A stretch of 64,000 nt of DNA, taken from Roseateles aquatilis. GTDB lineage: Bacteria > Pseudomonadota > Gammaproteobacteria > Burkholderiales > Burkholderiaceae_C. Location: assembly GCF_002205645.1 (NCBI RefSeq), contig NZ_NIOF01000007.1, forward strand, positions 248,001 through 312,000. The letters are read 5' to 3'. Made by a program: the position numbers and the translations under genes. Below are positions 1 through 64,000 of this stretch, piece after piece. The notes beneath the pieces are model-generated. The model was not told the DNA's origin and did no database searches. It was given only the letters and a program-made list of their open reading frames with translations. The stretch's first letter is position 1. Every line of letters starts with the position of its first letter.

Positions 1-1162
1 GGTGCTCGATGCGTTCGCCGAGGCGGCGCAGGAGGCCGGCATCCCCGCGACGCCCGACTTCAATCGCGGCAACAACGAGGGCGTCGGTTACTTCGAGGTC
101 AATCAGCGCGCGGGCCTGCGCTGGAACACGGCCAAGGCCTTCCTGCGGCCCGCGGCCTATCGGCGGCCCAACTTCGAGATGTGGACCTGCGCGCAGGTGC
201 AGCGCCTGCTGTTCGAGACCGTCGACGGCGAGACGCGCTGCGACGGCGTGCTCGTGCGCACGCCCCACGGGCTGGAGGAAGCGCGCCTGGAGCCGGGCGG
301 CGAGGTGCTGCTGGCGGCCGGCGCGATCGGCTCGCCGCAGTTGCTGCAGCTGTCGGGCATCGGCCCGGCGGCGCTGCTGCAACGCCACGGCATCGCGGTG
401 GTGAAGGACCTGCCCGGCGTCGGCGCCAATCTGCAGGACCACTTGCAGATCCGCGCGGTGTTCAAGGTGGATGGCGTCAGCACGCTGAACACGCTGGCGT
501 CGAGCTGGTTCGGCAAGGCCCGCATCGGGTTGGAATACGCATTGCGCCGCACCGGTCCGATGAGCATGGCGCCGTCGCAGCTCGGCGCCTTCGCCAAGAG
601 CAGTCCGGACAAGGCCTGGCCGGACTTGCAGTACCACGTGCAGCCGCTGTCGCTCGACGCGTTCGGCGAGCCGCTGCATGGCTTCAATGCGTTCACCGCC
701 AGCGTCTGCAATCTGAATCCCACCAGCCGCGGCACCGTCATGATCCGCAGCGCCGACGCGGCCGATGCGCCATCGATCGCGCCCAACTACCTGAGCACCG
801 ATGAGGACCGCCATGTCGCGGCGCGGAGCCTGCGCTTGACGCGACGCATCGTGTCGCAGCCGGCACTGGCCCGCTACCGGCCGCAGGAACACAAGCCGGG
901 CGTGCAGTTCGAGAGCGACGAGGAACTCGCCCGACTGGCCGGCGATATCGCGACGACGATCTTCCATCCGGTTGGCACCTGCCGCATGGGACCGGTCGAC
1001 GACGCGCGGGCCGTCGTGGACAGCCGGCTCCGGGTACGGGGCGTGAAGGCCCTGCGCGTGGTCGATGCGAGCGTGATGCCGACGATCACGAGCGGCAACA
1101 CCAACTCGCCCACGCTGATGATCGCGGAGCGGGCGGCGGCCTGGATCGTGGCCGGGGAGTGA
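1..1162 (+). CDS. GMC-family FAD oxidoreductase (choline/alcohol dehydrogenase-like), 5' partial
   Basis: This is the C-terminal 386 or so residues of a glucose-methanol-choline oxidoreductase. Family members are about 530-560 residues long, so the FAD-binding Rossmann N-terminus lies upstream of the window. The GMC signature GSPQLLQLSGIG is present, as are the C-terminal catalytic block FHPVGTCRMG (catalytic His) and SGNTNSPT (the second catalytic position as Asn). These flavoenzymes oxidise alcohols or choline-like substrates, but the substrate cannot be read from this part. A GTG codon at base 2 is in frame but is unlikely to be the true start. It converges on pepA, with a strong hairpin between the two genes. 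Confidence 0.88.
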   Translation, partial: VLDAFAEAAQEAGIPATPDFNRGNNEGVGYFEVNQRAGLRWNTAKAFLRPAAYRRPNFEMWTCAQVQRLLFETVDGETRCDGVLVRTPHGLEEARLEPGGEVLLAAGAIGSPQLLQLSGIGPAALLQRHGIAVVKDLPGVGANLQDHLQIRAVFKVDGVSTLNTLASSWFGKARIGLEYALRRTGPMSMAPSQLGAFAKSSPDKAWPDLQYHVQPLSLDAFGEPLHGFNAFTASVCNLNPTSRGTVMIRSADAADAPSIAPNYLSTDEDRHVAARSLRLTRRIVSQPALARYRPQEHKPGVQFESDEELARLAGDIATTIFHPVGTCRMGPVDDARAVVDSRLRVRGVKALRVVDASVMPTITSGNTNSPTLMIAERAAAWIVAGE

Positions 1163-1170
1163 GGCCGATG

Positions 1171-1201
1171 CCCGGCACTCGGTCGGTGACCGGGTGCCAG
1201 G
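1171..1201. terminator. Hairpin between convergent genes, terminator-like
   Basis: A 14-bp stem (1171-1184 with 1188-1201) has a 3-nt loop, one mismatch and one G-T pair. It lies between the stop of the GMC oxidoreductase (+) and the stop of pepA (-). There is no clear T-run on either side, so it could stabilise 3' ends or assist termination rather than act as a classic intrinsic terminator. Confidence 0.45.
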
Positions 1202-1212
1202 CGATCAGGCGA

Positions 1213-2589
1213 TCAAGCGGCGAAGCGCTCTTCCAGGTAAGCCAGCAGCGTGCGGATGGTCTGCGCCTCGCCACCGATGGGCCGGCCGGGGCGGTTGACG
1301 TCGTTCCACGCGAAGAGGTCGATGTGCAGCCAGTCCTGCTGTTCAGGGATGAACGCTTCCAGGAACAACGCCGCGTTGATCGAGCCGGCGAGCGCGTTAC
1401 GACCGGTGTTGACGATGTCTGCGATGCCGGAGGTGATGCCTTCCTTGTAAGGCGCCCACAGCGGCATGTGCCACAGCGGGTCGTCCATCTTGAGGCCCAG
1501 GTCGACCAGGTCGCGCGCGGTGTCCATGTGCTTGGAGAACAGCGCCGGCAACTGCGCGCCCAGCGCGATGCGGGCGGCGCCGGTCAGCGTGGCCAGGTCG
1601 ATGATGAGCTCCGGCTTGAACTCGGCGGCATAGGCCAGCGCGTCGCACAGGATGACGCGGCCTTCGGCGTCGGTGTTGCCGATCTCGATGTGCAGGCCGG
1701 CGCGGGTCTTGACCACGTCGCCCGGCCGATAGGCGTTGCCAGCGATCGAGTTTTCCACCGCCGGGATCAGCACCTGCAGGCGCACCGGCAGCTTGAGCGC
1801 CATGATCAGCGTGGCCAGGCCCAGCGTGTTGGCGGCGCCGCCCATGTCCTTCTTCATCTGGCGCATGCCGTCCGGGGTCTTGATGTCCAGGCCCCCGGTG
1901 TCGAAGCAGACCCCCTTGCCGACCAGCGTCAGACGCGGATGCTTGTCGCTGCCCCAGTTCAGCTCGATCAGGCGCGGCGCGCGGGTGCTGGCGCGGCCGA
2001 CGGCATGGATGGCAGGGAAGTTCTTCTTCAGCAGGTCGTCACCGACGACTTCCTTGAACTTCGCGCCGTGCTGCTTGCCGACCATGGCCGCGGCCTTGGA
2101 CAGCTCCTCCGGACCCATGTGCTCGGCCGGGGTGTTCACCAGGTCGCGCACCGCGGTGATGGCGGTGGCCAGGGCCAGCCCACGCTGGCCGTCGGCGCTG
2201 CTCTTGATCAGCAGTTGGGCCGGTTGGCGCTTGCGCGGCTTGTAGAGGTCGAATTGGTAGCAGCCCAGCTCCCAGGACAGCGCGGCGGCTTCATCCTGAA
2301 GGGGGACGCCGTCAGCGGACAGCGTGTAGTCGCCTTCCGGCAGCGCCAGCGGCAGCGACGACAGCGCGAACGGGTGAGCCGTGTGGGCCACGCCCGCGAA
2401 GACCTGGGCCAGCTTGCCGTCTTCTCCCGGGACCAGCGCGAAGGTGTCCGGCGCGGCGGAGAAGCCGAGCGTCGCCAGCCATTGCTGGGTGCGCTTGGGC
2501 AGCTTCGGGGCAAGGGCCTGATAGGCGGCGCGGTCCAGCGCCAGGATGGGCGTGGCGCGAGCCACCGAATTCTTGAATTGGACGTTCAT
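1213..2589 (-). CDS. pepA: Leucyl aminopeptidase, M17 family
   Basis: A 458-residue M17 metallo-aminopeptidase, which removes N-terminal residues from peptides in the cytoplasm using two metal ions. The family signature NTDAEGRV is near residue 303. Upstream, GKGVCFDTGGLDIK carries the metal-binding Lys/Asp, and MKKDMGGAA follows. I chose the ATG at 2589 (protein begins MNVQFKNS); the frame stays open about 50 codons further upstream, but that stretch has an Arg/His-rich non-protein composition. The N-terminal domain is shorter than in E. coli PepA, as in many proteobacterial M17 paralogues. It is transcribed toward the GMC oxidoreductase. Confidence 0.93.
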   Translation of the reverse strand: MNVQFKNSVARATPILALDRAAYQALAPKLPKRTQQWLATLGFSAAPDTFALVPGEDGKLAQVFAGVAHTAHPFALSSLPLALPEGDYTLSADGVPLQDEAAALSWELGCYQFDLYKPRKRQPAQLLIKSSADGQRGLALATAITAVRDLVNTPAEHMGPEELSKAAAMVGKQHGAKFKEVVGDDLLKKNFPAIHAVGRASTRAPRLIELNWGSDKHPRLTLVGKGVCFDTGGLDIKTPDGMRQMKKDMGGAANTLGLATLIMALKLPVRLQVLIPAVENSIAGNAYRPGDVVKTRAGLHIEIGNTDAEGRVILCDALAYAAEFKPELIIDLATLTGAARIALGAQLPALFSKHMDTARDLVDLGLKMDDPLWHMPLWAPYKEGITSGIADIVNTGRNALAGSINAALFLEAFIPEQQDWLHIDLFAWNDVNRPGRPIGGEAQTIRTLLAYLEERFAA

Positions 2590-2763
2590 CGGATCGCGGT
2601 CGGCCGCGGGTCGCGCGGATGACCGGCAAGTATGTTGGCGGTGGCGCATTCTCGCCTGCGCACCACCTTGGGACCGAAGGTCGTCGTCACCCCGATGGGC
2701 GGTGGGTGGATGAGGTGCGGGGGAAGCCTCAGCCGGCCGCAAGGCATCGGCCGCGCCGGACGC

Positions 2764-3147
2764 TCAGCAGGACTGGCGCAGCCTCGACAACAGCGACTGC
2801 GCCGCGGCCGTGGTGCCGGTGGGCGCCGACGGGCTGGCGGCGGACATGGTCGGGTTGTCCTCGGCCGCCTGGATCAGCCGCTGGGCGGCGGCGGGTTGCG
2901 GCAGCACCGGTCCGATGAAGCACACCCGGTCGCCCCGCCCGATGAGCAGGGTGGGGAAGGTCTCCACCTCCAGATCGTCCACGAGCTCCGAGTCGTCCTC
3001 GATGTCCACCCACACGAACCGCGCCTGGGGATGCTGATGGCGCAGCGCGGCGAAATCGTCGCGGTAGGTGTCGCACACCCGGCACCAGGCGGCGCACAGA
3101 CAGGCGACGAGCAGTTCGTCTTGCGGCGGGAAGGGGACGGCGGACAT
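2764..3147 (-). CDS. Thioredoxin-family protein
   Basis: A 127-residue thioredoxin-fold protein. The motif CAAWCRVC near residues 18-25 contains the WCxxC redox pair, here with Arg-Val between the cysteines instead of Gly-Pro, which usually shifts redox potential. VETFPTLLI with the cis-Pro follows near residue 65. No signal peptide is seen, so it should be cytoplasmic. The last 25 or so residues are Ala/Ser/Thr-rich and probably disordered. The start ATG at 3147 gives a normal thioredoxin length; the open frame upstream of it does not look like protein. The substrate is unknown. Confidence 0.82.
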   Translation of the reverse strand: MSAVPFPPQDELLVACLCAAWCRVCDTYRDDFAALRHQHPQARFVWVDIEDDSELVDDLEVETFPTLLIGRGDRVCFIGPVLPQPAAAQRLIQAAEDNPTMSAASPSAPTGTTAAAQSLLSRLRQSC

Positions 3148-3388
3148 GGGGTCGGAGCTTAGCGAGAAAGGCGGGTGGGGACAGGTTGGCATGCGCAATT
3201 CCTTGCCTGTGGGGACCAAGTCTCCGCTGTTCGCAGAACGGCCAATGCACTCATATGGTGCATCATGCGTGACGATGGCGCGAGCTTTGTTGGGAATTGT
3301 GAAATGGCTGTCAACGAGGCTCCGACGGCCCGCGTTAGCTGGCACAAAGCGGTCATCCCCCCGCTCGGAAGCCAGAAGGTCCAAGACC

Positions 3389-3550
3389 ATGATGAAGTCC
3401 CAGTCCCATACCGAGTCCACCCAGCGTCGCGTGCCGATGCCGGAGCTGAGCAGTGACAAGGGTCGCAAGCACGAGGCGTTCGAAGTGCCCAGCCTCGGTT
3501 GCGACCGCCGCAGCGTCGCCCGCGCCCTGCGTTTCGACCGCAAGCGCTGA
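3389..3550 (+). CDS. Small basic hypothetical protein, 53 aa
   Basis: A short open frame begins with tandem ATG codons at 3389 and 3392, preceded by an AGAAGG ribosome-binding sequence about 8 nt upstream. The product is very basic, ending in RSVARALRFDRKR, with an acidic/polar middle (PELSSDKGRKHEAFEVPSL). It sits alone in a 450-bp gap between the thioredoxin-like gene and the SNF2 helicase, both on the other strand. I do not recognise a family. Composition and the ribosome-binding site favour a real gene, but no homology was tested. Confidence 0.5.
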   Translation: MMKSQSHTESTQRRVPMPELSSDKGRKHEAFEVPSLGCDRRSVARALRFDRKR

Positions 3551-3598
3551 TCCCCGCGGCGGGCCTGCCACCGGCAACCCCGCCGCCAGACGCCGCGC

Positions 3599-5911
3599 TC
3601 AGTCGTCCTCGTCCACCGACGGCTGAAGCGGCGCCAGCAGCCGCTCGATCTCCGCGGCGCTGAATTTCTCCAGACGTTCTCCCCCGTCACGGCCCAGCAG
3701 GCCGTCCGCGAGCGCCCGCTTGCGGGCCTGCAGTTCCAGCATCCGCTCCTCGATGCTGCCCTCGATCACCAGTTGATGGACGAAGACCGGCCGGGACTGC
3801 CCGATCCGGTGCGCCCGCGCCTGCGCCTGGGCATCCACCGCCGGGTTCCACCAGGGGTCGACCTGGATCACCGTGTCGGCCGCCGTCAGCGTCAACCCCA
3901 CCCCGCCGGCCTTCAGGCTGACCAGCATCAGCGGCGCTTCGCCCGCCTGGAAGCGGCGCACCACCTCGCCACGCCGCGCCTCCGGGGTCTCGCCGGTCAG
4001 CTTCAGCAGCGGGACCTTCGCCGCGGTCATCGCCTCCTCGATCAACGCCAGCATCCCGGTGAACTGCGAGAACACCAGGATCGTCCGCCCCTGGGCGATC
4101 AGCTCGGGCACCTTCTCCCGCAACCAGTCCAGCTTGGCGGCCTCCATGCCGGCCGGGATCTCGATGCCCGGCACCAGGCGCGGATCGCAGCAGACCTGGC
4201 GCAGCTTCAGCATCGCGTCCAGTACCGTGATCAGCCCGCTGCCGAACAGCTCGGACTGCGCCAGCAACCGCCGCACCAGATGGTCGCCACCGATCCGGAC
4301 GCTTTCATAGAGTTGACGTTGTCGCCCTTGCAGGGGAATCCGCTGGGTGAGCACCGTCATCGGAGGGAGGTCGGCGGCGACCTGCTCCTTCAGCCTTCGC
4401 AGAATGAAAGGGCGCACGCGGGACGCCAGCTCCCGGGCACGTTCGGCGCTGCCGTTCTGCTCGATCGGCTTGCGCCAATGGCGGGCGAACTCCCGCGATT
4501 CACCCAGATAGCCCGGCATCAGGAAGTCGAATTGGGTCCAGAGCTCGCCCAGATGGTTCTCCAGCGGCGTGCCGGTCAGCACCAGGCGCTGGGCGGCCTG
4601 GAAGCGGCGCAAGGCGCGGGCGGCACGGGAGCGCGGGTTCTTGACGGCTTGCGCCTCGTCCAGGATCAGCACCGAGAACACCGGCCTGGCCAGCGCCCGC
4701 ACCTCGCGCCAGGCCAAGCCATAACTGCACAGCAACAGGTCGACCTCGCCGAGCCGCTTGAGCACGTCGCCGCGCTCGGACGGGTCCGACAGCGTCGCCA
4801 CGCGCAGGCCGGGCGCGACGAGGGCGGCCTCCTTCACCCAGTTGAAGATCAGCGAGGTCGGCGCGACGACGAGCGCCGGCGCCGTCAAGCCGCCCGCCTG
4901 CTTCTCGGTCCACAGGTGGGCCAGCGCCTGCGCCGTCTTGCCCAGGCCCATGTCGTCGGCCAGGATGCCGCCCAGCTGTTGCCGCTGCAGGTACTTGAGC
5001 CAGGCCAGCCCCTGCAACTGATAGGGCCGCAGCGTGATGCCCAGCCCCTCGGGGTGATCGGGCACGCGGGGCGGGCCGGCCTGGCGCAGCCGCTCCCACA
5101 ACGCGCGCAGTTCGGCGGCGCCATGGACCTGCCAGCGGCTGTCGGGCACGTCGAGCGCCGACAGCCGCGCCGCCTCCCACGACGTCAGCTGGATCGGCGC
5201 CCGGCGCGAGCGTTGCGCGACAAGGATCTCGAGCAGGTTGAGCATCAACCGCTTCAACGGCGCGGCCGTCGTGTGCAGGCGCCGTCCGCCGGGCGCGCGC
5301 AGACCGATGATGGCGTCGTCGTCGATGCCGGAGATCGCGTCGGCATACAGCCAGCGGCGGTCCTTGCGCAGCAGGTCCCAGATCATCGGCGCGAGGTCGA
5401 CGCGCTGGCCCTGCACCGTCACGCCCAGGCTCAGCAGCCACGAGCCCTTGCGGCGCGACAAGCCGAGCGTCGGGACGCGCCCGGGCGCGGCCAGCTCCAC
5501 CGGCCCGGCATCCGCGCCGTCATCGGGCTGGACTTCCAGCGACCAGGCGTCGATCGCCAGGCTGTGATGGGCGAAGCCGGGCGCGAACTCGATCTCCCAG
5601 CCCAGCGCGCGCAAGCGCGGCACCTCGTCGGCGGCGAAGTCCGCGAACTGGTCCTCCTGCTCCAGCGTCCAGCACGGCGTCAGGCCGCGGCCGAACGAGG
5701 CATCGCGCCACTGCAGCATGGACACGTCCACCGCATGCAGCGGCAGGGCCTGCCACTGCGTGATGCGGGCCTCGTCCTGCAGGCCGCGCGTCATCCGGAT
5801 CAGCGTGACCCGGTCGCCGCGCGGGCCCAGCTTGCCGTGCGGCCTCATGCCGAGCAGGCCGTCACCGCGGTTCAGCGTCTGCAGGATCAGTCGAGGGGGG
5901 AGCGCCGTCAT
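3599..5911 (-). CDS. SNF2-family DEAD/DEAH-box helicase-like ATPase
   Basis: A 770-residue Swi2/Snf2 ATPase that would translocate on double-stranded DNA to remodel protein-DNA or polymerase complexes. Helicase motifs appear in order: motif I DDMGLGKT near residue 322, motif II DEAQ near 418, motif III VLTGTPLEN, and in the second RecA lobe LVSLKAGGVGLTLT and motif VI ARAHRIGQ near 698. The first 300 or so residues are a family-specific N-terminal region; no SWIM zinc cysteines are visible. It begins at the ATG at 5911. The gene stands alone on this strand, 58 bp downstream of an unrelated exported-protein gene. The biological role of such bacterial SNF2 proteins is mostly undefined. Confidence 0.9.
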   Translation of the reverse strand: MTALPPRLILQTLNRGDGLLGMRPHGKLGPRGDRVTLIRMTRGLQDEARITQWQALPLHAVDVSMLQWRDASFGRGLTPCWTLEQEDQFADFAADEVPRLRALGWEIEFAPGFAHHSLAIDAWSLEVQPDDGADAGPVELAAPGRVPTLGLSRRKGSWLLSLGVTVQGQRVDLAPMIWDLLRKDRRWLYADAISGIDDDAIIGLRAPGGRRLHTTAAPLKRLMLNLLEILVAQRSRRAPIQLTSWEAARLSALDVPDSRWQVHGAAELRALWERLRQAGPPRVPDHPEGLGITLRPYQLQGLAWLKYLQRQQLGGILADDMGLGKTAQALAHLWTEKQAGGLTAPALVVAPTSLIFNWVKEAALVAPGLRVATLSDPSERGDVLKRLGEVDLLLCSYGLAWREVRALARPVFSVLILDEAQAVKNPRSRAARALRRFQAAQRLVLTGTPLENHLGELWTQFDFLMPGYLGESREFARHWRKPIEQNGSAERARELASRVRPFILRRLKEQVAADLPPMTVLTQRIPLQGRQRQLYESVRIGGDHLVRRLLAQSELFGSGLITVLDAMLKLRQVCCDPRLVPGIEIPAGMEAAKLDWLREKVPELIAQGRTILVFSQFTGMLALIEEAMTAAKVPLLKLTGETPEARRGEVVRRFQAGEAPLMLVSLKAGGVGLTLTAADTVIQVDPWWNPAVDAQAQARAHRIGQSRPVFVHQLVIEGSIEERMLELQARKRALADGLLGRDGGERLEKFSAAEIERLLAPLQPSVDEDD

Positions 5912-5969
5912 CGGCCGGCATTGTCGGCGCTGCGCGCCTGCCGTCGCGGCGTCGACGCCCCCGTGACCG

Positions 5970-7088
5970 TCAACCCTGCTTCGCGTCCTTGCCGTCCTTG
6001 CCTTCCCTGGGCTTGCGCGGCGTCGGCACGCCGGTCTTCTGATAGTCGCCGGGGACGTGCATCAGCGCGGCGTCGGGCTCGGCACGGCGCAGGTTGCGGA
6101 GCTGGTAGTTCTGCTCGCCATTGCGCGGGTCCTTGGTCTGGGCGCTGACGGTGATCTTCAGCTCGGGCGAGGTCCAGATCTCACGCGTGATCACGATCGG
6201 CTTCTCATTGCCGATCTTGCCGGCGGGGATGGTCGAGGTGGTACGTCCGCCGGTCACCTTGACGCCGTCGATCTCGCGCGGCGGCAGGTTGTTCAGGCGG
6301 CTGTCGTCGCCGGTGACGATCAGCGGCTCCATGCGCATCGATACGCCCACGGGGATCGGCGACATCGGAGCCATGGGCGCCATCGGCGTCTCGATGCGGA
6401 TCAGGCGGACGTCCTGGCCGGTCTCGCCCGGCGCGATCACCACCGCGGTCGGCGCATTGGGCGCGGCCGGGGGAGCGGGCGGCTTGGGCGTGGCGCGCGG
6501 CGCGGACTCGCCGCTGGCGAAGGCCTCGCGGACGCGCTCGCCGTGCTCGCGGGCCCAGTCGCGCATCTTGCGGGCGTAATCGCGCATCTTGTCGTTGTAC
6601 TCCCGCATCTTCTCGCTGTGCTCGCGCTGCGCCTCGGCATCGATGCGGCCGCCGAGGTATCGCGCGGTCTTCTTGTCGGGGTCCAGCAGCCAGTTCTCCC
6701 CGCTGACCGGATCACGCAGATAGACGTAGCGGCGCCCCTGACGCTCGACCTCCTGGCGCGTGCGGCCCTCGCCGTCGCGGCACAGCTGGCTGGTCTGCTG
6801 ATGGACGATGCGGTTGCCGTCGGCCAGCGACTGGACGGTCTCGTGCACCGCCTGCGCGCAGTACGGCGCGCCCTTGACGACGCGCTCGGCGCTCAGGATG
6901 TGGCCGGCGATGCCGGCCTCGATCATCACCGGCGTCGTCAGCTCCGGGACGGGGGGAACGGGCGGCACGAGCGGCGCGGCTGGCACGGCCGGCACGGCGG
7001 GCGCCGGCGGTGCCTCGGGAGCGTCGTGCTGCGCCTGGACCGCGGTGGCGGCGATGGCCAGGGCGAGGGCGGTGAGGGAAGTCTTCAT
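5970..7088 (-). CDS. Exported Pro/Ala-rich protein of the ECF sigma locus
   Basis: A 372-residue protein starting at the ATG at 7088 with a clear signal peptide (MKTSLTALALAIAATAVQAQ). A run of Pro-Ala-Val repeats (residues 25-60) follows, then a middle domain with YVYLRDPVSGENWLLDP, a charged region with repeated KMR(D/E)Y units, and a C-terminal domain containing IVITREIWTSPELKITV. The C-terminus is Lys/Gly-rich. I do not recognise a named family. The last gene of a leftward sigma / membrane protein / exported protein set, it is probably a periplasmic target or sensor component of that system. Confidence 0.72.
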   Translation of the reverse strand: MKTSLTALALAIAATAVQAQHDAPEAPPAPAVPAVPAAPLVPPVPPVPELTTPVMIEAGIAGHILSAERVVKGAPYCAQAVHETVQSLADGNRIVHQQTSQLCRDGEGRTRQEVERQGRRYVYLRDPVSGENWLLDPDKKTARYLGGRIDAEAQREHSEKMREYNDKMRDYARKMRDWAREHGERVREAFASGESAPRATPKPPAPPAAPNAPTAVVIAPGETGQDVRLIRIETPMAPMAPMSPIPVGVSMRMEPLIVTGDDSRLNNLPPREIDGVKVTGGRTTSTIPAGKIGNEKPIVITREIWTSPELKITVSAQTKDPRNGEQNYQLRNLRRAEPDAALMHVPGDYQKTGVPTPRKPREGKDGKDAKQG

Positions 7089-7119
7089 GGCGGTCTCCGG
7101 GGGAAAGAGGGAGGGGATC

Positions 7120-7650
7120 TCAGGGCAGCACGCGCATCGCGAGCACATCGCCGGAGGCATGCACCAGCAGCTCGGCGTGCACCGGCTCGGCGGCGGCGGC
7201 GGGGTCGTAGGGCAGGCCCAGCAGCGCCAGCCGTTCGCGGGGGACGTCGGTGGGCACCAGCCAGGCCGTGCCCGCGCCGGCTTTCTCGTAGGCGGCCCAG
7301 CGGTCGGCGGACACCAGCACGATGAAGTCGCTGCCGCGCGCCACCGTGGCGCCGGATTCGCCCGGCGGCGCCGTGCCCAGCAGCCAGACGCAGGCGACCA
7401 GCACCGTCGCGCACAGCGCCGGCCCGGCGAGCGCCCAGCGCCAGCCGACGCGGCGCACCGAGCGTTGACGGGTGGCGAAGCTCGCGCGCATCGCCTGCAG
7501 CACCGCGTCGTCGCGGCCGGGTTCCGGCGCGCGCTGTCGCAGGTCGTGGCCGGATGCCCAGAGCCAGTCGGCCAGGCGGGCAGTGCGCGGCGACTGCGGG
7601 CCGCCGGGCGGCGAGCCCGAGGGGGAGGAGGGGTCGTGTGTCTTCATCAT
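7120..7650 (-). CDS. Single-pass membrane protein, probable anti-sigma factor
   Basis: A 176-residue protein with a short cytoplasmic N-terminus, one hydrophobic span at about residues 71-92, and a periplasmic C-terminal part. The start ATG at 7650 overlaps the sigma-factor stop codon (ATGA), showing translational coupling. Topology, size and position just after an ECF sigma gene fit a membrane anti-sigma factor. No zinc-binding HxxxCxxC motif is visible, so it is not a standard ZAS-domain protein; the sequence LADWLWASGHDLRQ could be the sigma-binding part. Function is inferred from context only. Confidence 0.6.
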   Translation of the reverse strand: MMKTHDPSSPSGSPPGGPQSPRTARLADWLWASGHDLRQRAPEPGRDDAVLQAMRASFATRQRSVRRVGWRWALAGPALCATVLVACVWLLGTAPPGESGATVARGSDFIVLVSADRWAAYEKAGAGTAWLVPTDVPRERLALLGLPYDPAAAAEPVHAELLVHASGDVLAMRVLP

Positions 7651-8288
7651 GCGGACTTCGATGAGCGTTCGACGGCGGGCGCCGCGTCCTGCAACGCGGC
7701 CAGGAGACGCGCGCGGCCGCGGTGCAGCCGGGTGCGCAACGTGTTGAGCTCGACACCGGCGATGCGGGCGGCGTCGACATAGGAGCGTTCCTGCAGGTCC
7801 ACCAGCACCACCGCCTCGCGGAAGGTCCATGGCAGCGCCTGCATCGCGGCCCACAGGCGCGCCTGGTCCTGCGCGCGGACGAGTTGCTGCTCGGGCGCCT
7901 CGACGTGGTCGCCGTCGTCGGCGTCCGTGTCGTCATGCGCCACCGGCTGATCGCGCCACCGCCCCAGCAGGTGATGCCGCGCCATGCCGGCGAGGTAGGC
8001 ACCGAGGCTGCCCCTGCCCGGGTCCCAGCCCTCGGGCCGCCCAGCGAATTGGACGAAGGCGTCCTGCATCGCGTCGGCCGCGAGGTCGGCCTGGCCGCAC
8101 AGCGCCAGCGCATAGCGGTAGACGCCCGGCGACTCGCCCCGATAGAGCGGTTCGAGCGCGCCGGCGTCGCCGTGACGCAGGCGGCGCACCAGCGCCTCGC
8201 TGGCGGCGGCGTCGGCGGCCCGCGTGGGCGGCGGGTCGGGATCGTTGTTCAGGCGGGCGCGGCCGGCCATGCGTGTCCAGAATCTCAT
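7647..8288 (-). CDS. RNA polymerase sigma factor, ECF subfamily
   Basis: A 213-residue ECF sigma factor. Region 2 spans about residues 45-112, with the typical DAMQDAFVQF segment near 72-81. Region 4 spans about 147-197 and ends in the helix-turn-helix ARIAGVELNTLRTRLHRGRARL. The linker is acidic (DDTDADDGD). I chose the ATG at 8288; a second in-frame ATG lies at 8270, and neither has a strong ribosome-binding site. The gene overlaps the downstream membrane protein by 4 nt and heads the three-gene leftward set, so it probably controls its own operon as ECF factors usually do. Confidence 0.87.
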   Translation of the reverse strand: MRFWTRMAGRARLNNDPDPPPTRAADAAASEALVRRLRHGDAGALEPLYRGESPGVYRYALALCGQADLAADAMQDAFVQFAGRPEGWDPGRGSLGAYLAGMARHHLLGRWRDQPVAHDDTDADDGDHVEAPEQQLVRAQDQARLWAAMQALPWTFREAVVLVDLQERSYVDAARIAGVELNTLRTRLHRGRARLLAALQDAAPAVERSSKSA

Positions 8289-8654
8289 CGGGGCGTTCGG
8301 CGAAGGGCGAGGCGTCGTTCGGACGGGAGGTGTCGTCTCCCAGCATGAACGTATTGCGCCAGCGGCTCCAAAAGTTCCCGGCGACCTGTCATGTCGCTTC
8401 ACGTCACGTCGTGCCACGCCACATCGCGTCGATGCCGACCGTCGCGGCACCTTCGTTTCAGGGGTATGACACATCCGCGCCACACGGGCGCCCCCCGCCC
8501 GCCGGGCGAGAACAGTGCGGCGGGCGATGTTCGCCAAATGCGACGGTGTTGATGTTTTCGCGAAAGTAAGGGCCGGCTAACTGTTCCAGAATGGTGCAGA
8601 CGCCGGGTGAAAACCCCAAGTGCGTGCGTGGAATGCCGGTCCTAGGATCCGCCC

Positions 8655-8790
8655 ACTCGACGCGACTGTCATGCGAATGGTGGTTGCCTACGGGGGCTGA
8701 GGAGACAAATAGATCAAAGCAACACCAACGAATCGCAGTGACACTGTCACAATTCGCGGGCACCTGAACAGGTGCCCGCTTTGTTTTTGT
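8655..8790 (+). ncRNA. Candidate small RNA ending in a strong intrinsic terminator
   Basis: No protein gene fits 8289-8855 on the + strand, yet a strong rightward terminator sits at 8756-8788 with nothing coding before it. A TAGGAT hexamer at 8643-8648, in the same CCTAGGATCCGCCC context found before other genes here, could be the -10 element of a transcript starting near 8655. Within it lie a 9-codon open frame (ATG at 8671) and a perfect GTGACA-C-TGTCAC inverted repeat at 8738-8750. No known RNA family is recognised and the 5' end is approximate. Confidence 0.35.
8756..8788 (+). terminator. Rho-independent terminator
   Basis: GCGGGCACCTG (8756-8766) pairs perfectly with CAGGTGCCCGC (8769-8779) and is followed by TTTGTTTTTG. 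Only the + orientation has the T-run. It lies 68 bp before the TSUP gene and would end a rightward transcript that no annotated gene explains. Confidence 0.85.
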
Positions 8791-8855
8791 GGCCCGTCGC
8801 GAGAGGCGTCGCGGCCCGCGTTCGCGGCCGAAGCCGCCCTTGCGAGTCGTTGTCG

Positions 8856-9617
8856 ATGATCGAGTTGTTGACGGCAGCCGTCGCCTCCCTGGCGGCCGGT
8901 TTTGTCGATGCCGTGGTGGGCGGCGGCGGGCTGATCCTGGTGCCCGCGCTGTTCAGCGTCTACCCCAACGCCGCGCCGGCCACGCTGTTCGGCACCAACA
9001 AGGGCGCCGCGATCTGGGGCACGGCCTGGGCCACCCACCAATACGCCAAGCGTGTGTCGCTGCCCTGGTTGTCGCTGATGCCGGCCGCCGTGGCCGCGCT
9101 CGTCGGCAGCTTCTGCGGCGCGTGGGCGGTCACGCAGGTGGACCCGAGCGGGCTGCGCAAGGTGCTCCCGGTGATCCTGCTGGGCGTGCTGCTGTACACG
9201 CTGGCGAAGAAGGACCTCGGCCGCCTGCACGCGCCTCGCCACGCGGCCACCGCGCAGACGCTGATCGCCAGCGCGATCGGCCTGGTGATCGGCTTCTACG
9301 ACGGCTTCTTCGGCCCCGGCACCGGCAGCTTCTTCGTCTTCCTGTTCGTGCGGCTGCTGGGCTTCGACTTCCTCCACGCCTCCGCCACCGCCAAGCTGCT
9401 GAACACCGCCACCAACTTCTCCGCGCTGATGCTGTTCGTCAGCAAGGGCCACATCTGGTGGCACGTCGCGGCGGTGATGGCGGTGGCCAACGTCGTCGGC
9501 AGCCTGGTCGGCACCCGCATGGCGCTGGCGCGCGGCGCCGGGTTCGTGCGCGGCATGTTCGTCGTGGTCGTGTCGCTCCTGATCCTCAAGACCGGATGGG
9601 ACGCGTTCCTCCGCTGA
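8856..9617 (+). CDS. TSUP family permease (TauE/SafE-like)
   Basis: A 253-residue polytopic membrane protein of the sulfite exporter TauE/SafE family, with about eight hydrophobic spans. It opens with AAGFVDAVVGGGGLILVPAL, the family's first repeat with its Gly-rich stretch, and repeats the pattern at GFYDGFFGPGTGSFFVF. Members move sulfite, sulfonates or other small anions across the inner membrane; the substrate cannot be deduced. The ATG at 8856 was chosen because the upstream open stretch is not hydrophobic and looks non-coding. It is followed at 73 bp by an HDOD gene with no obvious functional link. Confidence 0.86.
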   Translation: MIELLTAAVASLAAGFVDAVVGGGGLILVPALFSVYPNAAPATLFGTNKGAAIWGTAWATHQYAKRVSLPWLSLMPAAVAALVGSFCGAWAVTQVDPSGLRKVLPVILLGVLLYTLAKKDLGRLHAPRHAATAQTLIASAIGLVIGFYDGFFGPGTGSFFVFLFVRLLGFDFLHASATAKLLNTATNFSALMLFVSKGHIWWHVAAVMAVANVVGSLVGTRMALARGAGFVRGMFVVVVSLLILKTGWDAFLR

Positions 9618-9690
9618 ACGCCCCGAGAACATTTCGTGACGCGGCGTCCGCCAAAGGCGGGATGCCGGGCCCCCTTCCCCAGGGATACCA

Positions 9691-10533
9691 TTGAACAAAC
9701 AACCGCCGCTCACCATGCCTGTCGATCCACAACTGCGTGCGCTGGACATCGAGATCCCCACCCAACCGGAAGTCCTGGTCAAGCTGTCGCTGCTGATGGC
9801 GGACGAGGACATCGACCTGCAGGCCGTGTCGGGGCTGGTCGAGACCGACATGGCGCTGGCCGCCGCCGTGCTGAAGGCGGTGAACTCCTCGCTCTACGGC
9901 CTGCGCGGCCGGGTGCAGACGGTGCACCAGGCGCTGACCTACCTGGGCATGCGCGAGGTCGCCGCGATCACCTTCGAGATGGGCCTGCGCGCCGCCTTCC
10001 CGCCCGCCGTCGAGCTGGAGCCGGTCTGGGCGCGCGCCGCCAAGCGCGGCCTGCTGATGGGCCGCATGGGCCAGATGCTGGGCGTGGACCCGTGGGCCGC
10101 GCACTCGGCCGGCCTGTTCGAGGAATGCGGCAAGGCGGTGCTCTACCGTCACGCGCCGGGCCATTACCCGGCCATGCTGCGCGCGGCCAGCAGCGATCAG
10201 GAGCTGGTGCAGCTCGAACACACCGCGTTCGGCGTCAGCCATGACGCGCTGGGCGCGGCGCTGTGCGAGAGCTGGGGCCTGGCGCCCGCGGCCGTCGCCA
10301 GCGTGCGTTACCACGTCCAGCTGCAGCACGACCTGCGCATGCCCGAGGCGATGCAGCGCCGCGGCGTGGGCGCGATCTCGCTGATCGCATGGACGCTCAT
10401 GAACAAGCCCGAGACGCTGGACGAGACCGTCATGGACATCGCGCCCCAGGCACAGCTCGACGAGACGCTGATGCTGCGCGCCGCGCGCCGCGTCGAGGAG
10501 CAACTGCAACAGGCCGAGGACCGCGGCCGCTGA
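9691..10533 (+). CDS. HDOD-domain signalling protein
   Basis: A 280-residue protein made almost entirely of an HDOD domain, a catalytically inactive relative of HD phosphohydrolases used in regulation. Typical segments are IPTQPEVLVKLSLLM at about 21-35 and VLKAVNSSLYGLRGRVQTV near 63-81. I start it at the TTG at 9691 because AGGGA sits 5 nt upstream; the ATG at 9715 has no visible ribosome-binding site and would remove only eight residues. It converges with a diguanylate cyclase gene, and HDOD proteins often work in signalling networks of that kind, but a link here is only suggestive. Confidence 0.85.
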   Translation: MNKQPPLTMPVDPQLRALDIEIPTQPEVLVKLSLLMADEDIDLQAVSGLVETDMALAAAVLKAVNSSLYGLRGRVQTVHQALTYLGMREVAAITFEMGLRAAFPPAVELEPVWARAAKRGLLMGRMGQMLGVDPWAAHSAGLFEECGKAVLYRHAPGHYPAMLRAASSDQELVQLEHTAFGVSHDALGAALCESWGLAPAAVASVRYHVQLQHDLRMPEAMQRRGVGAISLIAWTLMNKPETLDETVMDIAPQAQLDETLMLRAARRVEEQLQQAEDRGR

Positions 10534-10581
10534 TCGCGCCGCGCGCCCGGCCTCATGGCCGCGGCGGAGTCGCCGCGGTAC

Positions 10582-11877
10582 TCACGACGCCAGGCACAGG
10601 CGGTCGCGGCCCATGTGCTTGGCGAGATACAACGCCTCGTCCGCCGCCTGCATCAGCGCCTGCGGGCTGAGGTAGGGATGGCCCGGCTGATACGCCGCGA
10701 GTCCGGCGCTGACGGTCACCACGTCCGCCGTCATCGCCTCCTCCGGCAAGGCCCCGTGTGGCAGCGCCAGCGCGCGCCACGCCTCGCGCAGCGACTCCAT
10801 CAGCCCTTGCGCGGACTCCGCGTCGAAACCCGGCAGCAGCACCGCGAATTCCTCGCCGCCCAGCCGCGCGACCACGTCGGTGTCGCGCTGGAAGTGCTCG
10901 GCGAGCAGGCGGGCGAGCCGCCTCAGCACCTCGTCGCCGGCGGCGCGTCCGTGACGGTCGTTGAACGGCTTCAGATGATCGACATCGAGGATCGCCAGCG
11001 CCAGCCGGCCCTGGTCCCGCTGCGCGCGCTTGAACTCGCGCCGCAGCGCGAGATCGAATTCGCGCCGGTTGGCGATGCCGGTCAGCGCGTCATGACGCTC
11101 CATCGAGGCGAGCTCGCGCCGCTTCGCCTCCAGCGAGCGCTCCGCCTGCTGCAGCGCGCGGTGTTGGCGCGAGATCTCCTCGCGCAGCTCCCGGCCGCGC
11201 GATTGCTCGCGATGCAGCTCGTCGCCCAGCGAGGTGCGGACATGGTCGATGGCCTGCTCCAGCTGCAGCAGCTCGCGCGGTCGTGTCTCGCCCGGCTCCA
11301 GCCAGCCGAGCGACGGCGGCGGCAGCGTCGGATCGAAGCGGCTGGCCTGATCCGAGAGGCGCCGCAGGTGGCGCAGCAACCAGCGGTCCAGCAGCAGCGC
11401 CGCGCCGATCCCCAGCGCCGTCACCATCGCCAGGTGGATCAGCGTCGAGCGCAGCAGCGGGTCGCGGCGCAGGGTGTCGCCCATCGTCGCGGCGGTCGCC
11501 TGCAGGCGCAGTTCGCCGCTGTCGGCGAGGGAGAACTCGGCGCTCTGGCCGGGCTCTGCGTCGTCGTCGGACAGCGCGCGGAACTGCTCGCCGCCGCGCG
11601 TCTGCAATTCGACGCTGCGCAGGTTGTGCCGGGTCAGGATGTGGCGGAGCAGGCCCCGCACGGCCTCGGGCCGGTGCTCCTGCTGCAGGCTGTAGGCCAG
11701 CGGTCCGGCATACAGCAGCGGGATGGCGCTCAACTCGGCGTCGGTGCGCGCGGCGCGTTGCCGGGTGTCCTCGCGCAACTGCCAGCCGCTGGACAACGCG
11801 ACGAGCAGCATGCCGAACACGAACAGCGCCAGCATCGAGCGCGCCCCGACAGAAATGCTGATGGCCTTGTGGGTCAT
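10582..11877 (-). CDS. Membrane diguanylate cyclase (GGDEF)
   Basis: A 431-residue protein making cyclic di-GMP from two GTP. It has a transmembrane helix at about 11-31, a periplasmic sensor region of about 110 residues, a second helix at 146-165, a HAMP-like and coiled-coil stretch (205-262), and a GGDEF domain. The active site reads GGEEF at 340-344, a catalytically competent variant. RDTD at 331-334 sits five residues before it, matching the RxxD inhibitory site, so product feedback is likely. The start is the ATG at 11877. It is divergently arranged with an outer-membrane-type protein gene. Confidence 0.9.
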   Translation of the reverse strand: MTHKAISISVGARSMLALFVFGMLLVALSSGWQLREDTRQRAARTDAELSAIPLLYAGPLAYSLQQEHRPEAVRGLLRHILTRHNLRSVELQTRGGEQFRALSDDDAEPGQSAEFSLADSGELRLQATAATMGDTLRRDPLLRSTLIHLAMVTALGIGAALLLDRWLLRHLRRLSDQASRFDPTLPPPSLGWLEPGETRPRELLQLEQAIDHVRTSLGDELHREQSRGRELREEISRQHRALQQAERSLEAKRRELASMERHDALTGIANRREFDLALRREFKRAQRDQGRLALAILDVDHLKPFNDRHGRAAGDEVLRRLARLLAEHFQRDTDVVARLGGEEFAVLLPGFDAESAQGLMESLREAWRALALPHGALPEEAMTADVVTVSAGLAAYQPGHPYLSPQALMQAADEALYLAKHMGRDRLCLAS

Positions 11878-12015
11878 GGGTGGATGCACGCTGTGCAACA
11901 AAGTCCCGCAAATCGCCTCCGATCGATTGTGCCGAGCAAATCTCGCTGGTTTCCCCGGGGAAACTCCATGCGGGTTGGACCCTGACAATCGCCGTCGATG
12001 GTCTCAGGGGGTGAG

Positions 12016-12759
12016 ATGAATGAACAGGGGATCAACCGCCTGTCGCGGGCCTTGCGTGACGCGCCCTGCCGAGGGATCGGACGGGCTGCCGCGAGGGCGC
12101 TCGCGCTGGCCGGGCTGCTGACAGCGGCCACCTCGCCGGCCCTGGCGGATCCGGGCTACTACCTCGTGCGGCCGTACAGCGAGGCGGGCCAGACCACGGT
12201 CGACCTGCGCTACTGGAGCGTCGCGCCCCCCGACGAGGCCGCGACGCTCTGGCCGGAGCTGGGCTTGCGCCACGGGGTGACCTCGCGCTGGAGCACCGAG
12301 CTGCTGCTCAGCTGGATTGGTCCGACGATGCGCGAGCAGACGCTGAGCTCGATCAACTGGGTCAACCAGGTCCTGCTGACGCAAGGCGACACGCCCTACG
12401 ACCTCGGGCTGCACGTCCAGTTGATCCGCAACCGCGGCCAAGGCAACGCCATCGAGGTGGGCCCGATCTTCCAGACCGAATGGGGCCTGACGCAGTTCAA
12501 CCTCAACGTGTTCTGGGCCCATGACGCGGCGTCGCGGCGGCAAAACCAGGCCAAGCTGCAATGGCAGGGGCTGTATCGCTGGCAGGCCGACTGGCGCGCC
12601 GGTCTGCAGGGTTTCGCGGAGCCGAAGTCCTGGCGCGCGGGCCCGGTGCTGAAAGCCCGCCTGGACGCCCGCGTGGAGCTGACGGCGGCCTACCTGTGGG
12701 GGAACACCTACCGCAGCCGGGGCGATATGTTCAGCGCACAGCTGCAAATGGGGTTTTGA
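12016..12759 (+). CDS. Exported protein, probable outer-membrane beta-barrel
   Basis: A 247-residue protein with a long signal sequence ending near SPALADPGYY. The rest shows alternating amphipathic strands and ends in QLQMGF, a terminal Phe typical of outer-membrane barrels. AGGGGGTGAG at 12006-12015 precedes the ATG at 12016; an in-frame GTG at 12001 lies inside that ribosome-binding region and an ATG at 11998 precedes it, so 12016 is preferred. I do not recognise a named family; no transport or enzyme motif is visible. Confidence 0.65.
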   Translation: MNEQGINRLSRALRDAPCRGIGRAAARALALAGLLTAATSPALADPGYYLVRPYSEAGQTTVDLRYWSVAPPDEAATLWPELGLRHGVTSRWSTELLLSWIGPTMREQTLSSINWVNQVLLTQGDTPYDLGLHVQLIRNRGQGNAIEVGPIFQTEWGLTQFNLNVFWAHDAASRRQNQAKLQWQGLYRWQADWRAGLQGFAEPKSWRAGPVLKARLDARVELTAAYLWGNTYRSRGDMFSAQLQMGF

Positions 12760-12792
12760 TCGCGCCGCGCCGACGCGGCAGGGTGCCTTGCC

Positions 12793-12798
12793 TAGAAT
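12793..12798 (+). promoter_or_regulatory. Putative -10 element of the ribH transcript
   Basis: TAGAAT occurs 50 bp before the FMN aptamer in the context CCTAGAATCCGCCCGCC. Nearly the same string precedes psd (19604) and a variant precedes the candidate small RNA (8641). No good -35 match is seen at the usual distance. Confidence 0.4.
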
Positions 12799-12846
12799 CC
12801 GCCCGCCCCGCTCGCCTGTCCTTGGAAGGCAAGCGGGGCAGCGTTC

Positions 12847-13005
12847 TCAGGGCGGGGCGAAATTCCCCACCGGCGGTATCCAGGCCCGGTCGCCAGACCG
12901 ATGACCCTGGGAGCCCGCGAGCGCCCGGCACCGCCCTTGCGGCGCCGGGGTCAGCAGACCTGGTGAGAGGCCAGGGCCGACGGTCACAGTCCGGATGAAA
13001 GAGAT
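12847..13005 (+). promoter_or_regulatory. FMN riboswitch (RFN element)
   Basis: All conserved RFN blocks are readable in order: CAGGGCGGGGCGAAATTCCC, CACCGGCGGTA, AGCCCGCGAGCG, GGTCAGCAGACCTGGTGAGA and the closing GCCGACGGTCACAGTCCGGATG followed by AAAGAGA. The long variable arm (12935-12955) is GC-rich. It sits 115 nt upstream of the lumazine synthase start. No T-run terminator is visible in the 13006-13119 expression platform, so control is probably translational or Rho-dependent. FMN binding would lower ribH expression. Confidence 0.96.
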
Positions 13006-13119
13006 CGCGTCCATCGTCGGCCGTGCGCCGGCGCGTGCCCTCGTGCATGCGCTCGCGCCGGGCCGCGTTGTGCGTGCGCGCCCTGATTCATTCACCTTGC
13101 CATCGTGCACAGGGTCACC

Positions 13120-13680
13120 ATGAATCAGACCAGTCAGACCAACCTGTCCCACTCGACCGCCGCTGCTGGCGGTGCTCATCCTTCCCACGTTTCGTCGGCG
13201 TCCTCGGGCTCGCCCCGCGTCGGTGGCGATCGCGTGCCGCGCGTGGCCATCGTGTCCGCGACCTGGCATGCCGAGCTCGTCGGCCGTTGCCGCGAGTCCG
13301 CGATCCGCGGCCTGCAGTCCGCCGGCCCCGTCCACGTCGAGACCTTCGAAGTCCCCGGCGCATTCGAAATCCCTCTGCATGCGATGAAGCTCGCGCGCAG
13401 CGGGCAGTTCGACGCGGTGCTGGCCTGCGCGCTGGTCGTCGACGGCGGCATCTACCGGCACGAGTTCGTTGCACAGGCCGTCATCGACGGGCTGATGCGG
13501 GCGCAGCTCGATACCGGCGTGCCGGTGTTCTCGGCCGTGCTGACGCCGCAGGCCTTCCATGAACACGCCGTCCATCACGGCTTCTTCCATGAGCACCTGG
13601 TGTCGAAAGGCACCGAGCTGGCCAGCGCCTGCCGCGCGACGCTGGCGGCACTGCGCCGGCTAGAGGCGCTGACGGCGTGA
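13120..13680 (+). CDS. ribH2: 6,7-dimethyl-8-ribityllumazine synthase, RibH2 type
   Basis: A 186-residue lumazine synthase, the penultimate enzyme of riboflavin synthesis, which condenses the ribitylamino-uracil with dihydroxybutanone phosphate. Diagnostic blocks are SATWHAELV near 46-54 (substrate-stacking Trp), FEVPGAFEIPLHAMKLAR near 77-93, and VVDGGIYRHEFVAQAVIDG with the catalytic His near 114. The pattern GGIYRHEFVA and LTPQAFHEHAVHHGFFHEH matches the Brucella/Mesorhizobium RibH2 class rather than ordinary RibH. The first 38 residues are a variable Ser/Ala/Gly tail. The ATG at 13120 has AGGGT upstream. It is a single-gene unit behind the FMN riboswitch; no other rib genes are adjacent. 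Confidence 0.9.
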   Translation: MNQTSQTNLSHSTAAAGGAHPSHVSSASSGSPRVGGDRVPRVAIVSATWHAELVGRCRESAIRGLQSAGPVHVETFEVPGAFEIPLHAMKLARSGQFDAVLACALVVDGGIYRHEFVAQAVIDGLMRAQLDTGVPVFSAVLTPQAFHEHAVHHGFFHEHLVSKGTELASACRATLAALRRLEALTA

Positions 13681-13719
13681 ACGGCGGGCGGCCCGGTCAT
13701 CGGGCCGCCTGTTCGACGA

Positions 13720-14679
13720 TCAACGCTCGGGCGCGGCCACGGCCTGGCTCAAACCCTCGTCCGCGCCGGTCAACCGGAGCGAGGTCACGAACCTCCGCGG
13801 TTGACCGCTCAACGGGTCGACGAACGCGATCTCGCGCGCGAGCAGCTGCAACGGGCAGGAGAAATCCACCGTCTCCTCGACCGGTCGCAGCACCGGATAG
13901 ATCCGGTCGCCCTCGATCGGCCGCCCCAGCGCGCACATCTGCGCGCGCAACTGGTGCTTCACGCCGGTCTCGGGCCGCAGCTCGTAGCGCGCGCGGTCGA
14001 TGCCGAGGCGCTCCAGCACCGCGATGCGCGTGACGGCGTTGGGCTCGCCCGGCACCGTCCGCATCTGCATGAAGTCGACGGGATGTTCTTCCAGGCGGCT
14101 CGCGTAGGCCATCGGAAATTCGGGGCCCACCGCCTCGCGCCATGGCGCGATCGCCTCGTAGACCTTCTCCACCTCGCGCTCGCGGAACAGCCGCTGATAG
14201 GCGTCGCGACTGCCGGGCTGCACGGAGAAGAGCGTCAGCCCCGCGGTTTCCCGATCGAGGCGATGGATGGGGCTGAGCGCGGCCAGTCCGGTCTCTTGCC
14301 GCAGCCGCGTCAGCAGCGTCTGCTGGACATAACGCCCCTTGGGCGTGACCGGCAGGAAGTGCGGCTTGTCGGCGACCAGCAGGTGATCGTCCAGATGCAG
14401 GATGCGCGAAACGAAGGGCACGATCGGCTCGTCGGCCAGCCAGCGCCAGTAGTAGAGGCGCCGCTGCGCGCGATACGGCGCGTCGGGCGCGACCGGACGA
14501 CCGCCGTCGTCGAGCACGTCGCCGCGCGCCATGCGTCCGGCCCAATCGCCGCGGCCGACCAGCGGCAGTCGCTCGGCCAGGAAGTCCAGCACCAGCGCCC
14601 AGTGCCCGGGCGGGCAGGCGAGCGCGCTGGCGGCGACGCCGTCGCGCAGCGGCAGGTCAAGCTTGGGGGGACGGGCCAT
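13720..14679 (-). CDS. RluA-family RNA pseudouridine synthase
   Basis: A 319-residue pseudouridine synthase. The catalytic motif HRLDRETAGL near residue 137-146 contains the active-site Asp, and LRPETGVKHQLRAQMCALG near 243-261 is the second conserved block. The N-terminal 90 residues, including YYWRWLADEP, are a family-specific extension rather than an S4 domain. Members modify uridines in rRNA or tRNA; the target site cannot be read from the sequence. The ATG at 14679 was used. It is followed on the other side by ribH2 in convergent orientation. Confidence 0.87.
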   Translation of the reverse strand: MARPPKLDLPLRDGVAASALACPPGHWALVLDFLAERLPLVGRGDWAGRMARGDVLDDGGRPVAPDAPYRAQRRLYYWRWLADEPIVPFVSRILHLDDHLLVADKPHFLPVTPKGRYVQQTLLTRLRQETGLAALSPIHRLDRETAGLTLFSVQPGSRDAYQRLFREREVEKVYEAIAPWREAVGPEFPMAYASRLEEHPVDFMQMRTVPGEPNAVTRIAVLERLGIDRARYELRPETGVKHQLRAQMCALGRPIEGDRIYPVLRPVEETVDFSCPLQLLAREIAFVDPLSGQPRRFVTSLRLTGADEGLSQAVAAPER

Positions 14680-14781
14680 CGGCGGTGAGTCTCGGCGGAG
14701 CGGTCGTGCGGGGCGATGCCGCGGGATGAAGCATGGAGACCGACGCGCCGCATCGTCGAGCGGCGACCCGGGGGCCGACAG

Positions 14782-15780
14782 TCACTCGATCTGCGCCGCG
14801 CCCCGCGCGCGCTCGTCGAGGTAGCGGTTCAAGCGCGGCAGGTCATCGGCATCGATGCCGGCAAGGCCGCGCCAGGCCTTGAACCAGGCCTCGCGCTGCG
14901 GATCGGCGGCGAGCTTGCGCACCGCCTGGTCCATCGCCTCGATGGCGCGGCGCCCGTCGGGCGTGCGGCTGCAGCTGCCGGTGGCGACCATGGTGCTGCG
15001 GCCCTCGGCGATCGGCAGCCTGGCCAGCGCGGGCGAGCCCGGATGCTGCGCGCTGTACTCGTCGACGGTGGCCGGGTAATCGAGCGTGTAGTCCATCCGG
15101 CGCGCCTTCAGCATGCCCAGCAGATTCGCGCTCCGGCCCGCCACGACCGAGCGCGGGGCACGTTCCGGATCAGCCGCCAGCAGCTTGTCGATGCGCGGGC
15201 CGAAGCTGCGGTCGCGCGGCACCAGCCCGACGAGGTCGGTGCGACGCAGCAGGTCCGCGAGCGCCACCGACTGGCCGTTGAACTCGAAACGCGGCAGATC
15301 CTCGCGCCGCACCACCACGTGGATCTGGCGCGCCAGAAGCGCCGGATGCAGCGGCGTGAAGTACAGCCACTGCGTGCGCTCGGGCGTGCGCACATGCAGC
15401 ACCGAGCAGAGCGTCTCGCCCTGGCGGACCTGCGCCTCGAAGCGCGGCAGGCTGAGCTCGACGAACTCATGACGGAACTGCGGCATGCGGTCGACGAGCA
15501 AGCGCATGAAGCCGTCCACCTCGCCCTGGCCGAGATCCTCCGCGCGCTGAGGCGCCTTGCCGTCCCGATAACTGAAGTGCGGCGGCATGTCCAGGATCCA
15601 CCAGCGCAGCAGGGGCAACGGACCGCCTTGGATCGGCGCTTGCGGCTGCGGCTGCGCGAAGGACGGCGCGACGCCGCCCCCAAGGGCCGCGGCCACGGCC
15701 AAGCCCATGGCCAGGCCCGCGGCGCGCCATCGCGCGCCGAGCGCCCGGTGAGGCGAGGGGGTCAGTCGCCCTCGACCCAT
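14782..15780 (-). CDS. Periplasmic solute-binding-like protein
   Basis: A 332-residue exported protein with a signal peptide (hydrophobic AAGLAMGLAVAAALGGGVAP, cleavage near SFAQ). The mature part begins LRWWILDMPPHFSY and resembles the conserved substrate-binding-like proteins of the TIGR02285 type, related to periplasmic amino-acid-binding folds; no transporter genes are adjacent. The ATG at 15780 overlaps the end of the murA-like gene by 19 nt in another frame, suggesting co-transcription and coupled translation. A further in-frame ATG at residue 25 would shorten the signal sequence. Ligand and role are unknown. Confidence 0.72.
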   Translation of the reverse strand: MGRGRLTPSPHRALGARWRAAGLAMGLAVAAALGGGVAPSFAQPQPQAPIQGGPLPLLRWWILDMPPHFSYRDGKAPQRAEDLGQGEVDGFMRLLVDRMPQFRHEFVELSLPRFEAQVRQGETLCSVLHVRTPERTQWLYFTPLHPALLARQIHVVVRREDLPRFEFNGQSVALADLLRRTDLVGLVPRDRSFGPRIDKLLAADPERAPRSVVAGRSANLLGMLKARRMDYTLDYPATVDEYSAQHPGSPALARLPIAEGRSTMVATGSCSRTPDGRRAIEAMDQAVRKLAADPQREAWFKAWRGLAGIDADDLPRLNRYLDERARGAAQIE

Positions 15781-17063
15781 TCCACCTTGGCGCCGAGACG
15801 GGTGATGTTCTCGGCGAATTGCGGGTGGGCCCGACGCACCGGGGTCGCGTTGCGGATCAGCGACTTGCCGGGGATGCTGGCCGCCACCATCAGCAGCGCG
15901 ATCGCGACGCGGATGATGTACGGGCTCTCGACCTCGGCCGGGCTGAGCGTCTTGCCGCCGAAGGTCACCATGCGGTGCGGGTCCGACAGGAAGGCGTGCG
16001 CGCCGAACTTGGACAGCTCGGTGGTCCAGCCCATGGCGCCGTCGTAGACCTTGTTCCAGAACATCACGCTGCCCTCGGCCTTGACGCCGAGCGCGACGAA
16101 GATCGGCAGCAGGTCCACCGGCAGGTAGGGCCAGGGCGCCGCCTCGACCTTCTGCAGGATGTTGCGGGTGAAGGGCTCCTTGACCTTGAGCTGGCCGTCG
16201 ACCACGCAGCGCGACCAGCCGTCCTCGTGAATGATCTGGACGCCGAACTTGGCGAAGGTGCGGTCGATCAGCGGAAACTGCTCGGGGTGGGAATTCTTGA
16301 CCCGGACGTCGCCGCCGGTGATGGCGCCCAGGGCCAGGAAGGTCACGATCTCGTGGAAGTCCTCGGCGAAGGTGAACTCGCCGCCGCCCAGCCGATCGAC
16401 GCCGTGGATGGTCAGGCGCGAGGTGCCCAGGCCCTCGATGCGGGCGCCGAGCATCGTCATGAACTGGCAGAACTCCTGCACGTGCGGCTCGCTGGCGGCG
16501 TTCATGAGCGTCGAGGTGCCGTCGGCCAGCGCGGCGCACAGGACGAAGTTCTCGGTCGTGGTGACGGAGGCGTAATCGGTCCAGTGGTCGTTGTGGCGCA
16601 GCTTGCCGTCCACCTGCACCACCAGGCCGTCGGCGGCGCGGTCGACGCGGGCGCCGAAGCGCTGGAAGACCTCGACATGGGGATCGATCTCGCGCGCGCC
16701 CAGCGTGCAGCCCTTGACGTCGTCCTCGATGCGCGCCGCGCCGAAGCGGGCCATCAGGCCGGGCACCAGCATGATGGAACTGCGCATCTCCTCGGGCAGG
16801 TGGTCCCGCGCCGGGTCGAAATGGGTGTCCTGGTGGTGCAGGTCCAGCACGCCGGTCTTGAAGTCGACGGCGACGCTGCTGCCCAGGTTGCGGAAGACCT
16901 CCAGGATCTTCTTGACGTCGGTGATCTCGGGCACGCCGTGCAGCCGCACGGGCTCGCGGCTCAGCAGCGTCGCGCACAGGATGGGCAGGACGGCGTTCTT
17001 GTTCGCCGAGGGGACGATGCGGCCCTTCAAGGGCGAGCCGCCGTGGACGATGAGATTGGACAT
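15762..17063 (-). CDS. murA: UDP-N-acetylglucosamine 1-carboxyvinyltransferase-like protein (divergent MurA)
   Basis: A 433-residue EPSP-synthase-fold enzyme of the MurA family, which adds enolpyruvate to UDP-GlcNAc in the first step of peptidoglycan synthesis. Catalytic positions look intact: SANKNAVLPIL (Lys-Asn of the N-terminal site), EEMRSSIMLVP, KGCTLGAREIDPH carrying the PEP-binding/fosfomycin-target Cys, LPVDLLPIF with the Asp, and the C-terminal Arg in VRRAHPQF. Several blocks differ from the usual betaproteobacterial MurA, so this may be a second, divergent copy. It overlaps a periplasmic protein gene rather than sitting in a cell-wall or histidine cluster. Confidence 0.85.
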   Translation of the reverse strand: MSNLIVHGGSPLKGRIVPSANKNAVLPILCATLLSREPVRLHGVPEITDVKKILEVFRNLGSSVAVDFKTGVLDLHHQDTHFDPARDHLPEEMRSSIMLVPGLMARFGAARIEDDVKGCTLGAREIDPHVEVFQRFGARVDRAADGLVVQVDGKLRHNDHWTDYASVTTTENFVLCAALADGTSTLMNAASEPHVQEFCQFMTMLGARIEGLGTSRLTIHGVDRLGGGEFTFAEDFHEIVTFLALGAITGGDVRVKNSHPEQFPLIDRTFAKFGVQIIHEDGWSRCVVDGQLKVKEPFTRNILQKVEAAPWPYLPVDLLPIFVALGVKAEGSVMFWNKVYDGAMGWTTELSKFGAHAFLSDPHRMVTFGGKTLSPAEVESPYIIRVAIALLMVAASIPGKSLIRNATPVRRAHPQFAENITRLGAKVEWVEGD

Positions 17064-17344
17064 GGCGTGGCGCCGGGGGCGAACCAGTGGGAAGTCGGTG
17101 GGCGAGCGCGGATTATCGGGGGTGTGCGGTGACAGGACGCTCGGGCGGGGCTTGCGATGGCATCTTGCAACGCCAGGCGCGCGCGACGCCAGGGAAGGTG
17201 TGCTCCTCGGGCGGAGGAAAAGCTCCGGACGCCCGCTCGCCGATCCGTCTCGGGAGGGACGCTTCAGGGCACCTCGCTCCCCCGCCGGCGGGTAGGGAAG
17301 TCATGGGCGGACGCCGGCTGACAGTCTCACGACAATGCCGGCCC

Positions 17345-18607
17345 ATGACCGTCCCCGCAGAGTCGTCCGCGACCGTTCCCGATCCGCTCGCGCCCGCGAC
17401 GGACGCCGCCTTGCCCGCCATCGTCGCGTCCGCCGTCGCCGCGTCCACGACGTCCGCCATGGCGCCGACTCCTTCGACGCCCGACATCGTCCAGGCCCAG
17501 GCGTCGGCCTCGACTTCGGTGGTCGCGTCCGCCACCACTGCCGTCGATCGCGCCATCGCCCGGGGCCGAAGCCTCCTCCACAAGAAGCCCGCGGCCGACG
17601 GCATGCCGCAGGATCCGCGCGACTGGATCACCCCGGAGGACCTGAACGTCGCGCCGACGTTGCTCGGGCTGCCGCTGGCCACGCCCTGGCAACGGGCCAA
17701 GGCGATGGCGATCGACCTGATCCTGCTCGTGATCCTTTCCAACTTCGGCAACACCCTGCTGCTGGCCGGCTGTTGCTGGGTGGCATGGCGCTGGCACAAG
17801 ATGCAGCGGGTTTCCCGTGGCGAGGTGAAGGCGCTGCGCGGCGGCTGGCTGGGCTGGGCGCCCGCCTTGTGCGTGGTGGCGCTCGGGCTGTATTCGAGCG
17901 CGGCCGGGTATCTGGACGACACGCCGCAGAAATCACGCCGGGAGAACGCCGCGCAGGCCGCCAAGGCGGCCTCGGCGGATCCGGACGATGACGTCGGCCA
18001 GGACGATGGCAACAACGCCGGGACCTCCGCGGCGGGCGCGTCCCACCACCCCGATCCCACGCCGGCCGAGATCGCCGACGTGGTCAAGACCGCCGTCGCG
18101 ACGGCCACCGGCGCCGCGGCGCTGGCGGCCTCGGATGCCGGTTCGGGCGCGCTGGCCGCGGCGCGGCCGGCCAGCGACACCGAGCTTCAACTGAAGGCCC
18201 AGCGCCTGCGCATCAAGTCGCTGGAGGCGAAGGTCCGGTCCCTCCGGGACGAGGCCAGGCGCACGCCGATCGAGCGCATGAAGCACTGGTGGGACCTGGT
18301 GGGCCTGAACCTGGCCTGGGCGTTCGGCTGGTTCGTGCTGTGGCCGATGATCTGGCCCGGACAGACCCCCGGCAAGCGGCTGATGGGCCTGCAGGTGGTG
18401 GAGCTCACCGGCAAGCCGATGAAGCCGATGCTGTGCGTGCGCCGCTACGGCGGTTATGCGGCCGGCATGGCCACCGGCGGCATGGGCTTCCTGCAGATCC
18501 TGTGGGACGGCAACCGGCAGGGCATGCACGACAAGGCCGCCCACACCGCCGTCGTCGACCTCGGCAACCCGCACCGTCTGCGGCTGCGCGAAGACCTCAC
18601 CGGCTGA
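17345..18607 (+). CDS. RDD-family membrane protein with internal low-complexity insert
   Basis: A 420-residue membrane protein. After an Ala/Ser/Thr-rich N-terminus (1-80) comes the RDD start ATPWQRAKAMAIDLILLVI, with Arg and Asp in the first helix, and further spans near 160-190. A roughly 120-residue hydrophilic insert, acidic then with a short coiled coil (LQLKAQRLRIKSLEAKVRSL), separates this from the second RDD half, IWPGQTPGKRLMGLQVV, and a C-terminal GNRQGMHDKAA block. RDD proteins are small polytopic proteins of mostly unknown transport role. The ATG at 17345 gives the N-terminus. It converges with trhO; a small GC palindrome (18620-18633) lies between. Confidence 0.8.
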   Translation: MTVPAESSATVPDPLAPATDAALPAIVASAVAASTTSAMAPTPSTPDIVQAQASASTSVVASATTAVDRAIARGRSLLHKKPAADGMPQDPRDWITPEDLNVAPTLLGLPLATPWQRAKAMAIDLILLVILSNFGNTLLLAGCCWVAWRWHKMQRVSRGEVKALRGGWLGWAPALCVVALGLYSSAAGYLDDTPQKSRRENAAQAAKAASADPDDDVGQDDGNNAGTSAAGASHHPDPTPAEIADVVKTAVATATGAAALAASDAGSGALAAARPASDTELQLKAQRLRIKSLEAKVRSLRDEARRTPIERMKHWWDLVGLNLAWAFGWFVLWPMIWPGQTPGKRLMGLQVVELTGKPMKPMLCVRRYGGYAAGMATGGMGFLQILWDGNRQGMHDKAAHTAVVDLGNPHRLRLREDLTG

Positions 18608-18632
18608 GGACGCCCGGACAGCCCGGCCGGGC

Positions 18633-19514
18633 TCAGCCCTTCGGATCCAGCCGTTTCGCGCGCGCCAGGCGCCAGGCTTCGGCGGGATCGTCGCCGTAGA
18701 CCTGCTCGGCGGTGGTGGCGGTCTCGCGTCGCCGCGTGTCGATGGCGATGCGCTTGTCGAAGACGAAGCACTCCCCGCGCCAGTCCGCGTCGGCGTCCGG
18801 CATCTGCTCGAAGTAGTTGAGGATGCCGCCGTCGAGCTGCCGCACCGTCAGGCCGCGGTCGGTCATCCAGCCGGACAGCTTCTCGCAGCGGATGCCGCCC
18901 GTGCAGTACATCGCCACCGTCTTGCCTTCGCGGCGCCACGCGTCGGCGTGCGCCTCGACGTAGGCCGGGAAGTCGCGAAAGTGCCGCACGCCAGGGTCGA
19001 TCGCGCCGTCGAAATGGCCGAGCTCGAACTCGAAGTGGTTGCGGTTGTCGACGACGACCACGTCGTCGCGCCGGATCAGGTCGCGCCACTCGCGCGGCGA
19101 GACATGCGTGTCGCGGCGGTCGGCCAGGCCCGTCACGCCGTCCAGGCCGAAGGCGACCAGCTCCGGCTTCTCATGCACCTTCAGCAAGGTGAAAGGACGC
19201 GTGTCGCAGAAGCTGCGCTTGAAGTGCAAATCGGCAAAGGGCGGCTCGGCACGCAGCGCCGCCTCGAACGCGGCCAGCGCCGTCGGCGGTCCGCCGATCG
19301 CGCCGCTCACACCCTCGGGCGCCAGCAGGATGTTGCCGCCGACCGCGTGCGCCAGCGCCACGTTCACGTCGCGCAGGCGCTGGGCGAGGGACTGGGTGTC
19401 CGCCAGCGCGACGAACTGGTAGAACGAGCTGTGCTCGTGCCGTTGCGCCTGCTCATGCGTCGGTGCACCGCCGGGATCGACGGGCTCGAAAGGGGGACTG
19501 CCGGAGGAATTCAT
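18633..19514 (-). CDS. trhO: tRNA uridine(34) hydroxylase, rhodanese family
   Basis: A 293-residue member of the YceA/TrhO group, which hydroxylates U34 of certain tRNAs using oxygen as the first step to 5-methoxy- or oxyacetyl-uridine. It has an N-terminal acylphosphatase-like domain (about 30-110) and a rhodanese domain with the loop CTGGIRCEK at 204-212 containing the essential Cys. FYQFVALAD at the N-terminus and HFDGAIDPGVRHFRDFP are family blocks. The ATG at 19514 is preferred; the upstream extension is Arg/Pro-rich. It is divergent from psd, 132 bp away. Confidence 0.92.
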   Translation of the reverse strand: MNSSGSPPFEPVDPGGAPTHEQAQRHEHSSFYQFVALADTQSLAQRLRDVNVALAHAVGGNILLAPEGVSGAIGGPPTALAAFEAALRAEPPFADLHFKRSFCDTRPFTLLKVHEKPELVAFGLDGVTGLADRRDTHVSPREWRDLIRRDDVVVVDNRNHFEFELGHFDGAIDPGVRHFRDFPAYVEAHADAWRREGKTVAMYCTGGIRCEKLSGWMTDRGLTVRQLDGGILNYFEQMPDADADWRGECFVFDKRIAIDTRRRETATTAEQVYGDDPAEAWRLARAKRLDPKG

Positions 19515-19605
19515 CGGGCGCCATGGTACTGAGTCCCGCCTTTTCGGGGGCGCCGCCCTCGCCACTCCGGGGGCAACCCGGGTGTGGGTATCGAACTTGC
19601 CCGCC

Positions 19606-19611
19606 TAGAAT
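19606..19611 (+). promoter_or_regulatory. Putative -10 element of psd
   Basis: TAGAAT in GCCTAGAATCCGCCACC lies 36 bp before the GTG start of psd. The same 13-base core stands before the ribH riboswitch, supporting a shared promoter type. No strong -35 is visible. Confidence 0.4.
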
Positions 19612-19646
19612 CCGCCACCTTTTTGAAGCCATCCGCGCCCATCAAC

Positions 19647-20492
19647 GTGTCCGACCGTCTTGCCGTCCTGCCCCAGTACCTGATGCCCAAGATGGCGATG
19701 ACCCGCTTCGCAGGGGTGATCGCGGGCGCGCAGATGGGCGGGGTCACGACCTGGATCATCCGGAACTTCATCGCCCGGTACGGCGTCAACATGGCCGAGG
19801 CGGCGGAGTCCGATCCCACCGCCTATGCGACCTTCAACGAGTTCTTCACCCGCGCGCTCAAGCCGGACGCGCGACCGCTGGCGGACGCACCGCTGATCTG
19901 CCCGGTCGACGGCGCCATCAGCCAGTTCGGCCCGATCCGCGCGGACCAGATCTTCCAGGCCAAGGGCCACCAGTACTCGACCACCGCGCTGCTGGGAGGC
20001 GACCAGCAACTGGCGGCGCAGTTTCGCGACGGCCACTTCGCGACGGTGTACCTGAGCCCGCGCGATTACCACCGCATCCACATGCCCTGCGCCGGTCGGT
20101 TGGTGCGCATGGTCCACGTGCCGGGCGATCTGTTCTCGGTCAACCCGACCACCGCGCGCGGCGTGCCGGGGCTGTTCGCCCGCAACGAGCGGGTGGTGTG
20201 CCTCTTCGAGGGCGAGCACGGGCCTTGGATCATGGTGCTGGTCGGGGCGACGATCGTCGGCTCGATGGCCACGGTCTGGCACGGCATCGTCAATCCGCCG
20301 CGGCCGGGACGCGTGCGCACGTGGCATTACGAGAACGAGCACTTCAGCTACGCCCAGGGCGCGGAGATGGGCCGCTTCCTGCTGGGCTCGACGGTGGTGA
20401 TGCTGTTCCCGAAGGGGCCGCTTCACTTCGATGCGCGCTGGCAACCCGGCGGTCCGGTGCGCCTGGGCGAGGCGATGGCCACGCTGGGCTGA
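19647..20492 (+). CDS. psd: Phosphatidylserine decarboxylase proenzyme
   Basis: A 281-residue proenzyme of the pyruvoyl-dependent decarboxylase that turns phosphatidylserine into phosphatidylethanolamine at the inner membrane. The self-cleavage motif LGST is at 246-249, the Ser becoming the pyruvoyl group. YLSPRDYHRIHMP and FARNERVV are typical upstream blocks. I use the GTG at 19647 because the protein then begins like E. coli Psd (LPQYLMPKMAMTRFAG); an open frame from 19584 would add 21 residues across the putative -10 element. trpS follows in the same direction at 84 bp. Confidence 0.93.
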   Translation: MSDRLAVLPQYLMPKMAMTRFAGVIAGAQMGGVTTWIIRNFIARYGVNMAEAAESDPTAYATFNEFFTRALKPDARPLADAPLICPVDGAISQFGPIRADQIFQAKGHQYSTTALLGGDQQLAAQFRDGHFATVYLSPRDYHRIHMPCAGRLVRMVHVPGDLFSVNPTTARGVPGLFARNERVVCLFEGEHGPWIMVLVGATIVGSMATVWHGIVNPPRPGRVRTWHYENEHFSYAQGAEMGRFLLGSTVVMLFPKGPLHFDARWQPGGPVRLGEAMATLG

Positions 20493-20576
20493 GCGCCGGG
20501 TCGGACCGCGCGAGCGCCGGAGCCCGCCCCTTTGCAGGACAATCGACGTTTTGCGAAACGACGCTGACGAGCTCCC

Positions 20577-21890
20577 ATGACCCTGCGTGTCCTGACCGGC
20601 ATCACCACGACCGGCACCCTGCACCTCGGCAACTATGTCGGCGCGGTGCGCCGCGCGATCGCGGCCAGCCGCGAACCCGGCGCCGAGAGCTTCTTCTTCA
20701 TGGCCGACTATCACGCGCTGATCAAGTGCGACGAGCCGGCCCGCATCGAGGCCTCGCGCCTGCAGATCGCCGCCACCTGGCTGGCCGCCGGCCTGGACAC
20801 CAGCCGCGTCGTGTTCTACCGCCAGAGCGACATTCCCGAGATCCCGGAGCTGACCTGGCTGCTGACCTGCGTCACGTCCAAGGGCCAGATGAACCGCGCC
20901 CATGCCTACAAGGCCTCCGTCGACGCCAACGTGGCGGCGGGCGAGGATCCGGACGCCGGCATCACGATGGGCCTGTACAGCTATCCGATCCTGATGGCGG
21001 CGGACATCCTGATGTTCAACGCCCATCGGGTGCCGGTCGGCAAGGACCAGGCGCAGCACATCGAGATGGCGCGGGACGTGGCCCAGCGCTTCAACCACAC
21101 CTTCAAGGAAGAGCTCTTCGTGCTGCCCGAGGCCAGCATCGACGAGGAGATGGAGCTGCTGCCCGGCCTGGACGGCCGCAAGATGTCCAAGAGCTACGAC
21201 AACGTGATCCCGCTCTTCGAGGGCGGCGCGAAGGCGCTGCGCGAGGCGATCTCGAAGATCGTGACCGACTCGCGCCTGCCCGGCGAGCCCAAGGAGACCG
21301 AGGGCTCGCACCTGGTCCAGATCTACGACGCCTTCGCCACGCCGGCGCAGCGCCAGGAGTTCCGCGCGGCGCTGCATGCCGGCCTGTCGTGGGGCGAGGC
21401 CAAGGATCGGCTGCATGCGCTGATCGACGCGGAGATCGGTCCGATGCGCCAGCGCTACGACGCGCTGATGGCCAACCCCGAGAAGATCGAGGCCATCCTG
21501 ATGGAGGGCGCCGCCAAGGCCCGCGCCATCGCCGCGCCGCTGCTGGCCCGCGCCCGCGAGGCGGTCGGCCTGCGCCGCTTCCAGCCGCTGGCCGCGCCGG
21601 TGGCGACCACGGCGAAGGTCAAGTCGACGGTGCCGGCGTTCAAGCAGTACCGCGAAAACGACGGGCTCTTCTACTTCAAGCTGCTCGCGGCCGACGGCAC
21701 GCTGCTGCTGCAGAGCACCGGCCTGTCGCAAGGCAAGGAGGCCGGGCAGTGGGTGGCGCGTCTGAAGCGCGAGGGCGCGGCGGCGTTGGCCGAGGCGCCG
21801 GTGTCGAAGGCGGCGGCGGACGAGGTCGTGATGCCGGCACTCGAGGCGCTGGTCGCGGCGGAGATCGAGGCCGCGGCGCAAAAGGGCTGA
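20577..21890 (+). CDS. trpS: Tryptophanyl-tRNA synthetase with C-terminal extension
   Basis: A 437-residue class I synthetase charging tRNA-Trp. The HIGH-type motif is TLHLGN near 14-19 and KMSKS is near 202-206. The synthetase core ends around residue 335, the normal length for bacterial TrpS. A further 100 or so residues begin near [20 protein letters not shown] and continue [18 protein letters not shown], resembling the DUF1508/YegP fold module. The start is the ATG at 20577, with a plausible -10 (GACAAT, 20539-20544) upstream. It is probably transcribed independently of psd. Confidence 0.94.
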
Positions 21891-22240
21891 GGTCGTTGGG
21901 GGCGTCGACACGCCACTGTACGCATCACCGCGCACGTCTCCGGGAAGCCGGGGGCCCGGGGGCTCCAGGTCCCAAGTCGCCCCCGGACCCCACGGTTCCC
22001 TCCGACCGACACGTCGCTGCATGCGACCGCTCGGGAATCACGGCGCATGGCGCACGGCCTCGACTCGGGGTTCGGGTGGCCCGGGGTGTTGGTATCTGTT
22101 GGCAACGGCCGATTGGAGAGCCAAGTCGATCACGTTCATCGAAGAAACCCGCTCGTTCGAATCGACGAGCCGGCGTAGTCTCGGGCGCTGATTCCGTCCG
22201 GTTTCGGCGCGGCTCATCTTCAAAGAACAAGGAGACTTCG
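21891..22240. other. 350-bp gap with no gene seen
   Basis: No frame here reads like protein. It contains a small hairpin (GCTCGT/ACGAGC, about 22152-22171) and an AAGGAGA ribosome-binding sequence at 22229-22235 for the acyl-CoA synthetase gene. The TTCGAATC string at 22157 recalls a tRNA T-loop, but no cloverleaf can be drawn around it. Confidence 0.6.
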
Positions 22241-23944
22241 ATGTCCATTCCCCGTCAGTCGGCCGATTCCCTGGCGCTGCAACGCCTGTACCGCTGGGAG
22301 GAGGACGCGCCCGAGCGCGTGACGCTGCGTCAACCGATGGGGTCGGGTGTTGTCCGGGACTTCACCTGGAAGGAAGTCGCCGATCAGGCGCGCCGCATGG
22401 CCGCCCACCTCAAGACGCTCGGGCAGGAGCAGCACTGGGAGCCCGGTGCCCGCGTCGCGATCCTGTCCAAGAACTGCGCCTGGTGGCTGATGAGCGATCT
22501 GGCGATCTGGATGGCGGGCTACGTCAGCGTGCCGCTGTATCCGACGCTCGCGCCCGAGACCATCCGCCAGATCCTCGATCACAGCGAGGCCAGGCTGCTC
22601 TTCGTCGGCAAGCTCGACGGCTGGGACGGCATGAAGGCCGGCGTGCCCGACGGCCTGCCGTGCATCTCCTACCCGGTGTCGCCGGACGACGCGCAGGACA
22701 GCTACGACCACTGGGACGCGATCTGCGCCGAGACCGCGCCCATCGCAGGCAAGCCGACCCGCGCGGCCGACGACCTGGCGACGCTGATCTACACATCCGG
22801 CACCACCGGCGCGCCCAAGGGCGTGATGCACAGCTTTGGCAACTTCGCCTGGGCGATCACGTCGGGCCTGAACCGCGTGCCGCTGACCGGCGAGGACCGC
22901 ATGCTGTCCTACCTGCCGCTGGCCCACGTCGTGGAGCGCGCGCTGGTCGAGCACGGCTGGCTGCGCACCGGCATGCTGGTGTACTTCGCCGAGAGCATCG
23001 ATACCTTCGCCGCCGACCTGCAACGCGCGCGGCCGACGGTGTTCTTCTCCGTCCCGCGCCTGTGGACCAAGTTCCAGCAGGGCGTGCACGCCAAACTGCC
23101 GCAGCGCAAGCTGGAGATGCTGCTGGGGCTGCCGATCATCGGCGGGCTGGTGCGGCGCAAGATCCTCAAGGCGCTGGGCCTGGACCAGTGCACCTTCGCC
23201 GCTGGCGGCGCGGCGCCGATGCCGGTCGCGCTGCTGAAGTGGTACCGCGCGCTGGGCCTGCCGATCAACGAGGGCTACGGCATGACCGAGAACCTGGCCT
23301 TGTCCCACATCACCGTGGCGGGCAAGGACCAGACCGGCAGCGTCGGCCCCGCCTACGACGGCGTGTCGACGCGCATCGACCCCATCACCGGCGAGCTGCA
23401 GATGAAGAGCGCCGCGCTGATGCTGGGCTACTACAAGCAGCCGGAGCTGACGGCCGAGACGCTCACCGCCGACGGCTGGCTCAAGACCGGCGACAAGGCG
23501 GAGATCTCCGACAAGGGCGCGCTGGCCGGCTGCGTGCGCATCACCGGTCGGGTGAAGGACCTGTTCAAGACCAGCAAGGGCAAGTACGTCGCGCCCGCGC
23601 CGATCGAGGACCGGCTGTCGGTCCATCCGGCGATCGAGGCCTGCGTCGTGACCGGCGCGAACCTGGCGCAACCGGTGGGCATCGCGATGCTGTCGCCCGA
23701 CGCGGCGGCGGGCGATCGCGCCGCACTGGAGAAGGACCTGGCCGCGCATCTGGACGCGGTCAACGCGCGCCTGGATCCGCACGAGCATCTGGACTGCCTG
23801 GTCCTGTCCGCCACGCCCTGGACCGTCGACAACGGCCTGATCACGCCGACCTTCAAGGTGCGCCGCAACCGCGTCGACGAGGTCTACGGCCCGCGCCTGG
23901 AAGGCTGGGTCGCGCAGCGCCGCAAGGTCATCTGGGCCGATTGA
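22241..23944 (+). CDS. AMP-binding long-chain acyl-CoA synthetase-like protein
   Basis: A 567-residue ANL-superfamily adenylating enzyme, which activates a carboxylic acid as acyl-AMP and transfers it to CoA. The P-loop-like motif YTSGTTGAPKG is near 183-193, the adenine-binding motif NEGYGMTEN near 346, and the hinge/C-domain GWLKTGDKAEI and RVKDLFKTSKGKYVAP follow. The last motif and the C-terminal length resemble long-chain fatty acyl-CoA ligases. The start ATG at 22241 has AAGGAGA 5 nt upstream. Substrate chain length is not determined. It converges with a LysR gene, with a GC hairpin (23947-23967) between. Confidence 0.9.
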   Translation: MSIPRQSADSLALQRLYRWEEDAPERVTLRQPMGSGVVRDFTWKEVADQARRMAAHLKTLGQEQHWEPGARVAILSKNCAWWLMSDLAIWMAGYVSVPLYPTLAPETIRQILDHSEARLLFVGKLDGWDGMKAGVPDGLPCISYPVSPDDAQDSYDHWDAICAETAPIAGKPTRAADDLATLIYTSGTTGAPKGVMHSFGNFAWAITSGLNRVPLTGEDRMLSYLPLAHVVERALVEHGWLRTGMLVYFAESIDTFAADLQRARPTVFFSVPRLWTKFQQGVHAKLPQRKLEMLLGLPIIGGLVRRKILKALGLDQCTFAAGGAAPMPVALLKWYRALGLPINEGYGMTENLALSHITVAGKDQTGSVGPAYDGVSTRIDPITGELQMKSAALMLGYYKQPELTAETLTADGWLKTGDKAEISDKGALAGCVRITGRVKDLFKTSKGKYVAPAPIEDRLSVHPAIEACVVTGANLAQPVGIAMLSPDAAAGDRAALEKDLAAHLDAVNARLDPHEHLDCLVLSATPWTVDNGLITPTFKVRRNRVDEVYGPRLEGWVAQRRKVIWAD

Positions 23945-23946
23945 AA

Positions 23947-23967
23947 CCGGGCGCCGGGCCCGCCCGG
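23947..23967. terminator. GC hairpin between convergent genes
   Basis: CCGGGCG (23947-23953) pairs with CGCCCGG (23961-23967) across a 7-nt loop between the acyl-CoA synthetase (+) and the LysR regulator (-). It lacks a T-run, so intrinsic termination is uncertain. Confidence 0.35.
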
Positions 23968-23968
23968 C

Positions 23969-24883
23969 TCACGTCGGCCCGAGCCCCCGCCTGGCGAGCG
24001 TCTCCACCACCCAGTCGATGAACACCCGCATCCGCGCCGACACGTACCGGTTGGGGGAATAGACCAGGTACACGGGGATCGGGTTGTGGTGCCACTCGGG
24101 GAACAGCGGCACCAGCTCGCCGCGCGCGAGGTGGTCCTCGACCGCGTACTTGGCCAGTTGCACGACGCCCAGGCCGGACAGGCCCGCGGCCACGTAGGCG
24201 TTGCTGTCGTTGACGTCCAGGCGGCGCCGGCCCTCGATCTCCAGGCGCTCGTCGCCGCGGTGGAACACGAACGGGAACACCCGCCCCGTCCGCGACGAGA
24301 AGTAACCCACCGCCTGATGCGGCTCCCGGTCCAGGTCCCGCGGCTCGCGCGGCAGGCCGTGCTTCTCGATGTAGGACGGAGCGGCGCAGGTGCAGAACAG
24401 GATCTGCCCGACACGCCGCGCGACCAGCCCGGCATCCTGCACCGGCCCGACGCGCAGCACGAAGTCGACGTTATCCACCAGCAGGTCGATCGACCGGTCG
24501 CTGACGCCCAGCGCGATCTCGACGTCGGGGTAGCGCTCGTGAAAGTCCGGCAATGCCGGGATCAGCACGCGGGAGCCGGTCAGCGTCGTGACGTCGACCC
24601 GCAGCCGCCCGCGCGGCTTGCTGTTCTCGTGCAGCATGCCCTGGTCGATGGCTTCGAGCTCGTTGAGCAGGGCCATGGTGCGTTCGTAATAGATCGCGCC
24701 GTCCTGCGTGACGGTCACCTTGCGGGTGGTACGCGTCAGCAACTGCACCCGCAAGCGGGCCTCCAGCGCCTGCACCAACCGCGTCAGGCTGGCCTTGGGC
24801 AAGTCCATCGAGTCGGCCGCCTTGGTGAAGCTGCCGGTTTCCACCACCCGGGCGAACGCCCGCATTTGCACGATCCGGTCCAT
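23969..24883 (-). CDS. LysR-family transcriptional regulator
   Basis: A 304-residue LysR-type regulator. The N-terminal winged helix-turn-helix covers about 1-60 (FARVVETGSFTKAADSMDLPKASLTRLVQALE) and the effector-binding periplasmic-binding-protein-like domain follows from about 90 to 300. The sequence style (LNDSNAYVAAGLSGLGV-like C-domain) matches the group that represses or activates neighbouring oxidoreductase or efflux genes. Here the neighbours are an acyl-CoA synthetase and, upstream, a 384-bp gap with no divergent gene. A TATTG-N3-CAATA dyad at 25050-25062 could be its site. Target and effector are unknown. Confidence 0.88.
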   Translation of the reverse strand: MDRIVQMRAFARVVETGSFTKAADSMDLPKASLTRLVQALEARLRVQLLTRTTRKVTVTQDGAIYYERTMALLNELEAIDQGMLHENSKPRGRLRVDVTTLTGSRVLIPALPDFHERYPDVEIALGVSDRSIDLLVDNVDFVLRVGPVQDAGLVARRVGQILFCTCAAPSYIEKHGLPREPRDLDREPHQAVGYFSSRTGRVFPFVFHRGDERLEIEGRRRLDVNDSNAYVAAGLSGLGVVQLAKYAVEDHLARGELVPLFPEWHHNPIPVYLVYSPNRYVSARMRVFIDWVVETLARRGLGPT

Positions 24884-25049
24884 CCGAAGCCCTCGGTCGC
24901 TGGTTTCTGGGCGGCCTCGGGGGTGGGCCGCGCGGGCGATTCTCGGAGATTCCGGACGTTTCGGGCGCCCTGCGATGAAAACAGCCGTCGCCGGTCCATT
25001 TCAGGGCGGTTTGGTGCGAACAAGAAAATTGACCGGTGGTGCGGGCGAA

Positions 25050-25062
25050 TATTGGATCAATA
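25050..25062. promoter_or_regulatory. Possible LysR-type operator (T-N11-A dyad)
   Basis: TATTGGATCAATA is a perfect 5-3-5 inverted repeat fitting the T-N11-A rule for LysR sites. It lies in an AT-richer patch 167 bp upstream of the LysR gene. The rest of 24884-25086 shows no gene. Confidence 0.35.
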
Positions 25063-25086
25063 CCCCTTATGGGATTGCGGCCGCGC

Positions 25087-25129
25087 GCAAAAGAAAACCC
25101 CTCGGCGAGTAGAAACTCATCCGAGGGGT
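25087..25129 (-). terminator. Rho-independent terminator of the DUF4148 gene
   Basis: ACCCCTCGG (25097-25105) pairs with CCGAGGGGT (25121-25129), with an inner GAGT/ACTC stem. Read leftward the hairpin is followed by TTTTCTTTTG. It lies about 140 bp past the DUF4148 stop codon, implying a 3' untranslated region of that length. Confidence 0.85.
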
Positions 25130-25267
25130 GGATAGGCGGTCGGCGGCGGACAGGAGGAGGAGTGCGGAGTCACCGCCGCCGACCAGGGCCGAAGCCCTTG
25201 ACCTTCAAATTCGACGTCTGTTGTTCGAGTTCTTCAGGAGGAGAGAGAGGAAACAGAATCGCGGGGC

Positions 25268-25591
25268 TCAGCGGCCAGCGACCGCGGTGGCCGGCACGCT
25301 GCCGCCGAAGCGCTTCACCAGCGTCGCGTAATACGGCGAGCTGCGCAGCTGCGCGTACTTGGCCTTGGCTTCGGCGCGGCGCTCGTTGTCGTAGCCGTAG
25401 GTTTCCGATTGCTCGACGGCGGCCAGACCCGATTCGCGATAGATCTGCAGGTCGGCCAGCACTTCAGCGCGGCTGACCTGGCTCGGGGGGTTGACCGGCT
25501 GGGTGTGCGGGTTGTCGTTGGCCATCGCATTGCCGGCCAGCAGGGCCACGGAAGCGAACAGGGCGGAAGCGATAACGTTCTTGGCGGTCAT
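25268..25591 (-). CDS. DUF4148 exported protein
   Basis: A 107-residue secreted or periplasmic protein with signal peptide MTAKNVIASALFASVALLAG (cleavage after AMA). The mature part has the DUF4148 pattern VSRAEVLADLQIYRESGLAA followed by a tyrosine-rich tail (SSPYYATLVKRFGG). The family is common and often multi-copy in Burkholderiales; its function is unknown. Two in-frame ATG codons exist, at 25597 and 25591. The AAGGA ribosome-binding sequence abuts 25597 but is 6 nt from 25591, so I use 25591. A FNR-like box and a palindrome lie upstream. Confidence 0.85.
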   Translation of the reverse strand: MTAKNVIASALFASVALLAGNAMANDNPHTQPVNPPSQVSRAEVLADLQIYRESGLAAVEQSETYGYDNERRAEAKAKYAQLRSSPYYATLVKRFGGSVPATAVAGR

Positions 25592-25753
25592 GATCATTCC
25601 TTTCAGTGTCGGCCTCAGGGCTTTCGGCGAAGGGCGCGGGGTGGATTCGGCGCCTCGGTCGCTGGGGTTTCGTCTGAAACTCATCCGGGTTATCGGCTGG
25701 GTTTGCTTGGCGAGGCCGTGAGCGATTTCGATTTGTCGATGGCTCAACGATAA

Positions 25754-25773
25754 TTGATAAGGGTCAACCCTTA
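25754..25773. promoter_or_regulatory. FNR/Anr-like box overlapping a perfect palindrome
   Basis: TTGAT-AAGG-GTCAA (25754-25767) matches the FNR consensus TTGAT-N4-ATCAA at nine of ten positions. Overlapping it is the perfect inverted repeat TAAGGGT-CA-ACCCTTA (25758-25773). It lies 163-182 bp upstream of the DUF4148 start and 174 bp upstream of the LysE-type gene, in an AT-rich patch of an otherwise gene-free 355-bp gap (25592-25946). Confidence 0.45.
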
Positions 25774-25946
25774 AATCCATTGGCTCGCAACACACCGTTG
25801 AAAAGATCGGAACAATCGCCGCGGTGAGCCGGCATTCGTGCGGATGCGCGACGGCAGGGGCGCGTCGCGGCCCGAAGGCACGCGGATGGGGCGTGGGAGG
25901 CCCGCGGCGGGTGGGGCATGATGGCGGCCTTTCGGGGGACCCCTTC

Positions 25947-26597
25947 ATGCTCGGCATCCACGACCTCGGGTTGTTCATCGCCTCCGGCCTGCTGCTCAAC
26001 ATGACGCCGGGCCCGGATTCGCTGTTGATCATGGCCCGCAGCGCCACGCAAGGTTTCCGGGCCGGCTCGGCCGCCGCGCTGGGCATCGGCGCCGGCACCT
26101 GCGTCCACGTGCTCGCGGCGGCGCTGGGACTGTCGGCGTTGCTGGCGGCCTCGGCGGCGGCGTTCACGGTGGTCAAGCTGCTGGGCGCGGCGTACCTGGT
26201 CTACCTCGGCATCGGCATGCTGTTCAAACGCCGCGCCGCCGTGGCCTCGGACGACGCACCACCGCCGCCCGCGCCGCTGCCCTTGCGGCGCATCTTCGCG
26301 CAGGGCTTCCTGACCAATGTGCTGAACCCGAAGGTGGGGCTGTTCTTCCTCGCGTTCGTGCCGCACTTCATTTCGGCCGACGCGCCCAGCAAGGCCATGG
26401 CGTTCGTGGTCCTGGGCGCGGTGTTCAACGTCAACGGCATGCTCTGGTGCCACTTGCTGGCGTGGTCCAGCGCGGCGGCCGGGGCCCGCGTGCGCGGGCG
26501 CGCATGGACGCAGACGCTCGGGCGATGGCTCAACCGTGGCATCGGCGCGCTGTTCCTGGCCTTCGGCGTGCGGTTGGCGATGGCTGAAATGACGTAA
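25947..26597 (+). CDS. LysE-family amino-acid exporter
   Basis: A 216-residue inner-membrane protein with about six hydrophobic spans. The start GLLLNMTPGPDSLLIMARSA is the LysE/RhtB signature region, and QGFLTNVLNPKVGLFFLAFVP is the second conserved block. Members export amino acids or their derivatives such as homoserine lactone, threonine or lysine; which one is not evident. The ATG at 25947 follows GGGGGAC and is favoured over the long upstream extension, which lacks protein character. An MHS transporter gene follows in the same direction at 79 bp. Confidence 0.88.
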   Translation: MLGIHDLGLFIASGLLLNMTPGPDSLLIMARSATQGFRAGSAAALGIGAGTCVHVLAAALGLSALLAASAAAFTVVKLLGAAYLVYLGIGMLFKRRAAVASDDAPPPPAPLPLRRIFAQGFLTNVLNPKVGLFFLAFVPHFISADAPSKAMAFVVLGAVFNVNGMLWCHLLAWSSAAAGARVRGRAWTQTLGRWLNRGIGALFLAFGVRLAMAEMT

Positions 26598-26676
26598 GCC
26601 GCCGTCGGGTGCGCGTGGCGTTCGGTTTGCCCGAAGCCCGCCTGCGGGTTTTACAGCGCAGGAGTAGGCTTTGCGC

Positions 26677-28014
26677 ATGAACGCCAACACCTCCCCCCTG
26701 CCCGCCGGCGTGCCCTCGGGAACGCCCGGCCACTACACGCCGCACGAGAAGCGCGACCGCATCCTGGCCATCGTCGGCGCCTCGTCCGGCAACCTGGTCG
26801 AGTGGTTCGACTTCTACGTCTACGCCTTCACGGCGATCTATTTCGCCCACGCCTTCTTCCCCAAGGGCGATCCGACGGTCCAGTTGCTGAACACCGCGGG
26901 CGTGTTCGCGGCGGGCTTCCTGATGCGACCGATCGGCGGCTGGCTGTTCGGTCGCATCGCCGACCGGAAGGGCCGCAAGACGGCCATGATGATCTCGGTG
27001 CTCATGATGTGCGGCGGCTCGCTGGCGATCGCCTGCATGCCGACCTACGAGACCATCGGCGTGCTCGCGCCGGCGCTGCTGCTGGCGGCGCGGCTGTTCC
27101 AGGGCCTGTCGGTCGGCGGCGAATACGGCACCAGCGCCACCTACATGAGCGAGGTCGCGTTGCGCGGCCAGCGCGGCTTCTATGCGTCGTTCCAGTACGT
27201 GACGCTGATCGGCGGGCAGTTGCTGGCGGTGCTGGTCGTGGCGGTGCTGGAGCAGACGCTGTCGGACCAGCAGATGCACGACTGGGGCTGGCGCATCCCG
27301 TTCGCGGCCGGCGCGGCCACGGCGGTGATCGCGTTCTACCTGCGCCGCTCGCTGGCCGAGACGGCCCGGAGCGACCAGCTGGACCGCAAGGAATCGGGCT
27401 CGATGCGCGAGCTCTTCAAGCGCCACACCCGGTCCTTCCTGATCGTGCTGGGCTTCACCGCGGGCGGCTCGCTGGCGTTCTACACGTACACCACCTACAT
27501 GCAGAAGTACCTGGTGCTGAGCGTGGGCATGGACAAGAAGGTGGCCAGCACGGTGATGACCGCCGCGCTGTTCGTCTACATGTGCATGCAACCGCTCTTC
27601 GGCGCGCTGTCGGACCGGATCGGGCGCCGCACGTCGATGTTGTGGTTCGGCATCCTGGGGATGCTGGGCACCTGGCCGATCCTGTCGGCGCTCAAGGGCG
27701 TGCAGAGCCCCTATGCGGCCTTCGGCCTGATCATCCTGGCGATGGCCATCGTGTCGCTGTACACGTCGATCGGCGGGCTGATCAAGGCGGAGATGTTCCC
27801 GCCCGAGATCCGCGCGCTCGGCGTCGGCCTGTCCTACGCGATCGGCAACGCGATCTTCGGCGGCTCGGCCGAGTACGTCGCGCTGAGCCTCAAGAGCGCC
27901 GGCATGGAGAGCGCGTTCTACGTCTACGTGTCGGTGATGTGCGGCTTCGCCTTCCTCGTCTGCTTCCTGATGCCGGACCTGCGCAAGCACGGGCATCTGA
28001 ACGAGGTGCATTGA
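26677..28014 (+). CDS. MFS transporter, metabolite:H+ symporter (KgtP/ShiA-like)
   Basis: A 445-residue, 12-span major facilitator transporter of the MHS group, which imports dicarboxylates, alpha-ketoglutarate, shikimate or betaine with protons. Signature segments are [20 protein letters not shown] in helix 1, [17 protein letters not shown] (MFS motif A) and [20 protein letters not shown]. These match alpha-ketoglutarate permease-like proteins best. AGGAG at 26660-26664 is 6 nt from a TTG (26671) and 12 nt from the ATG (26677), so translation may begin at either; I give the ATG. Confidence 0.88.
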
Positions 28015-28026
28015 TCGAGCGGGCGC

Positions 28027-29661
28027 TCAGTCGCTGGCCGTCATTCCCAGGTGATGGCTCAGGTACAGCCGCCCGCGGAACCACTCCTCCCAGCCGCTGG
28101 CCTTGAGCCGGTCCAGCACCGGCCCCTTGACCTCGCTGAGGTCGAGGCGACGGCCCTGGCGTTCCAGCGTTTCATGCAACTCCTTGAGCGCGCTCAGACC
28201 GCTGAAGTCGATGCTGTTGACCGGGGACATCTGCAGCAGCACGCGCCGCGTCGAGGGATGGGTGTCGAGCAGGCCCTGGACCACGTCGGCCAGGCTGCGG
28301 CCGTTGAGGAACAGCAGGCTCTCGTCGATGCGCAGGCCCAGCACCAGCGGGTCGAGCAGGACCTGGTGGCGCTCGAAGTTGCGGTAATGCTCGGTGCCGG
28401 GGATGCGCCCGATCAGCGCCACGTGCGGCCGCGCGCTGCGCTTGAGCAGCAGCGCGATCGCCCCCAGCACGCCCAGCCCGAGCGCCGCGGTGATGCCGAC
28501 GAAGATCACCAGCAGCGTCACCGCCCACATCAGGGCAGCCTCGGCCGGGTCGTAGCGCCAGGCGTCGCGATACGGCCCGAACTTCAGGCCCGACAGCACC
28601 GCCACCATGATGCTGGCCGCCAGCACCGGCTTGGGACACCACGCCAGCAGCGGCGACAGCGTCAGCAGCGCGATGCCCATCAGGCCGGCGACGAACACGC
28701 CGGTCATGCGGGTACGGCTGCCGGCGTCGCTCATCAGGACGCTGCGCGAGAAGCTGGCCGCCGCGGGCATCCCGCCCGACAGCGCGGCAGCGATGTTGGC
28801 GCCGGCCAGGCCCATCAGCTCACGCCGTGAATCGACGCGCTGGCCGACCCGTCGCGCCAGCGATTCCGCCACCGCGAGGCTGGACACGTAACCGAGCAGC
28901 CCGATCAGCGCGGCGCCCGGCAGCATCGCCGTCCACAGCTCGGGGTCGAGCCGCGGCAGCGTGAAGGCCAGCGCCAGCGGCGGCAGCTCGCCGACGCGCG
29001 ACAGCCCCAGCGGGTTCCAGGCCCAGGCGATGCCGATCGCGGCCAGCAGCACGCCCAGCGGCGCGAGCCGCGAGACCAGCCCCTTGGGCAGACGCCGCAC
29101 CGCGATCAGCGCCAGCAGCGCGGTGACGCCGAACAGCGCGCCGATGCCGTGCCAGTCGAAGCCGTGCGCCTGCAGGGACCGTCCCAGATCCGGCAGCGTG
29201 CCGCCCGTCGCCAGCGAGCCGATCAGCACCGGGATCTGGCTCGCCGCGATCGCAATGGTGGCACCGGTCTCGAAGCCGTGCAGCACCGGCACCGACAGCA
29301 GCGCCGCCAGCGCATGCAGCCGCAGCAGCGCGGCGGCGCCGAGCAGCACGCCGACTTCGGCGGCCAGCACCAGCGCGGCCTCGCTCGGGCTCACGCCGGC
29401 CGGCGCGAGCTGCAGCGTCTGCATGATCATGAGCGCCAGCACCGCGACCGGGCCGATGTTCAGGTAGGGGCTGGAGCCCAGCGCCGCATAGACCAGCGGG
29501 GGCAGCAGGCTCGCGTACAGGCCCACCTGGGGCGGCAGGCCGGCGAGCATCGCGTAGGCCAGGCTCTGGGGAATCAGCAGCACGCTGACCACCACCGCGG
29601 CGATCAGGTCGTCGCGCAGTGCATCGCGCAGGTAGGGCCGGAGGGCGGCGAGAGAGGGCAT
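28027..29661 (-). CDS. SulP-family anion transporter with STAS domain
   Basis: A 544-residue SulP/SLC26 transporter for sulfate, bicarbonate or related anions. The membrane domain (about 15-410) begins with VVVSVLLIPQSLAYAMLAGLPPQVGLYASL, the sulfate-transporter signature, and has 10-14 spans. The cytoplasmic STAS domain (about 425-540) includes NSIDFSGLSALKELHETLE. The ATG at 29661 begins the protein; the frame remains open far upstream but with non-protein composition. It converges with the MHS gene, only 12 bp apart, and no dedicated terminator is visible there. Confidence 0.91.
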   Translation of the reverse strand: MPSLAALRPYLRDALRDDLIAAVVVSVLLIPQSLAYAMLAGLPPQVGLYASLLPPLVYAALGSSPYLNIGPVAVLALMIMQTLQLAPAGVSPSEAALVLAAEVGVLLGAAALLRLHALAALLSVPVLHGFETGATIAIAASQIPVLIGSLATGGTLPDLGRSLQAHGFDWHGIGALFGVTALLALIAVRRLPKGLVSRLAPLGVLLAAIGIAWAWNPLGLSRVGELPPLALAFTLPRLDPELWTAMLPGAALIGLLGYVSSLAVAESLARRVGQRVDSRRELMGLAGANIAAALSGGMPAAASFSRSVLMSDAGSRTRMTGVFVAGLMGIALLTLSPLLAWCPKPVLAASIMVAVLSGLKFGPYRDAWRYDPAEAALMWAVTLLVIFVGITAALGLGVLGAIALLLKRSARPHVALIGRIPGTEHYRNFERHQVLLDPLVLGLRIDESLLFLNGRSLADVVQGLLDTHPSTRRVLLQMSPVNSIDFSGLSALKELHETLERQGRRLDLSEVKGPVLDRLKASGWEEWFRGRLYLSHHLGMTASD

Positions 29662-29828
29662 GGAGGGCGGTCGCCACGAGAGGGGCGCGGCGCGCGGCAG
29701 TATAGGTGCCGTCCCCCGCGCGTCCCCCCTGCGCCGGGCGCCCACGACCCGCGCCGGGCGATGCGCGGCCTCGGCCGGCCTGCGCGGTGGGCGGTCGGGC
29801 CGGGGCGCGCCTGGCGCGTCCGTCGCCT

Positions 29829-30602
29829 TCAGGTGGGCGGCGGCCCCGGGTGCTCGAGCGACGGCCCGCGTGGCGCCGCCGTCAGGTCCAGCGTCAGCCG
29901 CAAGGTCAGTTCCTCGCCGCACGGCAGCGGCATGAGCACCGGCACGTCCGGGGTCATGAGGTCCAGGTGCAGCCAGGATCGCGTCGCGTGGCGCTGGAAG
30001 TGCAGCGTCGTCAGCGGCGGCTCGGCGCGCAGCAGCACGAAGCGGCCGTCCTGGCCGCCGAGCGTCGCGATGCCGTCCCACGCATCGCGCCCTTCGGCGT
30101 GGCCGCGCGTCGGATCGTCGATCGCTTCCGTCGTCCCGTCCAGACGGACCTGATGCGCGAAGTCCTCCGGAAAATGCAGCCGCCAACCCAGTCGCGCGGG
30201 CATCGGCAGTCGGCTCAGGTTGCGGATGGACAGTTCCCATTCGAGCCGGTTGTGCACCAGCCGCAAGGATTGGCTCGCCTGATACCCCCACGACCCGGGC
30301 GTGGGCCCGCGGTGGTGGTGCACCAGCATGACCGCATCCGCGTCCTGCCGGGTCAACTGCCAGGCGTCGTCGAGCGAGGCCGGCTCGGGCACCGTCGATA
30401 TCGCGTCCATCGCCACGTCGCCGGGCCTCGCCAATCGCGGCGCCGCGCCACCGACCATCAGGCCACGCTCCATCTGCATCGGCCGCAACCAAGGCTCGCG
30501 GCGGCTTCGAACCACCTCGCCCAACCATCTCAATCGCCCCCCGCGAACCGGCGAGACGATGGCCCGCCAACTGCCCGACTTGAGTTCCACGTCTCGCTCC
30601 AC
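29829..30602 (-). CDS. Aldose 1-epimerase-like (galactose mutarotase fold) protein
   Basis: A 257-residue protein reading as a compact mutarotase-type beta-sandwich: SPVRGGRLRWLGEV near 18-31, SWGYQASQSLRLVHNRLEWE and LSIRNLSRLPMPARLGWRLHFPE near 135-158 are typical of the family. The usual catalytic His-Glu pair cannot be placed with confidence. These enzymes interconvert sugar anomers. Translation starts at a GTG (30602) preceded by GGGGGT; no ATG lies nearby in frame. It is 167 bp upstream of the SulP gene on the same strand, with no clear functional link. Confidence 0.68.
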   Translation of the reverse strand: MERDVELKSGSWRAIVSPVRGGRLRWLGEVVRSRREPWLRPMQMERGLMVGGAAPRLARPGDVAMDAISTVPEPASLDDAWQLTRQDADAVMLVHHHRGPTPGSWGYQASQSLRLVHNRLEWELSIRNLSRLPMPARLGWRLHFPEDFAHQVRLDGTTEAIDDPTRGHAEGRDAWDGIATLGGQDGRFVLLRAEPPLTTLHFQRHATRSWLHLDLMTPDVPVLMPLPCGEELTLRLTLDLTAAPRGPSLEHPGPPPT

Positions 30603-30768
30603 AGGTACCCCCGATGATGGAAAGCGCGGAGTATTCGCGAGTTAATTAACTACCAAGTCCACCCATGGAGAGGCCCGTGCCGCCCAGGCTGATGCATGCG
30701 GGTCAGCACCCTGCAAGGCGTGGTCAAAGGTGTCATGACGACACCCGGGGTGCGTCGGCCGGCGCGGA

Positions 30769-31905
30769 TCAGGCCCCGGCGATCAGCGAGGCGATGCGTT
30801 CGTCCGACAGGCGGATCGGCGAGGCGTGCGCCGGCAGCAAGGCCACGACGGCGTGGTCGTCGCGGCTGCTGTCGCGCAGCACCGGCGTGTGGCGCGGCTC
30901 GCCGTTGGCGTTGGTCAAGGCGGACACCATCGGCCGGTGGGCCTTGTCGCCGTTGCGCACGACCAGGCCGACCTCGCCGCTGGCCAGCCGCACCAGGCTG
31001 CCGGGCGGGAAGATGCCGAAGGACTTGATCAGCGCCGACGCCAGCGGACTCTGGGCCGCCATCTGGTGCAGCTCGCGCCCGGCCTGCGCGGCGCTCATCG
31101 CCGGGCGGTTGGCGCGGCTGCTCAGGCGCGCGGTGTAGATGTCGGCATAGCGCAGCATCTCGGCGAGCTCGCCGATGTCGGTGATGCCGTGCGGGTAGCC
31201 GGAGCCGTCCGGGACCTCGTGGTGCTGCAGCACGGCTTCAAGCCAGTCGCGGTCCTCGATGCCGGCGGCGCTGAGCATCTCGACGCTGCGGATCGGGTGA
31301 TCGTTGATGGCCTCGCGCTGCATCGAGGTCAGCGGCGACACCTGGCTGGACAGGCGTGCCTGCAGGTCCAGCATGCCCAGGTTCATCGTCAACCCCGCCT
31401 GGAACGCGCGGCGCTGGTCGTCCGGGCCCCAGCCCAGGTACCGCGCCGCGGCGTGGCAGGCGGTGGCCGCATGCAAGGAATGATTAACGCCGTAATGGCC
31501 GCTAGCCGTTTCAGGCTGTCTGACCACCTGTGCAAGAGCCATCTCCGGCGAGCTGTCGATCAGCGACAGCAGCATCGTCGTGGCACCGGTCAACGCCCCG
31601 GCGAGCCGGTCCGGCGTGGCGGAGAGCGCATTGCGGACGTCCTGCAGGCCGCGGTCCCATTCCGCCGGCAACTGGTCGCGGCGCGGCGACGACGATCCGG
31701 TCCGCGCGCCGGGACGCATGGCCTCGGCCAGCTCGTGGACCTCCACCAGCGCGCCGCGTCGCATCAGCGCGTCGAGCTGGGCCTCGTCCGCGATCACCTG
31801 CCCGCGCGCGAGCAGCAGCGTCCGGTCGGCATCGCGCACGCTGAAGCTCAGCGGCTGACCGAGGACGATGCGGTTCTTGACCGATGACAGAGAGCAGACA
31901 CGCAT
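30769..31905 (-). CDS. HD-GYP-type domain protein with degenerate HD motif
   Basis: A 378-residue cytoplasmic protein. An N-terminal PilZ-like or DUF3391-like region (1-110) precedes an HD-GYP-type domain. HSLHAATACHAA near 142, NDHPIRSVEML near 201 and HHEVPDGSGYPHG at 228-240 match the family, which degrades cyclic di-GMP. The paired His-Asp that should follow helix 2 is replaced by TMNLGMLDL at 173-181, so metal binding and hydrolysis are doubtful and a sensor role is likely. The start is the ATG at 31905. It is monocistronic in the order seen here. Confidence 0.82.
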   Translation of the reverse strand: MRVCSLSSVKNRIVLGQPLSFSVRDADRTLLLARGQVIADEAQLDALMRRGALVEVHELAEAMRPGARTGSSSPRRDQLPAEWDRGLQDVRNALSATPDRLAGALTGATTMLLSLIDSSPEMALAQVVRQPETASGHYGVNHSLHAATACHAAARYLGWGPDDQRRAFQAGLTMNLGMLDLQARLSSQVSPLTSMQREAINDHPIRSVEMLSAAGIEDRDWLEAVLQHHEVPDGSGYPHGITDIGELAEMLRYADIYTARLSSRANRPAMSAAQAGRELHQMAAQSPLASALIKSFGIFPPGSLVRLASGEVGLVVRNGDKAHRPMVSALTNANGEPRHTPVLRDSSRDDHAVVALLPAHASPIRLSDERIASLIAGA

Positions 31906-32052
31906 GTGCGGGCGCGGTGGAATGAAGGGCCGCGCTCTTTTGTGGAAAGTTGTAACGCGGGCGGCCCGGACTCTACATCGGCTCGAAAGAACCAGGGCTG
32001 AATCCGGAGCACCCCCGCCACCGTCTTTAAGGGACGGAAAGTGCGAACTGCG

Positions 32053-32553
32053 TCACGCGCCACGCGAGGCGGCGCTCCCGGCGCTCGCCGGGGCAGCGGC
32101 GCCAGGCGCCTCGGGGGCGCCGTGATCGCCCGGATGGCAGGCGCAGGCCTCGCCGTGCGCGGCGGACACCAGCTCCTCCAGGATGCCGCAGGCGTGGTGG
32201 TCATGGTCCGCGTCGCAGCGCTTCTGCAGCGCCACCAGTTGCGCCTCCAGCGCCTGCATGCTCTTGAGCCGGGCCCGGACCTTGCCGAGTTGCGACGCCA
32301 CCAGCCCGTCCACCCTCGCCAGGGCGGCCGGGTCGCGGCTCTCGACGCTGTCCAGCAACAGGGCCACGTCCGCCAGCGACATGTCCAGCGCCCGGCAGTG
32401 CCGGATGAACGCCAGCCTCTCCAGGTGAGCGTGGGCATAGTCCCGATAGCCGTTGTCGCTGCGCGCGGGGGGCGGCAGCAGACCGCTCTTCTCATAGAAG
32501 CGGATGGTCTCGATGTCCACCCCCGTGGATTTGCTCAGTTCGCCGATTCGCAT
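32053..32553 (-). CDS. cadR: MerR-family Cd(II)/Pb(II)-responsive regulator
   Basis: A 166-residue MerR-type regulator. The DNA-binding part MRIGELSKSTGVDIETIRFY is followed by a long dimerisation helix and metal-binding cysteines in RCDADHDHHACGILEELV and ACACHPGDHG, the CadR/PbrR pattern. Metal binding would convert it from a repressor to an activator that untwists the overlong spacer of the divergent cadA promoter. The C-terminal tail is His/Ala/Gly-rich. It starts at the ATG at 32553, 57 bp from the start of cadA, which is the expected arrangement. Confidence 0.93.
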   Translation of the reverse strand: MRIGELSKSTGVDIETIRFYEKSGLLPPPARSDNGYRDYAHAHLERLAFIRHCRALDMSLADVALLLDSVESRDPAALARVDGLVASQLGKVRARLKSMQALEAQLVALQKRCDADHDHHACGILEELVSAAHGEACACHPGDHGAPEAPGAAAPASAGSAASRGA

Positions 32554-32571
32554 GGGCTTCAGAATAGCCGC

Positions 32572-32602
32572 TTGACCTTGGAGTGGCTACAGACTATCCA
32601 AT
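32572..32602 (+). promoter_or_regulatory. MerR-type promoter/operator of cadA
   Basis: TTGACC (32572-32577) acts as -35 and TCCAAT (32597-32602) as -10 with a 19-bp spacer, the overlong spacing used by MerR regulators. An imperfect dyad, ACCTTGGAG-TGG-CTACAGACT (32575-32595), fills the spacer and closely resembles CadR operators (AGTGGCTACAG core). Confidence 0.75.
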
Positions 32603-32610
32603 CTACCCTC

Positions 32611-35058
32611 ATGGCACATCAGGAACACGATCACCGCCCCCCCTCGCCCGCGTCCACGGGCGCCGCCTCGGCACTGCCGGAAGCCGGCGCGTGCGGCGGC
32701 TGCTGCGGCGCCGAGGCCGCCCCGGCGCCTCGGCCCGCGTCGAAGCCCGCCGCCCGTGAGGCCCATGCACACCACGGTCATGACCACCAGCCGGGCCACG
32801 CGCACGACAACGGCGCTCACGACCATGCGCATGCGCATGACCACGCCCCTGGCGCGTCCTGCGCCGCGCCCGCCGCGAAAGTCCCGGCGCCGGACGCCAA
32901 GGACCTGGCCGGCACCACGCGCCAGCGCTACTTCATCGCCGGCATGGATTGCCCGACGGAAGAGACGCTGCTGCGCCGTCAGCTGCAGAGCCAGCGCGGA
33001 GTGGTCGCGCTGGAGTTCGACCTGATCAACCGCCTGCTCGACGTCCACCACCGCCTGCCCGACGACCGCGCGCTGCGGGCCGCCATCGCCGCGGCCGGCA
33101 TGCAGGCCGAGCCGGTCGAGGCCCAGGCCCCGCCGCCCGCGCCGCCGCCGGCCGTTTCCACCGGCCTGCGCTGGCGCATGGCGCTGGCGGGCGTGGCCGC
33201 CGTCGCGGCGGAGACGCTGGCCTTCTCCGGCTTCGACGAAGCCGGCCCGCTGGTGATCGCGCTCGCCGTCGCGACGATGCTGCTCGGCGGCCTGACGACG
33301 TTGCGCAAGGGCTGGATCGCGCTGCGCAGCGTCACGCTCAACATCCACCTCTTGATGAGCCTGGCGGTGATCGGCGCCGTCGTGCTCGGCCAATGGCCGG
33401 AGGCGGCGATGGTGGTGTGGCTGTTCGGCCTGTCCGAGATGATGGAAAGCCTCAGCCTGGCCCGCGCTCGCGACGCGATCCGCGCGCTGACGCAACTGGC
33501 ACCGGAGACCGCCTCGGTGCAGGGCGCCGACGGCCGGTGGACGACGTCGCCGGCCGCGCAGGTCGCGATCGGCGCCCGCGTCCGCGTACCGCCGGGCGAG
33601 CGCGTGCCGCTGGACGGCCGCGTGCTGAGCGGCCGGTCCAGCCTGAACGAGGCCGCGCTGACCGGCGAAGCGATGCCCGTCGACAAGGCCCCCGGTGACG
33701 CGCTGCTGGCCGGCAGCATCAACGGCGACGGGCTGCTGGAGATGCAGGTCACCGCCGCCAAGGGCGACACGCTGCTGGACCGCATGGCCTCGGCGGTGCA
33801 GCAGGCGCAGTCCCAGCGCGCGCCGACGCAGGCCTTCATCGACCGCTTCGCCCGCATCTACACGCCGGCGGTGGTGCTGGCCGCCGTCGCGCTGGCGGTG
33901 CTGCCGCCGCTGCTGGGTCTCGGGTCCTGGAGCGACTGGATCTACAAGGGCCTCGTGCTGCTGGTGATCGCCTGCCCGTGCGCGCTGGTGATCTCCACGC
34001 CGGTCACGATCGTGAGCGGCCTGGCCGCCGCGGCCAAGCGCGGCATCCTGATCAAGGGCGGTCTGTATCTGGAGCGCGCCCGCAAGCTGCGCACGCTGGC
34101 CTTCGACAAGACCGGCACGCTGACCGAAGGCCGGCCGCAACTGGTGACGGTGCAGCCGCTGTACCCGTCCATCGGCGCCGACCAGGCGCTGCACCTGGCC
34201 GCCCGCATCGACGCCGGCAGCACGCATCCGCTGGCGCAGGCGATCGTCGCCGCGCACGGCCAGCGGCTGGGCTCGGCGCTGGAGCCGGTCGAGCATTTGC
34301 AGAACCTGCCCGGCCTGGGCCTGACGGCGCAGCTCGACGGCATCGACCACGCGCTGGGCAATGAGCGCCTGGCCGAGCAACGCGGCGCCGTCGACGACGA
34401 GGCCCGCCAGGCCGCGCGGGCGCTGCAGGCGCAGGGCCACACCCTGGTGTGGCTGATGCGCGGCTCGCAGACGCTGGCGCTGCTGGCGCTGTCGGACACG
34501 CCGCGGCCCGAGGCCGTCGAGGTGCTGAAGGCGCTGCGCGAGCGCGGTCTGGCGCTGACGATGCTCAGCGGCGATCAGCGCCCCAGCGCCGTCGCGATGG
34601 CGGGCCGGCTGGGCCTGCCGGAAGACGCGGTGAAGGCGCCGCTGCTGCCGCAGGACAAGCTCGACGCGATCGCGGCGTTGTCCGAGGCACAAGGCCCGGT
34701 CGCGATGATCGGCGACGGCGTCAACGACGCGCCGGCCCTGGCCCGCGCCGACATCGCCATCGCGATGGGCGCGGCCGGCAGCGCCACCGCGCTGGAGACC
34801 GCCGACATCGCGCTGATGCAGGACGACCTGCGCAAGCTGCCGGAACTGATCGGCCTGTCGGAGCGCGTGGCGACGGTGCTTCAGCAGAACATCGTGTTGG
34901 CGCTGGGCCTGAAGGCGATCGTGGCGGCGCTGACGCTGGCGGGCATCGGGTCCTTGTGGCTGGCGGTGCTGGCCGACGCCGGCGCCAGCCTGCTGGTGGT
35001 GCTGAACGGCCTGCGGCTGCTCCGGGACCCGCGTCCGGATAGCGCGAACGGGCGCTGA
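32611..35058 (+). CDS. cadA: Cd2+/Zn2+/Pb2+-exporting P1B-type ATPase
   Basis: An 815-residue heavy-metal ATPase. A His-rich N-terminus (residues 50-90, many HxH and HDH units) precedes a metal-binding-like domain with GMDCPTEETL near 111, the variant of zinc/cadmium pumps. The transport domain carries the CPC metal site (CPCALVIS, near 455), the phosphorylation motif DKTGTLTEG (Asp near 499), the HP dipeptide in THPLAQAI, and GDGVNDAPALA near 701. Eight membrane spans are expected. ATP-driven export of cadmium, zinc or lead is the family role, and divergent cadR supports it. The ATG at 32611 follows the promoter immediately. Confidence 0.95.
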   Translation: MAHQEHDHRPPSPASTGAASALPEAGACGGCCGAEAAPAPRPASKPAAREAHAHHGHDHQPGHAHDNGAHDHAHAHDHAPGASCAAPAAKVPAPDAKDLAGTTRQRYFIAGMDCPTEETLLRRQLQSQRGVVALEFDLINRLLDVHHRLPDDRALRAAIAAAGMQAEPVEAQAPPPAPPPAVSTGLRWRMALAGVAAVAAETLAFSGFDEAGPLVIALAVATMLLGGLTTLRKGWIALRSVTLNIHLLMSLAVIGAVVLGQWPEAAMVVWLFGLSEMMESLSLARARDAIRALTQLAPETASVQGADGRWTTSPAAQVAIGARVRVPPGERVPLDGRVLSGRSSLNEAALTGEAMPVDKAPGDALLAGSINGDGLLEMQVTAAKGDTLLDRMASAVQQAQSQRAPTQAFIDRFARIYTPAVVLAAVALAVLPPLLGLGSWSDWIYKGLVLLVIACPCALVISTPVTIVSGLAAAAKRGILIKGGLYLERARKLRTLAFDKTGTLTEGRPQLVTVQPLYPSIGADQALHLAARIDAGSTHPLAQAIVAAHGQRLGSALEPVEHLQNLPGLGLTAQLDGIDHALGNERLAEQRGAVDDEARQAARALQAQGHTLVWLMRGSQTLALLALSDTPRPEAVEVLKALRERGLALTMLSGDQRPSAVAMAGRLGLPEDAVKAPLLPQDKLDAIAALSEAQGPVAMIGDGVNDAPALARADIAIAMGAAGSATALETADIALMQDDLRKLPELIGLSERVATVLQQNIVLALGLKAIVAALTLAGIGSLWLAVLADAGASLLVVLNGLRLLRDPRPDSANGR

Positions 35059-35085
35059 GGACGCCTTGTCATGACGTCCGTCACC

Positions 35086-35099
35086 TAGGGGCACCCCTA
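35086..35099. other. Short perfect palindrome after cadA
   Basis: TAGGGG-CA-CCCCTA stands 28 bp past the cadA stop. A 6-bp stem followed by ATAAGG could be a weak termination signal or an operator for the next gene. Confidence 0.3.
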
Positions 35100-35148
35100 A
35101 TAAGGCGGGGCGAGTTCGCGCCGACCTTTGGCTGACAATAGCGCGCCT

Positions 35149-35198
35149 GCCGCTGGCGGGCCCAAGGGATCGACCGATCCGGGGCCTGGACCAGCGGC
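35149..35198 (+). other. Interlocked hairpin in the leader of the peptide transporter
   Basis: Three nested stems stack in one arm: GCCGCTGG/CCAGCGGC (35149-35156 with 35191-35198), GGCCC/GGGCC (35159-35163 with 35182-35186) and GGATCG/CGATCC (35167-35172 with 35175-35180). A GACAAT hexamer at 35134-35139 could be the -10, putting the hairpin at the 5' end of the mRNA. Confidence 0.5.
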
Positions 35199-35276
35199 AA
35201 GCGCGTTCTGATCCTTGGAACGCGCGATTCCCTCTGACCCGGAAGGCCGGGTCTTCGATCCATCACGGAGCGTCGT

Positions 35277-36818
35277 TTGAACACAATTCAAACTCCCGGA
35301 GCGCGGCAGACCATCCTCGGCCAGCCCAATAGCCTGTTCGTCCTGTTCTTCACCGAAATGTGGGAACGGTTCTCCTACTACGGCATGCGGGCGCTGCTCG
35401 TGCTGTACCTGATCGCGGAAGCGTCCAAGGGCGGCTGGGGCTGGACCCGGGAGGAGGCGACCAGCCTGTACGGCACGTACACGATGCTCGTGTACTTGAC
35501 GCCGATCATCGGCGGCTACATCGCGGACCGGTTCCTGGGCACGCGGCGCTCGGTGGTGCTGGGCGGCTTCATCATCGCTGCCGGCCACATCGCGCTGTTC
35601 TTCGACTCCAAGGCGACCTTCTATGTCGGCCTGGGTCTGGTGATCCTGGGCACGGGCCTGTTCAAGCCGAACATCTCGGCGATCGTGGGCCAGCTCTACG
35701 ACAAGGACAACGAGGGCAAGCGCGACGGCGGCTACACGCTGTTCTACATGGGCGTGAACGCGGGCGCGTTCTTCGGCATCTCGCTGTGCGGCTACATCGG
35801 CGAGAAGATCGGCTGGCACTACGGCTTCGGCCTGGCCGCGGTGTTCATGATCCTGGGCGCGCTGCAGTTCTGGTTCAGCCAGGGCATCTTCGGCGACGTC
35901 GGTGGGGCGCCGAGCAAGGACGCCCCGGTGGTGGACACCAGCGTCGCGCTGGACGACACGCCGGCGCACATCGTGCGCGACCGCCTGATCGCGATCGGCG
36001 TGTTCTCGTTCTTCACGATCTTCTTCTGGTTCGCCTTCGAGCAGGCCGGCGGATCGATGACGATCTTCGCGGCGGACTACACCGACCGCACGCTGGTGGG
36101 CACGAGCGGGCTGATCTTCAAGATCATCAATTCGCTGATGACGTTGATCCCGGTGGCGATCCTGAGCTGGCTGCTGATCAAGCTGTCGCGCAGCACGCCG
36201 GGCAAGTACGCGCTGTCCAATGCCCTGCTGACGCTGGCGCTGGCGCTGATCTGGGGCCTGTCGCTGTGGATGCTGGGGCGCGAGTTCCAGATGGAGCAAT
36301 CGGAGATTCCGGCCACCTGGTTCGGGGTGCTGAACTCCTTCTTCCTGGTGATCCTGGCGCCGATGTTCAGCAAGATGTGGGAGCGTCGCTGGAACCCGAG
36401 CGGTCCGGTGAAGTTCGGTGTCGGCCTGGTGCTGCTGGGCCTGGGCTTCGCGGCCCTGTCGTACGGCGCGTCGGGCATTCCGGCGGGCGCGAAGACGGCG
36501 CAGGTCAGCATGATCTTCCTGACGCTGGCCTACCTGCTGCACACGATGGGCGAGCTGTGCCTGTCGCCGGTGGGCCTGTCCTACATCTCCAAGCTGGCGC
36601 CGGCGCGCCTGCTGGGTCTGATGTTCGGCGTCTGGTTCGTCAATGCCGCGATCGCCAACAAGATCGCGGGCATGACCGGTTCGTACATCGACGCGATCTC
36701 GTCGACGTACTCGATGTCCACCTTCTTCCTGATCTTCACGATCGTTCCGGCCGGTGCCGGCTTGCTGCTCATGCTGCTGAGCCCGTGGATGAAGAAGTTG
36801 ATGCACGGGGTGCATTGA
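35277..36818 (+). CDS. POT-family proton-dependent oligopeptide transporter
   Basis: A 513-residue MFS transporter of the POT/PTR2 family importing di- and tripeptides with protons. Helix 1 contains FFTEMWERFSYYGMRALLVL with the conserved ExxERFxYY proton/substrate motif. GYIADRFLGTRRSVVLGG and GTGLFKPNISAIVGQLY are further signatures, and ELCLSPVGLSYISKLAP lies near the C-terminus. About 14 spans are present, as in bacterial DtpA-like members. Translation starts at a TTG (35277) with CGGAG 6 nt upstream; the first in-frame ATG is at residue 28 and would delete helix-1 residues. A long structured leader precedes it and a strong terminator follows. Confidence 0.93.
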   Translation: MNTIQTPGARQTILGQPNSLFVLFFTEMWERFSYYGMRALLVLYLIAEASKGGWGWTREEATSLYGTYTMLVYLTPIIGGYIADRFLGTRRSVVLGGFIIAAGHIALFFDSKATFYVGLGLVILGTGLFKPNISAIVGQLYDKDNEGKRDGGYTLFYMGVNAGAFFGISLCGYIGEKIGWHYGFGLAAVFMILGALQFWFSQGIFGDVGGAPSKDAPVVDTSVALDDTPAHIVRDRLIAIGVFSFFTIFFWFAFEQAGGSMTIFAADYTDRTLVGTSGLIFKIINSLMTLIPVAILSWLLIKLSRSTPGKYALSNALLTLALALIWGLSLWMLGREFQMEQSEIPATWFGVLNSFFLVILAPMFSKMWERRWNPSGPVKFGVGLVLLGLGFAALSYGASGIPAGAKTAQVSMIFLTLAYLLHTMGELCLSPVGLSYISKLAPARLLGLMFGVWFVNAAIANKIAGMTGSYIDAISSTYSMSTFFLIFTIVPAGAGLLLMLLSPWMKKLMHGVH

Positions 36819-36865
36819 TTCGCGCTTCGCGACAGCGCCGCCTTCCAGGCGGCGTGCAAAAAAAG

Positions 36866-36890
36866 AACCCGGGCAGTGCCCGGGTTTTTT
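36866..36890. terminator. Intrinsic terminator after the peptide transporter
   Basis: CCCGGGC (36868-36874) pairs with GCCCGGG (36878-36884) around a 3-nt loop, flanked by A-run and T-run (TTTTTTC to 36890). The A-rich left flank makes it bidirectional in principle. Confidence 0.92.
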
Positions 36891-37076
36891 CTTGCCTGGC
36901 GATTCCCTTGAGGTCGCGCTTGACCGGAGCAAGTCCGCCGCTGTTCAGGCGCAGTCCGTGGCCGTCGACGAAGATCGAGTCGCCTAACGCGATTCCACCG
37001 GGATGCGAAGTGAAATCGAATGGCCCTGGATTTCCAATCCAGCCCGTCGCTACTCGAAAGGACCGTGCCTCGGCTC
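36890..37076 (-). pseudogene. Possible gene remnant without start codon
   Basis: On the minus strand a frame free of stops reads with good protein character (VATGWIGNPGPFDFTSHPG, then GIALGDSIFVDGHGLRLN, then SGGLAPVKRDLKGIARQE) but has no ATG, GTG or TTG before a stop at about 37074. Codons here use more A/T in third positions than neighbouring genes. It runs into the terminator of the transporter. It may be a decayed gene fragment or chance; no family is recognised. A CTGGATT/AATCCAG hairpin at 37026-37042 lies inside it. Confidence 0.25.
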
Positions 37077-37141
37077 ATTGCGGGCGCGGCGTCTAGGCAA
37101 AGTCCGGTGATCGGCTCGCTCCTGTGATGACAGGCCCGCGC

Positions 37142-38032
37142 TCAGCGGGCCTTGTTGCGTTCAAGAGCTTTCGCCAACCGCTCTTGAAGCGTGCGCGCGA
37201 ACTCGACGTCGATCGGTCGCAACGACGGCCGAATCGCCTCCGCCAACTGCGCGTAAGACGCCTCGCCACTCGCCACGGCGGCAACCTGCAGATACGCGAA
37301 GCTGCGTCGCAAGTCCTGTGACACCAGTCGCCCTTCACGATGGATCTCGGCCAAGGCGACGAGACATTCGAGGCACCCGCGTCGGCCCGCAAAGTCGAGC
37401 GACAGGACCGCGTCGGCAATGGTGTCCTCGCGAAGCGCATGGTCGATCGGCATGGACTCCGCCTCCTTCAGCATGCTCAAGGCCGGCGACGGATCGCCAG
37501 ACAGGACGGCCTGGCTTCTCAGCGACCGCCGCTGTTCCTCACTCCATGCGCGCGGAGCAGAACAGTCGAGCGGGATGAAGCCCGCTGGCGGATTGATGGC
37601 GCTCTGGCGCGCATCGCAGGTCTCGGCCAAGCTGTGCAAGTGCAGCGCCGCTTCCGCCTCTCCCTTCGCGGCGCGTTCCATCAACGTCGGCAACGCCGCC
37701 ACCACATCGAACGGGTCACTGCGAAAGATCCGCCGGCGCCGTTCCTCGTCAGTCTCGAAGTGAATCAATGCCGACCAAGGCGCGGCGAACTCGATGGCGA
37801 TGGCGGAAGGCGCCGCCTGCTCCTGACCCGCGGGCCGCATCGGCCGCTGCCCGCCTTCGGGCGACGGGCCGGCCGCGCGGATCACACCCTGAGCGTGCGT
37901 GGTCTCGATCGCCGCGGTGGCCTCACCTTCGTGACCCGGCTCCCCGCGCCACACCACGATGCCGACTGCTGCCGCCAACCCCAGGAGCGCCGTCACGCCC
38001 ACCCATGTCATCGACCGTCCTCTCGTGTCCAT
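37142..38032 (-). CDS. Membrane-anchored hypothetical protein
   Basis: A 296-residue protein with one N-terminal membrane helix (about 8-27, MTWVGVTALLGLAAAVGIVVW) and a large, probably periplasmic, domain. The C-terminal half is helical and Ala/Leu-rich, with cysteines in AETCDARQS, PLDCSAP and RRGCLECLVALAEI, and a tail ending LQERLAKALERNKAR. The cysteines could form disulfides outside the cytoplasm. The segment AAKGEAEAALHLHSLAETC faintly recalls Sel1/TPR-like helical repeats, but I do not assign a family. The start is the ATG at 38032. Confidence 0.65.
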   Translation of the reverse strand: MDTRGRSMTWVGVTALLGLAAAVGIVVWRGEPGHEGEATAAIETTHAQGVIRAAGPSPEGGQRPMRPAGQEQAAPSAIAIEFAAPWSALIHFETDEERRRRIFRSDPFDVVAALPTLMERAAKGEAEAALHLHSLAETCDARQSAINPPAGFIPLDCSAPRAWSEEQRRSLRSQAVLSGDPSPALSMLKEAESMPIDHALREDTIADAVLSLDFAGRRGCLECLVALAEIHREGRLVSQDLRRSFAYLQVAAVASGEASYAQLAEAIRPSLRPIDVEFARTLQERLAKALERNKAR

Positions 38033-38273
38033 CGTCTCGTCCCTTCGTTCGCTTGGCACATGCCCGCGATCCAGTCGCCGTCCGGCTGCGATGGTTCGAA
38101 GCGAACCGGACGCTCTGCGGCGGCCTCGTCCGGAACTCGGCCCCGAGAATCAGTCGCCGAGCGCCATCGATCGGGGTCAGGCCTTGCCATCGATGCCGAT
38201 TCGGGTGAGACACACAACGCAACGGTTTGCCAAGAATGACCACCTCCTTCTTGAACAGGCCCGAGAGACCTTC

Positions 38274-38815
38274 ATGACGCCCGAGGATTACCTCGTTTGG
38301 GAACAGTTGCAGGATCGCAAGCACGAGTACATGGACGGACAGGTAATCGCCATGTCCGGGGCGGATAAGAGACACGTATTGGTGTCGGTGAACTTGGTCT
38401 CTTGCTTGCGGCGGCATCTTGCGGAAACGCCCTGCGAGGTGTTCAACGCGACATGCAGATCCATGTGACGGCCGCCGAGGCCTACTTCTATCCGGATGTC
38501 TCCGTGAGCTGCAACGCCGACGACCTCGCCGCCGAACAGCGGGCGACTAGCCCCCTGTTGATCGTCGAGGTCAGTTCCCACAGCACGCGCCGCCATGACC
38601 GCATCGAGAAATTCAATCGCTACAAGCTGATCGCCGCGCTGCGCGAGTACGTGCTGATCGCCGCCGAGCGCAGAGTCACCGAGGTCTTCGCCCGAGGCGA
38701 CGACGGGGCATGGATGTCCCGTGTGTTCTCGGGCGACGACGCCATCGAATTCACCTGCGTCGACTTCACCCTGTCCGCCAACGAGCTGTACTTCAAGGTG
38801 GCCGCGGCGCGATGA
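38274..38815 (+). pseudogene. Uma2-family (DUF820) endonuclease-like gene, frameshifted
   Basis: Two adjoining frames together make one Uma2-type protein. The first (from ATG 38274) reads MTPEDYLVWEQLQDRKHEYM, then DGQVIAMSGADKRHV, and ends soon after CEVFN. The second resumes with DMQIHVTAAEAYFYPDVSVS and continues LLIVEVSSHSTRRHDRIEKF through LREYVLIAAERRV, the PD-(D/E)XK-like core. The break falls between AAC (38445-38447) and GAC (38450-38452), where one base is missing. Uma2 proteins are a widespread nuclease-fold family of unclear role, often multi-copy and mobile. It is either a recent inactivation or a sequencing error. Confidence 0.85.
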
Positions 38816-39217
38816 ACCCATGCGCGCACCGACGACCGCGATACGTGGAGCGCCCGGCGACGCGATTTTTGGCAGCAGCGTGCTTCCGCGTCGCGTTGTC
38901 GCTGGACATGTCGGCATGGCCTTCTCGCTTCAGCGGACGGCACCCGCCGCGAACATTCCGCCTTGCCATCCTCCTGAACCCGCGCCCCGGATCCCGGCCT
39001 GTTTTCAGAGAGGAAAAGGCCTTCTTCCACTCGGACGGAACGTCTGTTTTTGCGGCACCGCAGCAGACTTGCTCACAGCCTCCGACCCTTCGTCAATGAA
39101 GCCCTCGGTCAAAGGGACAGGTATTGCCCTGACCACTGGCAGGGCTTGGGTGTACCGCGTACATTCCGCCCCACGTTGCGGTGCACAAAGACATCGCGAC
39201 GGTTTTGGGAGTGATGC
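38816..39217. other. 400-bp gap upstream of the RND operon
   Basis: No convincing gene is seen between the Uma2 remnant and the efflux operon. Open frames here lack protein-like composition. The last 100 bp hold the operon's probable promoter and operator (see 39126-39165). Confidence 0.6.
39126..39165 (+). promoter_or_regulatory. Probable promoter and operator of the RND efflux operon
   Basis: CTGGCA (39136-39141) and TACATT (39160-39165) make a -35/-10 pair with an 18-bp spacer. A perfect dyad TGTAC-CGC-GTACA (39151-39163) overlaps the -10, a classic repressor position. Just upstream is a GCCCTG/CAGGGC stem (39126-39145). No regulator gene is adjacent. Confidence 0.45.
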
Positions 39218-40411
39218 ATGGCCGGACCGTTTTTCGAGCGCAAATCCGTCGCGGGCGCCTTGCTGGCGCTGACGCTGGCGGCCTGTGGACAACAGCAGGA
39301 TCAACAACAGCAACACGGCGGCCCGCCCCCCGTGACCGTCGCCCCCGCGATCCAGCGCGAGGTGCAGGAATTCGACGAATTCACCGCGCGACTGGAAGCG
39401 CCTGACACGGTCGAAGTGCGTTCGCGCGTCGCCGGTACGCTGGACAAGGTCCACTTCCGCGAGGGCCAACTGGTCAAGAAGGGCGACCCGCTCTTCACCA
39501 TCGACCCGCGACCGTTCGCCGCCGAAGTCGCCCGCGCCGAAGCCCAGCTCGCCTCCGCGCGCACCGCGGCCGACCTGAGCAAATCGGATCTCGGCCGCGC
39601 CGAGAAGCTCGTCGCGATCCAGGGCGTCAGCCAGCAGGAAATCGACCAGCTCAAGTCCGCCGTGCGCAACGGGGACGCCAACATCAAGGCCGCCGAGGCC
39701 GCCGTCGTCCAGGCCCGGCTGAACCTGGAGTTCACCCGCGTCACCGCGCCGGTGTCCGGCCGCAGCTCGCGCGCCAACGTCACGCCGGGCAACCTCGTGA
39801 CCATCGGCGATCCGGTGCTGACGACCGTCGTCTCCGACGACAAGGTCTATGCCTACTTCGACGCCAGCGAGGCCACCTACCTCAAGTACGTCAAGGCGGC
39901 CCGCAACGGCGGCAACAAGCGTGACCAGCCCAACAAGGTGCTGCTCGGCCTGGCCAACGAGGAAGGCTACCCGCACGAGGGTCGCATGGACTTCGTCGAC
40001 AACCGGCTGAACCCGGCGACCGCCTCGATCCGAGGCCGCGCCGTGTTCGACAACAAGGACGGCACCTTCACGCCGGGCCTGTTCGCCCGCGTCAAGCTGA
40101 TGGGCACCGGCGCCTACAACGCGGTGCTGATCCCGGACCGTGCCATCGGCACCGACCAGACCCGCAAGGTGGTCATGATCGTCGGCGCCAACAACATCGT
40201 TCAGCCGCGGCCGGTCCAGCCGGGCGCGCTGTTCGACGGCTACCGCGCCGTGCAGGGCGTCAAGCCCGGCGAGCTGGTGATCATCGACGGTCTCCAGCAC
40301 GCCATGCCCGGCGCGCCGGTGACGCCGCAGCACGTGAAGCTCGACGACAAGGGCCAGCCCGTCGCCGCGCCGCAGGGTGCGGCGCCCGCCGCCCCGGCCG
40401 CTTCGAAGTAA
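39218..40411 (+). CDS. RND efflux periplasmic adaptor (MexE/AcrA-type lipoprotein)
   Basis: A 397-residue membrane-fusion protein. The lipobox LTLAACG near 18-24 indicates lipid attachment at the cysteine. A lipoyl-like half (VRSRVAGTLDKVHFREGQLV), an alpha-helical hairpin rich in Ala/Glu (about 95-165) and a beta-barrel domain follow, ending in a Pro/Ala-rich tail. It would bridge the inner-membrane pump and the outer-membrane channel in the periplasm. The ATG at 39218 has GGGAG 6 nt upstream. First gene of a three-gene operon; the pump starts 18 bp later. The sequence style is closer to MexE than to MexA. Confidence 0.93.
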   Translation: MAGPFFERKSVAGALLALTLAACGQQQDQQQQHGGPPPVTVAPAIQREVQEFDEFTARLEAPDTVEVRSRVAGTLDKVHFREGQLVKKGDPLFTIDPRPFAAEVARAEAQLASARTAADLSKSDLGRAEKLVAIQGVSQQEIDQLKSAVRNGDANIKAAEAAVVQARLNLEFTRVTAPVSGRSSRANVTPGNLVTIGDPVLTTVVSDDKVYAYFDASEATYLKYVKAARNGGNKRDQPNKVLLGLANEEGYPHEGRMDFVDNRLNPATASIRGRAVFDNKDGTFTPGLFARVKLMGTGAYNAVLIPDRAIGTDQTRKVVMIVGANNIVQPRPVQPGALFDGYRAVQGVKPGELVIIDGLQHAMPGAPVTPQHVKLDDKGQPVAAPQGAAPAAPAASK

Positions 40412-40429
40412 TCGGGCGCGAGGTCGTTC

Positions 40430-43400
40430 ATGGATATCTCACGCTTCTTCATCGAGCGGCCCCGCTTCGCGGCGGTGCTCTCGATCTTCATCTTCCTGGT
40501 GGGCCTGCTGGCGATCTTCCGGCTGCCCATCTCCGAGTACCCGGAAGTCGCGCCGCCGCAGGTGGTCGTGCGCGCGCAGTTCCCCGGCGCCAACCCGCGC
40601 GTGATCTCCGAGACGGTGGCGACACCGCTCGAGGAACAGATCAACGGCCTGGAAAACGTCCTGTACTTCGACAGCCAGGCCACCGCCGACGGCGGCATGA
40701 CGCTGACCGTCACCTTCAAGATCGGCACCAACCCGGAAGCGGCTGAAACAGCGGTGCAGAACCGCATCAACCGCGCCCTGCCGCGCCTGCCCGACATCGT
40801 GCGGCAGATCGGCGTGACGACCGAGAAGTCCAGCCCCAACCTGACCATGGTCGTGCACATGGTCAGCCCGGACAACACGCGTGACGCGCTCTACCTGCGC
40901 AACTACGCCCAGCTGCAGGTCCGCGACGAGCTGCTGCGGGTGCAGGGCATGGGTTCGGTGCAGGTGTTCGGCTCCGGCGACTACGCGATGCGCATCTGGA
41001 TCGACCCGGCCAAGCTCGCCGCGCGCGGCATGACCGCGTCCGACGTGGTGACCGCGATCCGCGAGCAGAACGCGCAGGTCGCGGCCGGCACCGTCGGCGC
41101 GCCGCCCGCGCCCAAGGGCACGGAGTTCCAGCTGGCGATCAACACGCAGGGCCGCCTGGTCAGTGAAGAGGAGTTCGGCAACGTCATCGTCCGCACCGAC
41201 ACCGCCACCGGCGGCCTGGTGCGGGTGCGCGACATCGGTCGCGTCGAGATGGGCCCGGGCACCTTCGCGCTGCGCAGCCTGCTCAACAACAAGGAAGCGG
41301 TCGGCATCGGCATCTTCCAGGCGCCCAACTCCAACGCGCTCAACATCTCCAAGGACGTGCGCGCCACGATGGAGCGCCTGAAGGCCTCCTTCCCGCAAGG
41401 TGTCGAGTACAGCATCGTCTACGACCCGACGCGCTTCGTGGCGACGTCGATCGAGAAGGTCATCGAGACCCTGATCGAAGCCGTGCTGCTGGTCGTGCTG
41501 GTGGTGATCATCTTCCTGCAGACCTGGCGCGCGTCGATCATTCCGTTGCTGGCGGTGCCGGTGTCCATCGTCGGGACCTTCGCGGTGCTGCTGCTGCTGG
41601 GCTACTCGATCAACACGCTGACGCTGTTCGGCCTGGTGCTGGCGATCGGCATCGTGGTGGACGACGCGATCGTGGTGGTGGAGAACGTCGAGCGCAATCT
41701 GGAGGACGGGCTCACGCCGCATGACGCGACGGTCAAGGCGATGCGGGAGGTCTCCGGCCCCATCGTGGCGATCGCGCTGGTGCTGTGCGCGGTGTTCATC
41801 CCGCTGACCTTCGTGCCGGGCCTCTCGGGCCAGTTCTACAAGCAGTTCGCGGTCACGATCGCGATCTCGACGGTGATCTCGGCGTTCAACTCGCTGACCC
41901 TGTCGCCCGCCATGGCGGCCTTGCTGCTGCGTCCGCACGACGCGCCCAAGGACCCGATCATGAAGGTCATGGACAAGCTGTTCGGCCGGTTCTTCCACTG
42001 GTTCAACTGCTTCTTCCAGCGCCGCAGCGAGGGCTACAGCCGCGGCGTGACCGGCATCCTGAAGCGCAAGTCGGCCGCGCTGGTGGTCTACGCGCTGCTG
42101 CTGCTGGCCACCGGCCTGTTGTTCACGCGCATCCCGGCGGGCTTCGTGCCGGCGCCGGACAAGCAGTACCTGATCGGCATCGCGCAGCTGCCGGCCGGCG
42201 CCACCCTCGACCGCACCGAGGAAGTGATCCGCCGCATGAGCGACATCGCGCTGAAGACGCCCGGCATCTCCGACTCGATCGCCTTCCCGGGCCTGTCGAT
42301 CGCCGGTTTCTCGGCCGCGCCCAACGAAGGCATCGTGTTCTTCGGCCTGGACGATTTCGAGAAACGCACCTCCAGCGACCTGTCCAAGGACGCCATCCTG
42401 GGCCGCATCAACGGCGCGATCCAGCAGATCCAGGGCGCGCGCATGTTCGTCGTGCCGCCGCCCGCGGTGGACGGCCTGGGCAACGCCGGCGGCTTCAAGG
42501 TGCAGGTGCAGGACCGCGGCGGCCTGGGCGAGCAGGCGCTGTACGGCTCCGTCTGGGGCACGCTGGGTCCCATCTATGGCGACCCGAAGAGCGGCATCGG
42601 CACGCCGTATTCGACCTACGACATCAATGTCCCGCAGCTCCTGGCCAACGTCGACCGGACCAAGGCCAAGCAGATGGGCGTGAAGTTGCAGGACATCTAC
42701 GACACGCTGCAGATCAACCTGGGCTCGCTGTACGTCAACGACTTCAGCCGCTTCGGCAAGACCTACCAGGTGATCGTCCAGGCCGACGCGCCCTTCCGCG
42801 CCAACGCCGGCAGCATCACCGACCTGAAGACGCGCAACGAGAAGAACGAGATGGTGCCGCTGGGCGCGCTGATGCAGGTCGACCCGACCTTCGGGCCGAC
42901 CCGCGTGACGCGCTACAACGGCTTCCCCAGCGCCGACATCAACGGTGCGGCCAAGCCCGGTTTCTCCAGCGGGCAGGCCGAGGCCGAGATGGAGCAGCGC
43001 CTGAAGAACCTGCCGCGCGGCATGACCTACGAGTGGACCGAGCTGACCTACCAGGACCGCCTCACCCGCGACATCAGCGTGGGCGGCTTCAAGATCCCGA
43101 CGCTGGGCGCGGTGCTGGCGCTGTCGGTGCTGCTGGTGGTGCTGGTGCTGGCGGCGCAGTATGAAAGCTGGAGCCTGCCGCTGGCCATCATCCTGATCGT
43201 GCCGATGTGCATCCTGTCGGCGTTGTTCGGGGTGTGGCTGTCGCACTTCCCACCATTCGCGCAGGCCGGGGATCTGAACATCTTCACGCAGGTGGCGCTG
43301 GTGGTGCTGGTGGGCCTGGCGTGCAAGAACGCGATCCTGATCGTCGAGTTCGCCAAGGAACTCGAAGAGCGCGGCGAAGCGCTGCACGACGCGATCATCC

Positions 43401-43717
43401 ACGCCTGCCGCCTGCGTTTGCGCCCGATCCTGATGACGTCGATCGCGTTCTGCGCCGGCGTGATCCCGCTGATCCTGGGCTCCGGCGCGGGCAGCGAGAT
43501 GCGCCGCGCGATGGGCATCGCGGTGTTCGCGGGCATGGTCGGCGTGACGCTGTTCGGCATCTTCCTGACACCGGTCTTCTACGCGCTGCTGCGCAAGAGC
43601 ACCGAGAAGAAGCGTGCCCACGCGCTCGAACTGCGTCGCGAGATCGACGCCGCCGCGCATCCGTTCCACCCCGGTGTCGACGATGCCGACACTCCGGCTC
43701 CGAAGGGGGGCGCATGA
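40430..43717 (+). CDS. RND multidrug efflux permease (HAE1 family, MexF-like)
   Basis: A 1095-residue hydrophobe/amphiphile efflux pump with 12 spans and two large periplasmic loops. It begins MDISRFFIERPRFAAVLSIF and continues LPISEYPEVAPPQVVVRAQF, the HAE1 N-terminus. The proton-relay residues are present: the double Asp in GIVVDDAIVVVENV in helix 4 and the Lys in LVGLACKNAILIVEFAKE in helix 10. Sequence style matches MexF/BpeF-type pumps, which often expel chloramphenicol, trimethoprim or quinolones; substrates here are unknown. Its stop overlaps the next gene's ATG (ATGA). Confidence 0.95.
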   Translation: MDISRFFIERPRFAAVLSIFIFLVGLLAIFRLPISEYPEVAPPQVVVRAQFPGANPRVISETVATPLEEQINGLENVLYFDSQATADGGMTLTVTFKIGTNPEAAETAVQNRINRALPRLPDIVRQIGVTTEKSSPNLTMVVHMVSPDNTRDALYLRNYAQLQVRDELLRVQGMGSVQVFGSGDYAMRIWIDPAKLAARGMTASDVVTAIREQNAQVAAGTVGAPPAPKGTEFQLAINTQGRLVSEEEFGNVIVRTDTATGGLVRVRDIGRVEMGPGTFALRSLLNNKEAVGIGIFQAPNSNALNISKDVRATMERLKASFPQGVEYSIVYDPTRFVATSIEKVIETLIEAVLLVVLVVIIFLQTWRASIIPLLAVPVSIVGTFAVLLLLGYSINTLTLFGLVLAIGIVVDDAIVVVENVERNLEDGLTPHDATVKAMREVSGPIVAIALVLCAVFIPLTFVPGLSGQFYKQFAVTIAISTVISAFNSLTLSPAMAALLLRPHDAPKDPIMKVMDKLFGRFFHWFNCFFQRRSEGYSRGVTGILKRKSAALVVYALLLLATGLLFTRIPAGFVPAPDKQYLIGIAQLPAGATLDRTEEVIRRMSDIALKTPGISDSIAFPGLSIAGFSAAPNEGIVFFGLDDFEKRTSSDLSKDAILGRINGAIQQIQGARMFVVPPPAVDGLGNAGGFKVQVQDRGGLGEQALYGSVWGTLGPIYGDPKSGIGTPYSTYDINVPQLLANVDRTKAKQMGVKLQDIYDTLQINLGSLYVNDFSRFGKTYQVIVQADAPFRANAGSITDLKTRNEKNEMVPLGALMQVDPTFGPTRVTRYNGFPSADINGAAKPGFSSGQAEAEMEQRLKNLPRGMTYEWTELTYQDRLTRDISVGGFKIPTLGAVLALSVLLVVLVLAAQYESWSLPLAIILIVPMCILSALFGVWLSHFPPFAQAGDLNIFTQVALVVLVGLACKNAILIVEFAKELEERGEALHDAIIHACRLRLRPILMTSIAFCAGVIPLILGSGAGSEMRRAMGIAVFAGMVGVTLFGIFLTPVFYALLRKSTEKKRAHALELRREIDAAAHPFHPGVDDADTPAPKGGA

Positions 43718-45150
43718 TGAACCGAGTCTCTCTGCTGGCCGCGGCCGCCGCGCTGACGGCGGTGCTGGCCGGCTGCTCGACGGCACCGGCGCCGAAGAAG
43801 TCCGAGGTGCCGCTGACGGCCCAGTTCGCCAACACGCCTGAGGGCGGCGCGGCGACGCTGTCGCAGGCTCCGGTGGGTCGTTTCTGGCAAGGCTTCCAGG
43901 ACGCCGAGCTCGACGGCCTGGTGAGCCGCGCGCTGCAGGCCAACACCGACCTGCGGATCGCGGCGGCCAACCTGCGCGAGGCGCGGGCGCTGTCCCGCTT
44001 CGCCGATGCGCAACTGCTGCCCAGCGTCAATCTGACGGCCGGCGCCGGCCGCGTGCGGGCCCCTGATTACCAGGGCAATCCGCAGAGCAACAACGCGTTC
44101 TCGGTCGGCTTCGACGTGCAGTGGGAGGCCGACCTGTTCGGTCGCCTGTCCGACGATCGCCGCGCCGCGGCCGCCGACCTGCTGGCCGGCGAGGCGGGGC
44201 TGCGTTCGGCGCAGGTCAGCGTCGCCGCGGAAGTGGCGCGCAACTACTTCGAGCTGCGCGGGCTGCAGGAGCAACTGCGTGTGGCGCGCCTGTCGCTGCA
44301 GACGCAGGAAGGGGCGCTGAAGCTGGTCGTCGGCCGCCAGGAAGCGGGGCGGGGCACCGGCTTCGATAGCGAGCGCGCGCGGTCCCTGGTGCAGAGCACC
44401 GCGGCGACCTTGCCGGCGCTGGAGATGGCGCTGGCGCGCACCCGTTACCGCCTCGCGGTGCTGACCGGCCAGCCGCCGACGGCGCTGGACGCTCAGTTGA
44501 CGGAGGTCAAGCCCCTGCCGGGCCTGCGCGCCGTCGCGCTCGATCGCATCGGCACGCCGGAGGACCTGCTGCGCCGTCGTCCCGACGTGCGGGCGGCGGA
44601 GGCCCAAGCCGCCGCGGCGGCAGCGCGTGTGGGCGTGGCGCGATCGTCGATGTTCCCGCGCATCACGCTGGGCGGCACGATCGGCCAGAACGCGACGCGC
44701 ATCGGCGATCTCGGCGACGGGCCCGCGTATGCCTACAACCTGGGCGCGCAACTGGTCTGGAACCTGTTGGACTTCGGTCGCATCCGCGCCCAGATCGCGG
44801 CGGCGGACGCGCGCAACGAGGCCGCCTTCATCGGCTACGAGCGCACCGTGCTCGCGGCGCTGGAGGAGACCGAAGGCGCGCTGGTCACCTACAACCGCAG
44901 CCAGCAGCAGGCGCAGGCGCTCTACGACGCGGCGGCCTCGGCCGAACGCGCCGCGCGCATCGCGCGTGAACGTTTCAACGTCGGCATGAGCGACTTCCTC
45001 GCCGTGCTCGACGCGGAGCGGGAGCTGCTCGCGGCGCGCAACCAGCTCGCGCAGTCGCAGACCGCGGCGGCGACCTCGCTGGTGGGCGTCTACAAGGCGT
45101 TGGCCGGCGGATGGGATGCCGACGAGGCCCCGCAAAGCGCCATGCGCTGA
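43714..45150 (+). CDS. Outer-membrane efflux channel lipoprotein (OprM/NodT family)
   Basis: A 478-residue TolC-like outer-membrane factor. The lipobox AVLAGCST near 17-24 marks it as a lipoprotein. Two OEP repeats follow with typical segments VSRALQANTDLRIAAANLRE, GFDVQWEADLFGRLSDDRRA and LLRRRPDVRAAEAQAAAAAA. The start ATG at 43714 overlaps the pump gene's stop by 4 nt, so the three efflux proteins are translationally coupled. As the last gene it completes a tripartite pump from inner to outer membrane. Confidence 0.94.
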   Translation: MMNRVSLLAAAAALTAVLAGCSTAPAPKKSEVPLTAQFANTPEGGAATLSQAPVGRFWQGFQDAELDGLVSRALQANTDLRIAAANLREARALSRFADAQLLPSVNLTAGAGRVRAPDYQGNPQSNNAFSVGFDVQWEADLFGRLSDDRRAAAADLLAGEAGLRSAQVSVAAEVARNYFELRGLQEQLRVARLSLQTQEGALKLVVGRQEAGRGTGFDSERARSLVQSTAATLPALEMALARTRYRLAVLTGQPPTALDAQLTEVKPLPGLRAVALDRIGTPEDLLRRRPDVRAAEAQAAAAAARVGVARSSMFPRITLGGTIGQNATRIGDLGDGPAYAYNLGAQLVWNLLDFGRIRAQIAAADARNEAAFIGYERTVLAALEETEGALVTYNRSQQQAQALYDAAASAERAARIARERFNVGMSDFLAVLDAERELLAARNQLAQSQTAAATSLVGVYKALAGGWDADEAPQSAMR

Positions 45151-45261
45151 GCACCGCCAGAACGCATCACAACGAGGCGCCAAGGCAAAAAGCGCCACGA
45201 CGCCAAGTTGCTGAGAACCTGATTCACCACGGACCCGGGATGGGTCTCGGTGGATCGGGGT

Positions 45262-45324
45262 CGGCGAAGCCGGGGGGCCCGGTGAGGAATTTTGTCTGAC
45301 GAACCCGGCCCCCCGGCTTCGCCG
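45262..45324. repeat. 18-bp inverted repeat between convergent operons
   Basis: CGGCGAAGCCGGGGGGCC (45262-45279) is perfectly complementary to GGCCCCCCGGCTTCGCCG (45307-45324), with a 27-nt AT-richer loop. It lies between the efflux operon (+) and the LytTR pair (-). It may terminate both strands, or be a copy of an intergenic palindromic repeat. No T-run follows either arm. Confidence 0.75.
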
Positions 45325-45416
45325 GCCCTCGCGCTGAAGACGGAAGACGGGAGGCGCAAGGCCGCCGACCACGGCCCAGCCCCGCACCGAGCCCTCAAGC
45401 GGCTTCCCGCCGCCCG

Positions 45417-46211
45417 TCACTGTCCCTTGAACAGCCCCTGAAACTGCCTCGACACCGGCAGTTTTTCCGCGTGACCCTTCATCGAGAGCTGCATCGTGTT
45501 CTCGTCCACCCGCGTGGCGCTGGCGACGAAGCGGCTGTTGACCAGCACCGACCGATGGACCTGCCAGAACACGGACGGGTCGAGGTCGACCAGCAGCTCC
45601 TTCAACGCGGTGCGGATCCACGCCTCGCCGTCCCGATGGACGACGCGGGTATATCGGCTGTCGCTTTGGAAAAAGAGGATGTCGTCGGGCGAGATCAACT
45701 GGATCTCGCGGCCCTGACTCGCCTGGATGGGCCGCATCGCACCGCGCTGCTGTGGCAGCAGTTGACGCAGCAGTTCGAGCGTGCCGGGCGGCATCGTGGG
45801 CGCCGCGGGCGTGGCCGGCTCCGACTCGGCATTCGCCGCCTGTCGCTGTCGCAGCCGCTGCAGGCATTGCTGCAGGCGCGCATCCTCGACCGGCTTCATC
45901 ACGTAATCGACCGCGCCGGCCTCGAACGCCGACAGCGCGTGATCGCCATAGGCGGTGACGAACACCACCTGCGGCGGCTCCGCCAGCTGGGCCAGCCGCT
46001 GTGCGACCTCCAGCCCCGACAGCCCCGGCATGCGGATGTCCAGGAAACACAGCTGCGGCTCCAGCGCCAGGCAGTCATCCCACGCATCGACGCCGTTGAC
46101 GCTGGCGGCCACCAACTCCAGCTCCGGCGCCAACCGTGCGAGCGCGGATCGCAGTTGCTCGCGCGGACCTTCCTCGTCGTCGGCGATGAGCGTGCGGATC
46201 GTCGTGGTCAT
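45417..46211 (-). CDS. LytTR-family response regulator
   Basis: A 264-residue two-component regulator. The receiver domain (1-120) carries the acidic pocket IADDEE and the phospho-acceptor Asp58 in CFLDIRMPG, with VMKPVEDARL containing the conserved Lys. A Pro/Ala linker (about 130-155) leads to a LytTR DNA-binding domain (REIQLISPDDILFFQSDSRY, then VHRSVLVNSRFV). Such regulators (AlgR, LytR, YehT type) bind paired direct repeats. The start is the ATG at 46211. It follows the histidine kinase gene by 22 bp on the same strand. Confidence 0.92.
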   Translation of the reverse strand: MTTTIRTLIADDEEGPREQLRSALARLAPELELVAASVNGVDAWDDCLALEPQLCFLDIRMPGLSGLEVAQRLAQLAEPPQVVFVTAYGDHALSAFEAGAVDYVMKPVEDARLQQCLQRLRQRQAANAESEPATPAAPTMPPGTLELLRQLLPQQRGAMRPIQASQGREIQLISPDDILFFQSDSRYTRVVHRDGEAWIRTALKELLVDLDPSVFWQVHRSVLVNSRFVASATRVDENTMQLSMKGHAEKLPVSRQFQGLFKGQ

Positions 46212-46233
46212 GGCTTGTCTCCCTCGATGTTTT

Positions 46234-47331
46234 TCAGGATGCCGATGCCGGCACTTCGATCCAGGCCAGGCATCCAGGGGCGTCGGCCGTGCCGGGCTCC
46301 AGCCCCAGCCGCGCCTGATCGCCGAACTGCGCCTGCAGTCGTTCTCGTGTGTTGGCAAGTCCGAGGCCTTCGCAAGCACCGGGCGCCAGGCCCTGCCCGC
46401 CATCCCGCACCTCCAGCCGGATCCGCCCGCCCACCGCCTGGGCGCTCACGGCGATGTGGCCGCCGCGCAGGCTGGGCTCGATGCCGTGGGTGATGGCGTT
46501 CTCCGCGAGCGTCAGCAGGGTGCCCGGCGGCAGGCTCGCCGACGGCAGCGCAGCCTGCGCCGCCGCGTCCAGCTCGAGCGACCAGGTCAGCCGCTGCCCC
46601 AATCGGGCCTGCATGATGTCCAGATAACTGCGCACGATCTGCAGCTCCTGATCGAGCGGCAACCGGTCCTGCTCGAACATCGGCAGCGTCGCGCGCAGAT
46701 AGCGGGTCAGCGAGCGCAGCATCGGTCCGGCGCGCTCGTCGCGCGTGTCGACCCAGTGCTGCAGCGACGCCAGCGTATTGAAGAGGAAATGCGGCTGGAT
46801 CTGCGCCGTCGCCAGCCGCTGCGCCATCGCGATGCGTTCCTGCTGCGCGTCCAGCTCCGCCAGCCGTCCGGCGATCTGCTGCGTCCGGTACAGCGTCAGG
46901 AACCACCAGGACGACACCATCAGCGTCATGCCGCCCGCGCCGAACGGCAGCAGGTCGCGCGCCTCTTCCCGGAAGCCGACCTTCACCAGGATCGAGGTGA
47001 TCAGCACCATCAGCACGCTCAGCCCGATGGCCGCGGCGTTGAAGCGCGTGCGTGTCGGCCGCTTCCACAGCGATCGCGCGACGATCAGTCCCAGCACGGC
47101 CATCGCCAGGGCGCCGGTCAGGATCACATGCGCCAGGCCCTTGGGCAGCACCGTGTAGAAGACCAGGGCCAGCACCAGCACGTTGCAGATCACGTAGCAA
47201 TCGATGCCGGTGGACCAGCCCAACAGCCCGGAGCGCACCATTTCCTCGTCGGTGAAGACACGCCGCGGACCGGGAAAGACCCACTGGGTCCAGTCGAAGC
47301 GGATGGCGTCGGGGGCGCTGCTCGAAGTCAT
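46234..47331 (-). CDS. LytS/YpdA-type sensor histidine kinase
   Basis: A 365-residue membrane kinase with four hydrophobic spans (about 42-60, 66-86, 98-118, 128-148), a short coiled coil, and a His_kinase (PF06580) block AQIQPHFLFNTLASLQ with the phospho-acceptor His181. The HATPase part has LAENAITHGIEPSLRGG and DGGQGLAPG. There is no large sensory domain outside the membrane, so the signal is probably sensed by the membrane part. The partner regulator lies immediately downstream. The ATG at 47331 begins MTSSSAPDAI. Confidence 0.92.
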   Translation of the reverse strand: MTSSSAPDAIRFDWTQWVFPGPRRVFTDEEMVRSGLLGWSTGIDCYVICNVLVLALVFYTVLPKGLAHVILTGALAMAVLGLIVARSLWKRPTRTRFNAAAIGLSVLMVLITSILVKVGFREEARDLLPFGAGGMTLMVSSWWFLTLYRTQQIAGRLAELDAQQERIAMAQRLATAQIQPHFLFNTLASLQHWVDTRDERAGPMLRSLTRYLRATLPMFEQDRLPLDQELQIVRSYLDIMQARLGQRLTWSLELDAAAQAALPSASLPPGTLLTLAENAITHGIEPSLRGGHIAVSAQAVGGRIRLEVRDGGQGLAPGACEGLGLANTRERLQAQFGDQARLGLEPGTADAPGCLAWIEVPASAS

Positions 47332-47477
47332 GGCGCGAGTCTAGGCGAGCCGGAAGGGCCGATTCCCAGGATGCGGCGAACGGACGATGGCCGGGACGAT
47401 TGGCCGGCTCCACCGCACGGACAGCTGAAAACCGCCGTCCGGCGAGGGCACGGGGCCGCCCCGTGCGGCGTGCCGCG

Positions 47478-48278
47478 TCAGGCCCGCGGGGCGAGCAGCC
47501 GGGTCATCGGCAGCGGCGCGATGCCCAGCCGATGCAGCTCGGCGGCGAAGCGGGGCGAGGCCAGCAGCTCGTACTCCCACTGGCGGGCCTCGGCGATCGG
47601 ATCACCGGGCACTGGGCCGGCGGCGGGGTGGCACATCAGCAGATCGCCATCCCCGCTGACGTGCAGCCAGCCCTGCAGCCGCGCCGCGTAGCGGGCCGCA
47701 TCGCCGTCGAAGTCGTAGACGCCCAGCAACCGCCGGTTCTGCCGGATGCCCAGCAGCGCGGCACGACGCGACAACGAACGCTGCCCCAGCGCCTGGATCA
47801 GCGCCGGCTTGAAGCCCGCCGTGCCTCGCCGGGTCGACCGCAGCCAGGGCCGGCGATGAGGGTAGCGGTCCGCCAGCACATCCAGCAGCGCGTCACGCAC
47901 GCGCGGGAACTGATGCACATGCTGATGGCCGTCGACATAGTCCGGCGCCCGCCCCATCGCCGCCTCGAATGCGTCCAGCTGCGCCGTGACCTCGCGTCGC
48001 AACTCGGCCTCCGTGCCGGCGCCGGCCAACAACCAGCGGAGCAGGCCGCGCGGCGCCAGCGTCAGCGGAAACTGCGTCAGGTCCAGGTGCAGCCCGACAT
48101 CGACGCGGTCCGGCGCCACCTCCGCGAGCGCCCGGGCGCCGTCGCGCCAGGCCGGCGCGCCGACCATCGCGCCGGTCGCCTGCAGCCGGCCGAGCTGGAT
48201 CAGCCGCAGCACGGCGGCGTTCACCAACGGGTGCAGCCCGAAATCGTCGGCGCAGACGCACAGGCCGCGACGGCTCAT
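47478..48278 (-). CDS. YdjC/ChbG-HpnK family deacetylase, NaxD-like
   Basis: A 266-residue metal-dependent deacetylase. The metal-binding ADDFGLHPLVNAAV near 9-22 and the HxxxH-like VDGHQHVHQFPRV near 113-125 are the family hallmarks. In Francisella and Bordetella, NaxD-type members remove the N-acetyl group from undecaprenyl-phosphate-linked GalNAc or GlcNAc before transfer to lipid A. The ATG at 48278 overlaps the upstream glycosyltransferase stop (ATGA). Third gene of a leftward set with a polyprenyl-phosphate glycosyltransferase and an ArnT-like transferase, it therefore probably provides the free-amine sugar donor. Confidence 0.87.
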   Translation of the reverse strand: MSRRGLCVCADDFGLHPLVNAAVLRLIQLGRLQATGAMVGAPAWRDGARALAEVAPDRVDVGLHLDLTQFPLTLAPRGLLRWLLAGAGTEAELRREVTAQLDAFEAAMGRAPDYVDGHQHVHQFPRVRDALLDVLADRYPHRRPWLRSTRRGTAGFKPALIQALGQRSLSRRAALLGIRQNRRLLGVYDFDGDAARYAARLQGWLHVSGDGDLLMCHPAAGPVPGDPIAEARQWEYELLASPRFAAELHRLGIAPLPMTRLLAPRA

Positions 48279-49831
48279 CGCGGGCAGCCGACCATCGTCG
48301 GCGTGATGCGCCACAACGAGACCCCGCGCCGCGTCGCCACCGCCGTCAGGTCCTTCAACCACGGTGTTCCCGGCGCATCGCGCGAAGCGGCGATCACCCA
48401 GTTCACCGGGTGCGCGCACAACGCGGCGGGCAAGGTCTTCTCGTCGATCAGCATCGGCGCGATGCCGCCGGGCGCGAACTTGCGGGTCTCGGCGAGTTCC
48501 TTGCGCCAGTTGTCACGGGCCAGCACATCGGGATCGTTCCAGTCCTCGGCGACCGTGATGGGCGCGGTCAGCCGGGCGTAGAACGGCAGGTCGTAGTCGA
48601 AGCGGCCCACGGAGACGATGGGTTCGCCCGGCGCGCGCCAGGCGGCCAGGTCCTGCGCCAGCTCCCGCGTGTTGCGGTGCGGCTCCATGGCCAGCGTCAG
48701 CACCACGCCGACGCCGATCAGCGCGCACAGGGCCAGCGTCGCGCCCGCCCAGCGCCGCATCGCGCGCGATGCCGGCTGCAGGCGCCGCCAGCCCAGCGCC
48801 GTCAGCGCCGCGATCGGCGGCACCGCCGGCAGGATGTAACCGACCAGCTTGGACTGCGGCATCGAGAAGAACACCACCACCACGCCCAGCCACCACAGCA
48901 GCAGCGGCACCAGGCGGTGGGGATCCGGCTCGGGGGCCTCCGACGCGGCGCGCCGCGGTCCGGCCCAGCCCAGCGCCAGCCACGGCAGCACCGGCAGGTG
49001 GAAGGCCAGCAGCACGGCCGGGAAAAACCAGAACGGCTGCACGTTGTTGAAGCCGCCGCTGGCGAAACGCTGCAAGTGCTGCACGACGAAGAAGTAATGC
49101 AGGAAGTCCGGGAAGCGCCGCTGCATCGCCAGGTACCACGGCACCGCCACCACCAGCATCGCGACCAGGCCGGGCAGCCAGAGCAGGCCCAGGATCTCGC
49201 GCCAGCGCCGCTGGGTCGCCAGCCAGCCCAGCACGATCAGGCCCGGCAGCACGATGCCGATCAGCCCCTTGGCCAGGATGCCGACACCCGCCATCGCATA
49301 CGCGGCCATCAGCACCGCCCGCCACGGCAGGCCGTGCCGGCGCCGCAGCACCGCGTCGGCGGTCAACGCCACCGTCGCGGCGATGCACCCCGCCACCAGC
49401 ATGTCCAGGTTGGCGTATTGGGAGCCGAGGAAGAACATCGGCAGCGCCAACACCACCAGCAGCGCGGCACGCGCGGCCGACGCACCGGCCCAGCGGTACA
49501 GCAGCCCGAACAGGCTGATCGCGGCCAGCCAGGCGCCCAGCACCGGCGCGGCGCGGGCCGCCAACTGGTTGACGCCCAGCAGCGTCATCGCCACCTCGGT
49601 GATCCAGTAGAACAGCGGCGGCTTGTGGAAGAACGGCTGGCCGTTGAGCGTCGGCACCAGCCACTCGCCGCCGCGGATCGCCTCCCACGCGACGCCGACG
49701 TAGCGCCCTTCGTCCGGCAGCTCCAGCGCCCGCAGCCCCGCGCTCCAGGCCAGCCACAGCAGCGCGCCGATCAGCGCGAGCGCGAGCTCCCGGCGCGGCA
49801 CGCGCGCCGGCCCCATGAACGCGGCGCTCAT
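48275..49831 (-). CDS. ArnT-like lipid A glycosyltransferase (GT83/PMT superfamily)
   Basis: A 518-residue polytopic membrane protein. The conserved acidic first loop LELPDEGRYVGVAWEAIRGG followed by LNGQPFFHKPPLFYWIT is diagnostic of ArnT-like transferases. About 12 spans follow, then a periplasmic C-terminal domain of 100 or so residues. Such enzymes move an amino sugar from undecaprenyl phosphate to lipid A, lowering its negative charge and giving resistance to cationic peptides. The start ATG at 49831 and the stop at 48275 overlap both neighbours by 4 nt, so the three genes form one coupled operon. Confidence 0.88.
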   Translation of the reverse strand: MSAAFMGPARVPRRELALALIGALLWLAWSAGLRALELPDEGRYVGVAWEAIRGGEWLVPTLNGQPFFHKPPLFYWITEVAMTLLGVNQLAARAAPVLGAWLAAISLFGLLYRWAGASAARAALLVVLALPMFFLGSQYANLDMLVAGCIAATVALTADAVLRRRHGLPWRAVLMAAYAMAGVGILAKGLIGIVLPGLIVLGWLATQRRWREILGLLWLPGLVAMLVVAVPWYLAMQRRFPDFLHYFFVVQHLQRFASGGFNNVQPFWFFPAVLLAFHLPVLPWLALGWAGPRRAASEAPEPDPHRLVPLLLWWLGVVVVFFSMPQSKLVGYILPAVPPIAALTALGWRRLQPASRAMRRWAGATLALCALIGVGVVLTLAMEPHRNTRELAQDLAAWRAPGEPIVSVGRFDYDLPFYARLTAPITVAEDWNDPDVLARDNWRKELAETRKFAPGGIAPMLIDEKTLPAALCAHPVNWVIAASRDAPGTPWLKDLTAVATRRGVSLWRITPTMVGCPR

Positions 49832-50904
49832 GCGCGGCGCTCCGGCAGGCCTTGGCCGAGCTGCTCGCGCACGACGAACAGCGGGCGTCCCTTGACCTCC
49901 TCGAAGATGCGGCCGATGTATTCGCCCAGGATGCCCAGCGACACCAGTTGCAGGCCCGAGAACAGCATCAGCCCGACGACGATCGTCGTCCAGCCGCTGA
50001 CGTTGTGGCCGTAGAGCAGGTACATCGCGGTCAGGTAGCCGCCGTAGAGCAGGGCCGGCAGCGCCAGCAGGATGCCGCAGGCGCTGACCGCGCGCAGCGG
50101 CCAGTTCGTGAACGCCGTCAGGCCGTCGAGCGCCAGCTGCGCCAGCCGCAGCGGCCGGAACTTGCTGCGCCCATGCGCGCGCGGCGCCGGCGTGTACGGC
50201 AGGGCATACGTGGTGAAGCCGACCCAGGCGTACAGGCCCTTCATGAAGCGGTTGCGTTCGGGCAACGCGAGCAGCGTGTCCACGACGCGGCGGTCCATCA
50301 GGCGGAAGTCGCCCGCGTCGGCCGGGACCTCGAAGCGCGCGCCGCGGTTGAGCAGACTGTAGAAGCCGCGGCTGCCCCAGCGCTTGAGCGGGCCTTCGTC
50401 GTCGCGGGACTCGCGCACGGCGTAGACCATGTCGGCGCCGCGCCGCCAGGCGGTCAGGAAGGACGGGATCAACGCGGGATCGTGCTGCAGGTCCGCGTCC
50501 ATCATGAGCACCACTTCGCCCTGCGCGGCGCCGAGGCCGGCGCTCAGCGCCGCTTCCTTGCCGAAGTTCCGGGACAACCGCAGCGCCCGCAGGCCGGGCT
50601 GGCGACTCCAGCGCCGCAGCAGTTCGCCGCTGCCGTCGCTGCTGCCGTCGTCGATGACGAGGATCTCCCAGGCCTGGATGGCGCCGTCGGCACGACAGGC
50701 GTCCAGCGTCGTGCGCAGCCGCGGCAGGAGGTCGACGAGGCTGGCGGCCTCGTTGAAGCTGGGGATGATGCAGGACAGTGACGGCGCGGTGCGCCGGTCC
50801 GTCGGATCGCTGGGCGCCAGATCCGGAGACAAGGCCGTCGCGGCACCGCCGTCGAACGGGCGCCCCCACGGCGAGCCACGGTCGGGATGGAAAGTGACAT
50901 GCAT
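49828..50904 (-). CDS. GT2 polyprenyl-phosphate glycosyltransferase (ArnC/DPM1-like)
   Basis: A 358-residue enzyme that links a sugar from its UDP form to undecaprenyl phosphate on the cytoplasmic face. The GT-A domain has LSCIIPSFNEAASLVDLLP near 43-61, IDDGSSDGSGELL, and the metal-binding MMDADLQHDP near 133-142. Two C-terminal membrane helices with LGILGEYIGRIFEEVKGRP complete the GtrB/ArnC/FlmF2 pattern. The first 40 residues look like a variable leader. The ATG at 50904 has GGAGGG directly adjacent, unusually close. First gene of the lipid A-type operon, downstream of the 11-bp repeat array. Confidence 0.9.
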   Translation of the reverse strand: MHVTFHPDRGSPWGRPFDGGAATALSPDLAPSDPTDRRTAPSLSCIIPSFNEAASLVDLLPRLRTTLDACRADGAIQAWEILVIDDGSSDGSGELLRRWSRQPGLRALRLSRNFGKEAALSAGLGAAQGEVVLMMDADLQHDPALIPSFLTAWRRGADMVYAVRESRDDEGPLKRWGSRGFYSLLNRGARFEVPADAGDFRLMDRRVVDTLLALPERNRFMKGLYAWVGFTTYALPYTPAPRAHGRSKFRPLRLAQLALDGLTAFTNWPLRAVSACGILLALPALLYGGYLTAMYLLYGHNVSGWTTIVVGLMLFSGLQLVSLGILGEYIGRIFEEVKGRPLFVVREQLGQGLPERRA

Positions 50905-50925
50905 CCCTCCAGCGTGGCGGCGGTG

Positions 50926-50957
50926 CCTGAGCGGATCCTGAAGATTGCTGTCCTGAA
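50926..50957. promoter_or_regulatory. Proximal CCTGAA/G half-site cluster
   Basis: CCTGAG (50926-50931), CCTGAA (50937-50942) and CCTGAA (50952-50957) lie on the + strand, the first two 11 bp apart and the third 15 bp on. They sit between the distal array and the glycosyltransferase start, in opposite orientation to that array. Confidence 0.5.
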
Positions 50958-51007
50958 GCTGTCCGCAGACCGTCAGAAATGTGAAACCGGGCGAGGCCCG
51001 AAGGGTA

Positions 51008-51046
51008 TTCAGGAAATCTTCAGGTGGGGCTCAGGCGGGATTCAGG
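51008..51046 (-). promoter_or_regulatory. Four direct repeats at 11-bp spacing, response-regulator-like operator
   Basis: Half-sites on the minus strand start exactly 11 bp apart: TTCAGG at 51008, 51019 and 51041 and CTCAGG at 51030 on the + strand (CCTGAA/CCTGAG on the minus strand). Regular 11-bp direct repeats are the hallmark of OmpR/PhoB-type regulators, one helical turn per half-site. The array lies 104-142 bp upstream of the lipid A-type operon start and just after the mnmE stop codon. Confidence 0.65.
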
Positions 51047-51057
51047 TGGCGACGCGG

Positions 51058-52434
51058 TCATTTCCCGATGCAGAACCTGCTGAAGATCTCCCCCAGCAGA
51101 TCGTCCGCCGTGAACGCGCCGGTGATCTCGCCGAGCGCGTCGTGCGCCATTCGAAGCTCCTCCGCCATCAGGTCCAGCGCCGGCGGCTGCGTCTCGGCCT
51201 GCAGCAACGCCAGTTCGATGTGCTCGCGCGTGCGGCGCAGTGCCTGCACGTGACGCTCTCGGGCGATGAACAGGCCCTCCGGCACCGCGTGCCAGCCGAC
51301 CTGCCGCAGCAGCCGCTGTCGCAGCCCATCCAGGCCCTCGCCGGTCTTCGCGGACAGGGTGAGCGCGCCATCCGGCAGCGTCGCCGGAACCTGCGCGTCG
51401 GCCTTGTTGTAGACCTGCAGGATGCGACTTGCATCGACGCTGGCGAGACGCGAGCGGATCTCCGCGTCCTCGGCCTCGTAGTCGGCATGGCCGACGCGCG
51501 TCAGGTCGTGCAGGAACAGCACCACGTCGGCGTCCGCGATCGCGTCCCAGCTGCGTGCGACGCCGATGCGCTCGACCTCGTCCTCGGTGTCGCGCAGGCC
51601 GGCCGTGTCGCTGATGTGCAGCGGCACCCCTTCGATCTGGATCGTCTGGCTCAGCTTGTCCCGCGTCGTGCCGGGAATGGGCGTGACGATCGCCAGCTCC
51701 GCGCCGGCCAGCGCGTTCAGCAACGAGCTCTTGCCGACATTCGGCTGCCCCGCCAGCACGACCTTGATGCCCTCGCGCAGGATCGCGCCCTGACGGCTGC
51801 GATCGACCAGCGTGTCCATCCGCGCCAGCAGCCGACGCAATTTGCCGAGCGCGTCGGCCTGCTCCAGGAAGTCGATCTCTTCCTCGGGGAAGTCCAGCGT
51901 CGCCTCGACCAGCATGCGCAGCTGGATCAACGCGTCGCGCAAGCCGTCGACCTCGCCGCTCAAGGCGCCGGCCAGCGCACGACCGGCGCTGCGGGCGGCG
52001 GCCTCGGTGCTGGCGTCGATCAGGTCGGCCACCGCCTCGGCCTGCGCCAGGTCGAGCTTGCCGTTGAGGAACGCACGGCGCGTGAACTCACCGGGCTCGG
52101 CCAGGCGCATGCGCAGCGCGGGATCCGCCTCCAGGCAGCGCGCGAGCAGCAGCTGCAGCACCACCGGTCCGCCGTGGGCCTGCAGTTCCAGGACATGTTC
52201 GCCGGTGTAGGAATGCGGCGCGGGGAAGAACAGCGCCAGACCGTGATCGATCGCCTCACCCTGCGCGCTGCGCAAGGGCAGGTAGGTGGCTTCGCGCGGC
52301 TTCAGCGCGCGGCCGCAGATCGCCATCACCAGCGGGGTCAGGTCTTGCGGCGCGGACACGCGCACGATGCCCACCGCGCCGCGTCCGGGCGCGGTGGCGA
52401 TGGCGGCGATGGGATCCTGGTGTCGGGACAGCAT
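51058..52434 (-). CDS. mnmE: tRNA modification GTPase MnmE
   Basis: A 458-residue GTPase that, with MnmG, forms 5-carboxymethylaminomethyluridine at tRNA position 34. An N-terminal tetrahydrofolate-binding domain (1-120, starting [19 protein letters not shown]), a helical domain, and a G domain with G1 GQPNVGKSS near 229-237, PGTTRD, DTAGLR and NKAD are visible. The C-terminus is the invariant FCIGK whose Cys is functionally important. The ATG at 52434 is used. It lies at the end of the rpmH-rnpA-yidD-yidC-mnmE block, separated from yidC by two terminators, so it probably has its own promoter. Confidence 0.97.
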
Positions 52435-52501
52435 GGGCGCGATTGTCTCGCAGGCCCCGCGATGCGCGTCGCGGCGGGCCGCTGACCGCGTGGTCCCGAA
52501 A

Positions 52502-52539
52502 GGAAAAACGGCGATGCGAATCCAGTTCGCATCGCCGTT
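52502..52539 (-). terminator. Intrinsic terminator upstream of mnmE
   Basis: A perfect 14-bp stem (AACGGCGATGCGAA, 52507-52520, with 52526-52539) has a 5-nt loop and, read leftward, is followed by TTTTTCC. It lies 68 bp before the mnmE start and ends transcripts coming from the yidC side. Confidence 0.9.
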
Positions 52540-52660
52540 CAGAAGATGGCGCGGGGCAGGCCATGACGCCGGTTCTCGTGAACCTGCGCTGTGCGCCTCC
52601 GATTCCCAGTGACCTGGAAAGCGAACCCCGCATGAGCCGCATTAAGCGCTCGAAAGCGGA

Positions 52661-52690
52661 TGAAGAAAAGCCCCCGGGGCACGGGGGCTT
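52661..52690 (-). terminator. Intrinsic terminator downstream of yidC
   Basis: AAGCCCCC (52668-52675) pairs with GGGGGCTT (52683-52690); leftward it is followed by TTTTCTTC. It stands 62 bp past the yidC stop. A second terminator follows 120 bp later; the intervening stretch (52540-52660) shows no gene. Confidence 0.88.
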
Positions 52691-52751
52691 CCTGTCGCCG
52701 CGTGAGGAATTGCCGTCCCGCGAGGGGTTCCTGCAGTCCCTCGACGCGGGA

Positions 52752-54434
52752 TCACTTCTTCATCGTCGCGCCGATCTGCTTGTTGATCATCCATTGCTGG
52801 GCGATCGACAGGATGTTGTTCACCAGCCAGTACAGCACCAGGCCGGACGGGAAGAAGAAGAACATCACGCTGAAGGCCAGCGGCATGATCCACATCATCT
52901 TGGCCTGCACCGGATCGGCCGGTTGCGGGTTCAGCCAGACCTGCAGCAGGCTGGACGCCGTCATCAGCAGCGGCAGCGGGCCGATCGGCGCGCTCAGGAT
53001 GTGTCCGAACAGGCTGTCGGGCTTGGACAGGTCATGGATCCACAGGATCCACGGCGCGCCGCGCATCTCGACGCTCGACAGCAGCACCCAGTACAGCGCG
53101 ATGAAGAACGGCATCTGCAGGAAGATCGGCAGGCAGCTGCCCAGCGGATTGATCTTCTCTTCCTTGTAGATGCGCATCATCTCCTGCTGCATCTGCTGCG
53201 GCTTGTCCTTCATGCGCTCGCGCATCTCCTGGATGCGCGGGTTCACCGCTTTCATCTTGGCCATGCTGCGGTACGCGCTGGCGTTCAGGCCGTAGAACGC
53301 GACCTTCAACAGCACCACCAGCAGGATGATCGACCAGCCCCAGTTGCCCAGGAACTTGTGCAGCAGGTCCAGCAGCCAGAACAGCGGCTTGGACAGCACC
53401 TTGAAGATGCCATAGTCCTTCACCAGCTCCAAGCCCGGGGCCAGCACTTCGAGCTTCTTCTCCTCCTGCGGACCGACGTACAGCTGGTTGTCCAGCTTGG
53501 CCGACGCGCCAGGAGCGACGGTGGCGAAGTTCGTCACCATGCCGACGGTGTAGAGGTTCTCGTTGAGCGGACGCACGTTGAACTCGCGCGGGCCAGCCTC
53601 GTTGCGCAGCCAGGCGCTGACGAAGTAATGCTGGACCATCGCGACCCAGCCGTCGTCGGCGTTCTTGTCGTACTCGGCCTTGCCCTTCTTCAGATCGTCG
53701 AACGAAAGCTTGTGGTACTTCGCCTTGTCCGTGTACAGCGCGGGGCCCGAGAACGAGGTCGGCGCGAACGACGGGCCGGTGTGGTCGACGTGGCCGTCGC
53801 GCACCAGTTGCACGTACAGCTGCGGCGTCACCGCGGCGGCGCCAGTGTTGGTGACCTCGTGCTGGACGCCGATGGCGTAGTCACCGCGCTTGAAGGTATA
53901 GGTCTTGACCAGCTTGACGCCGCCCTGCTCGCCTTCCATGCGCACGGTCAGCGCATCCTGGCCGTCCTTCAGATCGCGCGGGCCATCGACCAGCGACAGC
54001 ACCGTCTGGTCGCTCGGCGCGCCCGGCACGTTCAGCAGACCCGAGCGGGCGCTGTATTGGCGGATCGGGTCGAGCACCACGACATGGCCGCTCGGATTGG
54101 TGTCGTCGGCGTGCTTGAGCAACTCGACGCGCACCAGGCTGCCGCCACGCGTGTCGATGGTGGCCTTCACGACATCGGTCGTGATGGTGACGAACTGGCT
54201 CTGGACCGCTGGCGCGGCGGGCACGCCCGCGGCGGCGGAAGCACCGGCGGCGGCGGGCAGCGCGGCGGTCACGGCCGAGGCGGCGGACGCCGGGCCGGCG
54301 GGTGCGCTGGCGGTCTTCGCGGGCGCCGGATGGAACAGCGACGGCTGGCCGTTGTGCCGCTGCCAGCCGTCCCACAGAAGGACCAGCGACATCGTGAACA
54401 CCACCCACAGGATGGTGCGGCGAATATCAGTCAT
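52752..54434 (-). CDS. yidC: Membrane protein insertase YidC
   Basis: A 560-residue insertase of the YidC/Oxa1/Alb3 family, placing proteins into the inner membrane alone or with SecYEG. An N-terminal membrane helix (RRTILWVVFTMSLVLLWDGW) is followed by the large periplasmic beta-supersandwich (about 60-340, with an Ala/Pro-rich linker near 40-75) and the five-helix core including GWSIILLVVLLKVAFYGLNA and SCLPIFLQMPFFIALYWVLL. It starts at the ATG at 54434, overlapping yidD by 4 nt. The conserved core arginine is not explicitly located here, but the core segments are typical. Confidence 0.97.
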   Translation of the reverse strand: MTDIRRTILWVVFTMSLVLLWDGWQRHNGQPSLFHPAPAKTASAPAGPASAASAVTAALPAAAGASAAAGVPAAPAVQSQFVTITTDVVKATIDTRGGSLVRVELLKHADDTNPSGHVVVLDPIRQYSARSGLLNVPGAPSDQTVLSLVDGPRDLKDGQDALTVRMEGEQGGVKLVKTYTFKRGDYAIGVQHEVTNTGAAAVTPQLYVQLVRDGHVDHTGPSFAPTSFSGPALYTDKAKYHKLSFDDLKKGKAEYDKNADDGWVAMVQHYFVSAWLRNEAGPREFNVRPLNENLYTVGMVTNFATVAPGASAKLDNQLYVGPQEEKKLEVLAPGLELVKDYGIFKVLSKPLFWLLDLLHKFLGNWGWSIILLVVLLKVAFYGLNASAYRSMAKMKAVNPRIQEMRERMKDKPQQMQQEMMRIYKEEKINPLGSCLPIFLQMPFFIALYWVLLSSVEMRGAPWILWIHDLSKPDSLFGHILSAPIGPLPLLMTASSLLQVWLNPQPADPVQAKMMWIMPLAFSVMFFFFPSGLVLYWLVNNILSIAQQWMINKQIGATMKK

Positions 54435-54745
54435 GGGGAAGCTTTTGTTTTGGCGGTTGATTGGGTCCGACCCGGCCGGCATCCGGTGAGGCGGGTGAAC
54501 AGGCGGGGCGGATTGTCAGGCACGGGATCATGCCCGCCCAGGCACAGCGGATTGCAGCGCAGGATACGCGCGGCGGCCAGGTAGGTGCCGGCGCACGCGC
54601 CGTGCTGGCGCAGCGCCTGCATGGCGTAGTTCGAGCAGCTCGGGCTGTAGCGGCAGCCCGCCCGCAACCAGGCGCTGAACAGCAGCTGGTAGCCGCGCAC
54701 CAGCCCCATCAGCAAACGCGTCGGCAGGCCGGGACGGGCATCCAT
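54431..54745 (-). CDS. yidD: Membrane protein insertion efficiency factor YidD
   Basis: A 104-residue small protein with the YidD core: LVRGYQLLFSAWLRAGCRYS, then PSCSNYAMQALRQHG and RILRCNPLCLGGHDPVP, including the conserved cysteines. It is membrane-associated through an amphipathic helix and assists YidC. I use the ATG at 54745, with AGGA 7 nt upstream. A TTG at 54766 overlapping the rnpA stop is possible and would add seven residues. The stop overlaps the yidC start, so these two are translationally coupled. Confidence 0.93.
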   Translation of the reverse strand: MDARPGLPTRLLMGLVRGYQLLFSAWLRAGCRYSPSCSNYAMQALRQHGACAGTYLAAARILRCNPLCLGGHDPVPDNPPRLFTRLTGCRPGRTQSTAKTKASP

Positions 54746-54762
54746 GGTCGGATCCTGACGCG

Positions 54763-55317
54763 TCAACTCGCGGCCGGCGCGCGCGCCAGCTTGCGGGTCA
54801 GGTGCAGGAGTTCGGCGCGCGCGGCCTCCCGGAGCGCGTCGGACGAGGCGCTCGGGAACTGCTTGCGGTCGAAGGGCATCCGCAGCCGCACGACCCAGAG
54901 GCCGGGCGGCAGTTCCGGCAGGTCGCCGAACACCGCGCGGATCTGGCGCTTGAGCAGCACCCGCGTGACCGCGCGCTTCGCGTGCCGCTTGGGCACGACG
55001 TAGCCCAGCCAGGCGCCTTGCGGCGCGGCTGGAAGCGGATCGTCGGGTGGGCGCACGGGCGACATGGGCCGGTCGTCCGGAATGGACGACGCCGCGGACG
55101 GGGCCGCGGCATCGGTCGGATCGCGTGATTCATCCACAGCCTGGGGATGAATCGGTGCATCACCTGTGGACAAGTCGCCTTGTCCTGTGGACGGGCGGCG
55201 CTTCGGCAGCGAAGGGCTGGCGGCCAGGTGATGCACGGCGAAGTGCGCGCTGCGCGCGCGGCTGGGGGTTCCCAGCACACGCTCGAAATCGGCCGATCGC
55301 ACGATGCGGCCGATCAC
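54763..55317 (-). CDS. rnpA: Ribonuclease P protein component with internal insertion
   Basis: A 184-residue RNase P protein, about 60 longer than usual. The N-terminal part IGRIVRSADFERVLGTPSRA is followed by HFAVHHL, then a Pro/Asp/Ala-rich insert (about residues 38-98), then the basic RNA-binding stretch WLGYVVPKRHAKRAVTRVLLKRQIRAVF and LWVVRLRMPFDRKQF. The usual RNR-type motif is altered to TRVLLKRQIR. The start is taken as the GTG at 55317, just before the conserved domain and 34 bp after the rpmH stop. DNA encoding the insert contains DnaA-box-like sequences. Confidence 0.88.
   Translation of the reverse strand: MIGRIVRSADFERVLGTPSRARSAHFAVHHLAASPSLPKRRPSTGQGDLSTGDAPIHPQAVDESRDPTDAAAPSAASSIPDDRPMSPVRPPDDPLPAAPQGAWLGYVVPKRHAKRAVTRVLLKRQIRAVFGDLPELPPGLWVVRLRMPFDRKQFPSASSDALREAARAELLHLTRKLARAPAAS
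55130..55173. other. DnaA-box-like sequences inside rnpA
   Basis: TCATCCACA (55130-55138) and TGTGGACAA (55165-55173, reverse TTGTCCACA) each differ from the consensus TTATCCACA at one position; a weaker TGTGGACGG follows at 55186-55194. They lie in the insert-coding part of rnpA, about 0.65 kb from the perfect box before dnaA. Confidence 0.4.
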
Positions 55318-55351
55318 GGCGCTTGCGGAAGTCAGGTCGTCAGGTTGACGC

Positions 55352-55486
55352 TCAGACGGCCAGGCGCTTGCGGCCCTTGGCGCGACGAGCGGCGATGACG
55401 GCGCGGCCGCCACGGGTCTTCATGCGGACCAGGAAGCCATGGGTACGGGCGCGACGGGTCTTGGAACCTTGATAAGTGCGTTTCAT
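55352..55486 (-). CDS. rpmH: 50S ribosomal protein L34
   Basis: A 44-residue, very basic ribosomal protein: [20 protein letters not shown] continuing [20 protein letters not shown], the near-universal L34 sequence. The ATG at 55486 has GAGG about 8 nt upstream. It heads the leftward block away from the origin. The upstream sequence contains a direct repeat of TCGGAACT (about 55499-55516). Confidence 0.98.
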
Positions 55487-55878
55487 GCTGAACCTCTTTC
55501 GGAACTCTCGGAACTTCCGCCCGCTTCAGGCGACATGCCTGACTGCGGTTGGACGACATCGGGGTGACGTCTGAACGTCCCCTTCATCGCGTTTTCAACT
55601 GATCCCTTCGAGCCAGGCGCGCCATCCTATGACAGTGCGACAACCTCTCGGGAGCAGGAAACGGTGCGGAAGCCGCTCGGAAATCGGAGGCCCACGCAGG
55701 TACGTCCGGGCGTCCGGAAAACCCGCGATTACAGCAAAGTTTTGGCCCAGGGTCAACGAGAAGGCTTCCCGCCACGGGGATTACCTGCACTTGACCGGCC
55801 CGAGAAATCTGTGGATAACCCTGGCTTCGCGGCCTCGAATCGGTACAATCGGGCCGCTCGAAGAATAAGTTTTCCACA
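55487..55878. other. Probable chromosomal replication origin region (oriC)
   Basis: This 392-bp gap separates leftward rpmH from rightward dnaA, the classic origin position. It holds one perfect DnaA box, TGTGGATAA (55810-55818), and a one-mismatch box, TTTTCCACA (55870-55878), touching the dnaA start. A CAGGC/GCCTG hairpin lies at about 55527-55541. No long AT-rich unwinding stretch is obvious; the least GC-rich part is around 55725-55760. Few clear boxes suggests that part of the origin lies elsewhere or uses divergent boxes. Confidence 0.75.
55821..55849 (+). promoter_or_regulatory. Putative dnaA promoter
   Basis: CTGGCT (55821-55826) and TACAAT (55844-55849) form a -35/-10 pair with 17-bp spacing, 30 bp before the dnaA ATG. 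The perfect DnaA box ends 2 bp upstream of the -35, consistent with DnaA autoregulation. Confidence 0.6.
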
Positions 55879-57402
<1,524 letters not shown>

Positions 57403-57472
57403 GGCAAAAAGCCTTCGCCTTCAGCGAAAATGCCGCGTTCGCCCGAACAGCCAACAGTGGAGAGAGGTTGAC

Positions 57473-61251
<3,779 letters not shown>

Positions 61252-61316
61252 GCCCCTCACCAGAAAACAGGACGGTCCAGGGAACGACAAACGCCCGCGA
61301 CGTCTTTGACAACGAG

Positions 61317-61349
61317 AACGCCCGACACCGTCGGGCGTTTCTCTTTCCG
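61317..61349 (+). terminator. Intrinsic terminator after gyrB
   Basis: AACGCCCGAC (61317-61326) pairs with GTCGGGCGTT (61330-61339) around a 3-nt loop and is followed by TCTCTTTCC. It lies 66 bp past the gyrB stop and closes the dnaA-dnaN-gyrB block. Confidence 0.9.
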
Positions 61350-61492
61350 CATCGCGGCAGGGCCAGCCTGACTGGTTCAACTCCGGCACCCAGTTGCGCT
61401 TGCGTGGCTGCCGGGACGCGGAATCCAGGCGTTCGTTCCAAACCACCTGGGGCTGGTGCCGCCAGCGGCTGCATCGCTGCGTCGATTAGGTT

Positions 61493-61511
61493 TTTACCTA
61501 TCTGGTAAAGT
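61493..61511 (+). promoter_or_regulatory. Operator and -10 of the higBA operon
   Basis: TTTACC-TATCT-GGTAAA (61493-61509) is a perfect palindrome in a locally AT-rich stretch, 36 bp before the higB start. A TAAAGT -10-like hexamer (61506-61511) overlaps it. This is the expected place for autorepression by the HTH antitoxin. Confidence 0.65.
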
Positions 61512-61544
61512 CTTCCACCCGGAGACGAGACGCGAGGAACGTTC

Positions 61545-61874
61545 TTGGAGATCCTGTTCAAGGACAAGCGGCTGCGCGAGACATGCGAAAAAGCCGCCGT
61601 GGCCAGAAAGACGCTGGGGGACATCGGAGCTCGCAAGTTGCAGTCGCGTCTGGCGGACCTGTGCGCGGCGTCGCGCGTGGGCGATCTGACGGCAGGAAAT
61701 CCTCATCCGTTGAAAGGGGACAGGGATGGCCAATTCGCGGTGGACCTGCACGGCGGCTGGCGATTGGTGTTCACTTCTGCCAACGATCCCGTTCCGCGTC
61801 GAGACGACGCGTCCATCGAGTGGTGCGCCGTGACTATCGTCTGCATCGAGTTTATTGGGGACTACCATGACTGA
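61545..61874 (+). CDS. higB: HigB-type toxin (RelE superfamily)
   Basis: A 109-residue protein of the HigB/RelE fold, ribosome-dependent mRNA interferases. HPLKGDRDGQFAVDLHGGWR and LVFTSANDP match the family block GD.x.F.(V/I).xxxxRLxF, and the chain ends IVCIEFIGDYHD. Translation starts at a TTG (61545) with GAGGAA 6 nt upstream. The stop overlaps the antitoxin ATG by 8 nt, in the toxin-first order typical of higBA. Base composition is a little less GC-rich than gyrB, suggesting acquisition. Confidence 0.88.
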   Translation: MEILFKDKRLRETCEKAAVARKTLGDIGARKLQSRLADLCAASRVGDLTAGNPHPLKGDRDGQFAVDLHGGWRLVFTSANDPVPRRDDASIEWCAVTIVCIEFIGDYHD

Positions 61875-62991
61875 AGCGCTTGAACCTGGCGCTGCCTTCG
61901 CGCCGGACTGGGTATCGCCGCCCGGTGACACCATCCTGGATCTGCTGGAGGAACGCGGCTGGACCCAGCAGCAGGTCGCGGATCGGCTCGGCTTTTCCCT
62001 CAAGCACGTCAATCAGCTGATCAAGGGCAAGGTGCCGCTGTCCGAGGATGCGGCGGTCCGACTTCAGACCGTGTTGGGAGCGTCGGTCGGCTTCTGGCTG
62101 AGCCGCGAAGCGCAGTACCGAGAGCGCCTGGCATTGCAAGGCGCCGCCGAGCGGCAAGTCGCCATGGTGCCGTGGCTGGAACGCTTTCCCCTCAAGGAAA
62201 TGATGGCGCTGGGCATCTTGCCCAAGCAGCGACTCGACGCCAGGGCCAAGCCCGCGTTGGTGGGTGAGTTGTTGACCTTCTTCGGCGTCGCCAGCCCGAC
62301 GCAGTGGGAGGGTCAGTACGGCGAAATGGCCGTGTCCTTCCGTCGCAGCCGGGAAGATCAGGCCGATGTCGCCGCGATCTCCGCCTGGCTCCGCATGGGT
62401 GAGCGGCTTGCCGAACGAATCGACGGCCCTCGGTATGACGAGGCCAGGTTCCGCGCCGCGCTGACGCAAATCCGCCAGTTGACCCGCTTGCCGCCCGACG
62501 CGTTCGAACCCCAACTGCACCGCCTGCTGCGGGAGGCGGGCGTGGCATTCGTGCTGGTGCCTGCCTTGCCGCGCAGCCATGTCTCGGGCGTCGCGCGATG
62601 GCTCAATACGCAACGGCCGTTGATTCAGCTCTCGCTATACGGCAAGACCAACGACAAGTTCTGGTTCAACTTCTTTCACGAAGCCGCCCACATCCTGCTT
62701 CATGCTCAGCAGAAGGCCACCGTGTTCTTGGACGACCCCAACCGCGAAGGGTCCGGTTCAAAGGAAGAGCGGGAGGCGAACGCATGGGCCCGCGATTGGC
62801 TGATTCCACCGCCTCTGGCCCAAGACCTGGCGTCGCTGCCGCGCACTCGCGCCGCGGTGCAGGCGTTCGCCGAAAAGGCCGGCGTTCACGCGGGCATCGT
62901 CGTGGGCCGCATGCAGCATGAACGATGGCTCGAAATGACCTGGCTGAACGACCTCAAGGTCAGCTTCCGTTTCTCGGCGCCCGCTGAATGA
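61867..62991 (+). CDS. higA: HigA-type antitoxin fused to ImmA/IrrE metallopeptidase domain
   Basis: A 374-residue two-domain protein. Residues 22-76 form an HTH_XRE domain (QQQVADRLGFSLKHVNQLIK), as in HigA. Residues about 215-345 form an ImmA/IrrE-type domain with the zinc motif HEAAH at 271-275 in WFNFFHEAAHILLH and a downstream REANAWARDWLIP carrying the third metal-ligand Glu region. Classic HigA antitoxins are about 100 residues, so this is the long COG3093/COG2856-type form. It should neutralise HigB and repress the operon; the peptidase may respond to damage. The ATG at 61867 is preferred; one at 61855 is possible. Confidence 0.88.
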   Translation: MTEALEPGAAFAPDWVSPPGDTILDLLEERGWTQQQVADRLGFSLKHVNQLIKGKVPLSEDAAVRLQTVLGASVGFWLSREAQYRERLALQGAAERQVAMVPWLERFPLKEMMALGILPKQRLDARAKPALVGELLTFFGVASPTQWEGQYGEMAVSFRRSREDQADVAAISAWLRMGERLAERIDGPRYDEARFRAALTQIRQLTRLPPDAFEPQLHRLLREAGVAFVLVPALPRSHVSGVARWLNTQRPLIQLSLYGKTNDKFWFNFFHEAAHILLHAQQKATVFLDDPNREGSGSKEEREANAWARDWLIPPPLAQDLASLPRTRAAVQAFAEKAGVHAGIVVGRMQHERWLEMTWLNDLKVSFRFSAPAE

Positions 62992-63024
62992 ACGAAGCCG
63001 CGGCGCCACAGCCGCGTTCGCTCC

Positions 63025-63486
63025 TCACATGGCGTGATCCGGTCGGCCGGACCCCACACCCGACGACACGATCAGACGGTCCAGCGACCACCGCCCCGGC
63101 CCCCTCCCCAGCAGATACAGCATCGGTGCCGCCCAGGTGAGGTGCGTCGGCCACCCCGACGGGTACACGAACAGCTGAATGACCGCCGTCATGCCGAGCA
63201 CGCCCAAGGCGGCGAAGCGCGTGAACAGCCCCAGCACCAGCAGGATCGGCAGCACGTGCTCGGCCGTCGTCGCCATGTATGCCGCCCATTCGGGTGGAAG
63301 CAGCGGCAGCGCGTAATCCTGTCGGAACAGCAGGAAGGTCGTGTCGGTCAGCGTGAACCAGCCTTCGACCTTGGTCCGGCCGGATAACCAGAACACGCCC
63401 GCGATGCTGAAGCGGCTCGCCAACGCGATGAGGTCGTGAGAGATCGCGTGCTCCAGGCGACGCGTGAGGGCAGTGATCGTGTTCAT
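63025..63486 (-). CDS. DoxX-family membrane protein (bufferin-operon type)
   Basis: A 153-residue protein with four hydrophobic segments, including SRFSIAGVFWLSGRTKVEGW and EHVLPILLVLGLFTRFAALG, the DoxX pattern. The start ATG at 63486 overlaps the stop of the DUF2063 gene (ATGA). In gold- and copper-induced gig/buf/hvf operons a DoxX protein accompanies a DUF2063 protein, a DUF692 oxidase and a small Cys-rich precursor. The expected partners would lie to the right of this window. Its precise role in those operons is not settled. Confidence 0.85.
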   Translation of the reverse strand: MNTITALTRRLEHAISHDLIALASRFSIAGVFWLSGRTKVEGWFTLTDTTFLLFRQDYALPLLPPEWAAYMATTAEHVLPILLVLGLFTRFAALGVLGMTAVIQLFVYPSGWPTHLTWAAPMLYLLGRGPGRWSLDRLIVSSGVGSGRPDHAM

Positions 63487-64000
63487 GTGGAGATCGCCGT
63501 GAAGGCGCCTTGTGTGAGCAATCGGCCCAGCGCGGCGCCGAGGTCCGAAGCGGGATAACGAAGTTGCGTTTGCGTCAGCGCCGTGGCGATGGCGTGGCCG
63601 TCGGCGCACGCCTCCAGCAGCGCGCAGTCCGCGTCCGCCAGATCCGTGACCACGACCGCGCCGATCGGACGCGTCAGCAGGGCGCCTTGACCGTTCCAGT
63701 GCGGGGGATTCGGGTCGGGCCACGCCTCGCGCGCGCCCAGCCACAGGCTGAAGGCCGGCCAATCGGCGCACCAGCGCCACCGCGTCGCGGGATGGACCCT
63801 CAGCCGCGCGTGCGCCAGCTGTTCGATGTCGAGTCCCGCCACGTCCCCGGCGGTCAGCACCGGCGCATCGGCGGCCACATGGCTTTCGCTCCAGAGGCGG
63901 TCCAGCCGGGCGACCTCCGGCAGCCAGGGCCACTCGCCGTCCGGCAGGAACACGTGCAGCGCCTCCGGGAAGGACGCGCCGTAGTGATGCAGCTCGCCAT
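63483..64000 (-). CDS. DUF2063 (HvfC/BufC/GigB-like) protein, 5' partial
   Basis: At least 171 residues of a DUF2063 protein, running off the right edge. The frame stays open past the internal Met at 63953 (upstream reads ELHHYGASFPEALHVFLPDG), so the true start is outside. WPWLPEVARLDRLWSESHVA is the family's characteristic block, and ARLRVHPATRWRW follows. These proteins partner DUF692 multinuclear iron oxidases (MNIO) that modify a small cysteine-rich peptide. The adjoining DoxX gene supports this context. Confidence 0.82.
   Translation of the reverse strand, partial: GELHHYGASFPEALHVFLPDGEWPWLPEVARLDRLWSESHVAADAPVLTAGDVAGLDIEQLAHARLRVHPATRWRWCADWPAFSLWLGAREAWPDPNPPHWNGQGALLTRPIGAVVVTDLADADCALLEACADGHAIATALTQTQLRYPASDLGAALGRLLTQGAFTAIST

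Follow-up and report, generated by a model that had tools for sequence, protein, structure and literature searches.

Phased arrays of the half-site TTCAG, conserved across the genus, sharing one promoter geometry and linked to the gene of an OmpR-family response regulator, are found in the genome of Roseateles aquatilis, both inside and outside a stretch of 64,000 nucleotides (hereafter the window). The best explanation, held with good confidence from sequence comparison, is a PmrA-type regulon in which the half-site is TTCAG instead of TTAAG. The PmrA-like regulator most likely controls a lipid A modification operon through an operon-facing array (array 2), and a second array further upstream (array 1) is probably auxiliary. 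The features of the window are as follows.

45417..46211, minus strand: LytTR response regulator, downstream neighbour, disfavoured as binder of the arrays
46234..47331, minus strand: LytS-type histidine kinase, downstream neighbour, also present in the relative G003 and absent from the G001, G004, G006 and G009 loci read
47478..48278, minus strand: YdjC-family deacetylase (LgmC-like), start MSRRGLC placed by eye, the listed open reading frame reaching 48419
48275..49831, minus strand: ArnT-like PMT-family transferase (LgmB-like), start MSAAFMG placed by eye
49828..50904, minus strand: ArnC-like glycosyltransferase of family 2 (LgmA-like), encoded by the first operon gene
50911..50916, minus strand: putative -10 hexamer CACGCT, its first base 15 nt past the first base of the last half-site, at the offset-15 score peak
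50926..50964, minus strand: array 2, GGACAG, GGACAG, TTCAG and CTCAG in 11-bp phase, facing the operon
51008..51046, minus strand: array 1, four CCTGAR half-sites at 11-bp spacing, from direct reading, dinucleotide shuffles and comparison with G003
51058..52434, minus strand: mnmE, upstream neighbour, with no match in the 11 kb of G003 read around the operon

Array 1 is the element described in the initial annotation, and its four hexamers, TTCAGG, TTCAGG, CTCAGG and TTCAGG, all start where they were placed, at 51008, 51019, 51030 and 51041. The window contains four matches to YTCAGG-N5-YTCAGG, compared with 0.02 on average over 100 dinucleotide shuffles; three of the matches make up array 1, and the fourth (50926-50942, minus strand) is part of array 2. 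A genome-wide scan, which had been proposed as a check, places the CCTGAA-type tandem motif above chance. The whole R. aquatilis genome (G000; 6,385,736 bases, or 6.39 Mb, in 48 contigs) harbors eight copies of CCTGAR-N5-CCTGAR, four of them at this locus, and the backwards control yields one. The corresponding numbers are 22 versus four for CTGAA-N6-CTGAA and ten versus none for a triple tandem of CTGAR, with three of the ten consisting of a single plain 11-bp tandem repeat. Over 16 genomes of the genus, hand sums give 101 matches to the triple tandem against 10 for the control, with matches in 15 of the 16. These matches represent 63 distinct places by hand count, of which 19 were read along with one CCTGAR-N5-CCTGAR place; some of the places read are plain 11-bp tandem repeats or precede unrelated genes and were excluded from the regulon.

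The array had been described as lying upstream of a lipid A-type operon. The array is real, but when read as TTCAG it is oriented away from the operon, and the second array, which faces the operon at 50926-50964, had not been listed. Array 2 is located between array 1 and the start of the glycosyltransferase gene, in the opposite orientation to array 1, and one extra TTCAGG, out of phase, is present in its region at 50952-50957. A glycosyltransferase orthologue of at least 67% identity is encoded in nine of the 16 genus genomes. One of these, G011, was left out of the array counts as its contig ends inside the gene, leaving eight genomes (R. aquatilis included) with readable upstream DNA. Six of the eight have a TTCAG-type array 2, and the remaining two have TTAAG-type sites, TTAAG-N6-ATCAG in G001 and TTAAG-N6-ATAAG in G006. 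Array 1 is present in two, R. aquatilis and G003. In the comparison of the intergenic region across relatives, a further check that had been proposed, array 2 is the more conserved, and the outcome goes partly against array 1, which is missing from six of the eight; its occurrence in just two is evidence against a general need for it. Outside the genus, upstream stretches were printed for 24 of 80 loci of distant glycosyltransferase relatives, and a TTAAG-type pair was found by pattern in three (L141, L153 and L160) and by eye in L145, where one half-site is weaker. Nine genomes of the wider family hold the regulator described below; three of them encode a glycosyltransferase relative, none with a pair within 330 nt, and six are without such a gene.

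The assignment of the operon to lipid A modification is supported by matches of its products to ArnC-like, ArnT-like and YdjC deacetylase proteins. The best model for the glycosyltransferase is PgfS (240.8, cut-off 500), followed by an ArnC-type model (165.5, cut-off 529), and the second gene is best matched by an ArnT-type model (180.9, cut-off 567). Both scores therefore lie under the cut-offs of the curated Arn models, and the third gene belongs to the YdjC family. The order of genes in the window operon (ArnC-like, ArnT-like, YdjC-type) matches that of the Lgm-type operon of Bordetella, for which the gene order and the single functions of the genes are known. Homologues in Bordetella pseudohinzii (L148) are at 60, 41 and 45%, and homologues of all three genes are also present in Achromobacter insuavis (L151). 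The Bordetella Lgm operon is controlled by BvgAS; unlike it, the window operon has a PmrA-type box upstream. Loss of Lgm in Bordetella removes glucosamine from lipid A, according to passages of PMC11401268.

A candidate for the regulator is encoded outside the window, as the initial annotation had expected on the ground that the window itself holds no OmpR-type regulator. The latter statement is consistent with a tblastn search of the window, in which the one query used, the unlinked regulator, has a best E value of 0.05. The candidate and its array are located in the R. aquatilis genome as follows.

C45:236715-237374: OmpR-family response regulator, 10.6-11.3 kb past the left edge of the window
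C45:236561-236598: four CTGAA repeats at 11 bp, between the PAP2 gene and the regulator gene

The array beside the regulator is ~62 kb from array 1. An orthologue of the regulator, at 77-100% identity, is present in all 16 genus genomes, and in all of them 11-bp TTCAG repeats occupy the region between its gene and a divergent PAP2 gene; four CTGAR half-sites at 11 bp lie upstream of the regulator in 15 genomes and two in G008. The best NCBIfam model for the regulator is PmrA, at 190.7 bits below a cut-off of 330, and the model covers residues 1-215 of a protein with receiver and winged-helix domains over its full length. The best solved structures are those of BasR/PmrA (PDB 8jo2/4s04, residues 1-216). 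The kinase gene downstream of the regulator is best matched by PmrB (76, cut-off 314), and the divergent PAP2 protein by the model 'PAP2 family lipid A phosphatase' (63, cut-off 275). Since regulator, kinase and PAP2 protein all score under their cut-offs, the system is called PmrA-like rather than PmrA.

A different OmpR-family regulator of the same genome, whether QseB-like or a PmrA paralogue, could bind the repeats, with the linked PmrA-like protein a mere neighbour. The genome has 25 further matches to the regulator at E <= 1e-30, and QseB is the second-best model for the regulator at 187.7 bits (cut-off 345). This reading is improbable: the array is fixed beside the linked regulator in 16 of 16 genus genomes, and the R. 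aquatilis paralogue on G000:C22 carries TTAAG-N6-TTAAG, not TTCAG.

The PmrA-like regulator has further candidate targets. A single match to eptA is detected in each of the 16 genus genomes (E <= 1e-60), and TTCAG-N6-TTCAG precedes it in all 16, with two, three and four half-sites in 11, four and one of the genomes, respectively. The original reading of the array as tandem sites of the OmpR/PhoB type is supported. In the wider family, where 29 of 41 non-own eptA matches were read, a strict pair precedes the gene in six of the 29 (three TTAA-type and three TTCA-type) and is absent from 23. Among wider-family genomes that hold the regulator, eptA is without a strict pair in four of five, and the fifth has TTAAG rather than TTCAG. 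A small protein with the C-terminus AQLGMACKF, probably exported, was read in R. aquatilis, G002 and G011, and four perfect half-sites lie upstream of its gene (L100, L102 and L105). Its G002 copy has no NCBIfam match, and the regulon may include the protein as a new member.

The downstream LytTR regulator had been named as an alternative binder of the repeats, as LytTR sites are repeats about two turns apart. It adjoins the operon in both genomes with array 1 (G000 and G003), the only two of the six genus loci read where it does so, and a close match is encoded in all 16 genus genomes, split into two pieces in three of them. The co-occurrence with array 1 is explicable by the shared history of two related genomes. 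The LytTR pair is absent from the 11 kb read around the operon in G001, G004, G006 and G009; none of the eight LytTR loci read (of 16 genomes) has a YTCAG-N6-YTCAG pair; and 11 of the 16 eptA promoters have just two half-sites one turn apart, a misfit to a two-turn repeat. Binding by the LytTR protein is thus disfavoured and considered very improbable.

The candidate promoters share a common geometry. The beginning of the last TTCAG served as the anchor for aligning 41 promoters (16 of eptA, 16 of PAP2, six of the glycosyltransferase and three of the small protein), and each hexamer at offsets from 6 up to 33 was given a score by a simple -10 matrix with hand-set weights. Averaged over all promoters, offset 15 scores -0.97, and the remaining 27 offsets range from -10.3 to -6.25. 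This offset ranks top in every class, with means of 1.40 for eptA, 0.66 for the glycosyltransferase, 0.04 for the small protein and -4.13 for PAP2. The hexamers at this position are TACAAG or TACAAA before eptA and CANNNT before the glycosyltransferase and small protein genes; before PAP2 they are CCCACT in 15 of 16 genomes, which is poor as a -10, and CTTACT in one. Five of the six wider-family eptA genes with a strict pair also have a plausible -10 at offset 15 by eye. A consensus scan of 50800-51200 detects neither a sigma-70 promoter with both hexamers nor an intrinsic terminator. The last half-site of array 2 lies 27 nt from the ATG of the glycosyltransferase in five genomes and 28 nt in one (by eye), a distance that suggests that the operon mRNA may be almost leaderless.

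These data are compatible with a mechanism in which dimers of the phosphorylated regulator would bind head-to-tail on TTCAG-N6-TTCAG. In arrays that face a gene, the last half-site lies 15 nt before a weak -10, and the bound regulator would bring in RNA polymerase, standing in for a -35 element. Array 2 would be the activator site of the glycosyltransferase/ArnT-like/deacetylase operon. Array 1, placed back to back with array 2, could raise local occupancy or permit a larger complex, a role that is less certain. The predicted members of the regulon are the operon, eptA, the PAP2 lipid A phosphatase-like gene, the small-protein gene and, probably, the regulator's own gene. Such a regulon would act in lipid A remodelling, in response to a presumed signal; PmrA is induced by iron, low pH or antimicrobial peptides.

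Array 1 might instead be a relic or an independent element, for example a plus-strand promoter antisense to mnmE, with array 2 working alone. Its absence from six of eight genomes and its outward orientation are in keeping with this, and its offset-15 hexamer in R. aquatilis, GGTCAT, scores -2.7, above the PAP2 mean of -4.1. However, the G003 hexamer is CGCCGC (-12.3), so the two genomes have no -10 in common, and a plus-strand promoter shared by both is disfavoured, though one with GGTCAT may operate in G000 alone. Moreover, G003 keeps the half-sites, and its array 1 lies, as in R. aquatilis, 70 bp from the TTCAG and 81 bp from the CTCAG of array 2, despite different upstream genes, with no MnmE match in the 11-kb stretch around its operon. 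Between the two genomes, the array 1 half-sites are identical at 19 of 20 bases and the bases between them at 18 of 40 (P = 1e-4); a further comparison finds 32 of 35 identical half-site bases versus 65 of 115 elsewhere (P = 6e-5). A relic or independent element is therefore rather unlikely.

Another possibility is that the opposed arrays work at the RNA level, pairing as the arms of a hairpin in the leader. They form a 22-nt inverted repeat with 82% complementarity, and the predicted fold in R. aquatilis has a z of -2.1, with five of 200 shuffles as stable. The predicted G003 fold is without such a long stem (z = -0.8), and the energy becomes ordinary when the half-sites are fixed and the rest is shuffled (z = -0.9, 53 of 300 as stable). 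The hairpin was rejected, as the half-sites account for its energy and the G003 fold lacks the long stem; it is extremely improbable.

The altered box of the PmrA-like system coincides with an altered recognition helix. The PmrA site is YTTAAK-N5-YTTAAK, as given in passages of PMC10927774 and PMC3973317. The PmrA protein of Klebsiella touches bases through Asn188 and Asn196, and its hydrophobic contacts are made by Thr187, Val192 and His195, according to PMC4660055; an earlier PmrA model, in PMC3973317, names His193 and His195 as likely specificity determinants. The textbook site is not what is found here: the sites are TTCAG-N6-TTCAG, and YTTAAG-N5-YTTAAG has one match over the 16 genus genomes. 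All 16 genus orthologues have Ser at both 195 and 196 (Klebsiella numbering). A total of 65 regulators was inspected, consisting of 16 genus orthologues, nine family orthologues, 14 genus paralogues and 26 others. A paired box is present within 280-420 nt upstream of 32 and absent from 32 others, with L096 counted apart. The boxes of all 27 boxed regulators without His195 are TTCA-type, in a set of related rows that does not amount to an independent count and in which the upstream scan of the genus orthologues marked the CTGAR type only. The five boxed regulators with His195 comprise three with TTAA-type boxes (L085 of R. aquatilis, L280 and L288) and two with TTCA-type boxes (L281 and L302). 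L096, a His195 regulator of G006, has a TTAAG-N6-TTAAG pair 664 nt upstream, before the PAP2-like gene that precedes the regulator. G053 is a counter-case, with TTAAG before eptA and yet Phe at position 195 of its regulator orthologue. Asn196 was considered as the residue tied to the box change and set aside, as the family data fit His195 better.

The paralogue on G000:C22 has His-Asn in the recognition helix and TTAAG-N6-TTAAG 155 nt upstream. In G006, a His195 regulator and its kinase are encoded directly before the glycosyltransferase gene, whose box is TTAAG-N6-ATAAG. The lipid A operon has TTCAG in six species of the genus and TTAAG in G006 beside a His195 regulator. Two coexisting PmrA-type regulators may be insulated by the single-base TTAAG/TTCAG change together with loss of His195, the lipid A operon may have swapped regulators in evolution, and the back-to-back arrays of fixed spacing may be a composite control element; this combined proposal is tentative, with chances somewhat under even. 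The natural correspondence between residue 195 and the middle half-site base provides a direct test of specificity change in the OmpR/PhoB family and of the insulation of paralogues.

The system is of a kind already known; what makes it a variant is its changed box, the length of its arrays and their back-to-back arrangement. It resembles the PmrA (BasR) system of Salmonella and Klebsiella in its OmpR/PhoB-family regulator, head-to-tail half-sites, 11-bp spacing and adjoining kinase gene, and in having eptA and a lipid A modification operon as candidate targets by sequence. It differs in the half-site (TTCAG versus YTTAAK), in arrays that reach four half-sites, in Ser for His195 and Asn196 of the helix, and in family scores below the curated cut-offs. 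QseB, the second-best regulator model, is similar in length and domain order, whereas the candidate targets and the linked lipid A phosphatase-like gene indicate a PmrA-type function. PmrA regulons are known mainly from gammaproteobacteria, and a search of open papers by title found none that deals with a PmrA box of the TTCAG type or with a PmrA regulon within this group. The candidate regulon in Burkholderiales is well conserved; it has a box of its own, its promoters show a clear geometry, it includes several lipid A targets, and a search with YTTAAK would miss it.

Several further observations concern related sites. On the plus strand at 50948-50964, within the glycosyltransferase promoter, CTGTCC-N5-CTGTCC resembles the PhoB box, which is CTGTCA-N5-CTGTCA, and the latter sequence is found at the same place in G004, G010 and G015. 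The likeness lies in the two distal half-sites of array 2; unlike a PhoB box, they are reversed relative to the gene and in phase with the TTCAG sites. Joint phosphate control of this promoter is possible.

A PAP2-like membrane protein gene (L096 788-1483; by eye, from the motif SRIYLGASLPGD) lies between the TTAAG pair and the His195 PmrA-like regulator of G006, so that a PAP2 gene adjoins both this regulator and the TTCAG-type one. The second PmrA-like pair of R. aquatilis, with its TTAAG box, is followed by a YdjC-family deacetylase gene (L310, G000:C22:4500-11000), the product of which is 49% identical to the YdjC-family deacetylase of the window. In G004, CTGAATGAAAGCTGAACATCGGCTGAA is located by eye between a kinase gene and a porin-like gene, beside another OmpR-type regulator (L107, G004:C1:1493473-1497499); similar matches near such a regulator are present in G009, G010, G012 and G015, and the sequence is possibly a similar box of a different system. 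In R. aquatilis, CTGAAGCGACGCTGAA is found ~135 bp before an undecaprenyl-diphosphatase-like gene, judged by eye from its N-terminus (L128, G000:C23, site 161157-161172).
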